This document shows positions 1-64,000 of a DNA stretch of 64,000 nucleotides, one piece after another (within the stretch, counting starts at the first letter, position 1; each line of letters begins with the position of its first letter). This DNA comes from Lachnospiraceae bacterium. GTDB taxonomy: Bacteria > Bacillota > Clostridia > Lachnospirales > Lachnospiraceae. Position numbers and translations under genes: made by a program. Under the pieces are notes generated by a model. The model worked only from the letters and a program-made list of their open reading frames with translations. It made no database searches and had not been told where the DNA came from. The DNA lies in assembly GCA_015057505.1 (NCBI GenBank), contig SVEG01000002.1:62001-126000 (forward strand), written 5' to 3'.

Positions 1-870
1 CCTTAGAAAGGTTGTATACCTCAAGGTTAGTTCCCTGTCCGAATAAGTAATAGTACTTGCCGGGCTGTACTGTAAACTCATATGAATTGTTGCCTTCTTT
101 CAAAGTAACAACTGCATCTGCTGCCTCGAATTGAGCAGGAGCATCAGCTGTAGGAACAAGCTGTGTATCACTTGCAAAAATGTATCCTGACTTACCTGAA
201 CCCATATATACTGCAAGCTTAACATAAGATTCTTCTGTCGCTGTAATCTCACCAAATACACGGGCTGTCGAAGAACCAACCTTACCATTGTTAACACTAT
301 TTGTCTTTAATGTATAAGTGTACTCTGCTCCGTCAACAGCAACTGCCGCATCTTTATTAGATACAACAAGAGGCTGACATGCTGTAAATGTAACTGCATC
401 AAATTTTGCGATAATACCGCCGTCTTCTACTGCATCTGTAGCAAAAGCAGGTACTTTCTTTGTCTTCATAATATTAAATAACTCAAGATTAGTTCCCTGA
501 CCTAATAAGTAATAATACTTACCTACCTCAGCTGTAAACTCATACGAATTAGTTCCTTCTTTCAAAGTAACAACTGCACTGGCTGCATCAAATTGAGCCG
601 GAGCATCAGCTGTAGGAACAAGCTGTGTGTCACTTGCGAATACATATCCCGACTTACCTGAACCCATATATACTACTAACTGAACATTGGTTTCTTCTGT
701 TGCAACAATCTCACCGAATACACGTGCTGTTGAAGAACCAACTTTACCATTGTTAACACTACTTGTCTTTAATGTATAAGTATACTCTGCTCCATCAACA
801 GCAACTGCCGCATCTTTATTAGATACACTAAGAGCCTGACGGGCTGTAAATGTCACTGTCTCAAGATTTG
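1..870 (-). repeat. Intragenic tandem repeat, period about 462 bp (about 154 aa)
   Basis: Segment around 133 (gagcaggagcatcagctgtaggaacaagctgtgt) recurs at 595 (gagccggagcatcagctgtaggaacaagctgtgt). Confidence 0.8.
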
Positions 871-1027
871 CAATAATACCGCCATCTGCTACATCTCCTG
901 AAGCAATATTGGCAGCACTTGCAGCTTTAACTGTGAAGAGATTACCGGGCATAAGACCAATAATCATAAAAAGAGCAAGCATGATTGATGTTACTCTTTT
1001 TGCATTTTGTTTTTTGCAAAATTTCAT
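1..1027 (-). CDS. Secreted/cell-surface protein with long internal tandem repeats (C-terminus beyond window edge)
   Basis: Open minus-strand frame starting at ATG 1027 (MKFCKKQNAKRVTSIMLALFMIIGLMPGNLFTVKA..., signal peptide-like). Contains two near-identical units (TLKTxSVNNGKVGSSTARVFGEI...YMGSGKSGY.FASDTQLVPTADAPAQF). Absent from the ORF track because it has no stop in the window. Confidence 0.8.
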   Translation of the reverse strand, partial: MKFCKKQNAKRVTSIMLALFMIIGLMPGNLFTVKAASAANIASGDVADGGIIANLETVTFTARQALSVSNKDAAVAVDGAEYTYTLKTSSVNNGKVGSSTARVFGEIVATEETNVQLVVYMGSGKSGYVFASDTQLVPTADAPAQFDAASAVVTLKEGTNSYEFTAEVGKYYYLLGQGTNLELFNIMKTKKVPAFATDAVEDGGIIAKFDAVTFTACQPLVVSNKDAAVAVDGAEYTYTLKTNSVNNGKVGSSTARVFGEITATEESYVKLAVYMGSGKSGYIFASDTQLVPTADAPAQFEAADAVVTLKEGNNSYEFTVQPGKYYYLFGQGTNLEVYNLSK

Positions 1028-1290
1028 AATATATTTCCTCCCTTTATATATTCTTTGTTGTGCGTCGCTTCACTTGACGCACCACGTTATTCGTATTATA
1101 TCATACTACAAAACGCAATAATACTTATTTTTTTTGATATCTTGCTATTGATTACTGATTTTTTTAGGTGTATAATGTGCATAATGTCATTATATGCAAA
1201 GATTATGTTTATTTTTTGTGCAACATTACCAAGCATAATTATTTTGAACACCGGGACAAATCACGATATTTTTGGAAAGAAGGGAACACA

Positions 1291-2160
1291 ATGGAATCAA
1301 AAAAGTATTTTGTTGTATCACGTTTCAACCACGATGGCTCTGCCGGCATGCACACACCACACTCACACTCACAATGTGAATTATACTATCTTATGTCCGG
1401 CGGATGCACTATGTTGTCAGGGCAGACCAATTACGTCCTGACACCGGGAATGATTCTTATAGTTCCCTCCAATGTGCCTCATAAAACCACCTACAATCCG
1501 GATACACTCAGTGAGCGTTTAACCGTGGAATTCTCTAACGAATATATCTCTGATATTGCCGAAGAATTCGGAGAAATCTGGATGGATCGATTCTTTTACA
1601 ATACGCCAATCTATCTTCCGCCGGATTCACGCGCTCATATAGAGCAAATGTTTGATGCACTTATGGAAGACAATATGCCGGCCGTGTCGCTGTCTCCGGA
1701 AAATTCCATACGACCACAACCTGACGATGTATTTTCTGACTGCGTCCGAAAACTGCATTTTCAGGAAATAATTATAGAACTGCTTCGCCGTAATACGCAT
1801 GCTAATTACGTAACTGCAGAGGGAATCTTAATCTCTGACATTGCCGTTGCTGAGGCGCGTCGATACATAGACGCCAACTACAATGACCCCCTCACCCTCG
1901 AAGGAGTAGCCGATATATACCGGCTAAATCCTTCCTACTTTTCGAACAAGTTCAAATCCGTAAACGGCATCGGTTTCAAAAAGTACCTTAACAATGTACG
2001 AATAATCCGCGCCGAGAAGCTGCTTCTGGAAACTGATATGAGTATTACCGAGATTGCCATAAAATGCGGCTATGAGACCAGTAATTACTTCGGTGACGCA
2101 TTCCGCCGAATAAATAACTGCTCTCCGTCGCAGTTTAGGAAGATGAATGGGAATGTGTAG
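1291..2160 (+). CDS. AraC family transcriptional regulator with cupin-like N-terminus
   Basis: C-terminal double HTH (GVADIYRLNPSYFSNKFKSVNGIGFKKYLNNVRI...ITEIAIKCGYETSNYFGDAFRR); N-terminal HxHxxCELYY/GG cupin-like. Likely start MESKKYF at 1291 rather than 1168. Confidence 0.9.
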   Translation: MESKKYFVVSRFNHDGSAGMHTPHSHSQCELYYLMSGGCTMLSGQTNYVLTPGMILIVPSNVPHKTTYNPDTLSERLTVEFSNEYISDIAEEFGEIWMDRFFYNTPIYLPPDSRAHIEQMFDALMEDNMPAVSLSPENSIRPQPDDVFSDCVRKLHFQEIIIELLRRNTHANYVTAEGILISDIAVAEARRYIDANYNDPLTLEGVADIYRLNPSYFSNKFKSVNGIGFKKYLNNVRIIRAEKLLLETDMSITEIAIKCGYETSNYFGDAFRRINNCSPSQFRKMNGNV

Positions 2161-2189
2161 ATTTATGTATTTCCTCTCTAAAAAATTTC

Positions 2190-2225
2190 AAGGACTATGT
2201 TTCCATAGTCCTTGAATGTAGTTCC
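2190..2225 (-). terminator. Hairpin terminator-like (caaggactatgtttccatagtccttg)
   Basis: Inverted repeat CAAGGACTATG/CATAGTCCTTG between the convergent 1291-2160 and 2235-2534 genes. Confidence 0.6.
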
Positions 2226-2234
2226 ACTCTTCCC

Positions 2235-2534
2235 TTAAATCTCCTGTCTTAATTCTGCAAACACTTCTCTGGCAGGACGTGTTTTCCCTTCTCTTGCCTG
2301 TTGTAACCCTATTTCCATCATGGAATCAAATTCTGTCTTGCTCATTTCACTCACTGCCTTCGGTTCATTTGCAAGTGTTACAGAAAAAGGAATTCCCTTT
2401 TTTATAATAATCTGCTTATAAAGCATATTGATTAAAACAGATGTTGGAATGCCCAACTGTTCCATAATTTTTTCTGCCTGTTCTTTAATATCCGGCTCTA
2501 CCCTTGCTATTACATTTGCTGTTTTTGTAGCCAT
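2235..2534 (-). CDS. RelB/DinJ-family antitoxin-like protein, no adjacent toxin seen
   Basis: MATKTANVIARVEPDIKEQAEKIMEQLGIPTSVLINMLYKQIIIKKGIPFSV is typical of RelB/DinJ. Start at 2534 preceded by an AAGGTGG RBS. Confidence 0.85.
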   Translation of the reverse strand: MATKTANVIARVEPDIKEQAEKIMEQLGIPTSVLINMLYKQIIIKKGIPFSVTLANEPKAVSEMSKTEFDSMMEIGLQQAREGKTRPAREVFAELRQEI

Positions 2535-2661
2535 AGTTATACCACCTTTCAAGAACAGTATATCATTTTGTATATCGTTTAGCAATACATTTTATGCATT
2601 TTCGTTTAATCAAAAATTCCATTACCGATTCGTTTCCGTTTTTTCCTTTTCCATAACCTGA

Positions 2662-2928
2662 CTACTCTCTTTTCAAAGCATCATAATACGCCTTATATCT
2701 ATATGCCGTTCTCCTGCTAATCTCACCTTGGCTTACAATCCCCATAATTGTCATGCCACTTTCATACTTCTCAACAAAAGCATTATATGAAGCCAGCCAC
2801 GTATCGTCATGCTTCTTACGTCCGGCGCGATTCCTGGATCTGTAATGCTCCAGCTCCTCACGTAATGCTTTATTTTCAGCCTCTAGTTCCGATATATAGT
2901 TCAATGCTTCTTCCAGTGTTTTTATCAT
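2662..2928 (-). CDS. Small coiled-coil + resolvase-like HTH protein, copy A
   Basis: MIKTLEEALNYISELEAENKALREELEHYRSRNRAGRKKHDDTWLASYNAFVEKYESGMTIMGIVSQGEISRRTAYRYKAYYDAL; nearly identical to 5408-5683. Confidence 0.75.
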   Translation of the reverse strand: MIKTLEEALNYISELEAENKALREELEHYRSRNRAGRKKHDDTWLASYNAFVEKYESGMTIMGIVSQGEISRRTAYRYKAYYDALKRE

Positions 2929-3022
2929 ATAACCTCCGGTGTGCCTATAATTATTCGTGACACTATTATAGCATTAAATTATATGAGTGTCAATTTAATT
3001 TTTGACACAAAGTAAATTTGCC
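2672..3022 (-). repeat. About 350-bp duplicated unit (copy A): small HTH gene plus promoter/operator
   Basis: Near-identical to 5428-5777 in the same orientation. Confidence 0.9.
2960..3008 (-). promoter_or_regulatory. Consensus promoter overlapped by GTGTCA/TGACAC operator-like sites (copy A)
   Basis: Minus strand TTGACA(2993-2988)-17 bp-TATAAT(2970-2965). GTGTCA ... TGACACT ... AGTGTCA half-sites flank and overlap both elements. Confidence 0.75.
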
Positions 3023-3028
3023 CATGAA

Positions 3029-3066
3029 CAGAAAAAGTCCGACAGAACCAGCTTCCATCGGACTTT
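3029..3066 (-). terminator. Intrinsic terminator of the 3073-4140 gene; member of the TCCGACAGAA terminator family
   Basis: Minus strand AAAGTCCGATGGAAGCTGGTTCTGTCGGACTTTTTC. Confidence 0.8.
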
Positions 3067-3072
3067 ACATAT

Positions 3073-4140
3073 CTAATTGAATTGCTTTATTGCTTCTTCA
3101 GCCATTGCAACACGTTCATTTATATCTTCTCGCGTAGAATCCCAAAAACCATCCGTATCACCCTCTATAAACATCAAACAATGTCTACCCTCTGAGCTGT
3201 CTAAGAAATCAAAATATCTATCGCGAGTCTCATATAAATCCTGCATATGCATCAATGCTTTCTCTTTATTTCCAAGTTCCGCATTTTCCTTGACTAATGC
3301 CAACAACAACGAGGTCTTCTGAAATATCTGTCGATGCGGAAGATATTCACCGCCGGATAAAAAAGCTTCAATAATTCTTAGCATATACTCATTTAATGCA
3401 ATGCATTTTTCTTTTGCACCGGATTCATTCTGCTGTCTTGTAATTCTTGCAGCTAATCTTATACTTCTTGCAACAAATCGCGCTTTTAAAGCAAAGCTCT
3501 TCTTTATCTTTTCAAGAGCAATATCATACTTACCATCTGCATATGCCATTTCAGCTTCCCAATATTCCCTATCACCATAAATGTAAGGTAAGTTTTGCAT
3601 AAAGCCTTCTGCCTTTATCGTTTCACCGCATAAATCATAAGCTCTTGCCATTAAATAATATGTTTTACATATATTATCAGGATTGTTTTCATATCTGAAG
3701 ATACTATTGCTATACCTCTCGCACTCTTCAAGAAATGTCTTATGCTGTACATCCAATTTCTTTTTGAAAAATAGCTCGATATAACATTCCAGACAACATA
3801 GTGCAACATCGGGTACATCCGGATACTTATTAAAAAATCTTAATGATATGTCATATAACTTAGCTGCCTTTTCCACATCATTAATTAAATTAATTCCACC
3901 CAGACAACTTCGAACTGTCTTCAATTCTCTTTCATAATCTTCATCAGTATGCCCAAGCAATTTGTCTGTTGAAACCTCCAACACTTTTGCCAATGGTACA
4001 ATCTGTGAAATATCCGGCATACCTGCATCTGTTTCCCATTTAGAAATAGCTTGTGTTGATACTCCTATCAATTCAGCTAATTGACCCTGTGTAAAATTTT
4101 TTTCTTTTCTGTACAACTTAATCATCTGACCTATTGTCAT
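3073..4140 (-). CDS. XRE-family HTH transcriptional regulator with TPR-like C-terminus
   Basis: MTIGQMIKLYRKEKNFTQGQLAELIGVSTQAISKWETDAGMPDISQIVPLAKVLEVSTDKLLG. Confidence 0.9.
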   Translation of the reverse strand: MTIGQMIKLYRKEKNFTQGQLAELIGVSTQAISKWETDAGMPDISQIVPLAKVLEVSTDKLLGHTDEDYERELKTVRSCLGGINLINDVEKAAKLYDISLRFFNKYPDVPDVALCCLECYIELFFKKKLDVQHKTFLEECERYSNSIFRYENNPDNICKTYYLMARAYDLCGETIKAEGFMQNLPYIYGDREYWEAEMAYADGKYDIALEKIKKSFALKARFVARSIRLAARITRQQNESGAKEKCIALNEYMLRIIEAFLSGGEYLPHRQIFQKTSLLLALVKENAELGNKEKALMHMQDLYETRDRYFDFLDSSEGRHCLMFIEGDTDGFWDSTREDINERVAMAEEAIKQFN

Positions 4141-4438
4141 ATCTAATCACCTCTTTTTATATTCGGTACCGTAACTTAATCATAACAAATTAGTTGTGCA
4201 TAGTACACCATGCAATTAGATATCATAAATCAACGGAACGTGGATTTTTGTAAATAATTTATTCAGTCATATTAAAACTGCGATATCTTACTCATCTGCG
4301 ATAGCAGCCTGTAAGGTACTAAATAATCGGCTTAGCAATCGCAAAGGTAAAAGACCCCTTTTCGTCATGGAAGGCATATAGGATGTGGAAAGGAGGGACT
4401 AGAAAAATTACCTTTATAACCTTTTTGCGAAGCCTCCA

Positions 4439-5336
4439 CTACAATCCACCTTCTTCAATTTGCGGAATATTAACTAATTGCTGTAACTTTCTTTCTAGAA
4501 CTTCTTTATCCGGCAACAACAACTGATATTTAGATACCAACATAGGGGACATTGTTCTGCTCATAGCATATTCCACAACTTCATCGTTCTTGGAAGCACA
4601 TAGAAGTAACCCAACGCTTGGGTTTTCGTTTTCTTTTTTCACTTGTCTATCCAATGTTTCCAGATAAAAATCCATTTTTGATATGTATTCCGGTTTAAAT
4701 TTACCTATTTTCAACTCCATTGCTACAAGGCACTGTAATCCGCGATGATAAAAAAGTAAGTCAATTCTGAAATCTTCTCCCCTAACCTGCACCTTATATT
4801 CCTCATCGATGAAGGTAAAATCTTTACCCAACTCTAGGATAAAGTCTTTCATATTTTTTATCAGAGCTTTTCGCAAATCACTTTCACGGTATTCATTTGG
4901 CAAATCTAAAAATTCAATAACATATGAATCTAAAAATGGATTCCCACCCAATTTCTTTAATACTTAACCGGATATAAAATTCTCTCTCTTCAGCAGACTT
5001 GCAACCGGACATAATTAACAAATGGTTAGTCCAACTAATTTGTGTCACCAGTGGTGACACAAATTTATTATCTTTATATGTTTCATAGAATTTTTTCATC
5101 CTATAAAGACCGCTTCGATTAAATCCTTTTATTCCGGGAAAAGCCTCTTGTATTCCTTTTACAATATTATCAATATAGGCGTCGCCAAAAGCAGCTTGTT
5201 CAGACTCTTTGCTAAGGAATTCTCCAACCTTCCAGTACATATTGATAAGTTCTTCATTTACTTTCCTTATTGCATTCTGTCGAGATTCGTTAATTATGTT
5301 AACTAAATAAGCTACTGGCGCTATGTCATTTCCCAT
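4439..5336 (-). pseudogene. DUF1016/YhcG-type PDDEXK nuclease family protein, internally deleted and frameshifted
   Basis: N-terminal ORF 5336-4914 (MGNDIAPVAYLVNIINESRQNAIRKVNEELINMYWKVGEFL...EREFYIRLSIKE) and C-terminal ORF 4951-4439 (NPFLDSYVIEFLDLPNEYRESDLRKALIKNMKDFILELGKDFTFIDEEYKVQVRGEDFRIDLLFYHRGLQCLVAMELKIGKF) meet out of frame; the usual linker between the halves is missing. Confidence 0.8.
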
Positions 5337-5407
5337 AAAAAGCTCTCCTTTAATTTGTGACACCACTAGTATCTCTAATCCTTTACTATCGCAATGTAGT
5401 TCCCTTA

Positions 5408-5683
5408 TCAACTATGCTGCTTTCTATTCAAAGCATCATAATACGCCTTATATCTATACGCTGTTCTCCTGCTAATCTCGCCTTGGCTTACAATCCCCAT
5501 AATTGTCATGCCACTTTCATACTTCTCAACAAAAGCATTATATGAAGCCAGCCACGTATCATCATGCTTCTTACGTCCGGCGCGATTCCTGGACCTATAA
5601 TGCTCCAGTTCCTCACGTAATGCTTTATTTTCAGCCTCTAGTTCTGATATATAGTTCAATGCTTCTTCCAGTGTTTTTATCAT
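5408..5683 (-). CDS. Small coiled-coil + resolvase-like HTH protein, copy B
   Basis: Almost identical to 2662-2928; ends ...YYDALNRKQHS. Confidence 0.75.
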   Translation of the reverse strand: MIKTLEEALNYISELEAENKALREELEHYRSRNRAGRKKHDDTWLASYNAFVEKYESGMTIMGIVSQGEISRRTAYRYKAYYDALNRKQHS

Positions 5684-5777
5684 ATAGCCTCCAGTGTGCC
5701 TGTAATTATTTATGACACTATTATAGCATTAAATTATATGAGTGTCAATTTAATTTTTGACACGAAGTAGATTTGCC
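5428..5777 (-). repeat. About 350-bp duplicated unit (copy B)
   Basis: Near-identical to 2672-3022. Confidence 0.9.
5715..5763 (-). promoter_or_regulatory. Consensus promoter with GTGTCA operator sites (copy B)
   Basis: Minus strand TTGACA(5748-5743)-17-TATAAT(5725-5720) with the same half-sites as copy A. Confidence 0.75.
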
Positions 5778-5943
5778 AACCTTCGAAACTTATTTACCGA
5801 AACTGAAGTAATGCTATGTAAATAAAATCACAAAAAAAAACTGAAATCCCTGTTTTACACCAAGACTCAGTTCCTCTATCTAATTATATTGTATATCTCA
5901 AAATAAACCTGAAATTTGGGTTAGTTCTTACAGTAATATAACA

Positions 5944-6465
5944 TTACTTCTTCTTACTATCTTTTGCACTACCGTGTCCCCAATGTTCCGTTAGTTTTTC
6001 ATCGCAATCTCTGATTATTGTTCCTGTATCCGTATAAATTACTTTTTCCACGTATCTATCGTTGATCTTATCAATCATTCTAACTCTTGTTACTGCACCT
6101 GTTCCGTCTTTTTGAAATGAACTGCTTGAATATTTGATTTCAAAATTTCTTTTGCTTACATCATCCTTTACGATACTGACTTCCGATTCAAATGGTAAAT
6201 ATTCTTCTTTTATATATCCCCAATCATCTAAAATATCGTCAGCTGTAGGATTTTCTTTTATTTCAATTCTTTTTCTAGTAACAACAGCTCGCCAATCCTT
6301 CTTCCCGCACAAGGGACAATAATTCAATAACTCCATACTCACTGCACCACAATTAGGTGTCATACATTCATATCCTAGTATCTCTTCTACTTGCATTTCG
6401 TTTGTGCTAAAATCTTTCATACTATGTTTCTCTACCAAATTCAAATTTGTCCGTATGATTATCAC
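5944..6465 (-). CDS. Hypothetical protein with zinc-ribbon-like C-pairs
   Basis: ORF with CMTPNCG...CPLCGKKDW; 4-bp overlap with the upstream gene. Confidence 0.65.
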   Translation of the reverse strand: MIIIRTNLNLVEKHSMKDFSTNEMQVEEILGYECMTPNCGAVSMELLNYCPLCGKKDWRAVVTRKRIEIKENPTADDILDDWGYIKEEYLPFESEVSIVKDDVSKRNFEIKYSSSSFQKDGTGAVTRVRMIDKINDRYVEKVIYTDTGTIIRDCDEKLTEHWGHGSAKDSKKK

Positions 6466-6872
6466 TTACATTTAATTTCTAAAATTTTCTTTATATCTTC
6501 ATAATGTTCTTGGCACATAACTCGATAGTGTATCCAACCGCCATCACTACAGGGATATTTATTGTCTATATGTTCTTGAGCATATTTTTTCACGCCATCA
6601 TAAATTGCTTCATATTGTTTATTTGTCAATCTCATCATAACTGTAAAAGCACCAGCTTCGGTAAAGATATTACATATGAGCTTTTTCTTTTTATAATGTC
6701 CAATACCCCAACCGTATTTATTACCATAAGGAAAAACCACTTTCTGCTCTGTACTAAAAGTAGTAGTCAACCAATCATTAATCACAGAAAAACGTTCTGC
6801 ATTTTCACCACAATATTCTGTCATTTCTGCTACTGTTGGTTCAACTTGTTTATTAAGCATCCTTTCGTACAT
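6462..6872 (-). CDS. DUF3788 family protein
   Basis: Sequence style (KVVFPYGNKYGWGIGHYKKKKLICNIFTEAGAFTVMMRLTNKQYEAIYD) resembles DUF3788. Confidence 0.6.
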   Translation of the reverse strand: MYERMLNKQVEPTVAEMTEYCGENAERFSVINDWLTTTFSTEQKVVFPYGNKYGWGIGHYKKKKLICNIFTEAGAFTVMMRLTNKQYEAIYDGVKKYAQEHIDNKYPCSDGGWIHYRVMCQEHYEDIKKILEIKCK

Positions 6873-6928
6873 AACTACCCTCCAAGCCCAATTTTATCGT
6901 TTCTATGATGCTACTAACATTCCATATG

Positions 6929-8029
6929 TTAATTGCATTTTTTTATTCTTTTCTCCAAATTCTTGTATTTTTCCTGCATACGCTGTGATGCCACATCCTT
7001 CTCCCGCTTCAGCTTCGTTTCATAGTGGTTTCGAATTTCTTTTAAAGTCATTGTTGCTTTGTCAATCAAATTTCTTTCTCGTTCAATTTCCTCAACCATT
7101 TCTAAGATTTCTACCAAAGAATATCGGCTACATACTTCCTCATAAACAGCGTCATCCATATTTTGATATTCCAAACAAGAATCATAAAAAAGGTTTCGTA
7201 TAGAAACAGGTTTTAATGTCGTTGAGTTGAATACCATTTTCAAAGCAGAAATCGCTTTAGCCTTCCTTCCAAGGCAGTAATTAGCCTTAAATAATAAGGA
7301 ATACTTGAGATAATTGTTATCAGTTTTACTTTTTTTTATTATCTTAATGCATTTTTTAAAATCTCCTAGAAGATATTGTTTTTTCGCTTTGTTGTAAAAA
7401 AAATCGCCTAGAAGATATTTGTTAATGGACTTATCGATTCTCTTATAAGACCATACAATTCCCTGTAACTGTAAATACAGCTTGCTTAACTCCAAAAAAT
7501 TCTCAGACATATAAGCAATTGTTGGCACGACGGGTCTATAGCAAGTATTGCCCACTACATTATCGGCCTTTTCGTCATATGAATATACAGTTACCTTAGT
7601 TGAAATTTTTCTTAAAAGCAAAATTTCTTCAGCGGACATAAACGCATAATAGGTAGCGCTTTTATCAATCTTTTGACATAATTCTTTAGTTCTCACATCA
7701 AGATCGTTACCAACCGGTAGCAACTTATCTGCCATTTCATCAAATTTGAACGAGGAGTTTAAGCACTTGTTCTGTAACCACAACTCAAAATCCTCTTTTG
7801 TGACTAAACCAGACTCTATTTTATCAAAAGGAAAACTCCAACCAAATTCATTGATTTTAAGAGCAATACTTAGATAACTGCTAAGTGCTATAAAAATTTC
7901 ATAAATATCGAATTCCACTTTAGGTCTTACTTTGTTGTATCGCCTTTTTTCAGGCAAAAAATTAAAAACAATCCAAAAAATAAATGATGCGATTAATGAT
8001 GTAATTATCGCTAATAAAATTTCTTCCAT
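6929..8029 (-). CDS. Hypothetical protein with N-terminal TM helix and repeat-rich C-terminus
   Basis: Long ORF; MEEILLAIITSLIASFIFWIVFNFLPEKRRYN. Confidence 0.65.
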   Translation of the reverse strand: MEEILLAIITSLIASFIFWIVFNFLPEKRRYNKVRPKVEFDIYEIFIALSSYLSIALKINEFGWSFPFDKIESGLVTKEDFELWLQNKCLNSSFKFDEMADKLLPVGNDLDVRTKELCQKIDKSATYYAFMSAEEILLLRKISTKVTVYSYDEKADNVVGNTCYRPVVPTIAYMSENFLELSKLYLQLQGIVWSYKRIDKSINKYLLGDFFYNKAKKQYLLGDFKKCIKIIKKSKTDNNYLKYSLLFKANYCLGRKAKAISALKMVFNSTTLKPVSIRNLFYDSCLEYQNMDDAVYEEVCSRYSLVEILEMVEEIERERNLIDKATMTLKEIRNHYETKLKREKDVASQRMQEKYKNLEKRIKKCN

Positions 8030-8089
8030 GACATATCTCCTTAGTTAGATATGAGACACTTATTATAATGAATTGTACCACAAACCATG

Positions 8090-8350
8090 TTACTTTCCAA
8101 TGTATCCTGCACAATTCATAAATAATTTGCCAAGTTTATCAGCAACTTCTTGCCGAGTTGACGTAAACACATGCGCATAGCAATATGTTATATCGATGCT
8201 CTCGTGAGCAACACAATCTTCGGCCCCAAGTTTTTCTAATACATTCAATACAAGTCTTTGATGTTCAGTAGGACTATTAGGATATATATGTGCTATTTGA
8301 TAAATTTTATTGAGCCTGCCACCTTTACCCATTCCGGCAAATTCTTTCAC
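8090..8350 (-). CDS. Hypothetical small protein (possible fragment)
   Basis: ORF of 86 aa between the HAD gene and the 6929-8029 gene; no family recognised. Confidence 0.4.
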   Translation of the reverse strand: MKEFAGMGKGGRLNKIYQIAHIYPNSPTEHQRLVLNVLEKLGAEDCVAHESIDITYCYAHVFTSTRQEVADKLGKLFMNCAGYIGK

Positions 8351-8359
8351 AATTAGAAA

Positions 8360-8953
8360 TTACACTTTAAACATTTTCTCGAGCTCATAAAAATTCATAA
8401 CGGTTTTTCCATCATATTCTACACCTCTACTATTAAACAAAACCGTATCCATACCTACTTTTCGCGCCGCCCCAAGATAGCTTCTTCTATCATCCACATA
8501 CACACAATCTTCTGCTTTCAACTCAAGTTTCTCTAAAGTAAGTTCAAATATTCGGCTATCCGGCTTTTGAATTTTTAAGTCTCCACTAATGCTTATTACA
8601 TCGAAATACTGATTAATTTGAAATTTTTCGCGTATGTATTTGCTCCATCTACTTGAATCATTTGATATAATGGCTAATTTATATTGTTTCTTCGCACTCG
8701 CTACAAATTCATAAAAACCTTCATTTAATTCAATAGTATCCAAATATTCTTTCTCTACTTGTTCCAAATTTCCTTTAAACCCTAAAATTCTCCACACATC
8801 TAGAGAAGATAACTCTCCCACGTCCGCTTTAAACCACGGCATTCGTATCTCATCTTGTGAAAGATCCGGAAATATGTTCTGCACGTACGGAACAAAATCA
8901 TCACCTGTTTGCTTAACTATTACTCCATACATGTCTAAAATGATTGCTTTCAT
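8360..8953 (-). CDS. HAD family hydrolase
   Basis: MKAIILDMYGVIV ... AIISNDSS ... KPDSRIFELTLEKL ... VYVDDRRSYLGAARKVGM. Confidence 0.9.
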   Translation of the reverse strand: MKAIILDMYGVIVKQTGDDFVPYVQNIFPDLSQDEIRMPWFKADVGELSSLDVWRILGFKGNLEQVEKEYLDTIELNEGFYEFVASAKKQYKLAIISNDSSRWSKYIREKFQINQYFDVISISGDLKIQKPDSRIFELTLEKLELKAEDCVYVDDRRSYLGAARKVGMDTVLFNSRGVEYDGKTVMNFYELEKMFKV

Positions 8954-8965
8954 ATATTATCTCTC

Positions 8966-9475
8966 CTAATTTTTCTGTTCTAAATATTTCCTCAGTGCAT
9001 GAACATGCATCAGAAAAATGCTTTCAGGAGAATTATCCACAATCTCTTTTAATGCATCACGTTCTACCCAGCGAATGTTCTCAGTCTCATTTGTCTGTTT
9101 AAGCAGTTCTCCCTCTGCTTCACATAAAAAAGTACTTAGAATTATTGAATAAGCTCCGGATAAGTTCTGTGTCACGCAATAAGGCGAAAACATTATCGTT
9201 TTATTTCCCTCTACATCTAAAAAATTACTCTCAGCCTCTCCTTTTATAGACGTAAGATGTAGTCCTGTTTCTTCCCACACTTCTCTTCTTAATGCTTCGA
9301 AAATATTTTCATACTCCCGAATTTTTCCGGCAGGAATCTCCAACAGACCGTCCATACCATCTCCATTATTCTTCTTTCTGTTTTGTACTAATATGAATTC
9401 TGTACCATCAACTATTTTTATAATAATCGCTCCGACAGCAGGAATCGCAAATGTCTCTTTCATACTATTCTCCAT
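8966..9475 (-). CDS. NUDIX hydrolase
   Basis: Nudix box: GKIREYENIFEALRREVWEETGL. Confidence 0.9.
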   Translation of the reverse strand: MENSMKETFAIPAVGAIIIKIVDGTEFILVQNRKKNNGDGMDGLLEIPAGKIREYENIFEALRREVWEETGLHLTSIKGEAESNFLDVEGNKTIMFSPYCVTQNLSGAYSIILSTFLCEAEGELLKQTNETENIRWVERDALKEIVDNSPESIFLMHVHALRKYLEQKN

Positions 9476-9497
9476 TATAAAAAAGCAATTTTATTTT

Positions 9498-9941
9498 TTA
9501 CTTCAATGCTTTTATAAAAACAAAAACCTCATTTCCCTTTTTATTTGTATACGGATAAAAATCAGACTCAAAGCCTAATTTTTTATGTAATGCAATGCTT
9601 GCGACATTGTCCTTTTTGATTTGAGCAGAAGCGACTTCGTAACCTTTGTTCTTCGCAATATCTAATGCCAGCTTCATCGCTTGAAAGCCAAAGCCTTGTC
9701 CTCTATATTCTTCAAATATCTCCGGTCCGCAGGATATAATGTGCTCTGAATGCTCGTATAAAGAAATCATTCCGACGATTTCTTCGTTATGGACAATTGC
9801 AAACATTTCAAAATATCTGTTGTCGATTTCTTTCTTTGACCAGTCGGATAACATTAGCTGGAGTTCGGTATAGGAATGGTTTTTGTAACGATAGGACTGT
9901 AATGTTGGGAGGTCTTTTTCTGTGAAGTTGCGTAGTTGCAT
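9498..9941 (-). CDS. GNAT family N-acetyltransferase, downstream of structured RNA locus 1
   Basis: MQLRNFTEKDLPTLQSYR...EYRGQGFGFQAMKLALDIAKNKGYEVASAQIKKDNVASIALHKKLGFE; strong RBS GAGGAGG before ATG 9941. Confidence 0.9.
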   Translation of the reverse strand: MQLRNFTEKDLPTLQSYRYKNHSYTELQLMLSDWSKKEIDNRYFEMFAIVHNEEIVGMISLYEHSEHIISCGPEIFEEYRGQGFGFQAMKLALDIAKNKGYEVASAQIKKDNVASIALHKKLGFESDFYPYTNKKGNEVFVFIKALK

Positions 9942-9975
9942 ATGAGCACCTCCTCAAAAACCTCTCTATTTTTTC

Positions 9976-10003
9976 AAAAAAGGTTGCCCTTTCGGACAAC
10001 CTT
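9976..10003 (-). terminator. Intrinsic terminator between RNA locus 1 and the GNAT ORF
   Basis: Minus strand AAGGTTG TCCGAAAGGG CAACCTT TTTT. Confidence 0.85.
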
Positions 10004-10168
10004 GCTCCATTTCAAACATTGCTGATTTTTCTGTTGTCTGCCAACCTATCGCCCAACAAAAGCGATTAAAATGTGGAATTTTTCTGTTGTTCCCCAACCT
10101 GTCGACCTACGAATCGACTAATCTGTCAGATTTTTAAGGTGTCAGCTCACCTAAAAAAGTTTATCTTT
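9976..10168 (-). ncRNA. Candidate structured repeat RNA, locus 1 (paralogue of locus 2 at 45451-45644)
   Basis: About three tandem units, period 53 nt. Hairpins GTTG-GCAGA-CAAC, GTTG-GGGAA-CAAC and AGGTG-AGCTGA-CACCT alternate with stems ATCGC/GCGAT and GTCGA/TCGAC. Perfect promoter upstream, terminator downstream. Confidence 0.75.
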
Positions 10169-10174
10169 AATATT

Positions 10175-10203
10175 ATTATATATGCCGGAAATTTTTATGT
10201 CAA
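10175..10203 (-). promoter_or_regulatory. Perfect consensus sigma-A promoter of RNA locus 1
   Basis: Minus strand TTGACA(10203-10198)-17 bp-TATAAT(10180-10175). Confidence 0.9.
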
Positions 10204-10288
10204 TATAATTCCTCTTGGATACCCTTACTTTAGTTTATAATCTGCTAATCATATTTTTAATATAAATATGTAAAATAAATATTATGTT

Positions 10289-11218
10289 TTATTCCCACTC
10301 TTTTCTTTTATCAAGATATAATAGTATTAAGGTAAATATAGTTATTACATTAATCGCATCACTCTGATTTTTAAAAAGAATTTCAAAAGCAAATGTTGCT
10401 ATTACAAATAATATTACTAAACAAAGTAATTGAAATCTCCACAATGTCTTTTTTTGATATTCTAAATCCCAATTTAAACTTTCAACTCGTGTCTGTTTAA
10501 ACTTTTTAATTTCTTCCTGCCTATTTTCCACATATTTTTTTATATCAACATTCGTGGGTAATTTATCAGGAATACTACGTTGTTTTCTACTAACTGCTCT
10601 ATTTATTTTTAGCATTCCATGTTTATTCATAATTTTCAAAATTACCATATTAATAAGGTCTACGTCAATTTTAATCAATCCAAGCAAAATAAATATAGCA
10701 ACCGGATATGAGCAAATTATATTATTAGATATATATGCAAAATATGATGCCAAGTAATCAGCAATTTCTGCATCTACATATACTAAAGCAATGATAGCGA
10801 ATAAATCTATTGTTATAATAATCAAAACGTTTTCAAAATTTTCAAATTTTTTTGCTCGTTTATTTATTATAATTTCAAAAATCTTCAATATTATTATAAC
10901 AGGAATACAAATCAAAAAGCACAAACATAACAATAGCTTATAAATACATTGTATTACTTTTGTAAATCGTCTCGAAATATGCAACTTATTATATATGTAA
11001 AAATAAGATATTAAAAAAAGCATCATCACAGAAGTACATACCGTTACAAAATATCCAAATAGCACTTTATCAATTACAGTTTTGGAAATCAAAAAATAAA
11101 CTATAAACATTATATCAATTATAGTAAAAAATAACACCATCCACAGAAGCCCTTTTTCTCCTATATCTTTCCTTCTGCTTTGCCACAGATTATTAATTTT
11201 TTCATTTATTACTTTCAT
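10289..11218 (-). CDS. Hypothetical multi-pass membrane protein
   Basis: Several hydrophobic segments. Start MKVINEKINNLWQ at 11218 preceded by GAAAGGTG. Preceded by regulatory module R1. Confidence 0.7.
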   Translation of the reverse strand: MKVINEKINNLWQSRRKDIGEKGLLWMVLFFTIIDIMFIVYFLISKTVIDKVLFGYFVTVCTSVMMLFLISYFYIYNKLHISRRFTKVIQCIYKLLLCLCFLICIPVIIILKIFEIIINKRAKKFENFENVLIIITIDLFAIIALVYVDAEIADYLASYFAYISNNIICSYPVAIFILLGLIKIDVDLINMVILKIMNKHGMLKINRAVSRKQRSIPDKLPTNVDIKKYVENRQEEIKKFKQTRVESLNWDLEYQKKTLWRFQLLCLVILFVIATFAFEILFKNQSDAINVITIFTLILLYLDKRKEWE

Positions 11219-11271
11219 ATAATCCAACACCTTTCTTATTTTTAGTAACAATAAACTCTCTTTATTAATTT

Positions 11272-11462
11272 TACCACGTCACCCTTACAATTCTCTTACA
11301 AAAATACAAATTTCTACATTTTTCACAAAAAATTCTTAACTATCCGCTGTCTTTTCCTTCGATAATCGCTTATTAAAATCCATTTCACTTTACACTATAC
11401 ACATTACTTGCCGCATACATGCAAAAAAGTCCGACAGAACCCACTTCCATCGGACTTCCATA
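11272..11462 (-). repeat. Intergenic terminator+promoter module R1
   Basis: Homologous to 15195-15360 and 18418-18556; TGTAAG direct repeats (minus strand) at 11300-11295 and 11289-11284. Confidence 0.8.
11424..11462 (-). terminator. Intrinsic terminator, TCCGACAGAA family
   Basis: Minus strand GGAAGTCCGATGGAAGTGGGTTCTGTCGGACTTTTTT. Confidence 0.8.
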
Positions 11463-11467
11463 TCCAC

Positions 11468-11743
11468 CTATTCTACCTCTGCCACATTAAGCTCCATAGC
11501 TGTAACACAGCTTCCCCACTCGGCACTAATGCCAACCTTTGAAACGATACGCAAATCAGGATTTTGCTTCAACGCCCTAATATACGGTAAATCTGTACGT
11601 TCTATGCGTTTTTCTCCGTCTACTGTCAGCGTCATCTTCTCGCGTTCCAAAAGCCAAGAGATATTTACAAATTCATTTACCGAGATTTTGCCGAAACCGC
11701 CGAAACCGTATTGCTACGCAGTCAATACATCGTATATTCGCAA
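11468..11743 (-). pseudogene. Fragment of an unknown protein interrupted by an in-frame TAG
   Basis: Reading from TTG 11743: LRIYDVLTA*QYGFGGFGKISVNEFVNISWLLEREKMTLTVDGEKRIERTDLPYIRALKQNPDLRIVSKVGISAEWGSCVTAMELNVAEVE; stop complement cta at 11714-11716. Confidence 0.5.
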
Positions 11744-11886
11744 TTCTTCCTCCTTGCATTCCGATTAAAAATGTCTTCACAGTTGTCAGAATAAAATCTT
11801 ATATTAGCGCTGTCGGTTTTCGCAGCAACATTGACCTTAAGCGTAAATGCATAAGTCTGTGGCGTTTTGAGGTAGTAATTTCATTA

Positions 11887-12999
11887 TCAACTACACATCT
11901 TTAGTATTGATTGCATACGTTGAACTTGTTCTTCAAAATTTACTTTCTTTGCACCTCGTTGTTCCAAGTATTCCTTAACTTTGTCAAAACATACATCTAT
12001 ATCTCGCAACATTCCATCAGTAAAAGTTATTGTTGTAATTCCATATTGCTTATAGAATTCATTCCTTTTTGCCATTTCTTTTTCCCATTGTAATCTTATA
12101 TCTTCATTCATTTGTTTTTGAGTTTTGCTAGTAATTCCACTCACACTCATATGTGTAGATTGCGGACTTATTTCAAACCCAATCAATTTTTGCGTATAAG
12201 GATTTAATATTGTAAAATCTAATCTATACTTATGTGCTTGATCTTCTTTACTAAATCTGAACTCGGGAATAAGTAACGGAACCTCTGTTACGTTTTCATG
12301 TCTTTTTAGAAACTCAAAATATTTCGCCATTATCTGCTTCTCATAATCAGATCTTGAAATTCTCATTACTATCTGTTCATAAAAATTAATAAAGGCTTGC
12401 AAATCAGAAAACGTATACGGTTGTGGATTTCCTGGCGAAACAATTCCTGTTGACAAAATATGTCCAATCGTCCAATATTCATATTTCGCTCGTCTTATTT
12501 CACTTACATCATTTGTCCACTTTTCTTGCCTATAAGCAGGACTAATCATTATTCCCCAAAATAATGGATTGCTACCAAACCATACTTCCCACAAATTTTC
12601 ATTAGGTTTATATCTTTTTCTTTCTTTCAAATTTCTATAAAAATTTCTTTCAAGAAATGTATTAATATACTTTTGACAAATTGGATACTTCATCATTTCC
12701 AATATAATATATTGATATTTGCCATTTGGCCCATCAAACACTTTTTCTCCATATGCATCACATAAACCTTTTAACCATTGTGCTATAAAGTCATTAGGAT
12801 TAACAAATTCTGTTCTTATACTATCAACAAAAATGTTATTTTTTCCGCCAATAGTACTATGTAACGATTGCAAAGAACAGCTATCTGCCTTACCCTCTCT
12901 AACGCGTAAATTACTATATATTTTTAACACTTCTTCTTGATCTTTCTTTATCACTTCAGTCAGATGTTCTGCATATGCCCATGCACTTGTAAAACCCAT
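11887..12999 (-). CDS. Hypothetical protein, possible PD-(D/E)XK-like nuclease domain at C-terminus
   Basis: PEFRFSKEDQAHKYRLDFTILNPYTQKLIGFEISPQSTH resembles the E...D...ExX layout of restriction-like folds; sits directly downstream of the OLD-type ATPase. Confidence 0.5.
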   Translation of the reverse strand: MGFTSAWAYAEHLTEVIKKDQEEVLKIYSNLRVREGKADSCSLQSLHSTIGGKNNIFVDSIRTEFVNPNDFIAQWLKGLCDAYGEKVFDGPNGKYQYIILEMMKYPICQKYINTFLERNFYRNLKERKRYKPNENLWEVWFGSNPLFWGIMISPAYRQEKWTNDVSEIRRAKYEYWTIGHILSTGIVSPGNPQPYTFSDLQAFINFYEQIVMRISRSDYEKQIMAKYFEFLKRHENVTEVPLLIPEFRFSKEDQAHKYRLDFTILNPYTQKLIGFEISPQSTHMSVSGITSKTQKQMNEDIRLQWEKEMAKRNEFYKQYGITTITFTDGMLRDIDVCFDKVKEYLEQRGAKKVNFEEQVQRMQSILKMCS

Positions 13000-13156
13000 T
13001 TCTTTCCCTCCATTTACATATAAATCTATTTCGCTTTCAGATATACGTTTTCCATTACATTGTCATATTCAAAGCTTTCATCATTATTTCTCACTAATGA
13101 TGTGCAAAGAATAAGAGAAAAGCGAAGGAAAATGGTTATCTCAGATTTTTATTATC

Positions 13157-15010
13157 TTAATTTTCAAAAATCTCAAATAATTTAACCCATTTAGTAAAAT
13201 ATTCATTAGGAATATCAGCATGCTTCTTGTTTTTAAGTGCTTGCTTAAATGCTTTTGACAACTCTACTTTCCATCCTTCACCTAATTCAACCGAATACTT
13301 TTTTGCAAATTCTTCTATTTGAGGAAGAATAGGTCTTGCCACATCATATTCATCTTCAAAAGCTGCCTCTTCTACAGAAACAAACATACGTGTAATGCCT
13401 CTGTTTAGAAGGCTAAATGGAACAATATCTTCAACTTCACTATTATCCATTTCAACAATATCTTTTATTTCAATAACACGTACTTTTTGGTCTTTGTATA
13501 AACCGGAATGCAACTTTTTCACCGCATCTTTACCCATCTGATCTGAATCAGCAATAACATATGGAAGTTGCTCTGCTTTGCTAGAAACAATGCTTACAAC
13601 ACCTGAAATACCTTTTACACCACCTGATGGTATGAAAACAATTTCCTGCTTAGGGGCTATCTTTTTTTCCTTAATCAAAAATGCCTTGATAGCATTAAGA
13701 TAATATTGATCCGATGGACCTTCTACTATTACAGTTTGACACCCTTGCAAAAGTATATCAGAAACACTAAGTCCCATAGCCGCGTGAACGGCATAAATGG
13801 ATTTTTCATTTAGCGCATCTGTTCCTTGCCTTAAATTACAAGAAGACAATGTATTTCCATTTTCGTCCCTATACACAACCCTGCATCTATCAATGTTTGA
13901 TGTATCAATCAAAAACGGAGAATGCGTTGTGTTGATAATTTGATTTGTCTCCGATAACTTGTCAAAAAACTTAGAAAGATCCTTTTGAGCCATAGGGTGC
14001 AAGGTTAATCCTGCTTCATCCAAAAGCAAAATCGCATTTTTATGTTGTTCTTGACTTTCTACTAAGAATATTAAATAAAAGCTTAAAAACCATTGTAAAC
14101 CTGTGCTCCGCAATTCTAAAGCCACTTCATCTGCTCTTATACTGTCTGAAACCCATATACGGAAATACTCTCCATCTGCTTCAAATCTGAATCTATATTC
14201 CCCTTGATTCCACCACTCTTTAAATTTTGTAGTTAATTCGTTTGATGCAGACTGTAAAAGAATGCTTCGTTTCTCTTTATTATTCTCTGCTTTTTCTATT
14301 TCAGCCTTCTTAGGTATACCAGGTTGATTATTAACCCCTTTTGGTGCATAAGAACTTGCCTCTTGTCCTAAATCTAAAATTTCCTGTGGGTTCAATTTCA
14401 CAAAATCAAACAACACCCTTAAAGTACGTACCTGTTCTTTATTTGGATCTATACCAGTAACAACTTGTCCGTTCAACCATTTTACAACATGTGGTAAATA
14501 AATTTTCGCTGATAAATTCCCATAATTTGAATAATACACAAACTTCGGAATATGTTTAAGCACTTCATTATTTAAATTTTCTATATATATGGATTCATCA
14601 AAATTTTCATCTGCCTTATTTTTTTCCGTTGCTTCTGGGACTCCATTTGGATAATCAAATTTATATGTACCATCATAATATCTAGATACCACAACCGTAT
14701 TTCCTTCACAACAATTTGCGCCAACTTCTTTTGATATTTCATCAGCGCTTTCCTTATCAATCATAAATTCAGCAGATATAAATTTAACTTCTCCTAAATT
14801 ATCACGTAATGTGCTTAGTTTTGAAACTGGCAAATCATGAAGTTCATCTATTTCTCCTTCACGTGCCGGATTGAGTTTCCACAGAGCTAAAAGTAAGTTA
14901 GACTTTCCAGATTCATTAATCCCGACTAATGTTGTAACATCATTACAGTCAATCCAACCACTATCCTCTACAGAACGAAAATTTGCCACTTGATAACGAG
15001 TTAATTTCAT
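13157..15010 (-). CDS. AAA ATPase/OLD-family protein with TOPRIM domain
   Basis: Walker A GINESGKSN; AILLLDEAGLTLHPMAQKDL; NTTHSPFLID; TOPRIM-like VIVEGPSDQYYLNAI...YVIADSDQ. Confidence 0.9.
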   Translation of the reverse strand: MKLTRYQVANFRSVEDSGWIDCNDVTTLVGINESGKSNLLLALWKLNPAREGEIDELHDLPVSKLSTLRDNLGEVKFISAEFMIDKESADEISKEVGANCCEGNTVVVSRYYDGTYKFDYPNGVPEATEKNKADENFDESIYIENLNNEVLKHIPKFVYYSNYGNLSAKIYLPHVVKWLNGQVVTGIDPNKEQVRTLRVLFDFVKLNPQEILDLGQEASSYAPKGVNNQPGIPKKAEIEKAENNKEKRSILLQSASNELTTKFKEWWNQGEYRFRFEADGEYFRIWVSDSIRADEVALELRSTGLQWFLSFYLIFLVESQEQHKNAILLLDEAGLTLHPMAQKDLSKFFDKLSETNQIINTTHSPFLIDTSNIDRCRVVYRDENGNTLSSCNLRQGTDALNEKSIYAVHAAMGLSVSDILLQGCQTVIVEGPSDQYYLNAIKAFLIKEKKIAPKQEIVFIPSGGVKGISGVVSIVSSKAEQLPYVIADSDQMGKDAVKKLHSGLYKDQKVRVIEIKDIVEMDNSEVEDIVPFSLLNRGITRMFVSVEEAAFEDEYDVARPILPQIEEFAKKYSVELGEGWKVELSKAFKQALKNKKHADIPNEYFTKWVKLFEIFEN

Positions 15011-15194
15011 TATATTTCCTCCTTAACATATTTATATTGTAAATTATTGTATTTTTCCTTTCTACCACTTTTCATTGTGTTCACTTTATTACCCAAACAC
15101 AGCTCATAAATACCTCTCAAAATAAAACAACTACAAAAAAGCTATATCTGCTTAATTCTTATTCACATGATAAAGTACCTACTATAAAAACAGT

Positions 15195-15360
15195 TTACCA
15201 TATCAACCTTACATTTCTCTTACAAAAATAATATTTTTCGACATTTTCCTAAAAATATTCTTAATTAATCGTTTTTTATACCACTTCATTTTATCTACTA
15301 TACATAATCCATCATAACAATACAAAAAAATCCGACAGAACCAGTTTCTGTCGGACTTTC
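15195..15360 (-). repeat. Intergenic terminator+promoter module R2 (upstream of OLD gene)
   Basis: TGTAAG direct repeats (minus strand) at 15224-15219 and 15213-15208, 11-bp period; homologous to R1 and R3. Confidence 0.8.
15322..15360 (-). terminator. Intrinsic terminator of EcsC gene, TCCGACAGAA family
   Basis: Minus strand GGAAAGTCCGACAGAAACTGGTTCTGTCGGATTTTTTT. Confidence 0.85.
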
Positions 15361-15371
15361 CATACTATCTA

Positions 15372-16178
15372 TCAAATTTCTTCCACATCATTATTTGCCA
15401 ATACTTCTTCAAAATCAGCCGCGTCCACAACGACGGTTTCCTCTTCTTCCTTGCGCTTCGTAAAGTCACCTTCCATGAACCATTTATATGCTCTGTCGGC
15501 AATCAACTTTGTTTCAACCAAATCAAGACCACCGCCAATTACCGCACCAACTCCCGGTAACATTTTACCTAAATTCAAAACACCCTTAGTTCCAAATTTA
15601 GTTATAAATCTAAAACCAACTTTCTGATTTATCTTTGTCAAAACCTTACCCGGTATTTTCTTGATTAGTCCGTTTGCAAACTTCATACCAAACTTTATAC
15701 CCGCTTGCTTTATAAGTTCATTCACTGCTACACCAGCCAAACAAGCATAGATAAATGTCTGAGTCTGGTCACTATCCAATTCAAATCCATTCATATATGC
15801 AACACACGCTATCATTCGCATCTGCACATACAACACGCTTCCTATATTCGCCGGCAAAGTTACCGGCATAGTAACAATTCCTCCAAATCCGGCAATAAAC
15901 CCTGATGTTGTACACTTGGCAATCTGATTACGAAGCATTGCCTTACATGCCTCTTCCTTTGTTGCATACTTTTTCAAATAATCATTTGCCATATCTTCGA
16001 CACTGGAACTTACTTTAGGAACTCCATGTAAACATTTGTCATAGCAAGAATCTAATAACTTCATGATATCTGCTTGTGTTAATAACTGTTTCTTTTCTTT
16101 TTCACTCATACTTTTTCTCCTTTGTTGTGTTGGTATTAAAGGATTTGTATTTTTCGCGAAGTTCTTATCTTCATTCAT
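15372..16178 (-). CDS. EcsC family protein
   Basis: C-terminal hydrophobic/EcsC-like region (TTSGFIAGFGGIVTMPVTLPANIGSVLYVQMRMIACVAYMNGFELDSDQTQTFIYACLAG). Confidence 0.75.
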   Translation of the reverse strand: MNEDKNFAKNTNPLIPTQQRRKSMSEKEKKQLLTQADIMKLLDSCYDKCLHGVPKVSSSVEDMANDYLKKYATKEEACKAMLRNQIAKCTTSGFIAGFGGIVTMPVTLPANIGSVLYVQMRMIACVAYMNGFELDSDQTQTFIYACLAGVAVNELIKQAGIKFGMKFANGLIKKIPGKVLTKINQKVGFRFITKFGTKGVLNLGKMLPGVGAVIGGGLDLVETKLIADRAYKWFMEGDFTKRKEEEETVVVDAADFEEVLANNDVEEI

Positions 16179-16326
16179 AATATTGTCTTCACTTAATTTG
16201 TCTATAAAAAATCTCTTTCTACAACCATCGCGGTTTGAGGAGAAACTTTGATTATTTACTTATATTCAATAAGCATCCTCCTCATACACAATAAGTGTAA
16301 TAATGAAACATGTTTTTGTATATTAA

Positions 16327-18249
16327 TCACTGTACCTTAAATTCTATTAAAAAATCCCTATATTTCTCCTCTAGCTCAAGATTTGATGCCATCTCTTCTC
16401 TAAGCGCTTCAAAAAATTTGCCTTCGCAAGAAGGACTACGTACCCAGTTATTTACATTAGCTGCCTTATTTGCTTCTGAAGCTGTCTTCACCAAAACTTT
16501 TACAGTCAAAGTCAAAAATAAATTTGCTGATGCCTCAATTAATTTCTTCTTAAATTCTTTATCTGAATAATAACGATCATAATTAAACAATCTCTTATCA
16601 CTCTTAGCGTCAAATTGTGCTTTAAACTCATAATAAAGCGAAATAAAATAGAACATACAAATTCCTGCAGTATCTAAATGCAAAGAGTTCTGTGCTATTC
16701 GTGCATCAATATTCTTAATTGTATCTGGGTTTGTTTCATTTTCTTTTTGTTCTTGAGCCTTTGTTATTCGTTCTGTTAGAGTTGTTTTCAAAACTCGTTT
16801 TGCCTCTTTATAAATATGCTGAACAAATAACAGCTCATCAATATCTGTTTTAGTTTTTGTAAATATAACTCCATTATTATCCGGATTTTCTTTATCACAA
16901 AAGAAAATATCATGATAAATTTTATTAATAACATAATCACTTTGAGAATAATCGTTATTAAATAATGCACTCTTTTTATCTTTCGCAGTAAATGGCTTTT
17001 GTAAAAATGACGCATATGCAAGTTGCGCTAATTCTTCGTTTGTAGTTTTACGATGAACAATTCCTTTATTAAAACCTCCTGGTATTTGGGAGCCTCGCCT
17101 AATTTCAACAAATATTTGTGGATATGTATCATCCAGAAGCCATTGATTAAGATACTTTTGCTCAGGTCTATTTGCAACCATATCACGCGAAGTAATTGGA
17201 TTTTGAGTGTTGTTATATATTGCGATGTCTTGACGCATCTTTTCATCTCCAACTTTCAAAATCCTTGCTAATACATAAACTTTTTTTAATGCCTCTATTT
17301 TTTCATTTTCTTGATTTTTCTTTGCTTCTCTAAGAAACAAACCTAATGAACTTGTTGTTTGTGCACCATTTACTATAGAAAAATCCCTCAAAGAAACCTT
17401 TCCATCATTTGCATCCGCAATATCTGCATCTCGCGCGATAATTGTAATTCCATTATTATAATACCAAAAATTCTCTGGACACTCATTTATTGTATTACTC
17501 ATAGCTTGAAACGTTTTACTCTTTTTTGTTATAAGTGATTCTCTTAAGTTACTTCCGAACAAGATATTACGTCCTGCTTCTGTACTAAAATATGTATTAT
17601 TAAGTTGTGCCAAATCAAAGCCATTAATACTACACACTATTGCACCATGATTATTATCTAAGCTTCCATATTGCATGCTTGTATCAATAGCAATTTCATC
17701 ATTGTCAACAAACTCACTTGTATTATTATAAATAATTTCCAAAGCTTTCATCGTAAGTATATGCTCATTTTCTTCTGAACCAGAAAAATCATCTGCAACT
17801 CCTGTATGAACAACATAATAATTACAATGACTCTTATTTGCTTTATCCAAACTAGAGCTACTTAACATTTCTTTACATGTTTCACTATTTATCAACTTAG
17901 GATTTTTGCAATAATCATCTATTGTACGTCTCATTCCTAAAATTGCATTTCGTAATTCACTCTCATCAAGCGCTGTATTTTTTACTTGAATTATATCAAA
18001 GCTACACTCATCTCCATTTTCATGTTGATAAAAAATATCTATTCCCGCATCCGGAGGAGCTATAACATATTTACGCAATTCATTTATATTACTTTTTACA
18101 AAATCAGGCAAAAACTTGCCATAAAGCACTTTTAATACAACCAATTCAAATGCATCATTTTTTTGATTATTACGAACAATTGGACTATAACTAGGCAAAC
18201 CTTTAAACTCTTCATAATATTGTTCTTGTAATTCTATTAACGTTTTCAT
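16327..18249 (-). CDS. AIPR family protein (abortive infection phage resistance type)
   Basis: PDAGIDIFYQHENGDECSFDIIQVKN; FWYYNNGITIIARD; IVNGAQTTSSL; IAIYNNTQNPITSRDMVAN are characteristic AIPR motifs. Confidence 0.9.
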   Translation of the reverse strand: MKTLIELQEQYYEEFKGLPSYSPIVRNNQKNDAFELVVLKVLYGKFLPDFVKSNINELRKYVIAPPDAGIDIFYQHENGDECSFDIIQVKNTALDESELRNAILGMRRTIDDYCKNPKLINSETCKEMLSSSSLDKANKSHCNYYVVHTGVADDFSGSEENEHILTMKALEIIYNNTSEFVDNDEIAIDTSMQYGSLDNNHGAIVCSINGFDLAQLNNTYFSTEAGRNILFGSNLRESLITKKSKTFQAMSNTINECPENFWYYNNGITIIARDADIADANDGKVSLRDFSIVNGAQTTSSLGLFLREAKKNQENEKIEALKKVYVLARILKVGDEKMRQDIAIYNNTQNPITSRDMVANRPEQKYLNQWLLDDTYPQIFVEIRRGSQIPGGFNKGIVHRKTTNEELAQLAYASFLQKPFTAKDKKSALFNNDYSQSDYVINKIYHDIFFCDKENPDNNGVIFTKTKTDIDELLFVQHIYKEAKRVLKTTLTERITKAQEQKENETNPDTIKNIDARIAQNSLHLDTAGICMFYFISLYYEFKAQFDAKSDKRLFNYDRYYSDKEFKKKLIEASANLFLTLTVKVLVKTASEANKAANVNNWVRSPSCEGKFFEALREEMASNLELEEKYRDFLIEFKVQ

Positions 18250-18417
18250 GCATTTACTTCTCCTTTGTATTTTCTTTTCATTTCATTTTGTATTATATAA
18301 TCAAATTATAACATACTTGTTTTTTGTATTCAACTTTGCAATTTTACAAAATCTACTATCCATAAAAAATAACCATTCTCCATGAAATATATATTCAATA
18401 CTTTTATTAATAATAAT

Positions 18418-18556
18418 TTTATCACACCAACCTTACATTTCCCTTACAATTTACAACAAATTTCGACTTTTTCTTTTTTTGCTTTATTAACTTTATCTAT
18501 TTATCCCAATACACACAAAAACCCCGACGGAAGTAAACTTCCATCGAGGTTCATAT
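18418..18556 (-). repeat. Intergenic terminator+promoter module R3 (upstream of AIPR gene)
   Basis: TGTAAG direct repeats (minus strand) at 18448-18443 and 18437-18432; homologous to R1 and R2. Confidence 0.75.
18516..18556 (-). terminator. Intrinsic terminator, diverged TCCGACAGAA family member
   Basis: Minus strand GAACCTCGATGGAAGTTTACTTCCGTCGGGGTTTTTG. Confidence 0.8.
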
Positions 18557-18607
18557 AGTCATTATTCACGAGCATATGGCTCGTTGCTTACGCGTATCTT
18601 ATTCCCT

Positions 18608-18660
18608 ACGCCCTCGAAAAAGCTTCGCTTTTTCTCGTATGTTGTATTCGCCATAATCCA
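18608..18660. repeat. Dispersed repeat, copy 1 (ctcgaaaaagcttcgctttttctcgtatgttgtattcgccataatc)
   Basis: Matches 22428-22480 with few substitutions; contains hairpin GAAAAAGC-TTC-GCTTTTTC. Confidence 0.8.
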
Positions 18661-18760
18661 CCACATGGAGTACAATTATCTAGGGGATGATTCCCCTTTT
18701 CGTTGCAAGCAACATATAAAATACGCTTAGGAAGTACTTGAGAAGTGACTATTTCACCTC

Positions 18761-19417
18761 TTAAACATCTCCTGCATTATATACCTTCAATATGGCTTCC
18801 TTAACCTCATAAAGATTACTCAAAAGCAACTTGAATTGTTTTATACCGACATCACCATTACACATTAAATCCATATAATCAACAAGCAGGTCCCCTCCAT
18901 ATTTACTGGATTTCAATGTTATTTCAGGATATCTTAATGACATATACAAGTCATGGGAATTTGTTAGGTGATTTGTTTTCATAAAGTTTTTGATAATGTC
19001 AATCTGATTATCATAATATGTTCTTAGAGAATAATACAATTCTGAATTCACACCATAAAAACCCATAAGAAACTCCAAAAGCTCTTCGACACTATGTTTC
19101 TTTTCAAATGTTTTACCATTCAGCAATAGCAATCCTTTTACAAAAAGCTCTGTACTTTGTAAACAATTAAAAACAGCAGGAATGAATAGGTACAAATCAC
19201 TTTTTAATGCATTATGCTCCATTTCACATTGCGCTTCTTCTGCTGTATTCCCAATTCCGGCATTTGAATTCTTATTATTTATTAGTGTTTCCAATAACAA
19301 TTTCGCCGTTTCAAAGTATTGTTCTCCTAATCTAAAATAGCATATCGCCCGTTCCTTCATTTCGATCACCATATCCTCTAAAAACAAAAAGAAATAACTA
19401 CCGACAAAATGCACCAC
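18761..19417 (-). CDS. HEPN-like hypothetical protein
   Basis: Helical, YFRLGEQYFETAKLLLE ... FNCLQSTELFVKGLLLLNGKTFEKKHSVEELL. True start probably internal. Confidence 0.55.
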   Translation of the reverse strand: MVHFVGSYFFLFLEDMVIEMKERAICYFRLGEQYFETAKLLLETLINNKNSNAGIGNTAEEAQCEMEHNALKSDLYLFIPAVFNCLQSTELFVKGLLLLNGKTFEKKHSVEELLEFLMGFYGVNSELYYSLRTYYDNQIDIIKNFMKTNHLTNSHDLYMSLRYPEITLKSSKYGGDLLVDYMDLMCNGDVGIKQFKLLLSNLYEVKEAILKVYNAGDV

Positions 19418-19694
19418 TTATAAACTTATTTTACTAAACCTCTTTTATCGACGATAAGCCTACGCTGATTTTTTTACAACTGTAAGTAAAGTCAAAGCAT
19501 CGACTTCTCCAACATAAACCTTTTCTTTCCAACCATCTATATTGATTTTGAAATTATATAAGCATTTTTTGTTAGGACATTCCCTATCGAAATATCCCTT
19601 TCTATCAGATTGAATTTTAACATGTATTTCCAATTTTCTACACCTACGTAAAATTTAAAAATTCTGTCCCTACAAATTGGATTTTGTCACTCCA

Positions 19695-19874
19695 ACAAAC
19701 TGAAATTTTGCGCGTAGCAATGAGCCATGCGCAGATGAGCCGAAGGTGACTGCCGGGTGCTCGCACACAGGTAGGCGCATTCGTGCGAAGATGCATACGG
19801 CGAACGCCGCGACAGCGAGTAAGCGATAGCTTACGAACCTGTCGGCATGGCGATACACCTACAAACTGTAATTT
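19695..19874. repeat. GC-rich, hairpin-rich element (19709-19860) flanked by 14-bp direct repeats
   Basis: Flanks acaaactgaaattt (19695-19708) and acaaactgtaattt (19861-19874). Interior includes GTAAGCGATAGCTTAC and CGGCGAACGCCG; much more GC-rich than surroundings. Confidence 0.65.
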
Positions 19875-19876
19875 AT

Positions 19877-20305
19877 CTACTTAGTAAAATCAATTTCATA
19901 ACGTGTTCCATGTGAAAGCAATACTCCATCCACTAACTTAACACAAAGAATACAAGTATTTTCATCTTCAAAATTGTTATGCCCATTGTCTATCCATTCT
20001 GAAAAAGCAACTCTCATTTTGTTTGCAATTATCTCATTTTCTTTTTTTCCAAAATAACCTAAGTTAATTCCTTTTCCACTAGCAGTAAACCAATCTCCGG
20101 ATATTGCAACATTAGGATTCTTCTCGATTTGCTTCATCTTATTTGAAAGTCCATAAGTAAGTACATAAAATGCACCATCGTCATAGAAAGAATTTACACT
20201 ACGCACATAAGGTTTACCATCCATTGTTGTTGCTAAAGCAATAATGCTATCTTTTCCAAATCGTTCAACCACTATCTTTTCTGCTTCTCTTGAAAGTTTC
20301 TCCAT
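19877..20305 (-). CDS. Pyridoxamine 5'-phosphate oxidase family protein
   Basis: MEKLSREAEKIVVERFGKDSIIALATTMDGKPYVRSVNSFYDDGAFYVLTYGLSNKMKQIEKNPNVAI. Confidence 0.85.
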   Translation of the reverse strand: MEKLSREAEKIVVERFGKDSIIALATTMDGKPYVRSVNSFYDDGAFYVLTYGLSNKMKQIEKNPNVAISGDWFTASGKGINLGYFGKKENEIIANKMRVAFSEWIDNGHNNFEDENTCILCVKLVDGVLLSHGTRYEIDFTK

Positions 20306-20334
20306 TTTATACCTCCTCTGTTTCAAAATAACCT

Positions 20335-20598
20335 CTACTTATCCTCATTTTTCCACTTGTTCAGGTTCGTCAAGCGGTCAGGATTATGTCCGTTTTCAAT
20401 AAACGTAGTCAAATCCTGACAAGGGAACTTTTTACACTCACCGCAATGCTTGAAGCCTTTCGTAGCAGCACATTTATAAATATCGCATTCTCCCCAGAAT
20501 ATCTTTCCTTCTTGTTCCACGCAGCCACCGCAATTAAATTTTTCTTTGAACTGACAGGAATTACAATCCGTTCCACATTTTCCTTTGATTGTGCTCAT
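20335..20598 (-). CDS. DUF3795 family cysteine-rich protein
   Basis: KCGTDCNSCQFKEKFNCGGCVEQEGKIFWGECDIYKCAATKGFKHCGECKKFPCQDL. Confidence 0.8.
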   Translation of the reverse strand: MSTIKGKCGTDCNSCQFKEKFNCGGCVEQEGKIFWGECDIYKCAATKGFKHCGECKKFPCQDLTTFIENGHNPDRLTNLNKWKNEDK

Positions 20599-20651
20599 TA
20601 TATATTCCTCCTACTTCAATTGTATCGTTTGTAATATCAACTCTGAAACTA

Positions 20652-21440
20652 TTAAGGTAATGATTTCAATGTATATATGGCTTTTATAATGGTTAGTCCA
20701 TAGTCAACAAAGAAGTTTTTATGCTCTTCTGAATACATTTTCCTTTCTTCTATTGCTTCATCCGTTGCATGTCTAAAACAATGCATTTTCCTCCTATAAC
20801 TTGCCACTATATCGTCAGAAATATATTCAAAACAAAGATTATAATAATCAAGTGTAATAAACTTCTTATCCTTTTTCAATAGGTTCTCTATCAAGTTTGC
20901 AATCTCTGCTAGCTTTTCATCTGTACTCATATTATTGAAAGAAGCTTGTCGATTAGATATTTCGATAAATTTTTGGTTTATCATATCATCTATCTCAATA
21001 TGATTAGATTTGATTTCAAAAGTTAAACTCGCAACAAATTTTCTTCTAACAGCATAACGAACGGTTCCATTATCATCATCACCCTGGGCAATAATCCTGT
21101 TTCTTATATCTCCATATGTAAAGTCACTTGGATCCACCGGTGGTCTTGCTAACACTCTAGGAAATTCTTTTATCTCGTATCCCATTTTATATAAATAATA
21201 TGTAACAAGATAAAACCAGCATTTCTTTTCTTTATCCTCGAAATACACTTCTGGCTGACACAATTCCCTAAATTTTATTATAGCCTCTTCTGCATCATAT
21301 ACTTCAAACACATAATCATTTACTTCCATCTCTCCACTAAAAATGTTATGTATTTTGTTCACATTTTTAATTGATTCATAAAACCGATAATGATATTCTG
21401 TTTCTTGTATATTTTGAAAATAGAATTCTTTTAATTCCAT
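20652..21440 (-). CDS. Hypothetical protein
   Basis: 262-aa ORF, start MELKEFYFQN; no family recognised. Confidence 0.6.
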   Translation of the reverse strand: MELKEFYFQNIQETEYHYRFYESIKNVNKIHNIFSGEMEVNDYVFEVYDAEEAIIKFRELCQPEVYFEDKEKKCWFYLVTYYLYKMGYEIKEFPRVLARPPVDPSDFTYGDIRNRIIAQGDDDNGTVRYAVRRKFVASLTFEIKSNHIEIDDMINQKFIEISNRQASFNNMSTDEKLAEIANLIENLLKKDKKFITLDYYNLCFEYISDDIVASYRRKMHCFRHATDEAIEERKMYSEEHKNFFVDYGLTIIKAIYTLKSLP

Positions 21441-21510
21441 TCAAATCCTCCGTTTTGCTTAATAATGTAATTCGAACAATCTCTACTACAATTATAATTA
21501 CTTTCCGCTC

Positions 21511-22236
21511 CTATTTATCCTCGTATTGCATAGGAACATACGGAAGTATACCCCAAGTTATTTCATCAGCATAATGAACTTCTGTATGTATCATCGAACG
21601 ATAATCTGCTGATGTCGCCTTTACACAAGGAAACTCTTTGCATTCTTTACACTCTGCTAATCCTCTTTTGGGAGCGCAATCTTTTGCATTACAAGGATCG
21701 TCTTTACAATAACAATTATCACTATAACAACCTTCGCAACGCATACTCCAATCTGTGATTCCCCACATCTTAATCAAGTGCGGTTCCATCATAGCACGCA
21801 TAGCCTCATCCGTGTTTATATAATGAACACATAAATCGCATCGTTGACCACATTTAGAATACACCGCATTTTCTTTTGAAAAAGGTTTGCGATTTGGCTT
21901 CTTCTTAATCATTATCATCTGTTTGACTTCTTCTAATTGTTCCAAAGTAGATACATCAATAAACATCCACTTACCATCGTGGTATGTCTTTGAGTTATCA
22001 TAATAATTACGTATGTACGATGAGAATTCACTTGCATGCATTTCAAAGTATTCACGTTCTTTTCTGCCAAAAATAATCAAAAAAGTAAATCTGTCGTCAT
22101 GAATGTAAATGGTAAGAATTGTTTTTGCTCCTTGTTTAAATTTTAATTCGTCTTTACCATCACCAATCTCATCCAAACGATACTTTCCACGCATAAATTT
22201 CATTGTTTCATGGCTTACTTGTTCAAGAATAGTCAT
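21511..22236 (-). CDS. DUF3788-DUF3795 fusion protein
   Basis: N-terminal DUF3788-like (FKQGAKTILTIYIHDDRFTFLIIFGRKEREYFE) joined to C-terminal Cys-rich DUF3795-like (YSKCGQRCDLCVHY...CAPKRGLAECKECKEFPC). Confidence 0.7.
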   Translation of the reverse strand: MTILEQVSHETMKFMRGKYRLDEIGDGKDELKFKQGAKTILTIYIHDDRFTFLIIFGRKEREYFEMHASEFSSYIRNYYDNSKTYHDGKWMFIDVSTLEQLEEVKQMIMIKKKPNRKPFSKENAVYSKCGQRCDLCVHYINTDEAMRAMMEPHLIKMWGITDWSMRCEGCYSDNCYCKDDPCNAKDCAPKRGLAECKECKEFPCVKATSADYRSMIHTEVHYADEITWGILPYVPMQYEDK

Positions 22237-22427
22237 AATATCCTCCTATCAATCAAATTTATTTTCCCGAATATGCAATTCCATCCAATTGAAATTGCAG
22301 ACCATTTTCAATCCTTAACAACACATAGTATTTTAAAATCGAATATATGTTCGTCTTCATCATATCATATTACTTCCAAATTATCAATAACATTCCTATA
22401 CATTATGCCATGTTTTATCCTGCCTCC

Positions 22428-22480
22428 CACGCCCTCGAAAAAGCTCCGCTTTTTCTCGTGTGTTATATTCGCCATAATCT
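22428..22480. repeat. Dispersed repeat, copy 2
   Basis: cgccctcgaaaaagctccgctttttctcgtgtgttatattcgccataatc, see 18608-18660. Confidence 0.8.
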
Positions 22481-22535
22481 TCCACGCAGATTGAGTCGTG
22501 CACTCTTTTACAAGAGCGCACTTTTTTAACAAATA

Positions 22536-22592
22536 AAATGCGCACAACTACATGTAAACATGCATTTGTGCGCATTAATTATTTGTTACTCA
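22536..22592 (-). terminator. Intrinsic terminator downstream of ppdK
   Basis: Minus strand AATGCGCACAA...TTGTGCGCATTTTATTT. Confidence 0.8.
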
Positions 22593-22646
22593 ATCTGCTT
22601 ATTATAACAGTTATAAACTATATCTGTTCAGCCCGATTCTTTCTCA

Positions 22647-25286
22647 TTATTTATCAGCAATAGCAGCCTGTGCAGCAGCAAGTCTTGCGATCGGCACACG
22701 GAAAGGTGAGCATGATACATAGTCAAGACCAATCTTGTGGCAGAATTCTACTGATGTAGGATCTCCGCCGTGCTCGCCACAGATACCAACATGAAGTTTG
22801 TTGTTAACCGGCTTACCAAGCTTGATTGACATTTCCATAAGCTTACCAACACCTGTCTGGTCAAGCTTAGCGAAAGGATCGTTCTCGAAGATCTTTGTAT
22901 CGTAGTAAGCGTCTAAGAACTTACCAGCGTCATCTCTTGAGAAACCGTATGTCATCTGTGTAAGGTCGTTTGTACCGAAGCAGAAGAAATCAGCTTCTGT
23001 AGCGATCTCGTCAGCGATAAGAGCTGCACGAGGAATCTCGATCATTGTACCAACTTCGTACTCAAGAGCGATACCTGCTGCTGCGATTTCAGCATCAGCT
23101 GTATCAACAACGATCTTCTTAACGAACTTAAGCTCTTTTGTATCACCTACGAGCGGAATCATAATCTCAGGCTTAACGTTCCAGTCAGCATGAGCCTTCT
23201 TAACGTTGATTGCTGCACGGATAACAGCCTTTGTCTGCATCTTAGCGATCTCAGGATATGTTACAGCAAGACGGCATCCTCTGTGACCCATCATAGGGTT
23301 GAACTCGTGGAGTGATGCGATGATTGTCTTGATTGCTTCTACAGACTTGTTCTGAGCCTTAGCAAGTGCTACGATGTCAGCTTCCTCTGTAGGAACGAAC
23401 TCATGTAACGGCGGGTCAAGGAAACGGATTGTAACCGGGTTACCCTCAAGTGCTTCGTAAAGAGCTTCGAAGTCGCCCTGCTGATAAGGAAGAATCTTCT
23501 CAAGAGCTGCTTCTCTCTCTTCTACTGTATCTGAACAAATCATCTCTCTGAATGCTGCGATTCTGTCAGCCTCAAAGAACATATGCTCTGTACGGCAAAG
23601 ACCGATACCTTCTGCACCGAGCTCACGAGCTTTCTTAGCGTCTGCAGGTGTATCTGCGTTTGTTCTAACTTTAAGTCTTCTATACTTGTCTGCCCAAGCC
23701 ATAATTCTTCCGAATTCGCCTGCGATTGTAGCATCAACTGTAGGGATAAGACCATCATAGATGTTACCTGTTGTACCATCGATAGAGATGCAATCTCCTT
23801 CGTGGAATGTCTTGCCGGCTAATGTAAACTTCTTGTTTTCTTCGTCCATAGCGATATCGCCACAGCCTGATACACAGCATGTACCCATACCACGAGCAAC
23901 AACGGCTGCGTGTGATGTCATACCACCACGAACTGTAAGGATACCCTGAGCAGCCTTCATACCTGTGATATCTTCAGGTGATGTTTCAAGACGAACAAGA
24001 ACAACCTTCTCGCCTCTCTCTTTCCAAGCTACTGCGTCATCTGCTGTAAATACGATCTTACCGCAAGCAGCACCCGGTGATGCACCAAGACCCTTGCCCA
24101 TAGGTGTAGCAGCCTTGATTGCCTTAGCATCAAACTGAGGATGTAATAATGTATCTAAGTTACGAGGATCGATCATTGCAACAGCTTCTTCTTCTGTTCT
24201 CATTCCCTCGTCTACGAGGTCACAAGCGATCTTAAGAGCAGCCTGAGCTGTTCTCTTACCGTTACGTGTCTGAAGCATGTAAAGCTTCTCGTTCTCGATT
24301 GTGAACTCCATATCCTGCATATCTCTGTAGTGGCTCTCAAGCTTAGCACAGATCTCTGTGAACTTAGCGAAAGCAGCAGGGAATTTCTCTTCCATCTGAG
24401 CGATGGGCATAGGTGTACGAACACCTGCAACAACGTCTTCACCCTGAGCGTTTGTTAAGAACTCACCCATGAGCTTCTTCTCGCCTGTAGCGGGATCACG
24501 TGTAAATGCAACACCTGTACCACAGTTGTCACCCATGTTACCGAATGCCATTGACTGTACGTTAACAGCTGTACCCCATGAATAAGGGATATCGTTGTCA
24601 CGACGGTAAACGTTAGCACGAGGGTTGTCCCATGAACGGAATACAGCCTGGATAGCGCCCATAAGCTGAACCTTAGGATCTGTAGGGAAGTCCTCACCGA
24701 TCTTTGACTTGTACTCAGCCTTAAACTGGTTAGCAAGCTCTTTAAGGTCGTCTGCTGTAAGCTCAACGTCCTGCTTAACGCCCTTCTTCTCTTTCATCTC
24801 GTCGATAAGCTCTTCAAAGTACTTCTTACCAACTTCCATAACTACGTCTGAATACATCTGAATGAATCTTCTGTAGCAGTCCCAAGCCCAACGAGGGTTG
24901 CCTGACTTCTCAGCCATTACGTTAACAACTTCTTCGTTAAGACCAAGGTTAAGAATTGTATCCATCATACCGGGCATTGATGCTCTGGCACCTGAACGAA
25001 CAGAAACAAGGAGGGGATTCTCTTTGTCTCCGAATTTCTTTCCTGTAATCTCTTCCATCTTAACAACGTACTCATTGATCTGAGCCATAATCTCGTCGTT
25101 AATCTTACGTCCATCCTCATAGTACTGTGTACAAGCTTCTGTTGTGATTGTGAAGCCCTGAGGTACAACGTCAGCACCGATGATCTTAGTCATCTCGGCA
25201 AGGTTGGCACCCTTACCACCGAGAAGGTTACGCATGCTAGCATCGCCTTCGCTAAACAAATATACCCATTTTGCCATTTGTTTCAT
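22647..25286 (-). CDS. ppdK: Pyruvate, phosphate dikinase
   Basis: KWVYLFSEGDASMRNLLGGKGANLAEM; GGMTSHAAVVARGMGTCCVSGC; GICGEHGGDPTSVEFCHKIGLDYVSCSPFRVPIARLAAAQAAI. Confidence 0.98.
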   Translation of the reverse strand: MKQMAKWVYLFSEGDASMRNLLGGKGANLAEMTKIIGADVVPQGFTITTEACTQYYEDGRKINDEIMAQINEYVVKMEEITGKKFGDKENPLLVSVRSGARASMPGMMDTILNLGLNEEVVNVMAEKSGNPRWAWDCYRRFIQMYSDVVMEVGKKYFEELIDEMKEKKGVKQDVELTADDLKELANQFKAEYKSKIGEDFPTDPKVQLMGAIQAVFRSWDNPRANVYRRDNDIPYSWGTAVNVQSMAFGNMGDNCGTGVAFTRDPATGEKKLMGEFLTNAQGEDVVAGVRTPMPIAQMEEKFPAAFAKFTEICAKLESHYRDMQDMEFTIENEKLYMLQTRNGKRTAQAALKIACDLVDEGMRTEEEAVAMIDPRNLDTLLHPQFDAKAIKAATPMGKGLGASPGAACGKIVFTADDAVAWKERGEKVVLVRLETSPEDITGMKAAQGILTVRGGMTSHAAVVARGMGTCCVSGCGDIAMDEENKKFTLAGKTFHEGDCISIDGTTGNIYDGLIPTVDATIAGEFGRIMAWADKYRRLKVRTNADTPADAKKARELGAEGIGLCRTEHMFFEADRIAAFREMICSDTVEEREAALEKILPYQQGDFEALYEALEGNPVTIRFLDPPLHEFVPTEEADIVALAKAQNKSVEAIKTIIASLHEFNPMMGHRGCRLAVTYPEIAKMQTKAVIRAAINVKKAHADWNVKPEIMIPLVGDTKELKFVKKIVVDTADAEIAAAGIALEYEVGTMIEIPRAALIADEIATEADFFCFGTNDLTQMTYGFSRDDAGKFLDAYYDTKIFENDPFAKLDQTGVGKLMEMSIKLGKPVNNKLHVGICGEHGGDPTSVEFCHKIGLDYVSCSPFRVPIARLAAAQAAIADK

Positions 25287-25415
25287 CCTCCTACGAATTA
25301 ATTACCCGCTGAGTAGACGGCGGGTAGTTTAGTATAAATATACTATATCTCCGATATTGTAACATTGAATTTACCAAAATGCAACTGTTTTTATGCAAAG
25401 TTTGTTATGTTTTTA

Positions 25416-25931
25416 TCAGTCCTCAAGGCCTCTAAATACATTCTGATACCTCGTGTTCGGCGGATACTCCGCTGCCTTTGCAAAACCGGCCTTAACCATG
25501 ATTGCGTTGAGCATGTACTTCACGGCATCCGCTTCGTTTGTTATGTCAACCTTATCCTCCATCCACACATACGCAAGCGTACGTCCGTATACATCAATCC
25601 GTTCTTCGTCATACTGAAGATACAGCGTATCTCCTGCCCTAACAATACTCTTAAGATACTCCGCCGCAAGTTCTCCCTCCGGTGTATTCTCGCTCTCATC
25701 ACTATGTACACTCTCCGGCGCATCAACACCGATAAACCTAACCTTTATTTCTTCGTCTTCAAGCGCTACAACTATCGTGTCGCCGTCCACTACCCTCACA
25801 AGACTGACCGCCGTAAAATCTTTTGCCGCGGCATCATTTTTCCTTTTAAACCCATCAGTAAACAGATATACCAAAGCAAAAACGGCAAGTATTATTGCGC
25901 CGATTATTATTCTTTTCAAATGTCTTTTCAT
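25416..25931 (-). CDS. Thermonuclease family (SNase-like) protein with N-terminal membrane anchor
   Basis: VRVVDGDTIVVALEDEEIKVRFIGVDAPES...GRTLAYVW; TM helix MKRHLKRIIIGAIILAVFALVYLF. Confidence 0.9.
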   Translation of the reverse strand: MKRHLKRIIIGAIILAVFALVYLFTDGFKRKNDAAAKDFTAVSLVRVVDGDTIVVALEDEEIKVRFIGVDAPESVHSDESENTPEGELAAEYLKSIVRAGDTLYLQYDEERIDVYGRTLAYVWMEDKVDITNEADAVKYMLNAIMVKAGFAKAAEYPPNTRYQNVFRGLED

Positions 25932-26035
25932 ATACACCCCACCAAATCTTTTGCCAAAGCAACTGCAAGCACAATTCTGCCTGCAGGGCATTTGTTGCAA
26001 AAACGCCCGCAGACCTAAGCCTGCGGGCATCCTAT

Positions 26036-27424
26036 TTAGAACATAAATTTATCAGCAAAATAAGCCTTCAAATCTTCAATCTTAACTCTTTCCTGCTGCA
26101 TTGTGTCACGGTCACGAACTGTTACTGCGCCGTCTGTCTCTGACTCAAAGTCATATGTGATACAGAAAGGAGTTCCGATTTCATCAAGTCTTCTGTAACG
26201 CTTACCGATGTTACCTCTGTCATCGAATTCACAGTTGTAGTACTTGCTGAGCTCTGCGTAAATCTTCTCTGCACCCTCGTTAAGCTTCTTGGAAAGCGGT
26301 AAAATACCAATCTTTACAGGAGCAAGTGCGGGATGGAAACGAAGAACTGTACGAATGTCGCCATCGCCCAAATCTTCTTCATCATATGCTGCGCAAAGAA
26401 ATGCAAGTGTTACACGGTCTGCACCGAGTGACGGCTCAACAACGTAAGGAACGTATTTTTCTCTTGTCTCGTCGTCGAAGTATGACATATCCTCGCCTGA
26501 TGTATTCTGATGCTGTGTTAAATCGTAGTCTGTTCTGTCTGCGATACCCCAAAGCTCGCCCCAGCCGAACGGGAATAAGAACTCAAGGTCTGTTGTTGCC
26601 TTACTGTAGAAGCAAAGTTCTTCAGGAGAATGGTCTCTTGCACGCATCTCCTCGTCCTTGATACCGAGTGACTTTAACCAGTCGATACAGAACTGTTTCC
26701 AGTATGCAAACCACTCAAGGTCTGTTCCGGGTGCACAGAAGAACTCAAGCTCCATCTGCTCGAACTCTCTTGTACGGAATGTAAAGTTACCGGGTGTAAT
26801 CTCATTACGGAATGACTTACCAATCTGACCGATACCAAAAGGAACTTTCTTTCTTGATGTTCTCTGAACATTCTTGAAGTTAACGAAAATACCCTGTGCT
26901 GTCTCGGGTCTCAAATATACTGTATTCTTAGCATCCTCAGTAACACCCTGGAATGTCTTGAACATAAGGTTGAACTGACGAATGTCTGTGAAATCTTTCT
27001 TACCGCATGAAGGACAAACGATAGCGTGCTCGTCGATGAATTTCTTCATTTCGTCGTTAGACCAAGCATCTACTGAACCTTCGATTGTCATGTTGTTCTC
27101 TGCCATGAAATCTTCGATTAATTTGTCTGCTCTGAATCTCTCGTGGCATCCCTTACAATCCATCAAAGGATCTGAGAAACCGCCAAGATGACCTGATGCA
27201 ACCCATGTCTGAGGGTTCATAAGAATCGCGCAGTCAACACCTACGTTGTAGGGGCTTTCCTGAACGAATTTCTGCCACCATGCTTTTTTAACGTTGTTCT
27301 TAAGTTCAACGCCGAGATTACCGTAATCCCATGTATTAGCAAGACCGCCGTAAATCTCTGAACCGGGATAAACGAATCCTCTTGATTTTGCAAGGGCAAC
27401 GATTTTTTCCATTGATTTTTCCAT
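26036..27424 (-). CDS. glyS: Glycine--tRNA ligase
   Basis: [56 protein letters not shown]. Confidence 0.97.
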
Positions 27425-27456
27425 GTTTCTGACCTCTCTATTCTCTCTTCATTTGC

Positions 27457-28074
27457 TTATTCATATATGATATAAGACCGGCAGTTCGCTTTGACCTGCG
27501 CGGTTGCTTTATCTATCTCTTCCACGTCTGCTCCGATAAACTTAATCGTTCCGGGAACATTAATTGCCATATCCGTTGTCGGCTCCATAATTACAACATA
27601 ATTGGCTACATTGTAAACTGCGTCCGCAAGAGCTGCTTCACTCAGATTCTCGTACTTATAAAAAGTCGTGGCGAAATCATATCCTGCTTCCATCGCCTCT
27701 TTGATAGTTCCGACAAACAACGTCTCTTGATTAAAGCCTGTATAATGCTCCGCCGACATATATTTAAGTATCACCTTGGCGGTAGTCCCATCAACACTTA
27801 AATCAACAAGGCTTACTGCCTCTGCTGGAATACTATAGTTATACTTCTGAATCTCAGAATCTATAAACGCCCTAAGTTCCTCTGCGTCATAATACTCTTT
27901 ATCAAGCGAATCAATCACGGTACATACTGCCGTCAAATCCGGCGCAACAAATAAAGTATTCTTATCTGCCGCTCTGTATTTCTCATTGGGATCCTTGTTA
28001 CAGCCGCAACCAACTGCCGCCACACAAAGCACCAATATGACACATAACCTTAATAATACATTCGTTCTGCGCAT
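27457..28074 (-). CDS. Lipoprotein, unknown function
   Basis: Lipobox-like VLCVAAVGCGCNKDP near N-terminus. Confidence 0.65.
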   Translation of the reverse strand: MRRTNVLLRLCVILVLCVAAVGCGCNKDPNEKYRAADKNTLFVAPDLTAVCTVIDSLDKEYYDAEELRAFIDSEIQKYNYSIPAEAVSLVDLSVDGTTAKVILKYMSAEHYTGFNQETLFVGTIKEAMEAGYDFATTFYKYENLSEAALADAVYNVANYVVIMEPTTDMAINVPGTIKFIGADVEEIDKATAQVKANCRSYIIYE

Positions 28075-28147
28075 TACGCAACCCCTTCCCGAGAGATTTT
28101 CTACTATTTTACAAGCAAATCACAATATTTTCAATAGTTAAATTATT

Positions 28148-28882
28148 TTAGATGCTTTCTAATATCTCAAGCGACTTCATCTTTCGGTCAATATATACTG
28201 CAATCTCCCTATCCATTAATGAAGAAAACTCCTGTAAGACCTCCGGCTTTACATTAAAGGTATACAGCTTCTCTATCGGACTTGTAAGCACATACTGCAT
28301 CGTGTACACTGTTGCCTCAAGAAGTGATACCGCCACATCTTCCTTACAAGAATCACAACGAAGGGAATTGGTTCTAAAATCAAAATAATGCAGATTCTCC
28401 TGTATTCTGCATCTGCCACACGAAAACAAATTAGGATACTCACCGTTTATTGCCATGAGACGAAGTTCGAAAATGCGACGCACAAGTTCATTCGGTATGG
28501 ACTCCTTCATAAGAGCACGAAACGACTGATACAAAAGCTTAATCATTTCCGACCCGTCAATATTCTCACGTCCGTAATAATCTGCAAACTCTACAAAATA
28601 ACAGCCGTAGGTTGCCGCTTCAAAATCAAGCGACAGTTCCTCGAAATAATTCTGAATACGCATTGCCGAAACCGTGTATGAACTGCGACCCTCAAACAAA
28701 TCAAACTCACCAAAAGAAAAGGGACGGCTCCCTGCCATCTGTGGATTACCGGGCCTTCTTGCGCCGCGCACAAATGCAGAAATCTTTCCCTTTTCTCTGG
28801 TAAGGATTACAAGTCTTCTGTCATATTCACCCACGGGCATTGCCGACAAAACCATGCCCGTCACCGTATAAGTCTCGCTCAT
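28148..28882 (-). CDS. recO: DNA repair protein RecO
   Basis: VTGMVLSAMPVGEYDRRLVILTREKGKISAFVRGARRPGN...CGRCRIQENLHYFDFRTNSLRCDSC; upstream neighbours YqzL-like and era. Confidence 0.95.
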   Translation of the reverse strand: MSETYTVTGMVLSAMPVGEYDRRLVILTREKGKISAFVRGARRPGNPQMAGSRPFSFGEFDLFEGRSSYTVSAMRIQNYFEELSLDFEAATYGCYFVEFADYYGRENIDGSEMIKLLYQSFRALMKESIPNELVRRIFELRLMAINGEYPNLFSCGRCRIQENLHYFDFRTNSLRCDSCKEDVAVSLLEATVYTMQYVLTSPIEKLYTFNVKPEVLQEFSSLMDREIAVYIDRKMKSLEILESI

Positions 28883-29075
28883 ACCGTTCTTTCTCCTGTG
28901 TTTTACTGCCGTCCGACGGCTGAATTATCTCGTTTTTCACAACATCAGCTATAACAGCCGCCTTTGCGAAACCGTCCTCATCCTGCACCGAAAACGAATT
29001 CTCCCTGTACTTGAGATAGTCGCTTACTTTACCCGTAGAAGCAAATAACTGCCATCCGTCATCACCGTCTGTCAT
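28827..29075 (-). CDS. YqzL-like small protein
   Basis: WQLFASTGKVSDYLKYREN; position between era and recO. Confidence 0.5.
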   Translation of the reverse strand: MTDGDDGWQLFASTGKVSDYLKYRENSFSVQDEDGFAKAAVIADVVKNEIIQPSDGSKTQEKERYERDLYGDGHGFVGNARG

Positions 29076-29157
29076 ATATGTCGCCCCCTTATCTTTAAGA
29101 TTAGGGTCTCCATATCCCGCTTACATATACCGGTAAAATGTTGCCAAATGTCCCTGC

Positions 29158-30081
29158 CTATTCCATAAGGTCCTTCTTGGCATCGTATCCGTAATTCTTT
29201 ATCAGGAAATCGCTGTCGCGCCATTCCTTTTTAACCTTAACCCAAAGCTTAAGGTTTGCTTTCATCTCTAACATGTCTTCAATCTCATAACGTGCCGCAC
29301 TGCCGATTTTTTTAAGCATAGCGCCCTGCTTACCGATTATGATTCCCTTATGTGAATCACGCTCACAGATAATCGTCGCATCGATGTCCATGATATCACC
29401 CAAGGGGCGTTCCTTCATCCTGTCGATCGAAACAGCAATTCCGTGCGGTATCTCGTCATCAAGTGTACGAAGTGCCTTCTCTCTTATAAGCTCCGCAACA
29501 ATCTGACGCATCGGCTGGTCCGTAACGGTATCCTCATCATAAAAAGGAATTCCGTAAGGAAGATACTGATAAAAAACTTTCAAAAGCTCGTCCGTATTTT
29601 TCCCTTTAAGTGCGGAAACAGGAACTATCTCCGCAAAATCATATATTTTACGATAGGTGTCAATAAACTGTAAAATCTCATCATTTTTAACAGTATCCAC
29701 CTTGTTAATAACAAGCACTACCGGAGTCTTAACTTTCTTAAGAGTCTCCGCAATACGCTGCTCGCCTGCACCCACATAATTGGTCGGCTCAACAAGCCAT
29801 GCGATTACATCAACGTCCTTTAATGTGCGCTCCGCAACGTTAACCATATATTCGCCAAGTCTGTTCTTGGCCTTATGAATTCCCGGTGTATCAAGAAAAA
29901 CTATCTGTCCCTCATCAGAAGTATACACCGTCTGAATTCTGTTACGCGTAGTCTGCGGTTTATTGGAGGTTATGGCAATCTTCTGACCGATAAGATGATT
30001 CATAAGTGTTGACTTACCTACATTCGGTCGTCCGATTAAAGCCACAAACCCCGATTTATAATTTGCATTACTGTTATCCAT
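29158..30081 (-). CDS. era: GTPase Era
   Basis: KSGFVALIGRPNVGKSTLMNHLIGQKIAITSNKPQTTRNRIQTVYTSDEGQIVFLDTPGIHKAKNRLGEYM; KH domain GIIIGKQGAMLKKIGSAAR. Confidence 0.98.
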   Translation of the reverse strand: MDNSNANYKSGFVALIGRPNVGKSTLMNHLIGQKIAITSNKPQTTRNRIQTVYTSDEGQIVFLDTPGIHKAKNRLGEYMVNVAERTLKDVDVIAWLVEPTNYVGAGEQRIAETLKKVKTPVVLVINKVDTVKNDEILQFIDTYRKIYDFAEIVPVSALKGKNTDELLKVFYQYLPYGIPFYDEDTVTDQPMRQIVAELIREKALRTLDDEIPHGIAVSIDRMKERPLGDIMDIDATIICERDSHKGIIIGKQGAMLKKIGSAARYEIEDMLEMKANLKLWVKVKKEWRDSDFLIKNYGYDAKKDLME

Positions 30082-30186
30082 ATATGTCCTCCTTGGGCCT
30101 GTTTTCAAGCCATACATATATTGTAATGCATTTTAACGGAAAAACAAAGCATTTTTTGGAAATGAAGTTTTCCGCAAGCAAAAAAG

Positions 30187-30816
30187 CTACTCCCCATACT
30201 CAAGCTTGCTTACCGACACCTCGTATGCGATTCGTTTTTCCCCTTCATTCTCATCTATTTTTTTCAAATACTCCCTGCTCTGGACGCGGCCCCAGATTTT
30301 AATTTTGCCGCCAACCTCAAATCCCGAAGCAAATCTTGCATTTCTTCCCCATGCAATACACGGGATATAGTCGGATTTACCGTAAGGACGGTTTACCGCA
30401 ACAAGCAAATCGGCTATCTCTCTTCCGAGCGGTGTTTTTCTGTAAATAGGTGCTTTACAGATAAATCCTTCGAGATAAATCTGATTGGTTTTGCCGAACT
30501 CGCTGTCATCATCCACGATATTCCAATCACGCACAAAAATCGATAAAACAAGTCTGTTTTTTGTGCCCTCGTGGCGGTTGTAGGAACGGAACTGTCCGGA
30601 CACCTCAACTAATTCTCCCCTATAGTCGCGCGTCACATCCACAAGCCTCTCGGATACCATGAGCGGAATTCTGTCGTATTGGTTGCTTAATCGGCTCACT
30701 GCCACTTCAAGCACATAAAAACCTTCCCCGAAGACCTCATGGCTGAACTCGAAGTCCGATACTACCTCCCCAATAATACTCACTCTGTTGTTTTCAATTA
30801 CCTTATCTGTCATCAT
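30187..30816 (-). CDS. Single-stranded DNA-binding (OB-fold) protein-like
   Basis: SIIGEVVSDFEFSHEVFGEGFYVLEVAVSRLS...VEVSGQFRSYNRH...FICKAPIYRKTPLGREIADLLVAVNR. Confidence 0.75.
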   Translation of the reverse strand: MMTDKVIENNRVSIIGEVVSDFEFSHEVFGEGFYVLEVAVSRLSNQYDRIPLMVSERLVDVTRDYRGELVEVSGQFRSYNRHEGTKNRLVLSIFVRDWNIVDDDSEFGKTNQIYLEGFICKAPIYRKTPLGREIADLLVAVNRPYGKSDYIPCIAWGRNARFASGFEVGGKIKIWGRVQSREYLKKIDENEGEKRIAYEVSVSKLEYGE

Positions 30817-30940
30817 TGTATTTCTCCCTTTCTGACTGTATTTTTCAGTACATAAGATATTTATGATGAACCTGCCTTATTTAGAACAGGTTATAAGGTA
30901 ATTATTTCCGACAAATTCCGATTTTATCCAAAAATAATGA

Positions 30941-31099
30941 GGGAGCAAAAAAATTTGCAGGAAGTTTCAATTCGTTGTTCGCTTGTTCCTCGTTACAGCT
31001 GTGTGCTCATGTCGGACTAAAGTCCGCCCTGATGCCCACAACTGTCTCGGAAATGCGTACACCTGAATTTGAAATTTCCTGCAAATTTTTCTTGCTCCC
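30941..31099. repeat. Imperfect inverted repeat between nadE and the ssb-like gene
   Basis: Arms gggagcaaaaaaatttgcaggaagtttcaatt (30941-) and gaatttgaaatttcctgcaaatttttcttgctccc (-31099). Confidence 0.7.
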
Positions 31100-31157
31100 G
31101 GCAAGTTTATGATAAGTTCGAATTAGTATTATGCAATAATTACGCTATTGTTATATT

Positions 31158-33071
31158 TTATGGCTTTAATGTCTCGAGTTCACTTAGCCACAGATTCATG
31201 CTTGCATCACTCGGCATCTTCAGGTCACCGCGTGGTGATACTCCGACTGAACCAACCTTCGGACCGTCGGGGAGGCATGAACGCTTGAACTGTTGTGTGA
31301 AAAAGCGTCTGAAAAAGGTGTTAAGCCATTTTAAAACTGTCGCGCTGTCGTATATTCCTGCAAAAGCCGCCTTCGCAACTCTGTAAAGCTTCTTCGGATT
31401 GTAGCCGAGTTTGAGGACATGGTAGATAAAGAAATCATGAAGTTCATACGGTCCTACGATATCTTCTGTCTTCTGGTTGATTTCTCCGTCCTTCGGCGGA
31501 AGAAGCTCGGGACTTACGGGTGTATCGAGCACGTCGTACAATACGGCGGCAAGCTCCTCATCTTTGCAGGTATCCGCAAAGTATCTCACAATATGCTTAA
31601 GAAGCGTCTTGGGAATGCCCGCGTTAACACCGTACATGGACATGTGGTCGCCGTTATAGGTCGCCCAACCGAGCACAAGCTCGGACAAATCACCCGTACC
31701 TACAACAATTCCGCCCACATCGCCCGCAATGTCCATAAGCACCTGTGTTCTTTCGCGCGCCTGCGCATTCTCGTAAGTCAAATCATGCTTATTAATATCA
31801 TGTCCTATATCTTCAAAATGCTGCTCAACTGATTTATTAATGCGAACCTCCCTAAGTGTTGCACCGAGCTTATTTGTCATTGCAACGGCATTGTTAAAGG
31901 TTCTGTCACTTGTTCCAAAACACGGCATCGTAACCGCAATAATATTCTCTCTCGGAAGGCCAAGTATATCAAATGTTTTTGCCGCTACAAGAAGTGCAAG
32001 CGTGGAATCGAGGCCACCTGATATTCCGAGCACAACCGTCTTACAGCCTATATGCGACAAACGCTTTTTAAGTCCCATAGCCTGAAGCATAAGAATATCC
32101 TCACAGCGAGCCGCAAGCTTCTCTTTGTCTGTCGGAATAAACGGAGACACGGGAAAACTTCTGTCAAATTCCTTTTCTTCATCCTGCATGTCAAATTCCA
32201 CGATACGATGCGAACAATCCTCCGACACAAACACACCCTGTCTTCTTCTCTCACTTACAATGGAATCAAGGTCAATATCCGACACTACAAGCCCGTTATT
32301 ATATTTCTCCGTCTCCGCAAGAATTGTTCCGCGCTCCGCAATCATGTTATGCCCTGCAAAAACAACATCCGTCGTGGACTCACCCTCGCCGGCGTCAGCA
32401 TACACGTAACCGCAGACAAGACGCGCCGACTCTACTTTTATAAGATTCGTCCTATATTCATCCTTGCCGACAAGCTCGTTGCTTGCCGAAAGATTAGCTA
32501 TAACCGTTGCTCCTGCAAGCGCGTGTCTTACGCCCGGCTGCACAGGTCCCCACACATCCGCGCAAACTTCTACCGCCAGTGTAAAATCATCTATTCCTCT
32601 GCATTTAAAAAGAATATCTGTTCCGAAAGGTACAATCTCGCCGCCAACATTTATGTCAACCGCTCGTCTGTGTCCCTGCACGAAATATCTTCCCTCGGAA
32701 AATTCAGCATGATTCCTTATATTACTCTTGGAAACAATCCCGAGAATTTTTCCTTCATACAAAACTGCCGCCGCATTATAAAGTGTCGCATTATATTCAA
32801 ACGGAAGCCCGACTACAACCACAAGCTTTTTGCCGGCCGTAAAATCTCTTATCATTAAAAGCTGCTCTGTTGCCGCACGGACAAGTGTTTTCTGCAAAAA
32901 CAAATCACCGCAGGTATAGCCTGTTATGCAAAGCTCCGGAAGCACGAGAAGACTTGCCTTCTTTGCCGATGCCTCTTCTATCCTCTTACAAATCTCTGCG
33001 CTGTTTTTTATACAATCAGCGACCGCAATCGTCGGTGTAGCCGCACAAACCTTTAAGAATCCGTCATTCAT
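31158..33071 (-). CDS. nadE: Glutamine-dependent NAD(+) synthase
   Basis: Nitrilase domain (LVLPELCITGYTCGDLF) plus synthetase domain (LGISGGLDSTLALLVA; GTGDLSELVLGWATYNGDHMSMYGVNAGIPKTL). Confidence 0.97.
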   Translation of the reverse strand: MNDGFLKVCAATPTIAVADCIKNSAEICKRIEEASAKKASLLVLPELCITGYTCGDLFLQKTLVRAATEQLLMIRDFTAGKKLVVVVGLPFEYNATLYNAAAVLYEGKILGIVSKSNIRNHAEFSEGRYFVQGHRRAVDINVGGEIVPFGTDILFKCRGIDDFTLAVEVCADVWGPVQPGVRHALAGATVIANLSASNELVGKDEYRTNLIKVESARLVCGYVYADAGEGESTTDVVFAGHNMIAERGTILAETEKYNNGLVVSDIDLDSIVSERRRQGVFVSEDCSHRIVEFDMQDEEKEFDRSFPVSPFIPTDKEKLAARCEDILMLQAMGLKKRLSHIGCKTVVLGISGGLDSTLALLVAAKTFDILGLPRENIIAVTMPCFGTSDRTFNNAVAMTNKLGATLREVRINKSVEQHFEDIGHDINKHDLTYENAQARERTQVLMDIAGDVGGIVVGTGDLSELVLGWATYNGDHMSMYGVNAGIPKTLLKHIVRYFADTCKDEELAAVLYDVLDTPVSPELLPPKDGEINQKTEDIVGPYELHDFFIYHVLKLGYNPKKLYRVAKAAFAGIYDSATVLKWLNTFFRRFFTQQFKRSCLPDGPKVGSVGVSPRGDLKMPSDASMNLWLSELETLKP

Positions 33072-33202
33072 AATGTAATCAAGCTCCTTTTCTCTGATAC
33101 TACAATTTTATTATATTGTAGCGCAAAGTCAACTATTTTAATTCATTTTGAAACCGTATTTCCGATGTTTTCTTAATATCTGCGGCATCATTTCTTATGC
33201 TT

Positions 33203-33991
33203 TTATAAAAATAACAATAAACTCAGCGCCATTACCGCCATTCCCACTATCAGTCCGCGGATTGGCAGATGCGGCTCACCGCACTCATGTGCAGTAGGTA
33301 GTAAATCATCCACGGCAATAAAAACCATTATGCCTGCCACCGCCGCAAAAATCACTCCAAACACCACATCATTCATAACCGGCATCAATATAAACCAGCC
33401 GATTATTGCTCCGACAGGCTCTGCAAGTCCCGACAAAAATGAATACAAAAAGGCTTTTTTTCGTGAACCTGTTGCCTGATAAATCGGAACAGACACCGCT
33501 ATCCCCTCGGGAATATTGTGTATTGAAATCGCAACAACAATCGGAATCGCAATCCCCGGATCCTGCATCGCAGAAATAAAAGTCGCAAGTCCCTCCGGGA
33601 AATTGTGAATTGCAATCGCAAGTGCCGTAAACAAACCCATTCTGAGCAGTTTTTTAGCATTTTCTTTCTCCTCCGCGTCACTTAATACTTCTTTTGCTTT
33701 ATCATCAGTCTTTTCTTCGGGCAAAAGCCTGTTAATCAATGCTATAAAAAGTATTCCTCCAAAAAAAGCTGCCACAGTAGCCCATGACCCATTTAGTTCA
33801 CCTAGTTCGGCAACAAGTGCCCTTTTCGCTTTCTGAAAGATTTCTATCAAAGATACATAAACCATAACTCCGGCAGAAAAGCCAAGACTTACGGACAAAA
33901 ATTTCTTATTCGTCTTTTTTGTAAAAAAAGCTATCAGACTACCGACGCCGGTACAAAGCCCTGCAAAAAAAGTAAGCAAAAATGCCTGCAT
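33203..33991 (-). CDS. zupT: ZIP family zinc transporter
   Basis: GVGSLIAFFTKKTNKKFLSVSLGFSAGVMVYVSLIEIF; HNFPEGLATF; HNIPEGIAVSVPIY. Confidence 0.93.
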   Translation of the reverse strand: MQAFLLTFFAGLCTGVGSLIAFFTKKTNKKFLSVSLGFSAGVMVYVSLIEIFQKAKRALVAELGELNGSWATVAAFFGGILFIALINRLLPEEKTDDKAKEVLSDAEEKENAKKLLRMGLFTALAIAIHNFPEGLATFISAMQDPGIAIPIVVAISIHNIPEGIAVSVPIYQATGSRKKAFLYSFLSGLAEPVGAIIGWFILMPVMNDVVFGVIFAAVAGIMVFIAVDDLLPTAHECGEPHLPIRGLIVGMAVMALSLLLFL

Positions 33992-34163
33992 ACAAAAACT
34001 CTTTCCATTATTTCTCTCTTTATAATATTCAGGTGAAAAATAAGTAGTTACTAATCCCTGCTTACATTGCCTCTGTCTACAAATTTTTCTTGCATTTTAT
34101 TATGCGCTTTGATAGAGTGTAAATAGGATTATGTCCTTATATTTTTAAAAAGAGAGGTTTATC

Positions 34164-34493
34164 ATGAGCGATTTTGAAAAGAACAATTTAGAAGAACAAG
34201 ACGAGGAAATGAATGTCACATTAACACTTGATGACGGCAGCACTGTAGAATGTGTTGTTTTGACCATTATTGAAGCCAACAACGGCAATGACTACATTGC
34301 TTTGTTACCGATTGAAGGTCCTGAAGCTGAAAGTGGCGAAGTATTTCTTTACAGATATACAGAAGATGCAGAAGGTAATCCCAATCTCGAAAACATAGAA
34401 GATGATGAGGAGTTCGAGATTGTTTCTGATGCTTTTGATGAGTTCCTGGATGAGCAGGAATTCGATGAGCTTGTTGAAGAAGACGACGAGTAG
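34164..34493 (+). CDS. DUF1292 family protein
   Basis: Acidic protein VTLTLDDGSTVECVVLTIIEANNGNDYIALLPIE...FEIVSDAFDEFLDE. Confidence 0.85.
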   Translation: MSDFEKNNLEEQDEEMNVTLTLDDGSTVECVVLTIIEANNGNDYIALLPIEGPEAESGEVFLYRYTEDAEGNPNLENIEDDEEFEIVSDAFDEFLDEQEFDELVEEDDE

Positions 34494-34539
34494 ACCACAA
34501 AGGAGTTGACAATGTCAGCTCCTTTTCTAAAATCACTGT

Positions 34540-35427
34540 TTGGAGGAAATTCTGGTGTTGTATATTGTTACGGCGATGTATGCGGAGGCGGCGCCTTTTA
34601 TAAAGCATTATAACTTAAAGCGTGACAGGCTTATGAAGAGGCATGAGTTGTATGTGTCGGAAAACAAGTCCGTGTGTTTGCTGATAACAAAACCGGGAAA
34701 GATTACGGCGGCGATGGCTGTGACAGAAATGCTTGTTACTCATGAGCCGGCAAATGAGGATTTTCTGGTTAATATCGGGGTGTGCGGAAGTTGCGCAGGC
34801 ACACATGCCTACATATGCAACGACATCCTTGATCACGATACAGGCAGGCACTACTATCCCGATATGCTTTATAAGCATCCTTTTAAGGAAGCAGGAATTG
34901 AAACATGTTCTGTCGTTGTTAATGATAAGTCATTTATTTCAATGCCGCTTGCGGACATGGAAGCAACGGCAGTTTTTCAGGCTGCGGCATCCTTTTTTCC
35001 ACCGCACAGAATGGCTTTTATAAAAATACCGTCGGATAACCTTGAAACTTCTCATGTCACAAAGGAAAGTGTTACAGGCGTGATTGAAGAGAATCTGGCT
35101 GTTATATGTGACTGGCTTGATAATATTTCAAACCTTAATGACAATAATTCCAATACAAATATAGGGGACAATGTAACAACAAAGTATTCCACACCTGACT
35201 CTCCTGTTACTTTTCTTCCTGCCGAACAAACCTTTTTTGACAATTTAGCAGATAGGCTCAACCTCTCAGTAACCATGAAAGAACAGCTCAGACAGCTTTT
35301 TATTTATCGCAAACTAACCAAAGGAAATCTTGACGGTGTAATTTTACCGGAGATTCCCGAGGGACGAATTACGAACCAGAAAAGGACGATTCTCTTTGAA
35401 CAATTCAGACAACAATTTTTACAATAA
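34540..35427 (+). CDS. Nucleoside phosphorylase-like protein
   Basis: MYAEAAPFIKHYNLKRD...LLITKPGKITAAMAVTEML...NIGVCGSCAG...ADMEATAVFQAA; overlaps the next ORF by 32 bp. Confidence 0.65.
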   Translation: MEEILVLYIVTAMYAEAAPFIKHYNLKRDRLMKRHELYVSENKSVCLLITKPGKITAAMAVTEMLVTHEPANEDFLVNIGVCGSCAGTHAYICNDILDHDTGRHYYPDMLYKHPFKEAGIETCSVVVNDKSFISMPLADMEATAVFQAAASFFPPHRMAFIKIPSDNLETSHVTKESVTGVIEENLAVICDWLDNISNLNDNNSNTNIGDNVTTKYSTPDSPVTFLPAEQTFFDNLADRLNLSVTMKEQLRQLFIYRKLTKGNLDGVILPEIPEGRITNQKRTILFEQFRQQFLQ

Positions 35428-36427
35428 ACCATTTTCATATGTATACGTTGAAGAAGCTGCTTTCGAATATGCGCAAGCACAGAATATCCTTGCCAAGTTT
35501 CCGAATGCGACGGTAATTCCGATCAAGCATTACAAGGATGTTTTCAACCGCAAAAATCAGAACACGGTCGCGCAGAAACATTCGCAACAGCTGATTCTTG
35601 CTGTTGAGCAGGAGAACTTTTTGTACCCCGGTGCAGCAGTATGCCAGGATTTCGGAAATAAGCATTTTTACTATACTTCTTTGATGATGAACTGCATTTA
35701 TGACTGCGAATACTGCTATCTGCAAGGCATGTACCCCTCAGGCAATCTTGTTATTTTCGTAAATATAGAAGATTATTTCAAGAAGCTTGAAGAAATGTTA
35801 TGTAAACATGAAATATATCTTTGCATATCCTTCGATTCAGACCTTATGGCCTTCGAGCATATCACGGGCATTGTTGGTAAATGGATTAAATTCTGCCGCA
35901 CACACCCTTCCTTAACGATTGAAGTCAGAACAAAAAGCGCCAACTTTGCGGCGATTAAGGAACTTGCTCCGCCGAGCAACGTAATCCTCGCATGGACTCT
36001 CACGCCCGATTACGTAGTCGCAAACCATGAGCACAAGACACCGTCTCTTAACGCAAGACTTGCTGCAGCACAGGCTGCAATTAATGCAGGCTATAAGGTT
36101 AGGCTCTGCTTTGACCCGGTGCTTCTGCTCCCCGATTACGAGACAATATACGGAGAATTTTTGGAATATATATTTTCAAAAATTAATCCTGACGATATAA
36201 ATGACGTAAGCTTCGGCGAATTTCGCGTATCCAATGATTATCTTAAACGTATGCGCAAGCTACGTCCCTGCTCTGCCCTTCTGCAATACCCTTACGATAC
36301 AACGGGCGGTGTTGCCTCATACGATAGGGAAAGAGGTCAACTTTTACTTGCTTTTATTAAAAATAAGCTTGAAAAATATTTTTCCAAAGATAAAATATAC
36401 TGTTGGAAAGGAGACGAGGAACAATGA
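35396..36427 (+). CDS. splB: Spore photoproduct lyase-like radical SAM protein
   Basis: CQDFGNKHFYYTSLMMNCIYDCEYCYLQGMYPSGNLVIFVN with CX3CX2C; DDINDVSFGEFRVSNDYLKRMRKLRP. Confidence 0.8.
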   Translation: MNNSDNNFYNKPFSYVYVEEAAFEYAQAQNILAKFPNATVIPIKHYKDVFNRKNQNTVAQKHSQQLILAVEQENFLYPGAAVCQDFGNKHFYYTSLMMNCIYDCEYCYLQGMYPSGNLVIFVNIEDYFKKLEEMLCKHEIYLCISFDSDLMAFEHITGIVGKWIKFCRTHPSLTIEVRTKSANFAAIKELAPPSNVILAWTLTPDYVVANHEHKTPSLNARLAAAQAAINAGYKVRLCFDPVLLLPDYETIYGEFLEYIFSKINPDDINDVSFGEFRVSNDYLKRMRKLRPCSALLQYPYDTTGGVASYDRERGQLLLAFIKNKLEKYFSKDKIYCWKGDEEQ

Positions 36428-37119
36428 CAAATGCACTCGTAACCGGAGCATCCTCCGGAATCGGACTTGCAATCAGCAAAATGCTCATCAAACACGGCAT
36501 CCACGTATACGGCATCGGACGCGACTTCAAAGAACCGATAGAGTCCGAGCTTTTTACTCCGATTGTATGCGATATGCTCAACACAGGTAAGCTTACTGCA
36601 GGAATACGCGCTCTGAAAAAAGAAGTTGATTTTTCAATTGTAATACACAATGCAGGTGTGGGATATTTCGGACCGCACGAGGAACAAAATCCCCAGAAAA
36701 TTCATGAAATGACTTGCATTAATCTTGAGGTTCCGATGCTTCTTACCAATCTTCTTCTGAGAGACATCAAGGCATCCAAGGGGTTGTTTGTATTTATCTC
36801 CTCCGTCACCGCCCAAAAAAGCAACACACACGGCTGCGCCTACGGTGCAACCAAGGCAGGACTTTCAAGCTTTGCGAGAAGCCTTTTTGATGAAGTCAGA
36901 AAATACGATGTAAGGGTAGCTACAATTCACCCTGACATGACGCAGTCAGACTTTTACCGCAACGCAGATTTTAACGCAAGCGAAGATTTGCACGCAAGCC
37001 TTGTGCCGGAAGATGTAGCTTCAGTTGTGGAAACAATAATCAACCAACGGGACGGCCTTGTAATTCGCGATATTACGCTTATGCCGCAATATCACAGGAT
37101 TGAGCGTAACCCCAAGTAA
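36424..37119 (+). CDS. SDR family NAD(P)-dependent oxidoreductase
   Basis: TNALVTGASSGIGLAISKML; NAGVG; YGATKAGLSSFARSLFDE. Confidence 0.93.
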   Translation: MTNALVTGASSGIGLAISKMLIKHGIHVYGIGRDFKEPIESELFTPIVCDMLNTGKLTAGIRALKKEVDFSIVIHNAGVGYFGPHEEQNPQKIHEMTCINLEVPMLLTNLLLRDIKASKGLFVFISSVTAQKSNTHGCAYGATKAGLSSFARSLFDEVRKYDVRVATIHPDMTQSDFYRNADFNASEDLHASLVPEDVASVVETIINQRDGLVIRDITLMPQYHRIERNPK

Positions 37120-37187
37120 AACAGTCATTTTCAAATTACATGCAACAAATTTCAACCTGTCGCCTGTCGACACAAGAAAGGGAAAAT

Positions 37188-38483
37188 ATGAACAAAACAA
37201 AAGAAAAGGTTATGAATCATTTTAAGAAATTATTTTTTGTAACAATACACTTTTTAAGATATATCCTGTATTCCATAATAATCGGTGTCGTTGTCGGACT
37301 TGTCGGTGCCGCATTTTATCACTGCATGCACTTTGCAACGGGACTTCGCGATACTTATTCATGGATACTTTATTTTCTGCCCATCGGTGGTCTGCTCATT
37401 GTCGGTGACAATTATCTTTTCAAGGACAGAGCGCCCCAAGGCACCAATCTTATCTTAAAATCTGTCCGCGACGAAGAACATATTCCGATTAAGGTTGCAC
37501 CGCTTATTTTTATTGATACGGTACTCACTCACTTTTTCGGCGGTTCGGCAGGACGTGAGGGTGCCGCTCTTCAGCTTGGCGGAAGTATCGGTAGCTTTAT
37601 CGGCAAAACCTTAAAATCAAACAGGGTCAACCGCAAAATACTGACACTCTGCGGTATGAGTGCCGCTTTTTCGGCACTTTTCGGAACACCGCTTGCAGCA
37701 GCAATTTTTGCACTTGAAGTAGTAAATGTCGGTGCCGTTTATTACACCGCGCTTGTACCATGCTGTCTTTCATCAATAATTGCATATTTGGTGGCACAAG
37801 CTTTAAACGTTGCACCGGAGCTTTTTACTGTTACAGGTATTCCTGAACTTGGTGCACTATCCATCGGAAAAGTAATTGTTCTTGCCCTACTCTGTGCAGT
37901 TGTAAGTATTCTTTTCTGTAAAATGCTTCACTTTGCAAAACACGCGCTTACAAAATATCTCAAGAATCCTTTCCTCAGAATCTTTGTTGGCGGTGCACTT
38001 ATAGTTTTAATTACGCTCATTATCGGCTCAAGAGATTATCTCGGTGCCGGAATGAATATCATAGAACACTGTATTACCGGCGGAGAGGCTCCTATTGCCC
38101 CTGCGTTCCTTCTTAAGATTGTTTTTACGGCAATTACGCTTGGCGCAGGCTTCTGCGGTGGCGAAATTGTTCCGTCGTTTTTCATCGGAGCAACCTTCGG
38201 TGCAGTCATGGGTCCTTTGCTCGGACTTGATGTTTCTTTTGCGGCAGCCATCGGTATGCTCTGCGTATTCTGCGGCGTAACTAACTGCCCTATTTCAACA
38301 CTAATTATAGGCTTTGAACTTTTTGGATTCGGCGGTGCGGCACTTTTCTTTATTGCGATATCAGTAAGTTACCTGATTTCCGGTCGCGAAAGCCTTTACA
38401 GCACACAAACAATTATTGATCCGAAGTTTGGAATTGAATTTGAGAAAAAAGAGATTCAGGAATTGCCCCGGGAAAAAGAATAA
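37188..38483 (+). CDS. ClC family voltage-gated chloride channel/antiporter
   Basis: GGSAGREGAALQLGGSIGS; GAGFCGGEIVPSFFIGATFGAVMG. Confidence 0.95.
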   Translation: MNKTKEKVMNHFKKLFFVTIHFLRYILYSIIIGVVVGLVGAAFYHCMHFATGLRDTYSWILYFLPIGGLLIVGDNYLFKDRAPQGTNLILKSVRDEEHIPIKVAPLIFIDTVLTHFFGGSAGREGAALQLGGSIGSFIGKTLKSNRVNRKILTLCGMSAAFSALFGTPLAAAIFALEVVNVGAVYYTALVPCCLSSIIAYLVAQALNVAPELFTVTGIPELGALSIGKVIVLALLCAVVSILFCKMLHFAKHALTKYLKNPFLRIFVGGALIVLITLIIGSRDYLGAGMNIIEHCITGGEAPIAPAFLLKIVFTAITLGAGFCGGEIVPSFFIGATFGAVMGPLLGLDVSFAAAIGMLCVFCGVTNCPISTLIIGFELFGFGGAALFFIAISVSYLISGRESLYSTQTIIDPKFGIEFEKKEIQELPREKE

Positions 38484-38495
38484 AGGAGAATTCAC

Positions 38496-39293
38496 ATGAA
38501 AGTCTGGATGTCACAGAACACAAAGAACAATAACCATTATACATTACGATTAGTACTTCCATTAATCGCAATGGTAGTACTGCTCCCCATCGTAACGTTC
38601 GGAATGATGATTTTTATCAAAGAGTCTGGTTTATCTATGGAGCTTGCTTCCACTGTCACCCTCATAGTTCTCACTATTGTTATTGTATGTATTGCACTTA
38701 ACATGGGAAAAATGGCAAACAGAGATGCACTTATTTTCTGTCTGGATGACGAACATAACCTTTTTGCAGTAAATGCCAGGAATTTTGTCAGCGCACATCG
38801 CGGAATTTACGGATATGCCAAAATGGCCTCTGATGTACAAAAGGCGCTTAAAAACATAAAAGAAAATCAGATTTTGGAGCGGCAGATGATGCAGGCAGAC
38901 AGCCTTACAGGTCTTGCTCCCCAGATTATATCTGTTGAAAACTTTAAACCCAACAACAAAGGGTATTCCGCAGTATGCAAAGTTCGATACCCCAACGGCA
39001 ACACCGGAAAAGCTACATATCTTATCGAAAATGGCTATGAAAATCAGAATGAGCTCATTGCTGCTTTTGAGCGCAAGAAGTCTGCATATTCGCCCGAGGT
39101 AAAGGTTAACTATAATCCTATAAAGATTATTATAAGTCTCCTTGCACTTATCGCCTGCGTTGCAGTCTGCGTAATGAGTCACCCCGCAGTAGGCTCCCTG
39201 CCTGAGAAGATATATTTTCCGTTTCTAGGTGCAGCATTTGTGATGCTGTTTCCTGTTATGTATTTTATAATAAAACAGAAGCGCGGAGAGTAA
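38496..39293 (+). CDS. Hypothetical membrane protein
   Basis: ORF with two N-terminal and two C-terminal TM segments. Confidence 0.7.
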   Translation: MKVWMSQNTKNNNHYTLRLVLPLIAMVVLLPIVTFGMMIFIKESGLSMELASTVTLIVLTIVIVCIALNMGKMANRDALIFCLDDEHNLFAVNARNFVSAHRGIYGYAKMASDVQKALKNIKENQILERQMMQADSLTGLAPQIISVENFKPNNKGYSAVCKVRYPNGNTGKATYLIENGYENQNELIAAFERKKSAYSPEVKVNYNPIKIIISLLALIACVAVCVMSHPAVGSLPEKIYFPFLGAAFVMLFPVMYFIIKQKRGE

Positions 39294-39304
39294 AACTCAA
39301 ATCA

Positions 39305-39340
39305 AACAGCCTCTATGGTGTTATCCTTAGAGGCTGTTTT
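39305..39340. terminator. Bidirectional terminator-like hairpin
   Basis: cagcctctatggtgttatccttagaggctgtttttt between convergent genes. Confidence 0.75.
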
Positions 39341-39718
39341 TTACACCATCCTTCCGTCTTCAACCTTTACAGCAACCTGCCATTCATCCTCATACAAAAT
39401 CGTTCCCACGAAATTCGTATAAACTATATCATACGGATGGTTATATTTATCCAATAATTGTATCGCCGGCTCAAGCTTTTTTAACATTTCTTCTGTAGTT
39501 TCTGTCTTAAAAAAAGTTATTACCTGCGCACCTTCTTTACACAATGTCGGCTCCGGCAAATTATCCTTAAACCAAAGTTCTGTCTCTTTGAACACTTCCT
39601 CATCTTCATCAGTCATAACGCCATCATAAATCATTCTCCAACACATACCAAAAATTCCTTTAGGATATTTGGTAACATAAGAACATTCCCTTCCTTGTAT
39701 TCGCACATATTTACACAT
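39341..39718 (-). CDS. Hypothetical protein
   Basis: 125-aa ORF with RBS. Confidence 0.6.
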   Translation of the reverse strand: MCKYVRIQGRECSYVTKYPKGIFGMCWRMIYDGVMTDEDEEVFKETELWFKDNLPEPTLCKEGAQVITFFKTETTEEMLKKLEPAIQLLDKYNHPYDIVYTNFVGTILYEDEWQVAVKVEDGRMV

Positions 39719-39839
39719 AAAAACATCTCCTTTTCCTAAAATAAAAACGCTTGTCAGGAAATTTTCCCTAACAAGCGTGGATCAGGCTTTCCGCCTCATA
39801 TCAATTACAGTATATCTGAAAACGCTGTATAAATCAAGT

Positions 39840-40373
39840 TTATTTCTTTATAAGCTTAATAATTCTCGGTCTGTTATATCTCTGCATTATCACAAAAGAC
39901 AAATCAAGACATGCCGACAGCAATGATGTAATAAGGAACACCCAAAACGAACCAAATACCGGCACCGTAATCAGTGGTAGAAAACTAAAAACCACAATAA
40001 CCTCATGCACCACCTCTGCCTGGCACATTGCCTGCGCAATCTCATCAAAGGTATGTTTTTTTACATCAAAAAGCTCCGGCTCGTACGTTGGCATCTTTTT
40101 CTTCCAGTTTTTAACCTTTAACTTTTTATACAACTTTTCTTCAAACGGTCGAAGCTGATACCATTTTTTATTATAGTCAGCCCTATTATGCATTATCGTA
40201 TCAACTATTCCACCAACCAAAAGCCTCATAACAAAATGATATGCTATTGTTCCGAAGGTAATTGCCAGCGAGAATAAGATATCCGCCTCGAAGTTTACAA
40301 ATAAAACAGCCATCAATATCGTAGCTATTACAGTGATTACTGCTGTTGACATCATCAGTTTTTTCATAAGCAT
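39840..40373 (-). CDS. Hypothetical membrane protein
   Basis: 177-aa ORF, four hydrophobic segments. Confidence 0.65.
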   Translation of the reverse strand: MLMKKLMMSTAVITVIATILMAVLFVNFEADILFSLAITFGTIAYHFVMRLLVGGIVDTIMHNRADYNKKWYQLRPFEEKLYKKLKVKNWKKKMPTYEPELFDVKKHTFDEIAQAMCQAEVVHEVIVVFSFLPLITVPVFGSFWVFLITSLLSACLDLSFVIMQRYNRPRIIKLIKK

Positions 40374-40386
40374 CGCTCCAACCTTT

Positions 40387-40875
40387 TTATATATCCCTTA
40401 TGTACCAAACATCACAAGCAAAATGCTCCGTCTCGACATAAGGTTTTTCAAGTCTTTCAAAACCGTACTTCACATAGAATTTGTTTGCCGCAACCATATT
40501 GCTCAAAGTCTCCAAATAACACTTTTTATAATACTTTTTTGCATATGCCAGTGCTAATTCCATAAGCTTGTGGGCAATGCCCGTTCCTCTGGCTTCTTTA
40601 TAGCAATACATCTTCTGAAGTTCACAAACATCCTCTGTTCCGGGAAGCTTTCCGATTCCAACTCCGGCAACAATTTGTCCTTGCGTATCCTCGGCAACCC
40701 AGTATTTGTGACCTTCTTTATTGTATATTTCAGAAAATCTCCCAAGATCCGGATCACTCCATGCAAGCCCTTCACGATTTCCGCCAAATTCCGTAAGACA
40801 GATTCTTATCAAATTTTCAACAGCCTTATTGTCTTTAGGCTCTATTTCTCTTATTGTATATTTATCTTTCAACAC
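40387..40875 (-). CDS. GNAT family N-acetyltransferase
   Basis: YTIREIEPKDNKAV...MYCYKEARGTGIAHKLMELALAYAKKYYKKCYLETLSNMVAANKFYVKYGFERL; a GTG start near 40875 avoids overlap with the upstream gene. Confidence 0.88.
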   Translation of the reverse strand: MLKDKYTIREIEPKDNKAVENLIRICLTEFGGNREGLAWSDPDLGRFSEIYNKEGHKYWVAEDTQGQIVAGVGIGKLPGTEDVCELQKMYCYKEARGTGIAHKLMELALAYAKKYYKKCYLETLSNMVAANKFYVKYGFERLEKPYVETEHFACDVWYIRDI

Positions 40876-40882
40876 TTTTCCC

Positions 40883-41383
40883 TTACACTTCTTTGGTGTA
40901 TATATTTCCTTCCTGCTTAAGTATACGGTAGTCCCTCTGCCTATCATAGCTTAGATACTTTTCCGGAATAAAACGCTCCATATGCACCTCTGCATTTAAC
41001 AGAGCTTCGTCTAATAATGCAAAAACTGAGTCCGACTTATCTTCTACTCCCGCTCCGGCATCTACTATCAGACAGTCTGAATCAAACAACGCTAATCTTC
41101 CGTCTGCCACTTCCAACCCTATACCGGCAAGCTCTGACCTATGCCCTGTAACTATACCCTTAATTTCCACAATAAAGGCTTGTATTTTGTCATTAACACT
41201 GTTCTCGTATTTTTCAAGAAAAGCTTCATATTCAGCCAAAAAATCAGTTATTATAGTATCTCTATCGGACACCTCTCCCAATGCAACAGCCTCAAGCCTG
41301 TCAACATGCCCTGAAAGCCGCACAGCATCATTTTTCAAGTCATGTATCGCCGCAAAGGCTTTTCTATCAATTTTCCCGTCCAT
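40883..41383 (-). CDS. Hypothetical protein
   Basis: 166-aa ORF with RBS upstream; no family recognised. Confidence 0.6.
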   Translation of the reverse strand: MDGKIDRKAFAAIHDLKNDAVRLSGHVDRLEAVALGEVSDRDTIITDFLAEYEAFLEKYENSVNDKIQAFIVEIKGIVTGHRSELAGIGLEVADGRLALFDSDCLIVDAGAGVEDKSDSVFALLDEALLNAEVHMERFIPEKYLSYDRQRDYRILKQEGNIYTKEV

Positions 41384-41416
41384 AACACTGTGCTCCTTTC
41401 CTCAAAACTATTACAA

Positions 41417-41942
41417 TATTTATGAAAGCGTTCTCTGCATAGCGGTAGGGCATATAGTTTGGTTTTATTGCAACTTTCACACGCCTTTAAGTCGAACTAA
41501 ACTTTGCAAGCTTCGATGTTTGATTGCACGCCTCTTTCGTGAACTCGCAAAACTTAAAATTTATTTTATGATTTTTCGAAGACAACATAGACCTTTAGCT
41601 GAACTCACTTTACTGACGCTTCGATGAAGCACGCCTCGTAGGCTTGTTTGAGTAACAAGGTGATTCTTATCTGTTACATAATTATAAACTTAGCATCACC
41701 TTGTTACGAGTTTGCTAAAGAGGCGTGCTAATAAAACATCGAAGCGTGTAAAGTGTTAGTTCCGCTTAAGGTCGTAGAGTTGCGAGCGAAAATCATAAAA
41801 TAAATTCTAAGTTTTTCTCAGACAACCTACAGAGGCGTGCTTCATCGAAGCTTATGCAAAGTAAGTTCGTCTAAAAGGGTATACGTTGCAATAAAACCAA
41901 ACTATATGCCCTACCGCTATGCAGAGAACGCTTTCATAAATA
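41417..41942. repeat. 526-bp symmetric palindromic (long inverted repeat) element
   Basis: Outer arms 41417-41474 and 41885-41942 are perfect 58-bp reverse complements. Inner arms gtaacaaggtgat (41652-41664) and atcaccttgttac (41695-41707) share the same centre (41679.5). Confidence 0.9.
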
Positions 41943-41994
41943 CTATAATAAAACTGCGGAACCGGCAAGTGTCGGCCCCGCAACAATAATTACT

Positions 41995-43410
41995 TTAGAA
42001 AATAATAAAGAACTTCGCGATAAACAATACTGAAAGCAATATTGTAAGCCATGAAACCTCTTTAATCTTACCTGTACAAATCTTAAGAACTGAATAAGCG
42101 ATGAGACCGATTCCGATTCCGTTACCGATACCGCTTGTACCAAGCATGAAGATTAAAAGAAGAACTACAGGAACTACCTGTGTATAATCTGTGTAATCTA
42201 CTTCTTTAAGAGAACCCATCATAAGAATTCCAACAAAGATAAGTGCTGCCGATGTGGCGGGCGGCGGAATCAAAGCTGCGATAGGTGCGATAAACATACA
42301 AGCGAGGAATAAAAGTCCTGTTACAATTGACGCAAGACCTGTACGTCCTCCTGCCTCAACGCCTGAAGCTGACTCGATAAATGTTGTAACTGTTGAAGTA
42401 CCTGTACAAGCACCAACACATGTTGCAATTGAGTCTGATAACATAGCTTCCTGCATGTTGGGCATATTGCCGTCTTCATCAATCATGTTAGCTCTCTTAG
42501 CTGTACCATACAATGTACCGATTGTATCAAACATATCTACCATACAGAAAGAAACAATCGTCATGATAGCTGAGAACACACCGATGGAGAAGAGATTCTC
42601 AAAGTTAAATTTGAAGAATGTCACTTCAAACATATCCTTAAATGGCGGTATAAAGCTTGCGCCCTCAAGTGAAGCGAACGGATTAATACCGATGATTGCC
42701 TTGCCGATAAAGAATACAACTGAAGAACCGAGCATACCGATTAACACTGCACCTTTAACCTTCTTCTGACTGAGAACCGCCATAAGGAAAATGCCGATAA
42801 AGGTTGTGATAACATACAATACCATCATTTTATAGTCTGCTCCGAGAGTTGCTTTGGTAACACTTGCACCGTTACCAAAGAAGCCGTTAAGCATGTAATA
42901 ATCAGCGAACTGACCAAGACCTGCGTTAGAAGTAAAACCTACATTAACAAGCATAAGGCCGATACCTGCAGGGATACCTACTCTTACAGCCTTCGGAATA
43001 GCATCTACAATCTTCTCTCTTACTTTAAAAATCGTAAGGATTGTAAATAAAATACCTGAAATCAAAATAATAACAAGACCTGCCCGGAAGCCTTCCACAT
43101 AGCTTATACCTGCCGCAGCCGCTATCTGAGCAACTACAGTAGCAAAGTATGAGTTAAGTCCCATACCGGGTGCTAAAGCAAATGGCTTATTCGCCAAAAT
43201 ACCCATAAGGAGTGTTCCGACTGCCGCCGAAATTACGGTTGCCATAAATACGGCATTCCACAAATCTTGTCCGTTTGCACCGAAGCCGGTAAGCAAATTG
43301 GGGTTGAGCGCAATAATATACGCCATTGTCATGAATGTTGAAAGACCTGCAACAACTTCTGTTCCGACAGTAGTGTTGTTTTCTTTCAGTTTGAAAAACT
43401 TTTCAAACAT
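41995..43410 (-). CDS. NCS2 family (purine/xanthine-type) permease
   Basis: MFEKFFKLKENNTTVGTEVVAGLSTFMTMAYIIALNPNLL; LAPGMGLNSYFA; GTSTVTTFIESASGVEAGGRTGL. Confidence 0.95.
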   Translation of the reverse strand: MFEKFFKLKENNTTVGTEVVAGLSTFMTMAYIIALNPNLLTGFGANGQDLWNAVFMATVISAAVGTLLMGILANKPFALAPGMGLNSYFATVVAQIAAAAGISYVEGFRAGLVIILISGILFTILTIFKVREKIVDAIPKAVRVGIPAGIGLMLVNVGFTSNAGLGQFADYYMLNGFFGNGASVTKATLGADYKMMVLYVITTFIGIFLMAVLSQKKVKGAVLIGMLGSSVVFFIGKAIIGINPFASLEGASFIPPFKDMFEVTFFKFNFENLFSIGVFSAIMTIVSFCMVDMFDTIGTLYGTAKRANMIDEDGNMPNMQEAMLSDSIATCVGACTGTSTVTTFIESASGVEAGGRTGLASIVTGLLFLACMFIAPIAALIPPPATSAALIFVGILMMGSLKEVDYTDYTQVVPVVLLLIFMLGTSGIGNGIGIGLIAYSVLKICTGKIKEVSWLTILLSVLFIAKFFIIF

Positions 43411-43558
43411 CTTCTGTTCCCTCCTAAATATAGTTTTGTAACCCATATTCCGGACTCATTTCAAAGTCCGACCAATACCCTTTTATTATATAATTTTACA
43501 TTACTTTTTTCAATATTTATTCAACTTTTAATCAAGTTTTTGTGTTCATAAACATCTG

Positions 43559-44752
43559 TCAGTCTTTCTTTATAAATGATGCTCGTTGTATTGCTCCCGA
43601 ACCAAACCTCTCTCTTATACTGTCAACCGCCTTATCAAGCTTCTCAAGCTTTTCATAATCGGTATCATCAAGAAAACTAAGCTGCCTGCTATTATCCTTA
43701 GACACCTTTGCGGTAGCGACACCAAGAAGTCTTATCGGTGTACCGTCCCACAATTCATCAAACAATCTGCAGGCAATATCGTATATCTCCTTGGTAATAT
43801 TTGTCGGCGAATCTGCCACGCACTGATGCGAAATATATGACAAATCATTAAGCCTGATATTTACCGAAACAACCTCTATCCTAACCTCATCTCTTCGGAG
43901 TCTTCCTGCAACCGACTCCGAAAGTGAAAGCAACACCTGCTTTGCCGTCGCCGCACTTGTTATATCTGCTGAAACAGTTGTCTCGTTACTATAGCATTTG
44001 GCATCTGCCGGAACCGGCTCTACTGCCGAATCGTCCCTGCCGTTTGCAAAATTCCAGATGCCTTCACCATGCTTTTTAAGAACCGATTTAAGCATCCCAA
44101 CATCTGCTCTCGCCAAATCACCTATCGTTTTTATTCCGAGACTCTTTAGCTTCGCCTCAGAGGACTTTCCCACTGAAAACAAATCCCTTACCGGAAGAGG
44201 CCACATCTTCGCCTCAATCTCCTCAGGGAACAATGTATGTACAAGATTAGGCTTTTTAAAATCACTCGCCATCTTAGCCAAAAGCTTGTTGCTTGAAATA
44301 CCGACATTTACCGTAAATCCAAGTGTATCATATATCTCGTCCTTTATCCTGTTAGCTACAGTCACAGGCTCACCAAAAAGCAGTTCCGTGCCCGTCATGT
44401 CCATAAAAGCCTCATCAATACTGTACTGCTCAACCACATCCGTATACTTCCTAAGAATCTCCATGAATGCCTCAGAGTATTCCTTATACCTCGCATGATT
44501 CGGCTTAATAAGCACCAGATTCGGGCATTTCCTCAGCGCATCAACTATCGGCTCGCCGGTCTGAATCTTATAGTCCTTCGCCGGGACCGATTTTGCAAGA
44601 ATAACACCATGGCGCATAGACATGTCACCACCTACTGCCGACGGAATCGTACGCAAATCAAGCGTCTCGCCAAGCTCTCGTATTCTGTAAACGGCTTCCC
44701 ATGACAAAAAAGCGCTATTGACGTCGATGTGGAAGATTGTTCTGCGGCTCAT
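43559..44752 (-). CDS. dinB: DNA polymerase IV (Y-family)
   Basis: FHIDVNSAFLSWEAVYR; YSIDEAFMDMTG; VGISSNKLLAKMASDFKKPN. Confidence 0.92.
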   Translation of the reverse strand: MSRRTIFHIDVNSAFLSWEAVYRIRELGETLDLRTIPSAVGGDMSMRHGVILAKSVPAKDYKIQTGEPIVDALRKCPNLVLIKPNHARYKEYSEAFMEILRKYTDVVEQYSIDEAFMDMTGTELLFGEPVTVANRIKDEIYDTLGFTVNVGISSNKLLAKMASDFKKPNLVHTLFPEEIEAKMWPLPVRDLFSVGKSSEAKLKSLGIKTIGDLARADVGMLKSVLKKHGEGIWNFANGRDDSAVEPVPADAKCYSNETTVSADITSAATAKQVLLSLSESVAGRLRRDEVRIEVVSVNIRLNDLSYISHQCVADSPTNITKEIYDIACRLFDELWDGTPIRLLGVATAKVSKDNSRQLSFLDDTDYEKLEKLDKAVDSIRERFGSGAIQRASFIKKD

Positions 44753-44773
44753 GGTGTGGCTCCTTTCTGTTGA

Positions 44774-45427
44774 CTAATGTCCTCTGTACTCATAACCTGA
44801 TAAATCAATCATATTACAAATTTGTTCCGGTAAATTAATATTCTTGAGATTCAGTCCTTTTGCAACATGCTTTATTGTCGAATAAACATTACTGTCTATC
44901 TCTTTTTCAAATATAGCAAGAACTTGCGATGGAACATCCGTTAACTTTTTTATATCTTCAAGCAATGCAGAAGACGGAACATATACCTCATTCTCTTTAC
45001 TTAATCCCAAACAAAAATTTACTCCACCCATAACTTTATCAACAAAAAGATACGGACGCATATTATTATAATTCCCTGCTATTTTAGTTATCTTTGTCAC
45101 ATCCATTAACGAAGGTAGTGCCAGCAACTTTAAACGAGTGGTTCCGTCTGCCTTAAATACAAATTCATCTCTTCCTAATTTATTTTCAACGCACTTTCTA
45201 TAAAAATTCACTGATTGATTATGTAAAACATTTCCTGTCTTATCAACCAACTCTAACCCTGTTAAATGCTGATAATTTCTTTCATAAAAAACTACTTCTA
45301 TGTATCGAATAACATTATCTTTTCTCTCACGATAAATAACCATGAGCTTTTTATTCAATAATTTTTCTTTATATTGTTTTGCACAATTCAAAACCAACCT
45401 TCTAGCTTCTTCCTTAGTAAATCTCAT
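44774..45427 (-). CDS. PBECR4-like (BECR-fold RNase) protein, downstream of structured RNA locus 2
   Basis: RFTKEEARRLVLNCAKQYKEKLLNKKLMVIYRERKDNVIRYIEVVFYERNYQHLTGLELVDKTGN...FYRKCVENKLGRDEFVFKADGTTRLKLLALPSLM...YVPSSALLEDIKKLTD...VLAIFEKEI resembles proteins annotated with a PBECR4 domain (recognised from memory, not searched). RBS GGGGG upstream. Confidence 0.65.
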   Translation of the reverse strand: MRFTKEEARRLVLNCAKQYKEKLLNKKLMVIYRERKDNVIRYIEVVFYERNYQHLTGLELVDKTGNVLHNQSVNFYRKCVENKLGRDEFVFKADGTTRLKLLALPSLMDVTKITKIAGNYNNMRPYLFVDKVMGGVNFCLGLSKENEVYVPSSALLEDIKKLTDVPSQVLAIFEKEIDSNVYSTIKHVAKGLNLKNINLPEQICNMIDLSGYEYRGH

Positions 45428-45450
45428 ACTTATTTTAATCCCCCATAAAA

Positions 45451-45496
45451 TTTAAAAAGAGAGTAATAACACCATTGTGCTACATACTCTCTCTTT
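45451..45496 (-). terminator. Intrinsic terminator between RNA locus 2 and the PBECR4-like ORF
   Basis: Minus strand AGAGAGTA...TACTCTCTTTTT. Confidence 0.8.
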
Positions 45497-45644
45497 GTGG
45501 CTAATTTTAGTGTTGTCTGCCAACGACCAGCTAAACGCTGATACAAATATCGGATTTTAGTGTTGTCCGCCAACGGCCAATCTCATGATTGACGAGCATA
45601 TCAGATTAAAGTGTTAGCCCACCGGAAAAGCACGCTTCTCCTCT
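45451..45644 (-). ncRNA. Candidate structured repeat RNA, locus 2
   Basis: Tandem units with exact 50-nt period (motif at 45512, 45562 and 45612 on plus strand). Hairpins GTTG-GCAGA-CAAC, GTTG-GCGGA-CAAC and GTG-GGCTAA-CAC alternate with stems ATCAGC/GCTGGT and GTCAAT/ATTGGC. Confidence 0.78.
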
Positions 45645-45650
45645 AATATT

Positions 45651-45679
45651 ATTATACGCCGAGCTAATTTTTATGTCAA
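45651..45679 (-). promoter_or_regulatory. Perfect consensus sigma-A promoter of RNA locus 2
   Basis: Minus strand TTGACA(45679-45674)-17 bp-TATAAT(45656-45651). Confidence 0.9.
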
Positions 45680-45728
45680 TATGAAACTTATCTGTTATTA
45701 TAAACATTGTATTCTACAAAAATACTTC

Positions 45729-46151
45729 TTACAAAATCTTTTGGTATATATTTTGCCCATGTACCTGAAATATTACTTTGTATCCACACTTTTCATAAAA
45801 TGCATCTTCTTTAGAACCTAAGGTAATATACTTATAACCTTTTTCTCTTGCCAACACTTCAAAATAATCCATTAATCTCTTTGTAATACCTTGTCGCCGA
45901 TAATCCTGATGACATGCAACAAATCCAATAACTAAACTATCCTTATTTTCTGAACGACCTAAAACTGCGGAAACTATTTTTTCATCTTTTACCGCATATA
46001 CCAATGGTTGTTGTCCGTCTAAAAACCTCGCATGCCATGCTTCATATCCGTATAATTCAGGATTTCCCTCTCCTAAAATACTGTAACACAATTCAAGAAC
46101 ATCTTTTAATTCATTCTCTGTTTGAATTTGTTTCATTACTGCATCTGACAT
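45729..46151 (-). CDS. GNAT family N-acetyltransferase
   Basis: VIGFVACHQDYRRQGITKRLMDYFEVLAREKGYKYITLGSKEDAFYEKCGYK. Confidence 0.9.
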   Translation of the reverse strand: MSDAVMKQIQTENELKDVLELCYSILGEGNPELYGYEAWHARFLDGQQPLVYAVKDEKIVSAVLGRSENKDSLVIGFVACHQDYRRQGITKRLMDYFEVLAREKGYKYITLGSKEDAFYEKCGYKVIFQVHGQNIYQKIL

Positions 46152-46157
46152 TTTTTC

Positions 46158-47474
46158 CTAACCTCTCTCCGTTTTCTCCCTAGCAAGCTTATGCATCTCC
46201 TCCGTCGCAAACGAAATCTTCGTTATCGCATCACGTTTAGACAGATAGCACCAGAAGCTGTCGTCGGGAATCGATATATCCACGCAGTCGCCTCTGCCGA
46301 GATAATCGTACTCGATATGCATGCTCTCGAGATTTTTCGCACTTCTTGTAAGCGTATAATCCTCACCATAGTAATTACATTTTACTATGGTTTCGGTCGG
46401 AGTCTGAATAAACTTGCCCTCGCCCTGCTTATAAAATCTCCATGCGTTAGGCAAGGTCTCAACTCTTACCGTATCCTCAAAATAATATGTACCGTCTTCT
46501 ATTTCTTTGCGCACGCACTCCCTTTCCCAGTTACTCCAATCAGGAATGTGCTCAAATTCCGTCTCACCCTCCAAGGCATGAAGTTTGCCGTATTCATCCA
46601 TGTTCCAACGCTTACCGCAGGCTTTACACCAAAGTTCTGTGCCTTCCGAATCAGTCTGTGACTCTGCAAGACATGCGGGACATTTATAAAGCAGGGCGTG
46701 CAATCCGTTTGCTCGCTTCGGATGGTCAATCTTTAGCTTGTTGTCTGCCTGCCATTTAAAATCATCATATACAAAATGCTCTCTGATACGCGCATTTATC
46801 TCGTCAGGAGAAATCGCCTTCATATCATCTGCCGTAACAATCTGCTCCATAGTTGCTTCGACATAAGTCTTTTTGTTAATCTTGTTCCACTGCGGACAGG
46901 TTACAAAATTACCGTGAATCTTAAGCACAACTACGGGCACACCAAGAAGCTTCGCCATCTTGCCTACAGAATCCGGAAGAAACGACGTACAACCGTCAAG
47001 CGAATATCTTGCCTCAGGAAAAAGCACAAAAATATTCTTAAGCGTACTTACCGAATATTTTATATTCCTGATAAGATTCGTATCACGTATAAACTTTCGC
47101 GTTCCTATAACACCGAGCGAACGCATAAGCGGCTCCGTGTATGTCTTAAAACCTTCCAGCGTCATAACATTATTAACCTTGCGTGGATGTGTAGCCTTAA
47201 GCATTATATTAAAATCCACCATTGAAGAGTGCGTAACCAACAAAAGATACGGTCCGTCAAGCCCCTCCATATTGACCTTCTCAAGCTTAAAATTACGTTT
47301 TTTAAGATCCGGCCAGCTTATAATAAGCTTTGCCGCCATCATAAGAAAACACGGATTACAAGGCTTTTTTGCAAAATTAAAACGTTTGATTTTATCTTTT
47401 TTCATAAGTGTATCCCCCATAGTAAATCTCTTTAACATTTTCACAAAACTTCCAAATATGAACTTGCACACCAA
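46158..47474 (-). CDS. 1-acyl-sn-glycerol-3-phosphate acyltransferase-like (PlsC domain) protein
   Basis: LLVTHSSMVDFNIML...FVLFPEARYSLDG...VGKMAKLLGVPVVVLKIHG; zinc-ribbon CPACL...CKACGKRW. Confidence 0.85.
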   Translation of the reverse strand: MVCKFIFGSFVKMLKRFTMGDTLMKKDKIKRFNFAKKPCNPCFLMMAAKLIISWPDLKKRNFKLEKVNMEGLDGPYLLLVTHSSMVDFNIMLKATHPRKVNNVMTLEGFKTYTEPLMRSLGVIGTRKFIRDTNLIRNIKYSVSTLKNIFVLFPEARYSLDGCTSFLPDSVGKMAKLLGVPVVVLKIHGNFVTCPQWNKINKKTYVEATMEQIVTADDMKAISPDEINARIREHFVYDDFKWQADNKLKIDHPKRANGLHALLYKCPACLAESQTDSEGTELWCKACGKRWNMDEYGKLHALEGETEFEHIPDWSNWERECVRKEIEDGTYYFEDTVRVETLPNAWRFYKQGEGKFIQTPTETIVKCNYYGEDYTLTRSAKNLESMHIEYDYLGRGDCVDISIPDDSFWCYLSKRDAITKISFATEEMHKLAREKTERG

Positions 47475-47482
47475 GCTCTATG

Positions 47483-48280
47483 CTATATAAATTTATAAAT
47501 ATTATAGACATTAATCAGCATTATAACGACCATGAGCCCTATGAAAAGCTTCTCAACCGCCTCCTCCTTAAGCTTCCTGTTAAGCTCTCTTCCGTATACT
47601 CCGCCGCCGATTCCGCCAAGCACCATAAGCCCCAGGAGCCAGAAGTCAAATTCCGGTACGCTCCTCGTAATAATTGAGAAGCACAGGCTTGCAAGTTGCG
47701 AGAAAAATATTATGTAGAGCGAATTTTCTGCCGCCTGTTTCGTTCCCATGGAAAAAAAGAAGTACAGAACCACAAGATTAATGGGACCGCCGCCAATTCC
47801 AAGGAACGACGACATAATACCGAGCACCATACCGATTATGACACATTTGGATGCTTCCTCAACATGATGTGTATAAATATTATTCTTCTTAAGCGTATAA
47901 ATAAGCGTTCCAAACGTAACTACAAGAAGGCATGCCGCCTGGATTGCACCAACCATATTCTGGTCATATCCTGACACAAGCAATGAAAACAACCACTTTC
48001 CGAGCACACCGCCGACTGCCGCACCTATCGCAAGCGGAAGCGATGTCGCTTTTTCAATCTTGGAATCTTTGCTTTTTTTACTCTTAATCATGGAATATGT
48101 ACTCATCGAAAGCACCGTACAGCCTGACAAAAAGCTTATGGTTGACACTTCTAAAATCCCGAATGCGTCAAGAAGCGGTTTTATAATAACTCCGCCTCCG
48201 ATTCCGCATATTGCACCTATTATTGATGCTCCGAAGCATATAAAGAAAAACAAAAACTGCATTATTATATTTCCTTTCAT
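47483..48280 (-). CDS. TauE/SafE family sulfite exporter-like permease
   Basis: GAICGIGGGVIIKPLLDAF ... GIMSSFLGIGGGPINLVVLYFFF. Confidence 0.92.
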   Translation of the reverse strand: MKGNIIMQFLFFFICFGASIIGAICGIGGGVIIKPLLDAFGILEVSTISFLSGCTVLSMSTYSMIKSKKSKDSKIEKATSLPLAIGAAVGGVLGKWLFSLLVSGYDQNMVGAIQAACLLVVTFGTLIYTLKKNNIYTHHVEEASKCVIIGMVLGIMSSFLGIGGGPINLVVLYFFFSMGTKQAAENSLYIIFFSQLASLCFSIITRSVPEFDFWLLGLMVLGGIGGGVYGRELNRKLKEEAVEKLFIGLMVVIMLINVYNIYKFI

Positions 48281-48438
48281 CGTTTGGCAAATTCACCCTT
48301 AATCATCTCCTTTTATTATCCCTTATCAGCAGACAAATATCAATCTTTTTTTCCGTTCTGTCTGCGATTTATTGACAAAGATTTTTATCCCACATATAAT
48401 TCAAATTAAGACTTTTTATTCAAAGGATAACAATTACC

Positions 48439-49362
48439 ATGATACCTTTAATTATCGTTTTTATTATCATAATTCTGATACTTGCGATATCATACTGGGC
48501 ATACCGCATGGCCTTTTTTAATCCGATGGAAGGTCGTGACAATTACTATGACCTGCCACCAGGCGAGCAATACGAACCACTGTGGCCTCGCATGACCAAG
48601 ATGATTGACTCGATGGTTGAGACAGAATTCGAAGAGGTATACATCACCTCTTATGATGGCAAACAACTCTTCGGCAGATATTTTCACGTTTCGGATGACG
48701 CACCTCTTGAAATTCAGTTTCACGGATATAAAAGCACTGCCCTACGTGATTATTGCGGCGGAAGCAAACTTGCGCACAGGCTCGGTTACAACGAACTTCT
48801 GATAGACCAGCGTTCCCACGGCAGAAGCGACGGAAGTACAATTACCTTCGGCATCAAGGAACGCCGTGACTGTTTAAGTTGGATTAACTATGCCATTAAC
48901 CGTTTCGGAAAAGACAAGCGCATTATTCTGTCAGGACTCTCCATGGGTGCTGCGACTGTCCTTATGGTAAATGACCTTAAATTACCGGACAATGTCATAG
49001 GAATTATATCGGACTGTCCTTACAGTTCTCCAAAAGCAATCATCAAAAAGGTCTGTAAAGATATTGGCTATCCGCCTACGATTGCATTTCCTTTTATTGT
49101 ACTTAGTGCATTTATATTCGGACACTTCAACATATACGAATCAAGTCCCGTTAATGCTGTAAAGTGTGCAAAAATTCCGATTCTGCTCATCCACGGTGAC
49201 GACGACCGTTTTGTTCCGTGTGACATGAGCCGTGAAATCCATAATGTACGTCCTGACCTTATACAGTTTCACACCTTCCCGGATGCAGGACACGGCATAA
49301 GTTATCTTATGAATACCGAGCGCTATGAAAAACTTGTAGAAGAATTTATAAATAATCTTTAA
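48439..49362 (+). CDS. Alpha/beta hydrolase
   Basis: GLSMGAATVLMV (nucleophile elbow), IPILLIHGDDDRFVP, DAGHGISY. Confidence 0.92.
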   Translation: MIPLIIVFIIIILILAISYWAYRMAFFNPMEGRDNYYDLPPGEQYEPLWPRMTKMIDSMVETEFEEVYITSYDGKQLFGRYFHVSDDAPLEIQFHGYKSTALRDYCGGSKLAHRLGYNELLIDQRSHGRSDGSTITFGIKERRDCLSWINYAINRFGKDKRIILSGLSMGAATVLMVNDLKLPDNVIGIISDCPYSSPKAIIKKVCKDIGYPPTIAFPFIVLSAFIFGHFNIYESSPVNAVKCAKIPILLIHGDDDRFVPCDMSREIHNVRPDLIQFHTFPDAGHGISYLMNTERYEKLVEEFINNL

Positions 49363-49425
49363 AAAAAGAGGTACCGGCATATACGTGTTCAAACGTTATA
49401 CCGGTACCTCTCTTGGTAAGAATTA
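49363..49425. terminator. Terminator hairpin between convergent genes
   Basis: agaggtaccggcatata...tataccggtacctct. Confidence 0.85.
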
Positions 49426-49450
49426 TAAAAAAAGGATGGATATATATGCT

Positions 49451-50290
49451 TTAACCTTTAAGACCTGTGGATGCCACACCTTCCACGAAAAACTTCTGCA
49501 GACACATGAATACTACAAGTACAGGAATCAGTGATAATACAGAACCAGCCATAATCAAACCGTAATCTGAAGAATACTGGCTGATGAACATTTTGAGTCC
49601 CAATTGTATTGTCTTATTTTCCTGTGATTTCAAATAAATCAACGGTCCCAAATAATCATTCCAGGTTGCAACAAATGTAAAAATAGTAAGTGTCGATAAT
49701 GCCGGTTTTGAGAGCGGAAGCATAATCTTGGCATAAATCTTATACTCGCTCATACCGTCAATTCTTGCTGCTTCACACAAATCATCAGGAATTCCTTCGT
49801 AAAACTGCTTCATCATAAACACACCGAACGCTGAGAACGCCTGAAGACATATTATTGCAAGAAGCTTATCATTAAGTCCCATGCTTCGCATCATAATGAA
49901 CTGCGGAACCATGTATACCTGCCATGGCATCGCTATTGTGGCAATATATGCAAGGAACAAAAACTTTTTATGTTTAAAATTCAGTTTTGCAAATGAATAT
50001 GCTGCAAAACTACTTGTAAGTAACTGCAAAAACGTAACAACGATTGTAAGATAAACCGTATTACCTACAAACTTTCCGAAGGGAATCTTCTTCCAGATAT
50101 TCACGTAGTTCTTCCATCTGGGGACCTCCGGAATCCAGACAAACGGATTCATCTGGAATACCTCCCTGTCGCTCTTAATTGAGGCGGAAAGCATCCATAA
50201 AAACGGAACAATCATCATAAGCGCAATCGCAATTAATATAATATATAATATCACTTTGCTTAAAACAGCTTTTTTATGTGCTGATTTCAT
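49451..50290 (-). CDS. Carbohydrate ABC transporter permease (MalG-type)
   Basis: YEGIPDDLCEAARIDGMSEYKIYAKIMLPLSKPALSTLTIFTFVATWNDYLGPLIYL. Confidence 0.95.
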   Translation of the reverse strand: MKSAHKKAVLSKVILYIILIAIALMMIVPFLWMLSASIKSDREVFQMNPFVWIPEVPRWKNYVNIWKKIPFGKFVGNTVYLTIVVTFLQLLTSSFAAYSFAKLNFKHKKFLFLAYIATIAMPWQVYMVPQFIMMRSMGLNDKLLAIICLQAFSAFGVFMMKQFYEGIPDDLCEAARIDGMSEYKIYAKIMLPLSKPALSTLTIFTFVATWNDYLGPLIYLKSQENKTIQLGLKMFISQYSSDYGLIMAGSVLSLIPVLVVFMCLQKFFVEGVASTGLKG

Positions 50291-50347
50291 ATTACTTTTC
50301 TCACGCCTTTCTTACACGGTATTTTCTGATACTACATTGCTCTGTAA

Positions 50348-51412
50348 TCATGCCCGTTCCTTCTTCGCCTGTCCCGCAAACTGAATAATTGTTACAAGCA
50401 GAACCATTGCAAAGAGCACCATCGCAACTGCACTTGAATAACCGAGATTCCAATCGATAAATGCCTTCTGATATATGTAATATACAAGAACCGTTGCTGA
50501 GGTAGTCAGCTCTCCGCTTCCTCCGCCCGCAAGCATTACAGCGATATCATATACCTTAAAGCAGTTAATCGTAAGCATTACGACAACAAAAAATGTAGTC
50601 GAGCTCAACTGCGGCCATGTAATATAACGGAATTTCTTCCAGGTGTTTGCACCGTCAAGCGATGCTGCCTCGTAAAGCTCTGCTGAAATTCCCTGAAGAC
50701 CCGCAAGGTAAATTACCATATAGTAGCCCATGTACTTCCATACACTGAACAAAATCATCGATACAAGTACAAGTGCTCCACTAAACCACTGTGGCAAATC
50801 TTCCGGCAAAACGTGGAAAAAATTATGTAAAATTGAATTAACAGGTCCCTTAGACGGATGGAAAAGCATTTTCCAAACCGATGTAATTGCTACAAGAGAC
50901 GCAACATATGGAAAAAAGGAAACAGTTCTGAAAAAACCTCTTCCTATTACTTTCTGATTTAAAACGACTGCAAGCGCGAGCGATGCTATCATCGTAAGCG
51001 GTACAGTTCCAAGACAATATATAATAGTATTTTTTAATGCGGCTTTGAAAAATATATCATCGCCAAGATTTTTAAAATTATCTAAACCGATTAATTTTAT
51101 CGGGTTACTTCCGTCCCACTCCATAAATGCAAGTGCAAACGCGAATATAATCGGGATTAATGTAAATACACAAAATCCGATAAAGTTGGGCGCAATAAAC
51201 GAGTACGCCACCAAATCTCTCTTTGTCTCACGACTTAACAAACTACCTGACTTTAATCTTTCAATCTGACGGTTAAGCTTCTCAATTTTCTTAATCATCT
51301 TGCGCTTAAGCTTCAAATCCTCTTCCGTCATTACAGCTGCTATTAACTCTGTAAGTCTTTCCTGCAAAGAAGCAATTTTTTCTGCCTTTTGAACTTCATC
51401 TGACTTAGGCAT
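50348..51412 (-). CDS. Carbohydrate ABC transporter permease (MalF-type)
   Basis: GLQGISAELYEAASLDGANTWKKFRYITWPQLSSTTFFVVVM. Confidence 0.95.
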   Translation of the reverse strand: MPKSDEVQKAEKIASLQERLTELIAAVMTEEDLKLKRKMIKKIEKLNRQIERLKSGSLLSRETKRDLVAYSFIAPNFIGFCVFTLIPIIFAFALAFMEWDGSNPIKLIGLDNFKNLGDDIFFKAALKNTIIYCLGTVPLTMIASLALAVVLNQKVIGRGFFRTVSFFPYVASLVAITSVWKMLFHPSKGPVNSILHNFFHVLPEDLPQWFSGALVLVSMILFSVWKYMGYYMVIYLAGLQGISAELYEAASLDGANTWKKFRYITWPQLSSTTFFVVVMLTINCFKVYDIAVMLAGGGSGELTTSATVLVYYIYQKAFIDWNLGYSSAVAMVLFAMVLLVTIIQFAGQAKKERA

Positions 51413-51434
51413 AAATATTCTCCTTTCGTTTTAA

Positions 51435-51475
51435 CAATAAAGGGGTCGCATAGGTTTACACGACCCCTCTGAACT
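51435..51475 (-). terminator. Intercistronic hairpin between substrate-binding protein and permease genes
   Basis: aggggtcgcataggtttacacgacccctc. Confidence 0.7.
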
Positions 51476-51489
51476 TGTTACTTCACAAA

Positions 51490-52779
51490 CTATTTGTTAA
51501 GAATCTTAGCTACTGCATCGTTCATAGCCTTAATACCGTCAGCAATTGACATTTCACCTGTCATGATACTTCCATGGTAAGAATCAAGAGCTGAGTTAAT
51601 CTCTGATACGTTAGGAGCATAAGGTACTTCAAGATACAAGTTAGAAACATTGAGTGCTTCTTTACTTGCTGCATCTGTCGGGAAGCCTTCGATTGCTGTG
51701 ATGATGCTAGCAATATCGCTTGTCATGATTGCCGGGAAGTTACCGCTTGAAGCCATAACCTTAGCACCTTCTTCACCACTTACCCACTTAACGAAATCCC
51801 ATGCTTCGTCAGCATTGTCTGTAGCTGATGTTACAGCAAGACCTGTAATTGTACCAAGTGTTGAACCTGCCTCTACACCATCAGCATGAGGATATTTAAC
51901 AATACCCCAGTTACCGCAAAGCTTAGCATCATATTCGCCGCTCTTAATATTGGTAATGAGTGTTGAAATAAACCATGAACCCTGATTCATCATTGCAACA
52001 TCTCCACCTGAGAATGCTGCTGAGTAATGTAAACCTTCTGTCTTAAGATCTGTGTATTTTCTACATACGCCGTCTTTTTCCTGATTAAGAACTAATTCAT
52101 AGTAAGGCTTTAAGAATGAATACTCGCCATCTAAGATAGTGTGCTTGCCATCAAGTACACCAAGTAACTGTACTGTACTTCTCCATGTGTGGTAGTGTGT
52201 ACCGTATACCTGCGCACCAAATGTTGTCTTTGTAACTTTTCTTGCAAGAGCATCATACTCTGCGAATGTCATATCGTTTGTAGGATATGCAACGCCTGCT
52301 TTATCAAAAATGTCTTTATTGTAGAATACAACCCAGAAGTCATTTCTGAAAGGTAACTGATAAAGCTTACCGTCAACTGTAACCTGGTCTGTAGCACCTG
52401 CATATTTTGCAAGGTCAACCTTGTCTTTCTTTATGTAATCATCCAATGAAATAATTGCATTCTTCTGTACCAATGTTGCGTAACCGGGAACATCCTTAAT
52501 TGTTACAACGTCAAAATCTGTTCCGCTACCTGACAACTCTGTTGCAAGAACTGTCATATAATCTGTAGAACCAAGGTCAACCATTTCAATCTTTACGTTC
52601 TCATGGCTTGCTTCATAAGCTTCTTTAATATCAGTCCAATACTGTGTTGTAGCCTGATCCCAGATAGCCCACTTCAAAACAACCTCATCACCTGATGAGC
52701 TTCCTTTTTTACCGCAACCTGCAAATAATGCAGCAACCATTGCAGTCATAAGTAACATACTGATTACTCTCTTTTTCAT
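51490..52779 (-). CDS. Sugar ABC transporter substrate-binding lipoprotein
   Basis: MKKRVISMLLMTAMVAALFAGCGKKGSSSGDEVVLKWAIWDQ...; solute-binding family 1 style. Confidence 0.95.
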   Translation of the reverse strand: MKKRVISMLLMTAMVAALFAGCGKKGSSSGDEVVLKWAIWDQATTQYWTDIKEAYEASHENVKIEMVDLGSTDYMTVLATELSGSGTDFDVVTIKDVPGYATLVQKNAIISLDDYIKKDKVDLAKYAGATDQVTVDGKLYQLPFRNDFWVVFYNKDIFDKAGVAYPTNDMTFAEYDALARKVTKTTFGAQVYGTHYHTWRSTVQLLGVLDGKHTILDGEYSFLKPYYELVLNQEKDGVCRKYTDLKTEGLHYSAAFSGGDVAMMNQGSWFISTLITNIKSGEYDAKLCGNWGIVKYPHADGVEAGSTLGTITGLAVTSATDNADEAWDFVKWVSGEEGAKVMASSGNFPAIMTSDIASIITAIEGFPTDAASKEALNVSNLYLEVPYAPNVSEINSALDSYHGSIMTGEMSIADGIKAMNDAVAKILNK

Positions 52780-53059
52780 TTTTCTCCTCCTAATATTCGG
52801 TATAACTATTATACCATGTTTTACTGCTGTGCAAAACCCGAATTTCGCACCCGTTTGTTTGTAAGATAAGTATATTCAATTACACTTCGATATAACATGG
52901 AAAAACTTTTATTTTTATTCATATTTTTTTCAAACAAGAAAAATATTTAGTTTTTAATATGTACTTTTTTTCACTAATATGTATTATTTTTTAAATTTTA
53001 CCTTTTCCATCACAAATGTGTTATACTATAGTTACTAATTTAAACGGTAGGTTGCCTGT

Positions 53060-54859
53060 ATGAAAATAAAACATTTCTTTTCAAGTATACAAAAAAGAAT
53101 TCTTATAATAACGCTTAGCTGTATAGTCGGCATGTGCATATTAATCGGTCTTGTAAGCTACTATATTTTCCACAGCTATCTTCAGAACAACCTTATACAT
53201 TCCACAGAAAGCAGTCTTACACTTTTGGCGGATTCCATTAACAAAAGTGTTAATGACATCTACCGTATGGCCCGCTACTGTCAGACTAACTCTGACATTG
53301 CAACGTATATTGAAAACAACCCAAATCCCGGCTCCGTACTGTCAGTTGCAACGTACGACAGTCTTTCCGAAGAATACAATCTCAATGCTTCAAGCAAATA
53401 TATGCCAAGACTTGCCATCGTTACGGCAGAAAACTTTTTACAGGTTGTAAACTCAACCTATTCTTCCACCAATAACCTTGCAAAAGAAATTCCTCAGCTT
53501 GATTTCTATGAAACTTTACTTAATGCCAAAGGCTATGATTTTTCCACGGGCTTTATTGCTGACCCGTTTCATCGTAAAGGCCGTCCCGTTCTTCCGATAA
53601 TACGTCCGATTACATATCAGTATAATGCGGTACAGGCCGGATATCTTTTTATAGAAGTGTCTGCTGATTTATTCACTGACGCACTTGACCGTTACGGGGT
53701 TCCCGAAGACAGCATGTTTTATTTTTCGATAGACAAACACAATTATATTTATGAAGACGGTACAATTACCGAAATTGAACGCAACTACAAGACACTGGCG
53801 GATCTTACAGACTCATCGCTTGCAGACACCACCACTGTTACCAAGATTCAGACCTCTAAAGGTAAAACCCAGGTTATAGTCACTACACCGCTTGATATGA
53901 ACAACTGTTATATAAGTCAGAGTATTTCATACGCGGAAACCATCAGCCAAAAGCCGTTTTTTATAAATGTGCTTATTTCCACGCTGACCGGTATCATTGC
54001 AATCGGTGCGCTTCTTATGTTTATCATGAACAAAATGATTACCGTTCCGGTTTCCCAGCTCCGCACCAAGATGCAAAAAATTGCCGACGGCGATTTTTCC
54101 AGAGACCCATCTATCGAATGGGACCATGAAATCGGAGAAATCGGCAAAGGAATTAATGATTTATCTGAAAATGTTAACCAGCTTATGAATAAGCGTGTGG
54201 AATTTGAAAGCCAAAAAAAGGACCTCGAATACAAGATTCTTCTGAACCAGATTAATCCGCACTTTATATACAACACGTTAAACTCCATCAAATGGATGGC
54301 TGCCGCACAGGGTTCGGACGGAATTGCTGAGATGACTACTGCGCTTTCAAGACTTTTAAAAAGTATTTCAAAAGGTACAAGTTTACTCATTGACATTCGC
54401 GAAGAACTTTCTCTTATAGAGAATTATTTTACGATACAAAGCTACCGCTACGGCGGAACAATCACACTAGACATTAAAGTCGACGAAGAAGCTTTATATG
54501 ATTGCAGCATTATTAAATTCACACTGCAACCACTTGTTGAGAATGCCATATTCCACGGTATTGAACCCAAGGGCTGTGCAGGTCATATCACAATTCACAT
54601 TTTGCGTGACGGTAACGACATACGAATTGATGTGACCGATGACGGTGTCGGTATGTCCGAAGAAAAAGCTAAGCAGATTCTTAACGACGGTAACAACAGT
54701 GCCGACTTTTTCCGCGAACTCGGTGTAAACAATGTACACAAGCGTTTACAGTACCAATTCGGGGAACAATACGGTATAACCATAGAAAGTGAACCCGGCA
54801 GGTATACTACCATGTCAATCCACATCCCAATGCGCACTCCCGACTCAAAAACTATATGA
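53060..54859 (+). CDS. YesM-like sensor histidine kinase
   Basis: LEYKILLNQINPHFIYNTLNSIKWMA; LQPLVENAIFHGIEP; HAMP-like linker. Confidence 0.95.
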   Translation: MKIKHFFSSIQKRILIITLSCIVGMCILIGLVSYYIFHSYLQNNLIHSTESSLTLLADSINKSVNDIYRMARYCQTNSDIATYIENNPNPGSVLSVATYDSLSEEYNLNASSKYMPRLAIVTAENFLQVVNSTYSSTNNLAKEIPQLDFYETLLNAKGYDFSTGFIADPFHRKGRPVLPIIRPITYQYNAVQAGYLFIEVSADLFTDALDRYGVPEDSMFYFSIDKHNYIYEDGTITEIERNYKTLADLTDSSLADTTTVTKIQTSKGKTQVIVTTPLDMNNCYISQSISYAETISQKPFFINVLISTLTGIIAIGALLMFIMNKMITVPVSQLRTKMQKIADGDFSRDPSIEWDHEIGEIGKGINDLSENVNQLMNKRVEFESQKKDLEYKILLNQINPHFIYNTLNSIKWMAAAQGSDGIAEMTTALSRLLKSISKGTSLLIDIREELSLIENYFTIQSYRYGGTITLDIKVDEEALYDCSIIKFTLQPLVENAIFHGIEPKGCAGHITIHILRDGNDIRIDVTDDGVGMSEEKAKQILNDGNNSADFFRELGVNNVHKRLQYQFGEQYGITIESEPGRYTTMSIHIPMRTPDSKTI

Positions 54860-54892
54860 GAATCAGCAAATTAAGTACGACGGAGGTATATT

Positions 54893-56491
54893 ATGATTCA
54901 ATTATTAATAGTCGATGATGAACCCCTCGTTCAGGTAGGTATTAAGTCAATGATAAACTGGCAGGAACTCGGAATTGAAATCTGCGGTACTGCCGTGAAC
55001 GGCCAAAATGCCCTCAAAATAATTGAAGAAGTGTCACCCGACATTATTATTACCGATGTAAAAATGCCTGTTATGGACGGTCTTGAGCTTATTAGAGAAT
55101 GTCGCGAACACTATGGTACAGAACATCCTGAATTTATAATTCTCACAAGCTACGAAGATTTCCACATGGTTAAGGAAGCTCTCACATATCAGGTATCTGA
55201 TTACCTTGTAAAGCTTGAACTTACCCCTGCACTATTGAAAAACTGCATGGAAAAGGTTCTTTCAAAAATCAGTAAGAATAAACAAGTTGCCGGTGAACCT
55301 GTTGGCAATATGCACCTGTTTAACGATAAGTTTTTTATCAGTCTTCTTCACAATCTTTTTGAATCGGAAGAACAGTTTTTATTACAGAGTAGAGACTTAA
55401 ACCTCAACTTTAATTATGAAGCTTACATATGCTGTTATGGTGAAATTGTAAGCGCGGCTGCCGATAATCTGCCTGCAGACAAGCAACTTTCGCTCTTTAC
55501 TTCTTCGCTACAGATGATACGTGAGCTTACCGCAAAATATATGCCTACTTACGCCCTTTCACTCGATGTACGGCATTTTGCGCTTATTTTCTGCCATGAC
55601 AAACTTTCTGCAAACGAATCAGAGGTTTTTGAAAACATATTACATATACTAAGAAGTATGAATTCCACCCTGCAAAATTATTATAATGTAAACCTTAAGT
55701 GCGCTGTCGGAAGTCTTGTTAATACTCCGCAGGCAATTTGTGATTCCTACCAGTATTCGCGTCAGGCATACCTATCCGCTACTGCCGAAGATCCCATAGT
55801 TTTTTTTGAAAATACTTTGCAAAAAAACGTGCATCGCAACTCGTTTAACATAAGCCTTTTTAAAAATGATTTAACAAGGGCATTTGAAGAATATGACCCA
55901 GCTATACTTAAGCAATCAATCTCGACCATATGTGAACTGTTTCTGACTTACCCCAACCGGTATATTCAGGCCATGGATGCCGCCTGCAACATTCTTTACC
56001 TGTCAATTTCATTGCTACAGGATGGAGAATCCATTGTTTCCGGATTTTTTAAAAATACACCGGAGGGCTATCGTTCAATCTACAAGATGTCAAATGTTGA
56101 GCAAATCGTGAACTGGCTCGGCTCCTTTGCTGAACAGCTTGCAGATGTGTTCGAACAAAGAAGGCAGGATCATAAAAACCACATTGTTATCAATGTACGT
56201 AAATACATTAATGAACACCTGCACAAACATCTTTCACTCAACGAGGTTGCTGCGGTATTCGGTATCAGTCCAAGCTATTTAAGCCAGCTCTTCAGTAAAT
56301 ACAACGATATAGGTTTTAGCGAATATATTAATACCTGCAAAATAAACGAAGCAAAACGCCTTCTGAAAGAGGAAAACTTGAAAGTATATGAGGTTGCAGA
56401 TACTCTCGGTTTTGAAAGTGCTTTCTACTTCAGTAAGGTTTTTAAAAAACTGGAGGGGATCTCTCCTTCCGAATATTTGAACGCCAATTAA
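54893..56491 (+). CDS. YesN-like response regulator with AraC-type output
   Basis: MIQLLIVDDEPLVQVGIKSMINW...DIIITDVKMPVMDG...AraC C-terminus FGISPSYLSQLFSKYNDIGFSEYINTCKINEAKRLL. Confidence 0.96.
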   Translation: MIQLLIVDDEPLVQVGIKSMINWQELGIEICGTAVNGQNALKIIEEVSPDIIITDVKMPVMDGLELIRECREHYGTEHPEFIILTSYEDFHMVKEALTYQVSDYLVKLELTPALLKNCMEKVLSKISKNKQVAGEPVGNMHLFNDKFFISLLHNLFESEEQFLLQSRDLNLNFNYEAYICCYGEIVSAAADNLPADKQLSLFTSSLQMIRELTAKYMPTYALSLDVRHFALIFCHDKLSANESEVFENILHILRSMNSTLQNYYNVNLKCAVGSLVNTPQAICDSYQYSRQAYLSATAEDPIVFFENTLQKNVHRNSFNISLFKNDLTRAFEEYDPAILKQSISTICELFLTYPNRYIQAMDAACNILYLSISLLQDGESIVSGFFKNTPEGYRSIYKMSNVEQIVNWLGSFAEQLADVFEQRRQDHKNHIVINVRKYINEHLHKHLSLNEVAAVFGISPSYLSQLFSKYNDIGFSEYINTCKINEAKRLLKEENLKVYEVADTLGFESAFYFSKVFKKLEGISPSEYLNAN

Positions 56492-56513
56492 TTTTTTGAA
56501 AGGAAATACTGAT

Positions 56514-58568
56514 ATGATTTTTGAACCTACAAATTTGGACTATAATTTAAGCCCTTACACAGGACTTACAAGGGACAATTGGATCGATGCCGGAAAATAT
56601 CTTCTTACAGGCATGTTTAACCACATCCCGTCCATTGAGGCACCCGTAATAATGCCCCGTCGCGAAACAGAGATTACATATCCGCACAAGGATGCAACCG
56701 GTAATCGACTTAAGCAAGAGGAAATGGCTCAAAAATTTGAGGGACTTGCCCGTTCTTTACTTATTGCCGCACCGCTTATACATATCGAACCTGAAATAAC
56801 CATCTGCGGTTATTCCCTTAAAGAATATTATCGCAAACAGGTGCTTTATGCCTGCACCAAAGGACATCCGAATTTTGTGGGCTATATGGATGATTTGAGA
56901 GAGCTTGCAGGTACGGATGACCCTTCGCGTACCTTCCAGCAGACAGTTGAGACCTGTGCACTTGTTATGTGTCTTGACATCTGTAAGGAAGAAATCTGGG
57001 ACACTTACTCTAAAGACGAAAAAGATATTGTAGCCAACTTCCTTCTCAGCTACGCCCATACAAGCACCGTGCCGCAGAACTGGCGACTTTTTAATATGCT
57101 CGATATGGCTTTCCTGCACAAAGAAGGCTACAAAGTAGACAAAGATATTATGCGTGAACATGCTCAGGTAATTCTTAACTACTACGCAGGCGACGGTTGG
57201 TATAGAGACGGTCAGAACTTTGACTACTACTCCTGTTGGGCATTTAACGTTTACACTGCTTTCTGGTGCAACTGGTACGGCTACGAACACGAGCCATACA
57301 TTGCTGCCGGATATGAGCGCAATTCCAACAAGCTCATGGAAACCTACGCCGACTTTTTTGACAAAGACGGTTTTACCAATATGTGGGGACGAAGCAATGT
57401 TTACCGCAATGCCGCAACAAGTGCATTTGACGGCAATATGATGTTTAGAAACTCCAAAGTAAATCACGGACTTGCAAGAAGAATTGCTTCCGGCTCACTT
57501 TTACAGTTTATGACAAGGGATGACTTCCTTTATGACGGTGTACCGACCATGGGCTTCTATGGTCAGTTTGCACCACTTGTACAGGGCTATTCCTGCGCAG
57601 AGTCCGCGTACTGGCTCGGTAAGGCATTTTTATGTCTGCACCTGCCGGCAGAGCATCCTTTCTGGACTGCCGAAGAAAACAACGGAAGTTGGGAAACCTT
57701 AGATGAAAAAGGCATAAAAGAAACCACTCTTAACGGCCCGGCACTCTGCTTTACCAACCATAACGCCAACGGCGAAACAATTCTCCGCTCCGGCAAAGTT
57801 GTTAAAAAGAGCACTGACACTCATGCAATGTGGAATTACTCCAAACTCAGCTTTAACAGCAAGTATCCGTGGGAAGCTTCACCTACAAGGGATATTGAGT
57901 CCATGCAATATGTCCTCACCGACGGACTTACAGAAAATATCGAGAAATGTAACGTAACCTTCTGGCACGGAATTCGTGATAATGTATTATACCGCAGACA
58001 GTTTTTCAATTATAATCTTGAAACCGAAACTCACTGGAGACAGGCACTTAACCTAGCTGACTTTCCTGTTGAATATGGAATACTCCGTGCCGATAAATTA
58101 AGGCTCTACCGTGCTCCTTTTTCACTTACTCTCGGTGCTTACGGCTTCCCCGATAACGGCACAGAAATTATCCGCAAAGAATCAGGCAACGCCAAGGCTA
58201 TTATTCTTAAAGGACATGACTACACAGGTCGCGAGAAACAGCTTGCAATGACAATTTACGACGGATGGGACAGCCTTGATTTTGTTCACAGTGAAGGTAC
58301 CAATCCCGACTCCGACAAATCAATTGTTATTTACGGTAAGACTGCCCGCCACAAATTATACGGCTATGAACAATTTGTATTGATTTCTCAGGTGATTACA
58401 AAAGAATCTCTCGAAGATTTTACGAAAGATGAAATCTTCCCCATTAAAGAAATAGTTTATACCGACAAAGAAAAACGCGGAGGCTACGGACCAGTAGAGA
58501 TTATCCTCAAAAACGGCAACACAAAAACAATCGATTACGAAGGAATAGAAGGTAACCTTCAGTTATAA
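56514..58568 (+). CDS. DUF2264 domain-containing protein
   Basis: NWIDAGKYLLTGMFNHIPSIEAPVIMPR...FEGLARSLLIAAPLI...YYAGDGWYRDGQNFDYYSCWAFNVY. Confidence 0.85.
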   Translation: MIFEPTNLDYNLSPYTGLTRDNWIDAGKYLLTGMFNHIPSIEAPVIMPRRETEITYPHKDATGNRLKQEEMAQKFEGLARSLLIAAPLIHIEPEITICGYSLKEYYRKQVLYACTKGHPNFVGYMDDLRELAGTDDPSRTFQQTVETCALVMCLDICKEEIWDTYSKDEKDIVANFLLSYAHTSTVPQNWRLFNMLDMAFLHKEGYKVDKDIMREHAQVILNYYAGDGWYRDGQNFDYYSCWAFNVYTAFWCNWYGYEHEPYIAAGYERNSNKLMETYADFFDKDGFTNMWGRSNVYRNAATSAFDGNMMFRNSKVNHGLARRIASGSLLQFMTRDDFLYDGVPTMGFYGQFAPLVQGYSCAESAYWLGKAFLCLHLPAEHPFWTAEENNGSWETLDEKGIKETTLNGPALCFTNHNANGETILRSGKVVKKSTDTHAMWNYSKLSFNSKYPWEASPTRDIESMQYVLTDGLTENIEKCNVTFWHGIRDNVLYRRQFFNYNLETETHWRQALNLADFPVEYGILRADKLRLYRAPFSLTLGAYGFPDNGTEIIRKESGNAKAIILKGHDYTGREKQLAMTIYDGWDSLDFVHSEGTNPDSDKSIVIYGKTARHKLYGYEQFVLISQVITKESLEDFTKDEIFPIKEIVYTDKEKRGGYGPVEIILKNGNTKTIDYEGIEGNLQL

Positions 58569-58575
58569 TTTATAA

Positions 58576-58636
58576 AATAAAAGCGTTCAGTCTGTGAGAG
58601 TATGCTAGTATATCCCCACAATACTGAACGCTTTTT
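58576..58636. terminator. Bidirectional terminator between DUF2264 and CotH genes
   Basis: aaaagcgttcagt...actgaacgctttttt. Confidence 0.85.
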
Positions 58637-58639
58637 TAT

Positions 58640-60751
58640 TTACTTATCTTTAGCTTTTTTCTTACGTCTGATAAACAATACCGCAATTCCTGCACACACA
58701 AGTACAACCGCTGCCGAAACCGCAATAATAACCGGCACAAAGGACGAACTCGTAGCAGGCTTTATAAGTACTGCAATATGCTTAATACTGTCTGTCTCAC
58801 CCGAAAAAATATTATCATCTCTCGTCATTGTAAGCTTTGTTAATCCATCGTCCGTGTAGGAATAAATCTCAACATTCTTACCGTCAATGTCTTCTTTTGC
58901 CAATGGAACCGACAACGTATATGCAGATATAGGATTAGCTCTGTTTCCCATCGAATAAACCGTAAGACTTTCATCTTCGCCACATCCAAGCTCTGACTTA
59001 ATATTCTCATATACTGCATTTGTTTCTTCAATATGCGAAACCACAAGTAACGGTGACAAAGCACTCTTCTTTTTTTCAAACTCCGCAGTGACAAAAATAC
59101 CTGTTACCGCATCAACCGTAGTCAACGTACCACTGCTCGTAAAATCTCCTCTGATGGCATTACCCAAGGTTTCAAGATTACAGCCTGTTGCACAAACGGT
59201 TGTATCAATTCCTTCAACCTGAGCGTATACGCCCACTGAACGTAAAGCGATTATCTTAGCAAGATTCGGCAAGCCCTGTCTTACATCACGCGGTTGCTTT
59301 ATCCAATTCATATAGTATACATTGGATGCCAGCTTCTCTGTTGCCGCCGCAATTACTTCATCCTGCATTTTCTCAATATATGAATTGAAAAATCCCGGCA
59401 CATAACTTTCTCCCGTAGATTCTACAGTGCCTCCGAGTGCCGCAACCTTCGAGCACTCCTTCATATATTCGTGATATTCATCCATCAATGTCTTATTCTG
59501 ATAAATAACATTAAATAACGGATACTCCGCATAATTCTTTGCAGACAGCTGTTTTTCACGACCTGCATTCCTAGCATCAAGACGATACATAACATCAATA
59601 TTATAATTTGCCGTAAGCTCGGCCGTACTGGGATAATAACAGCCAAAGCTCAAATCATAATCCCACGGAACTACCGTACATACTCCGTCGGTATCAATAT
59701 AAAGGCCATAATTCTTCTGTCCGACGAACATATTATCCATCTGGCATAACCAGCTGTGCACTGCAAAATATTTTACAACCTCATCGACATTCATAATTTT
59801 GTCAAGAAGCTTAAGATATTCTTCGCTGTTAACATCTATTGTCTTACCGTCAAAATCCTTACCCTCGCTAAGACAGTTTATCTTTCTTAACCATTCCATT
59901 ACCGTTGGAAGCATATCCTCTACATCTTTGTAGGTATCCTCATCGTACTCCCAAAGAGCATCCGGTTCATCAATTAACTCATCATACAAAAGCCCCGTTC
60001 CCTCGGGCTTACAAAGATAGCTACTGATTGCATCCTTATCGACATTGTAATACTGCTCTAAAATAGAGCTGTCCAAAGCCTCCACCATAGCATACACGCC
60101 ATAATAATTGCCATTGATATATAACTTGGCAAGTCCATACTGAGGTGTGGGAAGTCCCATCTCATCCATGAGTTTGAGTGCAAAAAACTCCTTCATCATG
60201 GATTTATCAAAAAAGAAATTATTAAAGCTTATCTTATCACAACCGTAAAAATTCTGCTTCTCTCCGTAATCCTTTTTCTTAATAAACTTACCAAAATTGA
60301 CTGTAAACGAAAAACGATCACTTCCGGCATTATCCGTATAAGCATGCTCAAGCGTATAACTACCCTTGGTTTTTAAACCGCAATAGCCAAGCTTAACATC
60401 TCCGATTGTCACACTTGTTGTCATTACATACGGTTCTTCATCTGCATTCTGCAAAAGGTAATTAAGATTATTTTCATCTATCTCTATATACACCGTCTGC
60501 AGGGTATCCTCTAAAAAGAAGTCATTATACTTCCCATCCTTAGCCTTCCCCTGTGTTTTTGCATTCACAACATAATCCTTTGGCGGAGTATTGTTAACCT
60601 TATCCTCCGTAATCCACTCTGTGGCCGTTCCGTGCATGATTCTGTCTTCTTCGTCTCCTCTTGCTGCCATAGCAGGCTCTACCCATACTGTTCCAAGCAA
60701 AATAAGACTCGTAAGCACTACTGCCAATCCCCTGTTTGCTCTCTTTTTCAC
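58640..60751 (-). CDS. CotH kinase family protein, secreted/membrane anchored
   Basis: KISFNNFFFDKSMMKEFFALKLMDEMGLPTPQYGLAKLYINGNYYGVYAMVEALDSSILEQYY...PWDYDLSFG; signal peptide and C-terminal TM. Confidence 0.93.
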   Translation of the reverse strand: MKKRANRGLAVVLTSLILLGTVWVEPAMAARGDEEDRIMHGTATEWITEDKVNNTPPKDYVVNAKTQGKAKDGKYNDFFLEDTLQTVYIEIDENNLNYLLQNADEEPYVMTTSVTIGDVKLGYCGLKTKGSYTLEHAYTDNAGSDRFSFTVNFGKFIKKKDYGEKQNFYGCDKISFNNFFFDKSMMKEFFALKLMDEMGLPTPQYGLAKLYINGNYYGVYAMVEALDSSILEQYYNVDKDAISSYLCKPEGTGLLYDELIDEPDALWEYDEDTYKDVEDMLPTVMEWLRKINCLSEGKDFDGKTIDVNSEEYLKLLDKIMNVDEVVKYFAVHSWLCQMDNMFVGQKNYGLYIDTDGVCTVVPWDYDLSFGCYYPSTAELTANYNIDVMYRLDARNAGREKQLSAKNYAEYPLFNVIYQNKTLMDEYHEYMKECSKVAALGGTVESTGESYVPGFFNSYIEKMQDEVIAAATEKLASNVYYMNWIKQPRDVRQGLPNLAKIIALRSVGVYAQVEGIDTTVCATGCNLETLGNAIRGDFTSSGTLTTVDAVTGIFVTAEFEKKKSALSPLLVVSHIEETNAVYENIKSELGCGEDESLTVYSMGNRANPISAYTLSVPLAKEDIDGKNVEIYSYTDDGLTKLTMTRDDNIFSGETDSIKHIAVLIKPATSSSFVPVIIAVSAAVVLVCAGIAVLFIRRKKKAKDK

Positions 60752-60888
60752 TTTTGTTGTACTCCTTTTTATTTAATGCAATTTATGTATTTTATTATAC
60801 TATTTTTTTCTGTTTCATTCAATGCATTTTCCTTGCATTTGGCATAATAATACAGTAAAATTAACTAAATTGTTTTATGGAGGCATTT

Positions 60889-62067
60889 ATGAATTACAGA
60901 ACGGACAAATATGGCAATCAGATATCAATACTGGGCTTCGGATGCATGCGTTTTCCGCAGACACTCGGCAAAATTAACATGGAAGAAACAGAGCGCGAGA
61001 TACTTTCCGCTTTTAATTCGGGCGTGAATTATTACGATACTGCTTATGTATATCCCGGCAGCGAGACAGCCATTGGTGAGATTTTTGAGAGAAATCATAT
61101 CCGAGAAAAATTATATATCGCAACCAAGCTTCCCCATTATCTTATAAAATCAAAGGAAGGGCTTGAGAAGCTTTTTTCTGAACAGCTTCGCCGCTTAAAG
61201 ACTGATTATATCGATTACTACCTCATGCACATGTTAAGTGACATCGACACCTGGGAACGCCTCAAAACTCTCGGCATCCTTGAATGGATTGAGAGCAAAA
61301 AGGCAACCGGTGCCATCAGACAAATCGGTTTTTCATATCACGGCAATTCCGATATGTTCTGTAAGCTTGTAGATGCTTATGATTGGGATTTCTGCCAGAT
61401 TCAATATAATTATATGGATGAGCACTCACAGGCAGGAAGAAAAGGCTTAAATTATGCTCATGACAAAGGACTTCCGGTTATTATCATGGAACCTCTTCGC
61501 GGTGGCAAGCTTGTTAACAGATTACCCGACAAAGCCAAACGCATATTTAACGATTACCCTGTTAAGCACACGCCTGCGCAGTGGGCTTTCCGCTGGCTTT
61601 GGAATCAACCGGAAGTAACCTGCGTCCTGTCAGGCATGAATTCCGACGAGATGGTAAAAGACAACATTAATACTGCTTCCACAGTATCTGTCGGTGAACT
61701 CGGACCCGATGAGGAAGCTATGCTTAAAAATGTTGTGGGGGCAATCAACAGCAAAATGAAGGTTGGCTGTACAGGATGCGGCTATTGTATGCCCTGCCCC
61801 AAAAATGTAGATATTCCCGGAACATTTTCTGCATACAATCGCAGATACAGCGAAAGTAAGTTTTGGGGACTTGTGGATTATACGATGTGCACTGCACTCC
61901 GCAAAACTCCAACCTCTGCCTCTAACTGCATCGAATGCGGCAAATGCGAGAAACATTGTCCTCAGGGAATTGAAATCCGTAAGGAACTTAAGAATGCCCG
62001 TAAAGAACTTGAAGGACCGTTATACAAGATGGCTCGTAAAATAAATAAGTGGCTGAAAGCTTTCTAA
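60889..62067 (+). CDS. Aldo/keto reductase with C-terminal ferredoxin-like Cys motifs
   Basis: MNYRTDKYGNQISILGFGCMRFP...YDTAYVYPGSE...CTGCGYCMPCPKNVDIP...CIECGKCEKHCPQGIEI. Confidence 0.95.
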   Translation: MNYRTDKYGNQISILGFGCMRFPQTLGKINMEETEREILSAFNSGVNYYDTAYVYPGSETAIGEIFERNHIREKLYIATKLPHYLIKSKEGLEKLFSEQLRRLKTDYIDYYLMHMLSDIDTWERLKTLGILEWIESKKATGAIRQIGFSYHGNSDMFCKLVDAYDWDFCQIQYNYMDEHSQAGRKGLNYAHDKGLPVIIMEPLRGGKLVNRLPDKAKRIFNDYPVKHTPAQWAFRWLWNQPEVTCVLSGMNSDEMVKDNINTASTVSVGELGPDEEAMLKNVVGAINSKMKVGCTGCGYCMPCPKNVDIPGTFSAYNRRYSESKFWGLVDYTMCTALRKTPTSASNCIECGKCEKHCPQGIEIRKELKNARKELEGPLYKMARKINKWLKAF

Positions 62068-62083
62068 GCTTTCAGCCACATTT
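62049..62083 (+). terminator. Intrinsic terminator overlapping the aldo/keto reductase 3' end
   Basis: gtggctgaaagctttctaagctttcagccacattttt. Confidence 0.85.
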
Positions 62084-62128
62084 TTCGTGATTAACTCTGT
62101 TTCCTAAGAATTTGCCACGCAAACACTT

Positions 62129-63175
62129 TCACTCTGCTTCAAAAGGCACAATCTCTATAGTAATAATATCGTTTACATCAAACTCAGCATCACCAACACT
62201 CCACACATCAAGCTCATAATCTCCCGGTACGGAGGTTTCAAAACGACGAATATTTCGTTCACTATTATCGAACCCATCTCGCATACTTACACTATTTCCC
62301 GTGCCCCATGTCAAATTTGCAAGGTGGATTGAGTCAACTTTGCTGATACTTACTTTATTAAACCTCCAACTGACTATTGCTTTTTCGCCTTCTTTTACTC
62401 TGAAAGCAACCTCCCTATCCTTATATCCCAAAGGATCGTCTTGTATAAATACGTTTACTATGCCTCCAATATAGTCAAGTTCTCCCGGTTCCCCACGACC
62501 AGTTGCGCTTCCCTGCATTTTTTTAGAATCAAGATAAATTTCTACATTCTGACTGCTACCGTCCGGATATACTTCTTCAACCGTAAAGTACACCTTCCAT
62601 CTTCCTATACCTTCATATGCATCCTTATAGTTAATATTACGGATCGAAATACCAAGTTCATGATACTCTTTTAGCTTATCTAATATTTTCTCTTCCATGT
62701 AAATCATAAATTCTTCCGGTGTCAAATCTTTGACATTTTCTGCAAATATATACTTAACATACGAATAATCCACCATCTTTGCGGCCTTTTCAAATTCCTC
62801 GTCTTCGATATATTTCAAAAATTTCATACACTTGTATATATCGTCCATACTTGAAAAACAGATGCCCTCACCGCGCTTTTCATTAACTCCCATCACAATT
62901 AACGCACTTATCGGAATTATCATAAGCATGGCAATTACGCACATACGCCAACGTCTCTTGATTTTCTTAAAACCTTTGCGAAGAACCTTCTCTTCCTTTA
63001 GTTCCTCCTTAATCTCGGGAATAACTTCTTCTATACCATATAATTTATTGTAATACTCTGCACATATCTTGCAATCTTTTTTATGTTCTTCCACAAGCTT
63101 CTTACTGTCCTCGGAACATCCGTCGTCCTCACACAGTATCATTAAGTCCTTAATTATGTCACAGGATATTTTCAT
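62129..63175 (-). CDS. Anti-sigma factor-like membrane protein (zinc-finger N-terminus)
   Basis: EEHKKDCKICAEYY (HX3CX2C) then TM helix MCVIAMLMIIPISALIVMGV; 4-bp overlap with sigma factor gene. Confidence 0.8.
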   Translation of the reverse strand: MKISCDIIKDLMILCEDDGCSEDSKKLVEEHKKDCKICAEYYNKLYGIEEVIPEIKEELKEEKVLRKGFKKIKRRWRMCVIAMLMIIPISALIVMGVNEKRGEGICFSSMDDIYKCMKFLKYIEDEEFEKAAKMVDYSYVKYIFAENVKDLTPEEFMIYMEEKILDKLKEYHELGISIRNINYKDAYEGIGRWKVYFTVEEVYPDGSSQNVEIYLDSKKMQGSATGRGEPGELDYIGGIVNVFIQDDPLGYKDREVAFRVKEGEKAIVSWRFNKVSISKVDSIHLANLTWGTGNSVSMRDGFDNSERNIRRFETSVPGDYELDVWSVGDAEFDVNDIITIEIVPFEAE

Positions 63176-63684
63176 AATTGTCCTCCCTGATTTTTCTCCA
63201 TACTTTCTATATATTTTTGAACTTTACTCTTGGCACGGTAATATGTAACACGCGCCCATTCTTCCGACTTTGAGTATTCTGCCGCAATATCCTTTAGCTT
63301 CATCTCCGCAAATACACGAAGCATAAACACTTCACGATATGGCTCATCTAATTTAAAAATTGCATTTTTCAGAAGCAGTTCTCCTTCTTTTCTTATCACC
63401 AATGCTTCCGGCGATTCTCCTTTGTCTTCGACCTCCGTCAATTCAGTTCCGGCTTCGTCAAAATTTTTCTTTCGCTTACATTCTTTAAGCCACGCATTTT
63501 TACCAATCTGACAAAGCCATGTAAAAATACTGCTTCTCCCCTCGAATTTATCAATATGCAAGAACGCCTGATAGAAGGTTTCTGATAAAAGCTCTTCTGC
63601 CTCCTGCGCATTCTTTGTCAGGGCAAGCAGATAATAATATACTTTTTTTGCGTACTTTTTATAAACTTCTTTAAACTCTGCCAT
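63172..63684 (-). CDS. ECF-type RNA polymerase sigma factor
   Basis: AEELLSETFYQAFLHIDKFEGRSSIFTWLCQIGKNAWLKECKRKK; EPYREVFMLRVFAEMKLKDIAAEYSKSEEWARVTYYRAKSKVQ. Confidence 0.93.
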   Translation of the reverse strand: MAEFKEVYKKYAKKVYYYLLALTKNAQEAEELLSETFYQAFLHIDKFEGRSSIFTWLCQIGKNAWLKECKRKKNFDEAGTELTEVEDKGESPEALVIRKEGELLLKNAIFKLDEPYREVFMLRVFAEMKLKDIAAEYSKSEEWARVTYYRAKSKVQKYIESMEKNQGGQL

Positions 63685-63702
63685 AGTTCCCCCTAACTAA
63701 AA

Positions 63703-64000
63703 TTATGTAATCTTACACCACTTGTTTTTCCAGCGACACAACTCATAAAGCATGAAATATACTGCAACCGCTGTTATCGGCGCAAAAATTACAAAATAGT
63801 CTAATTTAATATCTATATCACGTAACACCCGAACAATCGGCCCGTGCAATAAATATACCCACAAAGTATCAGTTCCTGCCTTTGAAAAAATCAATCGTTT
63901 TGTCGGAATTACTGCCAATAACAAAAAACTCAACCCAAAAGCAATAACATAACTAACCGTCCGGAATCCTTCTCCGAAAATAGCCTGCGTTGCTTCATAA
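63703..64000 (-). CDS. Acyltransferase 3-like membrane protein, C-terminal part (continues past window)
   Basis: Frame ...TVSYVIAFGLSFLLLAVIPTKRLIFSKAGTDTLWVYLLHGPIVRVLRDIDIK, open to the window end. Confidence 0.65.
   Translation of the reverse strand, partial: YEATQAIFGEGFRTVSYVIAFGLSFLLLAVIPTKRLIFSKAGTDTLWVYLLHGPIVRVLRDIDIKLDYFVIFAPITAVAVYFMLYELCRWKNKWCKIT

Follow-up and report, generated by a model that had tools for sequence, protein, structure and literature searches.

On the minus strand of the window, which is the whole stretch of 64,000 nucleotides analysed here, positions 44774-45679 carry a promoter, a structured RNA, a terminator and an open reading frame, raising the question of whether the RNA neutralises the protein encoded behind it. 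A preliminary description had proposed this pairing of an RNA-repeat antitoxin with a PBECR4 toxin as a type III-like family, and the proposal is supported by the match of the encoded protein to PF18813, by the recurrence of the RNA and by the lack of an Rfam family claiming it. We found that the promoter, an RNA with three covarying pseudoknots, the terminator and the PBECR4 frame occur as one block in differing neighbourhoods, and judging from sequence the locus very likely represents a type III-like toxin-antitoxin family whose toxin is unrelated to ToxN.

The locus and its PBECR4 product

The locus starts with a sigma-70-type promoter (45679-45651), TTGACA-17-TATAAT, that matches the consensus at 12/12 positions and was rightly called perfect; the block conserved between genomes begins here. 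It is followed by a 5' hairpin, GGAGAAGCGUGCUUUUCC (45624-45641), read from the sequence, and by the structured RNA core (45496-45623) with hairpins h1-h3 and strands d1-d3, which is the presumed antitoxin and was defined by an alignment (A2), pair counts and a covariance model (R1). The structured RNA is ~130 nt long. Between RNA and frame lies an intrinsic terminator, a hairpin with a U tract (45454-45496), whose folding energy of -21.3 kcal/mol (z = -6.6) was equalled by none of 200 shuffles, in agreement with the terminator noted earlier at this place. A simple terminator scan missed the terminators of both RNA copies in the window, and both were recovered by folding. The frame (44774-45427; 217 aa) begins 26 nt past the terminator and is preceded, as had been described, by its own ribosome-binding site, GGGGGA (45439-45444), read from the sequence.

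The product of this frame, the presumed toxin, had been said to resemble PBECR4 proteins, and a profile search identified it as PBECR4 (Pfam PF18813) with 114.4 bits against a cut-off of 27 (E=1.1e-32). An AlphaFold model built from 11 input sequences reached a pLDDT of 89.3 and a pTM of 0.85. The best matches of a fold search of the PDB with this model were weak and partial, RelE, YafQ and YoeB among them, and none was significant (probability about 0.2 for RelE/YafQ), so the assignment to the BECR fold comes from Pfam without an independent match. In the BFVD library two viral proteins matched the model well (E 1.9e-13 and 2.5e-11). Across the PBECR4 family H54, part of HLTG in helix 49-56, is invariant, and position 153, within strand 148-155, is S or T. 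According to the PBECR passages of PMC5512222, RNases of this group combine a His in an N-terminal helix with a Ser/Thr in a C-terminal strand; the window protein has this layout, and H54 and S153/T are its predicted catalytic pair. PADLOC and NCBIfam gave no meaningful match to the frame, and PF13958, the profile of ToxN-type toxins, gave none. Membership in ToxN was rejected, with an hhalign probability of 0.3% and with ToxN missing from the 50 best PDB structural matches. PBECR4 is patchily distributed, being found in 22/196 genomes of the order and in 4/349 of a draw from the phylum, as expected of an accessory gene and as toxin-antitoxin genes are. A scan of viral contigs with four divergent PBECR4 proteins found nothing, and a 33-row alignment was too diverse to serve as a search query.

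Fold of the RNA

The RNA core carries three hairpins whose loops face single strands elsewhere in the molecule. By pair counts, the loop (45614-45619) of h1 (GGUG-GGCUAA-CACU; 45610-45623) pairs with d3 (UUAGCC; 45499-45504), the loop CGGA of h2 (GUUG-GCGGA-CAAC; 45562-45574) with d2 (UCCG; 45551-45554), and the loop CAGA of h3 (GUUG-GCAGA-CAAC; 45512-45524) with d1 (UCUG; 45602-45605). The pair h2:d2 is a classical, local H-type pseudoknot spanning an A-rich linker; h1 and h3 swap partners, so that the RNA is closed on itself. Two further stem-loops, P1 (GUCAAUC/GAUUGGC; 45576-45593) and P2 (AUCAGC/GCUGGU; 45526-45542), had been noted for changing in sequence while keeping their pairing, and this was confirmed.

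The pairing hypothesis, first read from few sequences, was tested on A2, for which MAFFT aligned 30 sequences without constraints. The rows of A2 were chosen by their GUUG..CAAC stems; the invariance of the h2 and h3 stems results from that choice and is uninformative, whereas the loop pairs played no part in it. For pseudoknots and hairpin stems together, 98.2% of 780 cells were paired, compared with 88.2% in shuffles, and two-sided changes numbered 86 where 25 were expected, a count reached in 0/500 shuffles. Half of the pairs (13/26) vary on both sides, and sliding a partner by 1-3 columns lowered the pairing to 28-56%. The alternative pairing of h2 with d1 and h3 with d2 was 79% paired, showed no excess over shuffles and was rejected. 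In seven sequences outside A2 the expected pairs were formed in 36/36, 27/28 and 28/28 cases (91/92). In Erysipelothrix phage phi1605 each of the three helices is made of other bases (GCUUGA/UCAAGC, UUGG/CCAA and CUUG/CAAG), and one viral contig has the h3 stem rebuilt as GAUG/CAUC. From this covariation we infer the topology with three pseudoknots. Dozens of genomes conserve the RNA, with changes that compensate each other.

These findings modify the earlier picture of an RNA made of tandem units with an exact 50-nt period. A structured RNA with conserved pairing was indeed found, and its hairpins lie where they had been placed, 50 nt apart in the window; simple 50-nt units were not, the repeat content being two imperfect units plus ends within one body of three interlocked pseudoknots. 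Homologues do not keep the exact period, their unit spacing ranging over 47-68 nt. The three loop-strand pseudoknots, as well as the second RNA copy in the window treated below, are additions to that picture. No Rfam family matched the window RNA at gathering threshold or up to E 10, drum (RF02958) and abiF (RF03085) included.

A strongly conserved RNA fold beside a nuclease, with defence genes as neighbours, would also fit an RNA that acts as effector or guide and a PBECR4 that is its processing or partner enzyme, as in an RNA-guided or RNA-scaffolded nuclease. We regard such a system as very improbable here: no segment stands out as a variable guide, the loops that do vary change in step with the strands they pair with in the same molecule, and RNA-guided action is unlikely since no part of the RNA varies as freely as a guide does.

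Association of the RNA with PBECR4

The RNA recurs before close, distant and phage-borne PBECR4 homologues. The whole RNA stands upstream of relatives that share 58-73% identity with the window protein and of one that is further removed; a truncated relative has a shortened copy, and the same hairpin pair lies upstream of distant homologues (25-40% identity). It also precedes PBECR4 homologues in viral contigs and in phage phi1605. When the window was compared with nine loci by BLASTN, similarity began at or just after the promoter (45656-45687) and ended in the frame or earlier, and flanking genes varied among the conserved-block loci that were read. The genes dinB and GNAT were considered as partners of the module and rejected, their places being taken by other genes in homologues.

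The covariance model R1 was searched against genomes with no input from the protein. A PBECR4 frame or fragment lay directly downstream on the same strand in 26/39 loci, and full-length matches above 88 bits had PBECR4 right behind them in 21/26 cases; these counts are not wholly independent of the protein, because R1 was built from RNAs that mostly stand beside PBECR4. In about a third of the R1 matches no PBECR4 was detected downstream, some of them carrying remnants or sitting at contig ends. Scanning IMG/VR for a DNA pattern of h3 yielded four contigs, of which R1 confirmed 4/4, with PBECR4 in 3/4. Orphan RNA copies exist and would fit a small RNA that is unrelated to the nuclease gene and lies beside it by chance, but searches that start from the RNA return PBECR4 in most cases and the conserved block spans the promoter into the frame, which leaves coincidence a negligible probability.

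One orphan is found in the window itself. At 10017-10151 of the minus strand lies a full RNA (R1, 111 bits). It has a perfect promoter of its own (10203-10175) and a terminator (10003-9980) found by folding. Its pseudoknots are essentially intact (h1 loop GCUGA/UCAGC, GGAA/UUCC and UCUG/CAGA). No PBECR4 was found at this copy, which is followed by a GNAT gene, and its nearest relatives (L005, L018 and L022) do have PBECR4. GNAT as a partner of the orphan RNA was not supported, other orphans having other genes beside them. The copy is perhaps a relic; alternatively, it may serve as an antidote against arriving PBECR4 modules. About 3 kb away, an ATPase gene of the OLD family/AAA_15 (13157-15010, minus strand) with many PADLOC matches adjoins two frames whose proteins have no Pfam match (10289-11251 and 11887-12999); together they are a possible defence cluster. 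A further orphan, with no PBECR4 detected, stands on a phage contig (L092:9624-9716; IMG/VR 3300025117_000251) and could, by analogy with the pseudo-ToxI of phage PhiTE, act as an antidote. In another locus (L028:2172-2676) two RNA copies are separated by ~215 nt, and behind the upstream copy stands an apparent N-terminal remnant of PBECR4.

In several loci the RNA is intact and PBECR4 is broken or truncated, as would be expected if the protein were costly and the RNA harmless; this is not proof of toxicity. The same loci bear on the reading of the RNA as a cis-acting leader, a riboswitch or a protein-responsive attenuator that sets read-through into PBECR4 and neutralises nothing. The order RNA, terminator and frame holds in nearly every case, and attenuation dependent on the toxin would also yield co-conservation. 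Against a leader, the RNA persists where the PBECR4 frame is broken, and at 10017-10151, where the frame is absent, with its perfect promoter and its terminator. Anti-terminator pairing was looked for in five loci and rejected, complementarity of the RNA core to either terminator arm not exceeding that of shuffles. A leader acting only in cis is the main rival but unlikely, and neutralisation of PBECR4 by the RNA remains the preferred reading.

PBECR4 modules have defence genes as neighbours (AbiH, type III restriction-modification and SIR2) on plasmid pMP8-1 (L129), in phage phi1605 (L088) and on pCF002-344 (L130). Such phage and plasmid neighbours suggest a role in phage defence.

Other RNA classes and known systems

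Most PBECR4 loci read that lack an R1 match still show a promoter, an RNA and a terminator upstream. In six PBECR4 loci of the first set this RNA scored at or near the gathering threshold of drum (RF02958), and drum with PBECR4 was also seen in a locus from another bacterial family and in E. faecalis plasmid pMP8-1, where it adjoins AbiH. Drum was read directly upstream of PBECR4 in loci L042, L044, L055, L058, L061, L065, L095 and L129. Rfam's own model, run over genomes, gave 31 drum loci; one was cut by a contig end and excluded, and in 25/30 drum precedes PBECR4 or a fragment of it. Unlike the R1 test, this one is independent of the protein. Its place immediately before PBECR4 makes drum the probable functional counterpart of the window RNA. 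Reading by eye revealed a repeat-type RNA of GGUC..GACC hairpins and UAAAAC linkers in two PBECR4 loci and in Clostridium estertheticum; in L054, L060 and L130 this GGUC-loop-GACC RNA resembles tandem H-type pseudoknots. Loci L063 and L096 have further stretches of promoter, RNA and terminator before PBECR4, again read by eye and with no Rfam match. That a single protein family is served by several RNA classes with no relation to each other also speaks against a cis-acting leader.

If the RNA is the antitoxin, most transcripts would end at the terminator, giving an excess of an RNA of ~180 nt, and a minority would read through to yield little PBECR4, a predicted BECR-type endoribonuclease. The RNA would fold into a closed body, with the h2 loop bound to the adjacent d2 and the pairings of the h1 loop with d3 and of the h3 loop with d1 exchanged, and would bind PBECR4 directly and hold it inactive, perhaps once PBECR4 has trimmed the RNA. 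Upon failure of transcription or loss of the RNA, as in phage infection or when the element is lost, PBECR4 would be freed, cut RNA and stop growth. Other PBECR4 subfamilies would act alike with other RNAs, drum included. We lean, with some reserve, towards the broader proposal that PBECR4 defines a new superfamily of toxins neutralised by RNA, spread over Bacillota, phages and plasmids, that its antitoxin RNAs fall into at least three unrelated classes (the window RNA, drum and the GGUC/GACC repeat), that drum thereby gains a function, and that toxin-less RNA copies, one of them on a phage contig, serve as antidotes.

If this is true, PBECR4 adds another toxin unrelated to ToxN with RNAs of its own, the combination of a structured RNA and a nuclease arose repeatedly, and drum, a curated RNA family without a function in the literature searched, becomes a testable antitoxin. 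The compact RNA with its three interlocked pseudoknots is a subject for structural work.

The original description of drum reportedly gives no function. The literature searched names neither a function nor a partner for drum, the drum papers treating its structure only. PBECR4 does not occur by name in that literature; most subscription papers and bioRxiv preprints lay outside it, and other work may exist. Drum shares its place upstream of PBECR4 with the window RNA, which itself has no match to drum in the Rfam scan. To our knowledge, ToxN-like toxins are common to all of the best-known type III systems, and AbiF is a recent exception. PBECR domains of phage polyvalent proteins belong to the same domain clade as the window protein and are predicted metal-independent RNases, solo phage versions also being noted; the passages on PBECR in that paper make no mention of an RNA partner (PMC5512222). 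In AbiF/RCd22 of C. difficile (abiF motif, RF03085) a toxic protein is neutralised by RNA in cis and in trans, and a structured RNA with a terminator likewise precedes the protein; RCd22 has two motifs (PMC12373285). The RNA family is another one, the window RNA having no Rfam match, and so is the protein family, which here is PBECR4. With the ToxIN, CptIN, TenpIN and AbiQ type III systems the locus shares the order of promoter, pseudoknotted repeat-like RNA, terminator and endoribonuclease (predicted here), the H-type pseudoknot with its A-rich linker, and the context of phages and mobile elements. Features of the type III class seen here are the order promoter-RNA-terminator-toxin gene and an RNA with covarying pseudoknots, whereas the toxin is ToxN there and PBECR4 here, and the RNA consists there of 2-5 equal units and here of a single body in which one pseudoknot is local and two are exchanged.
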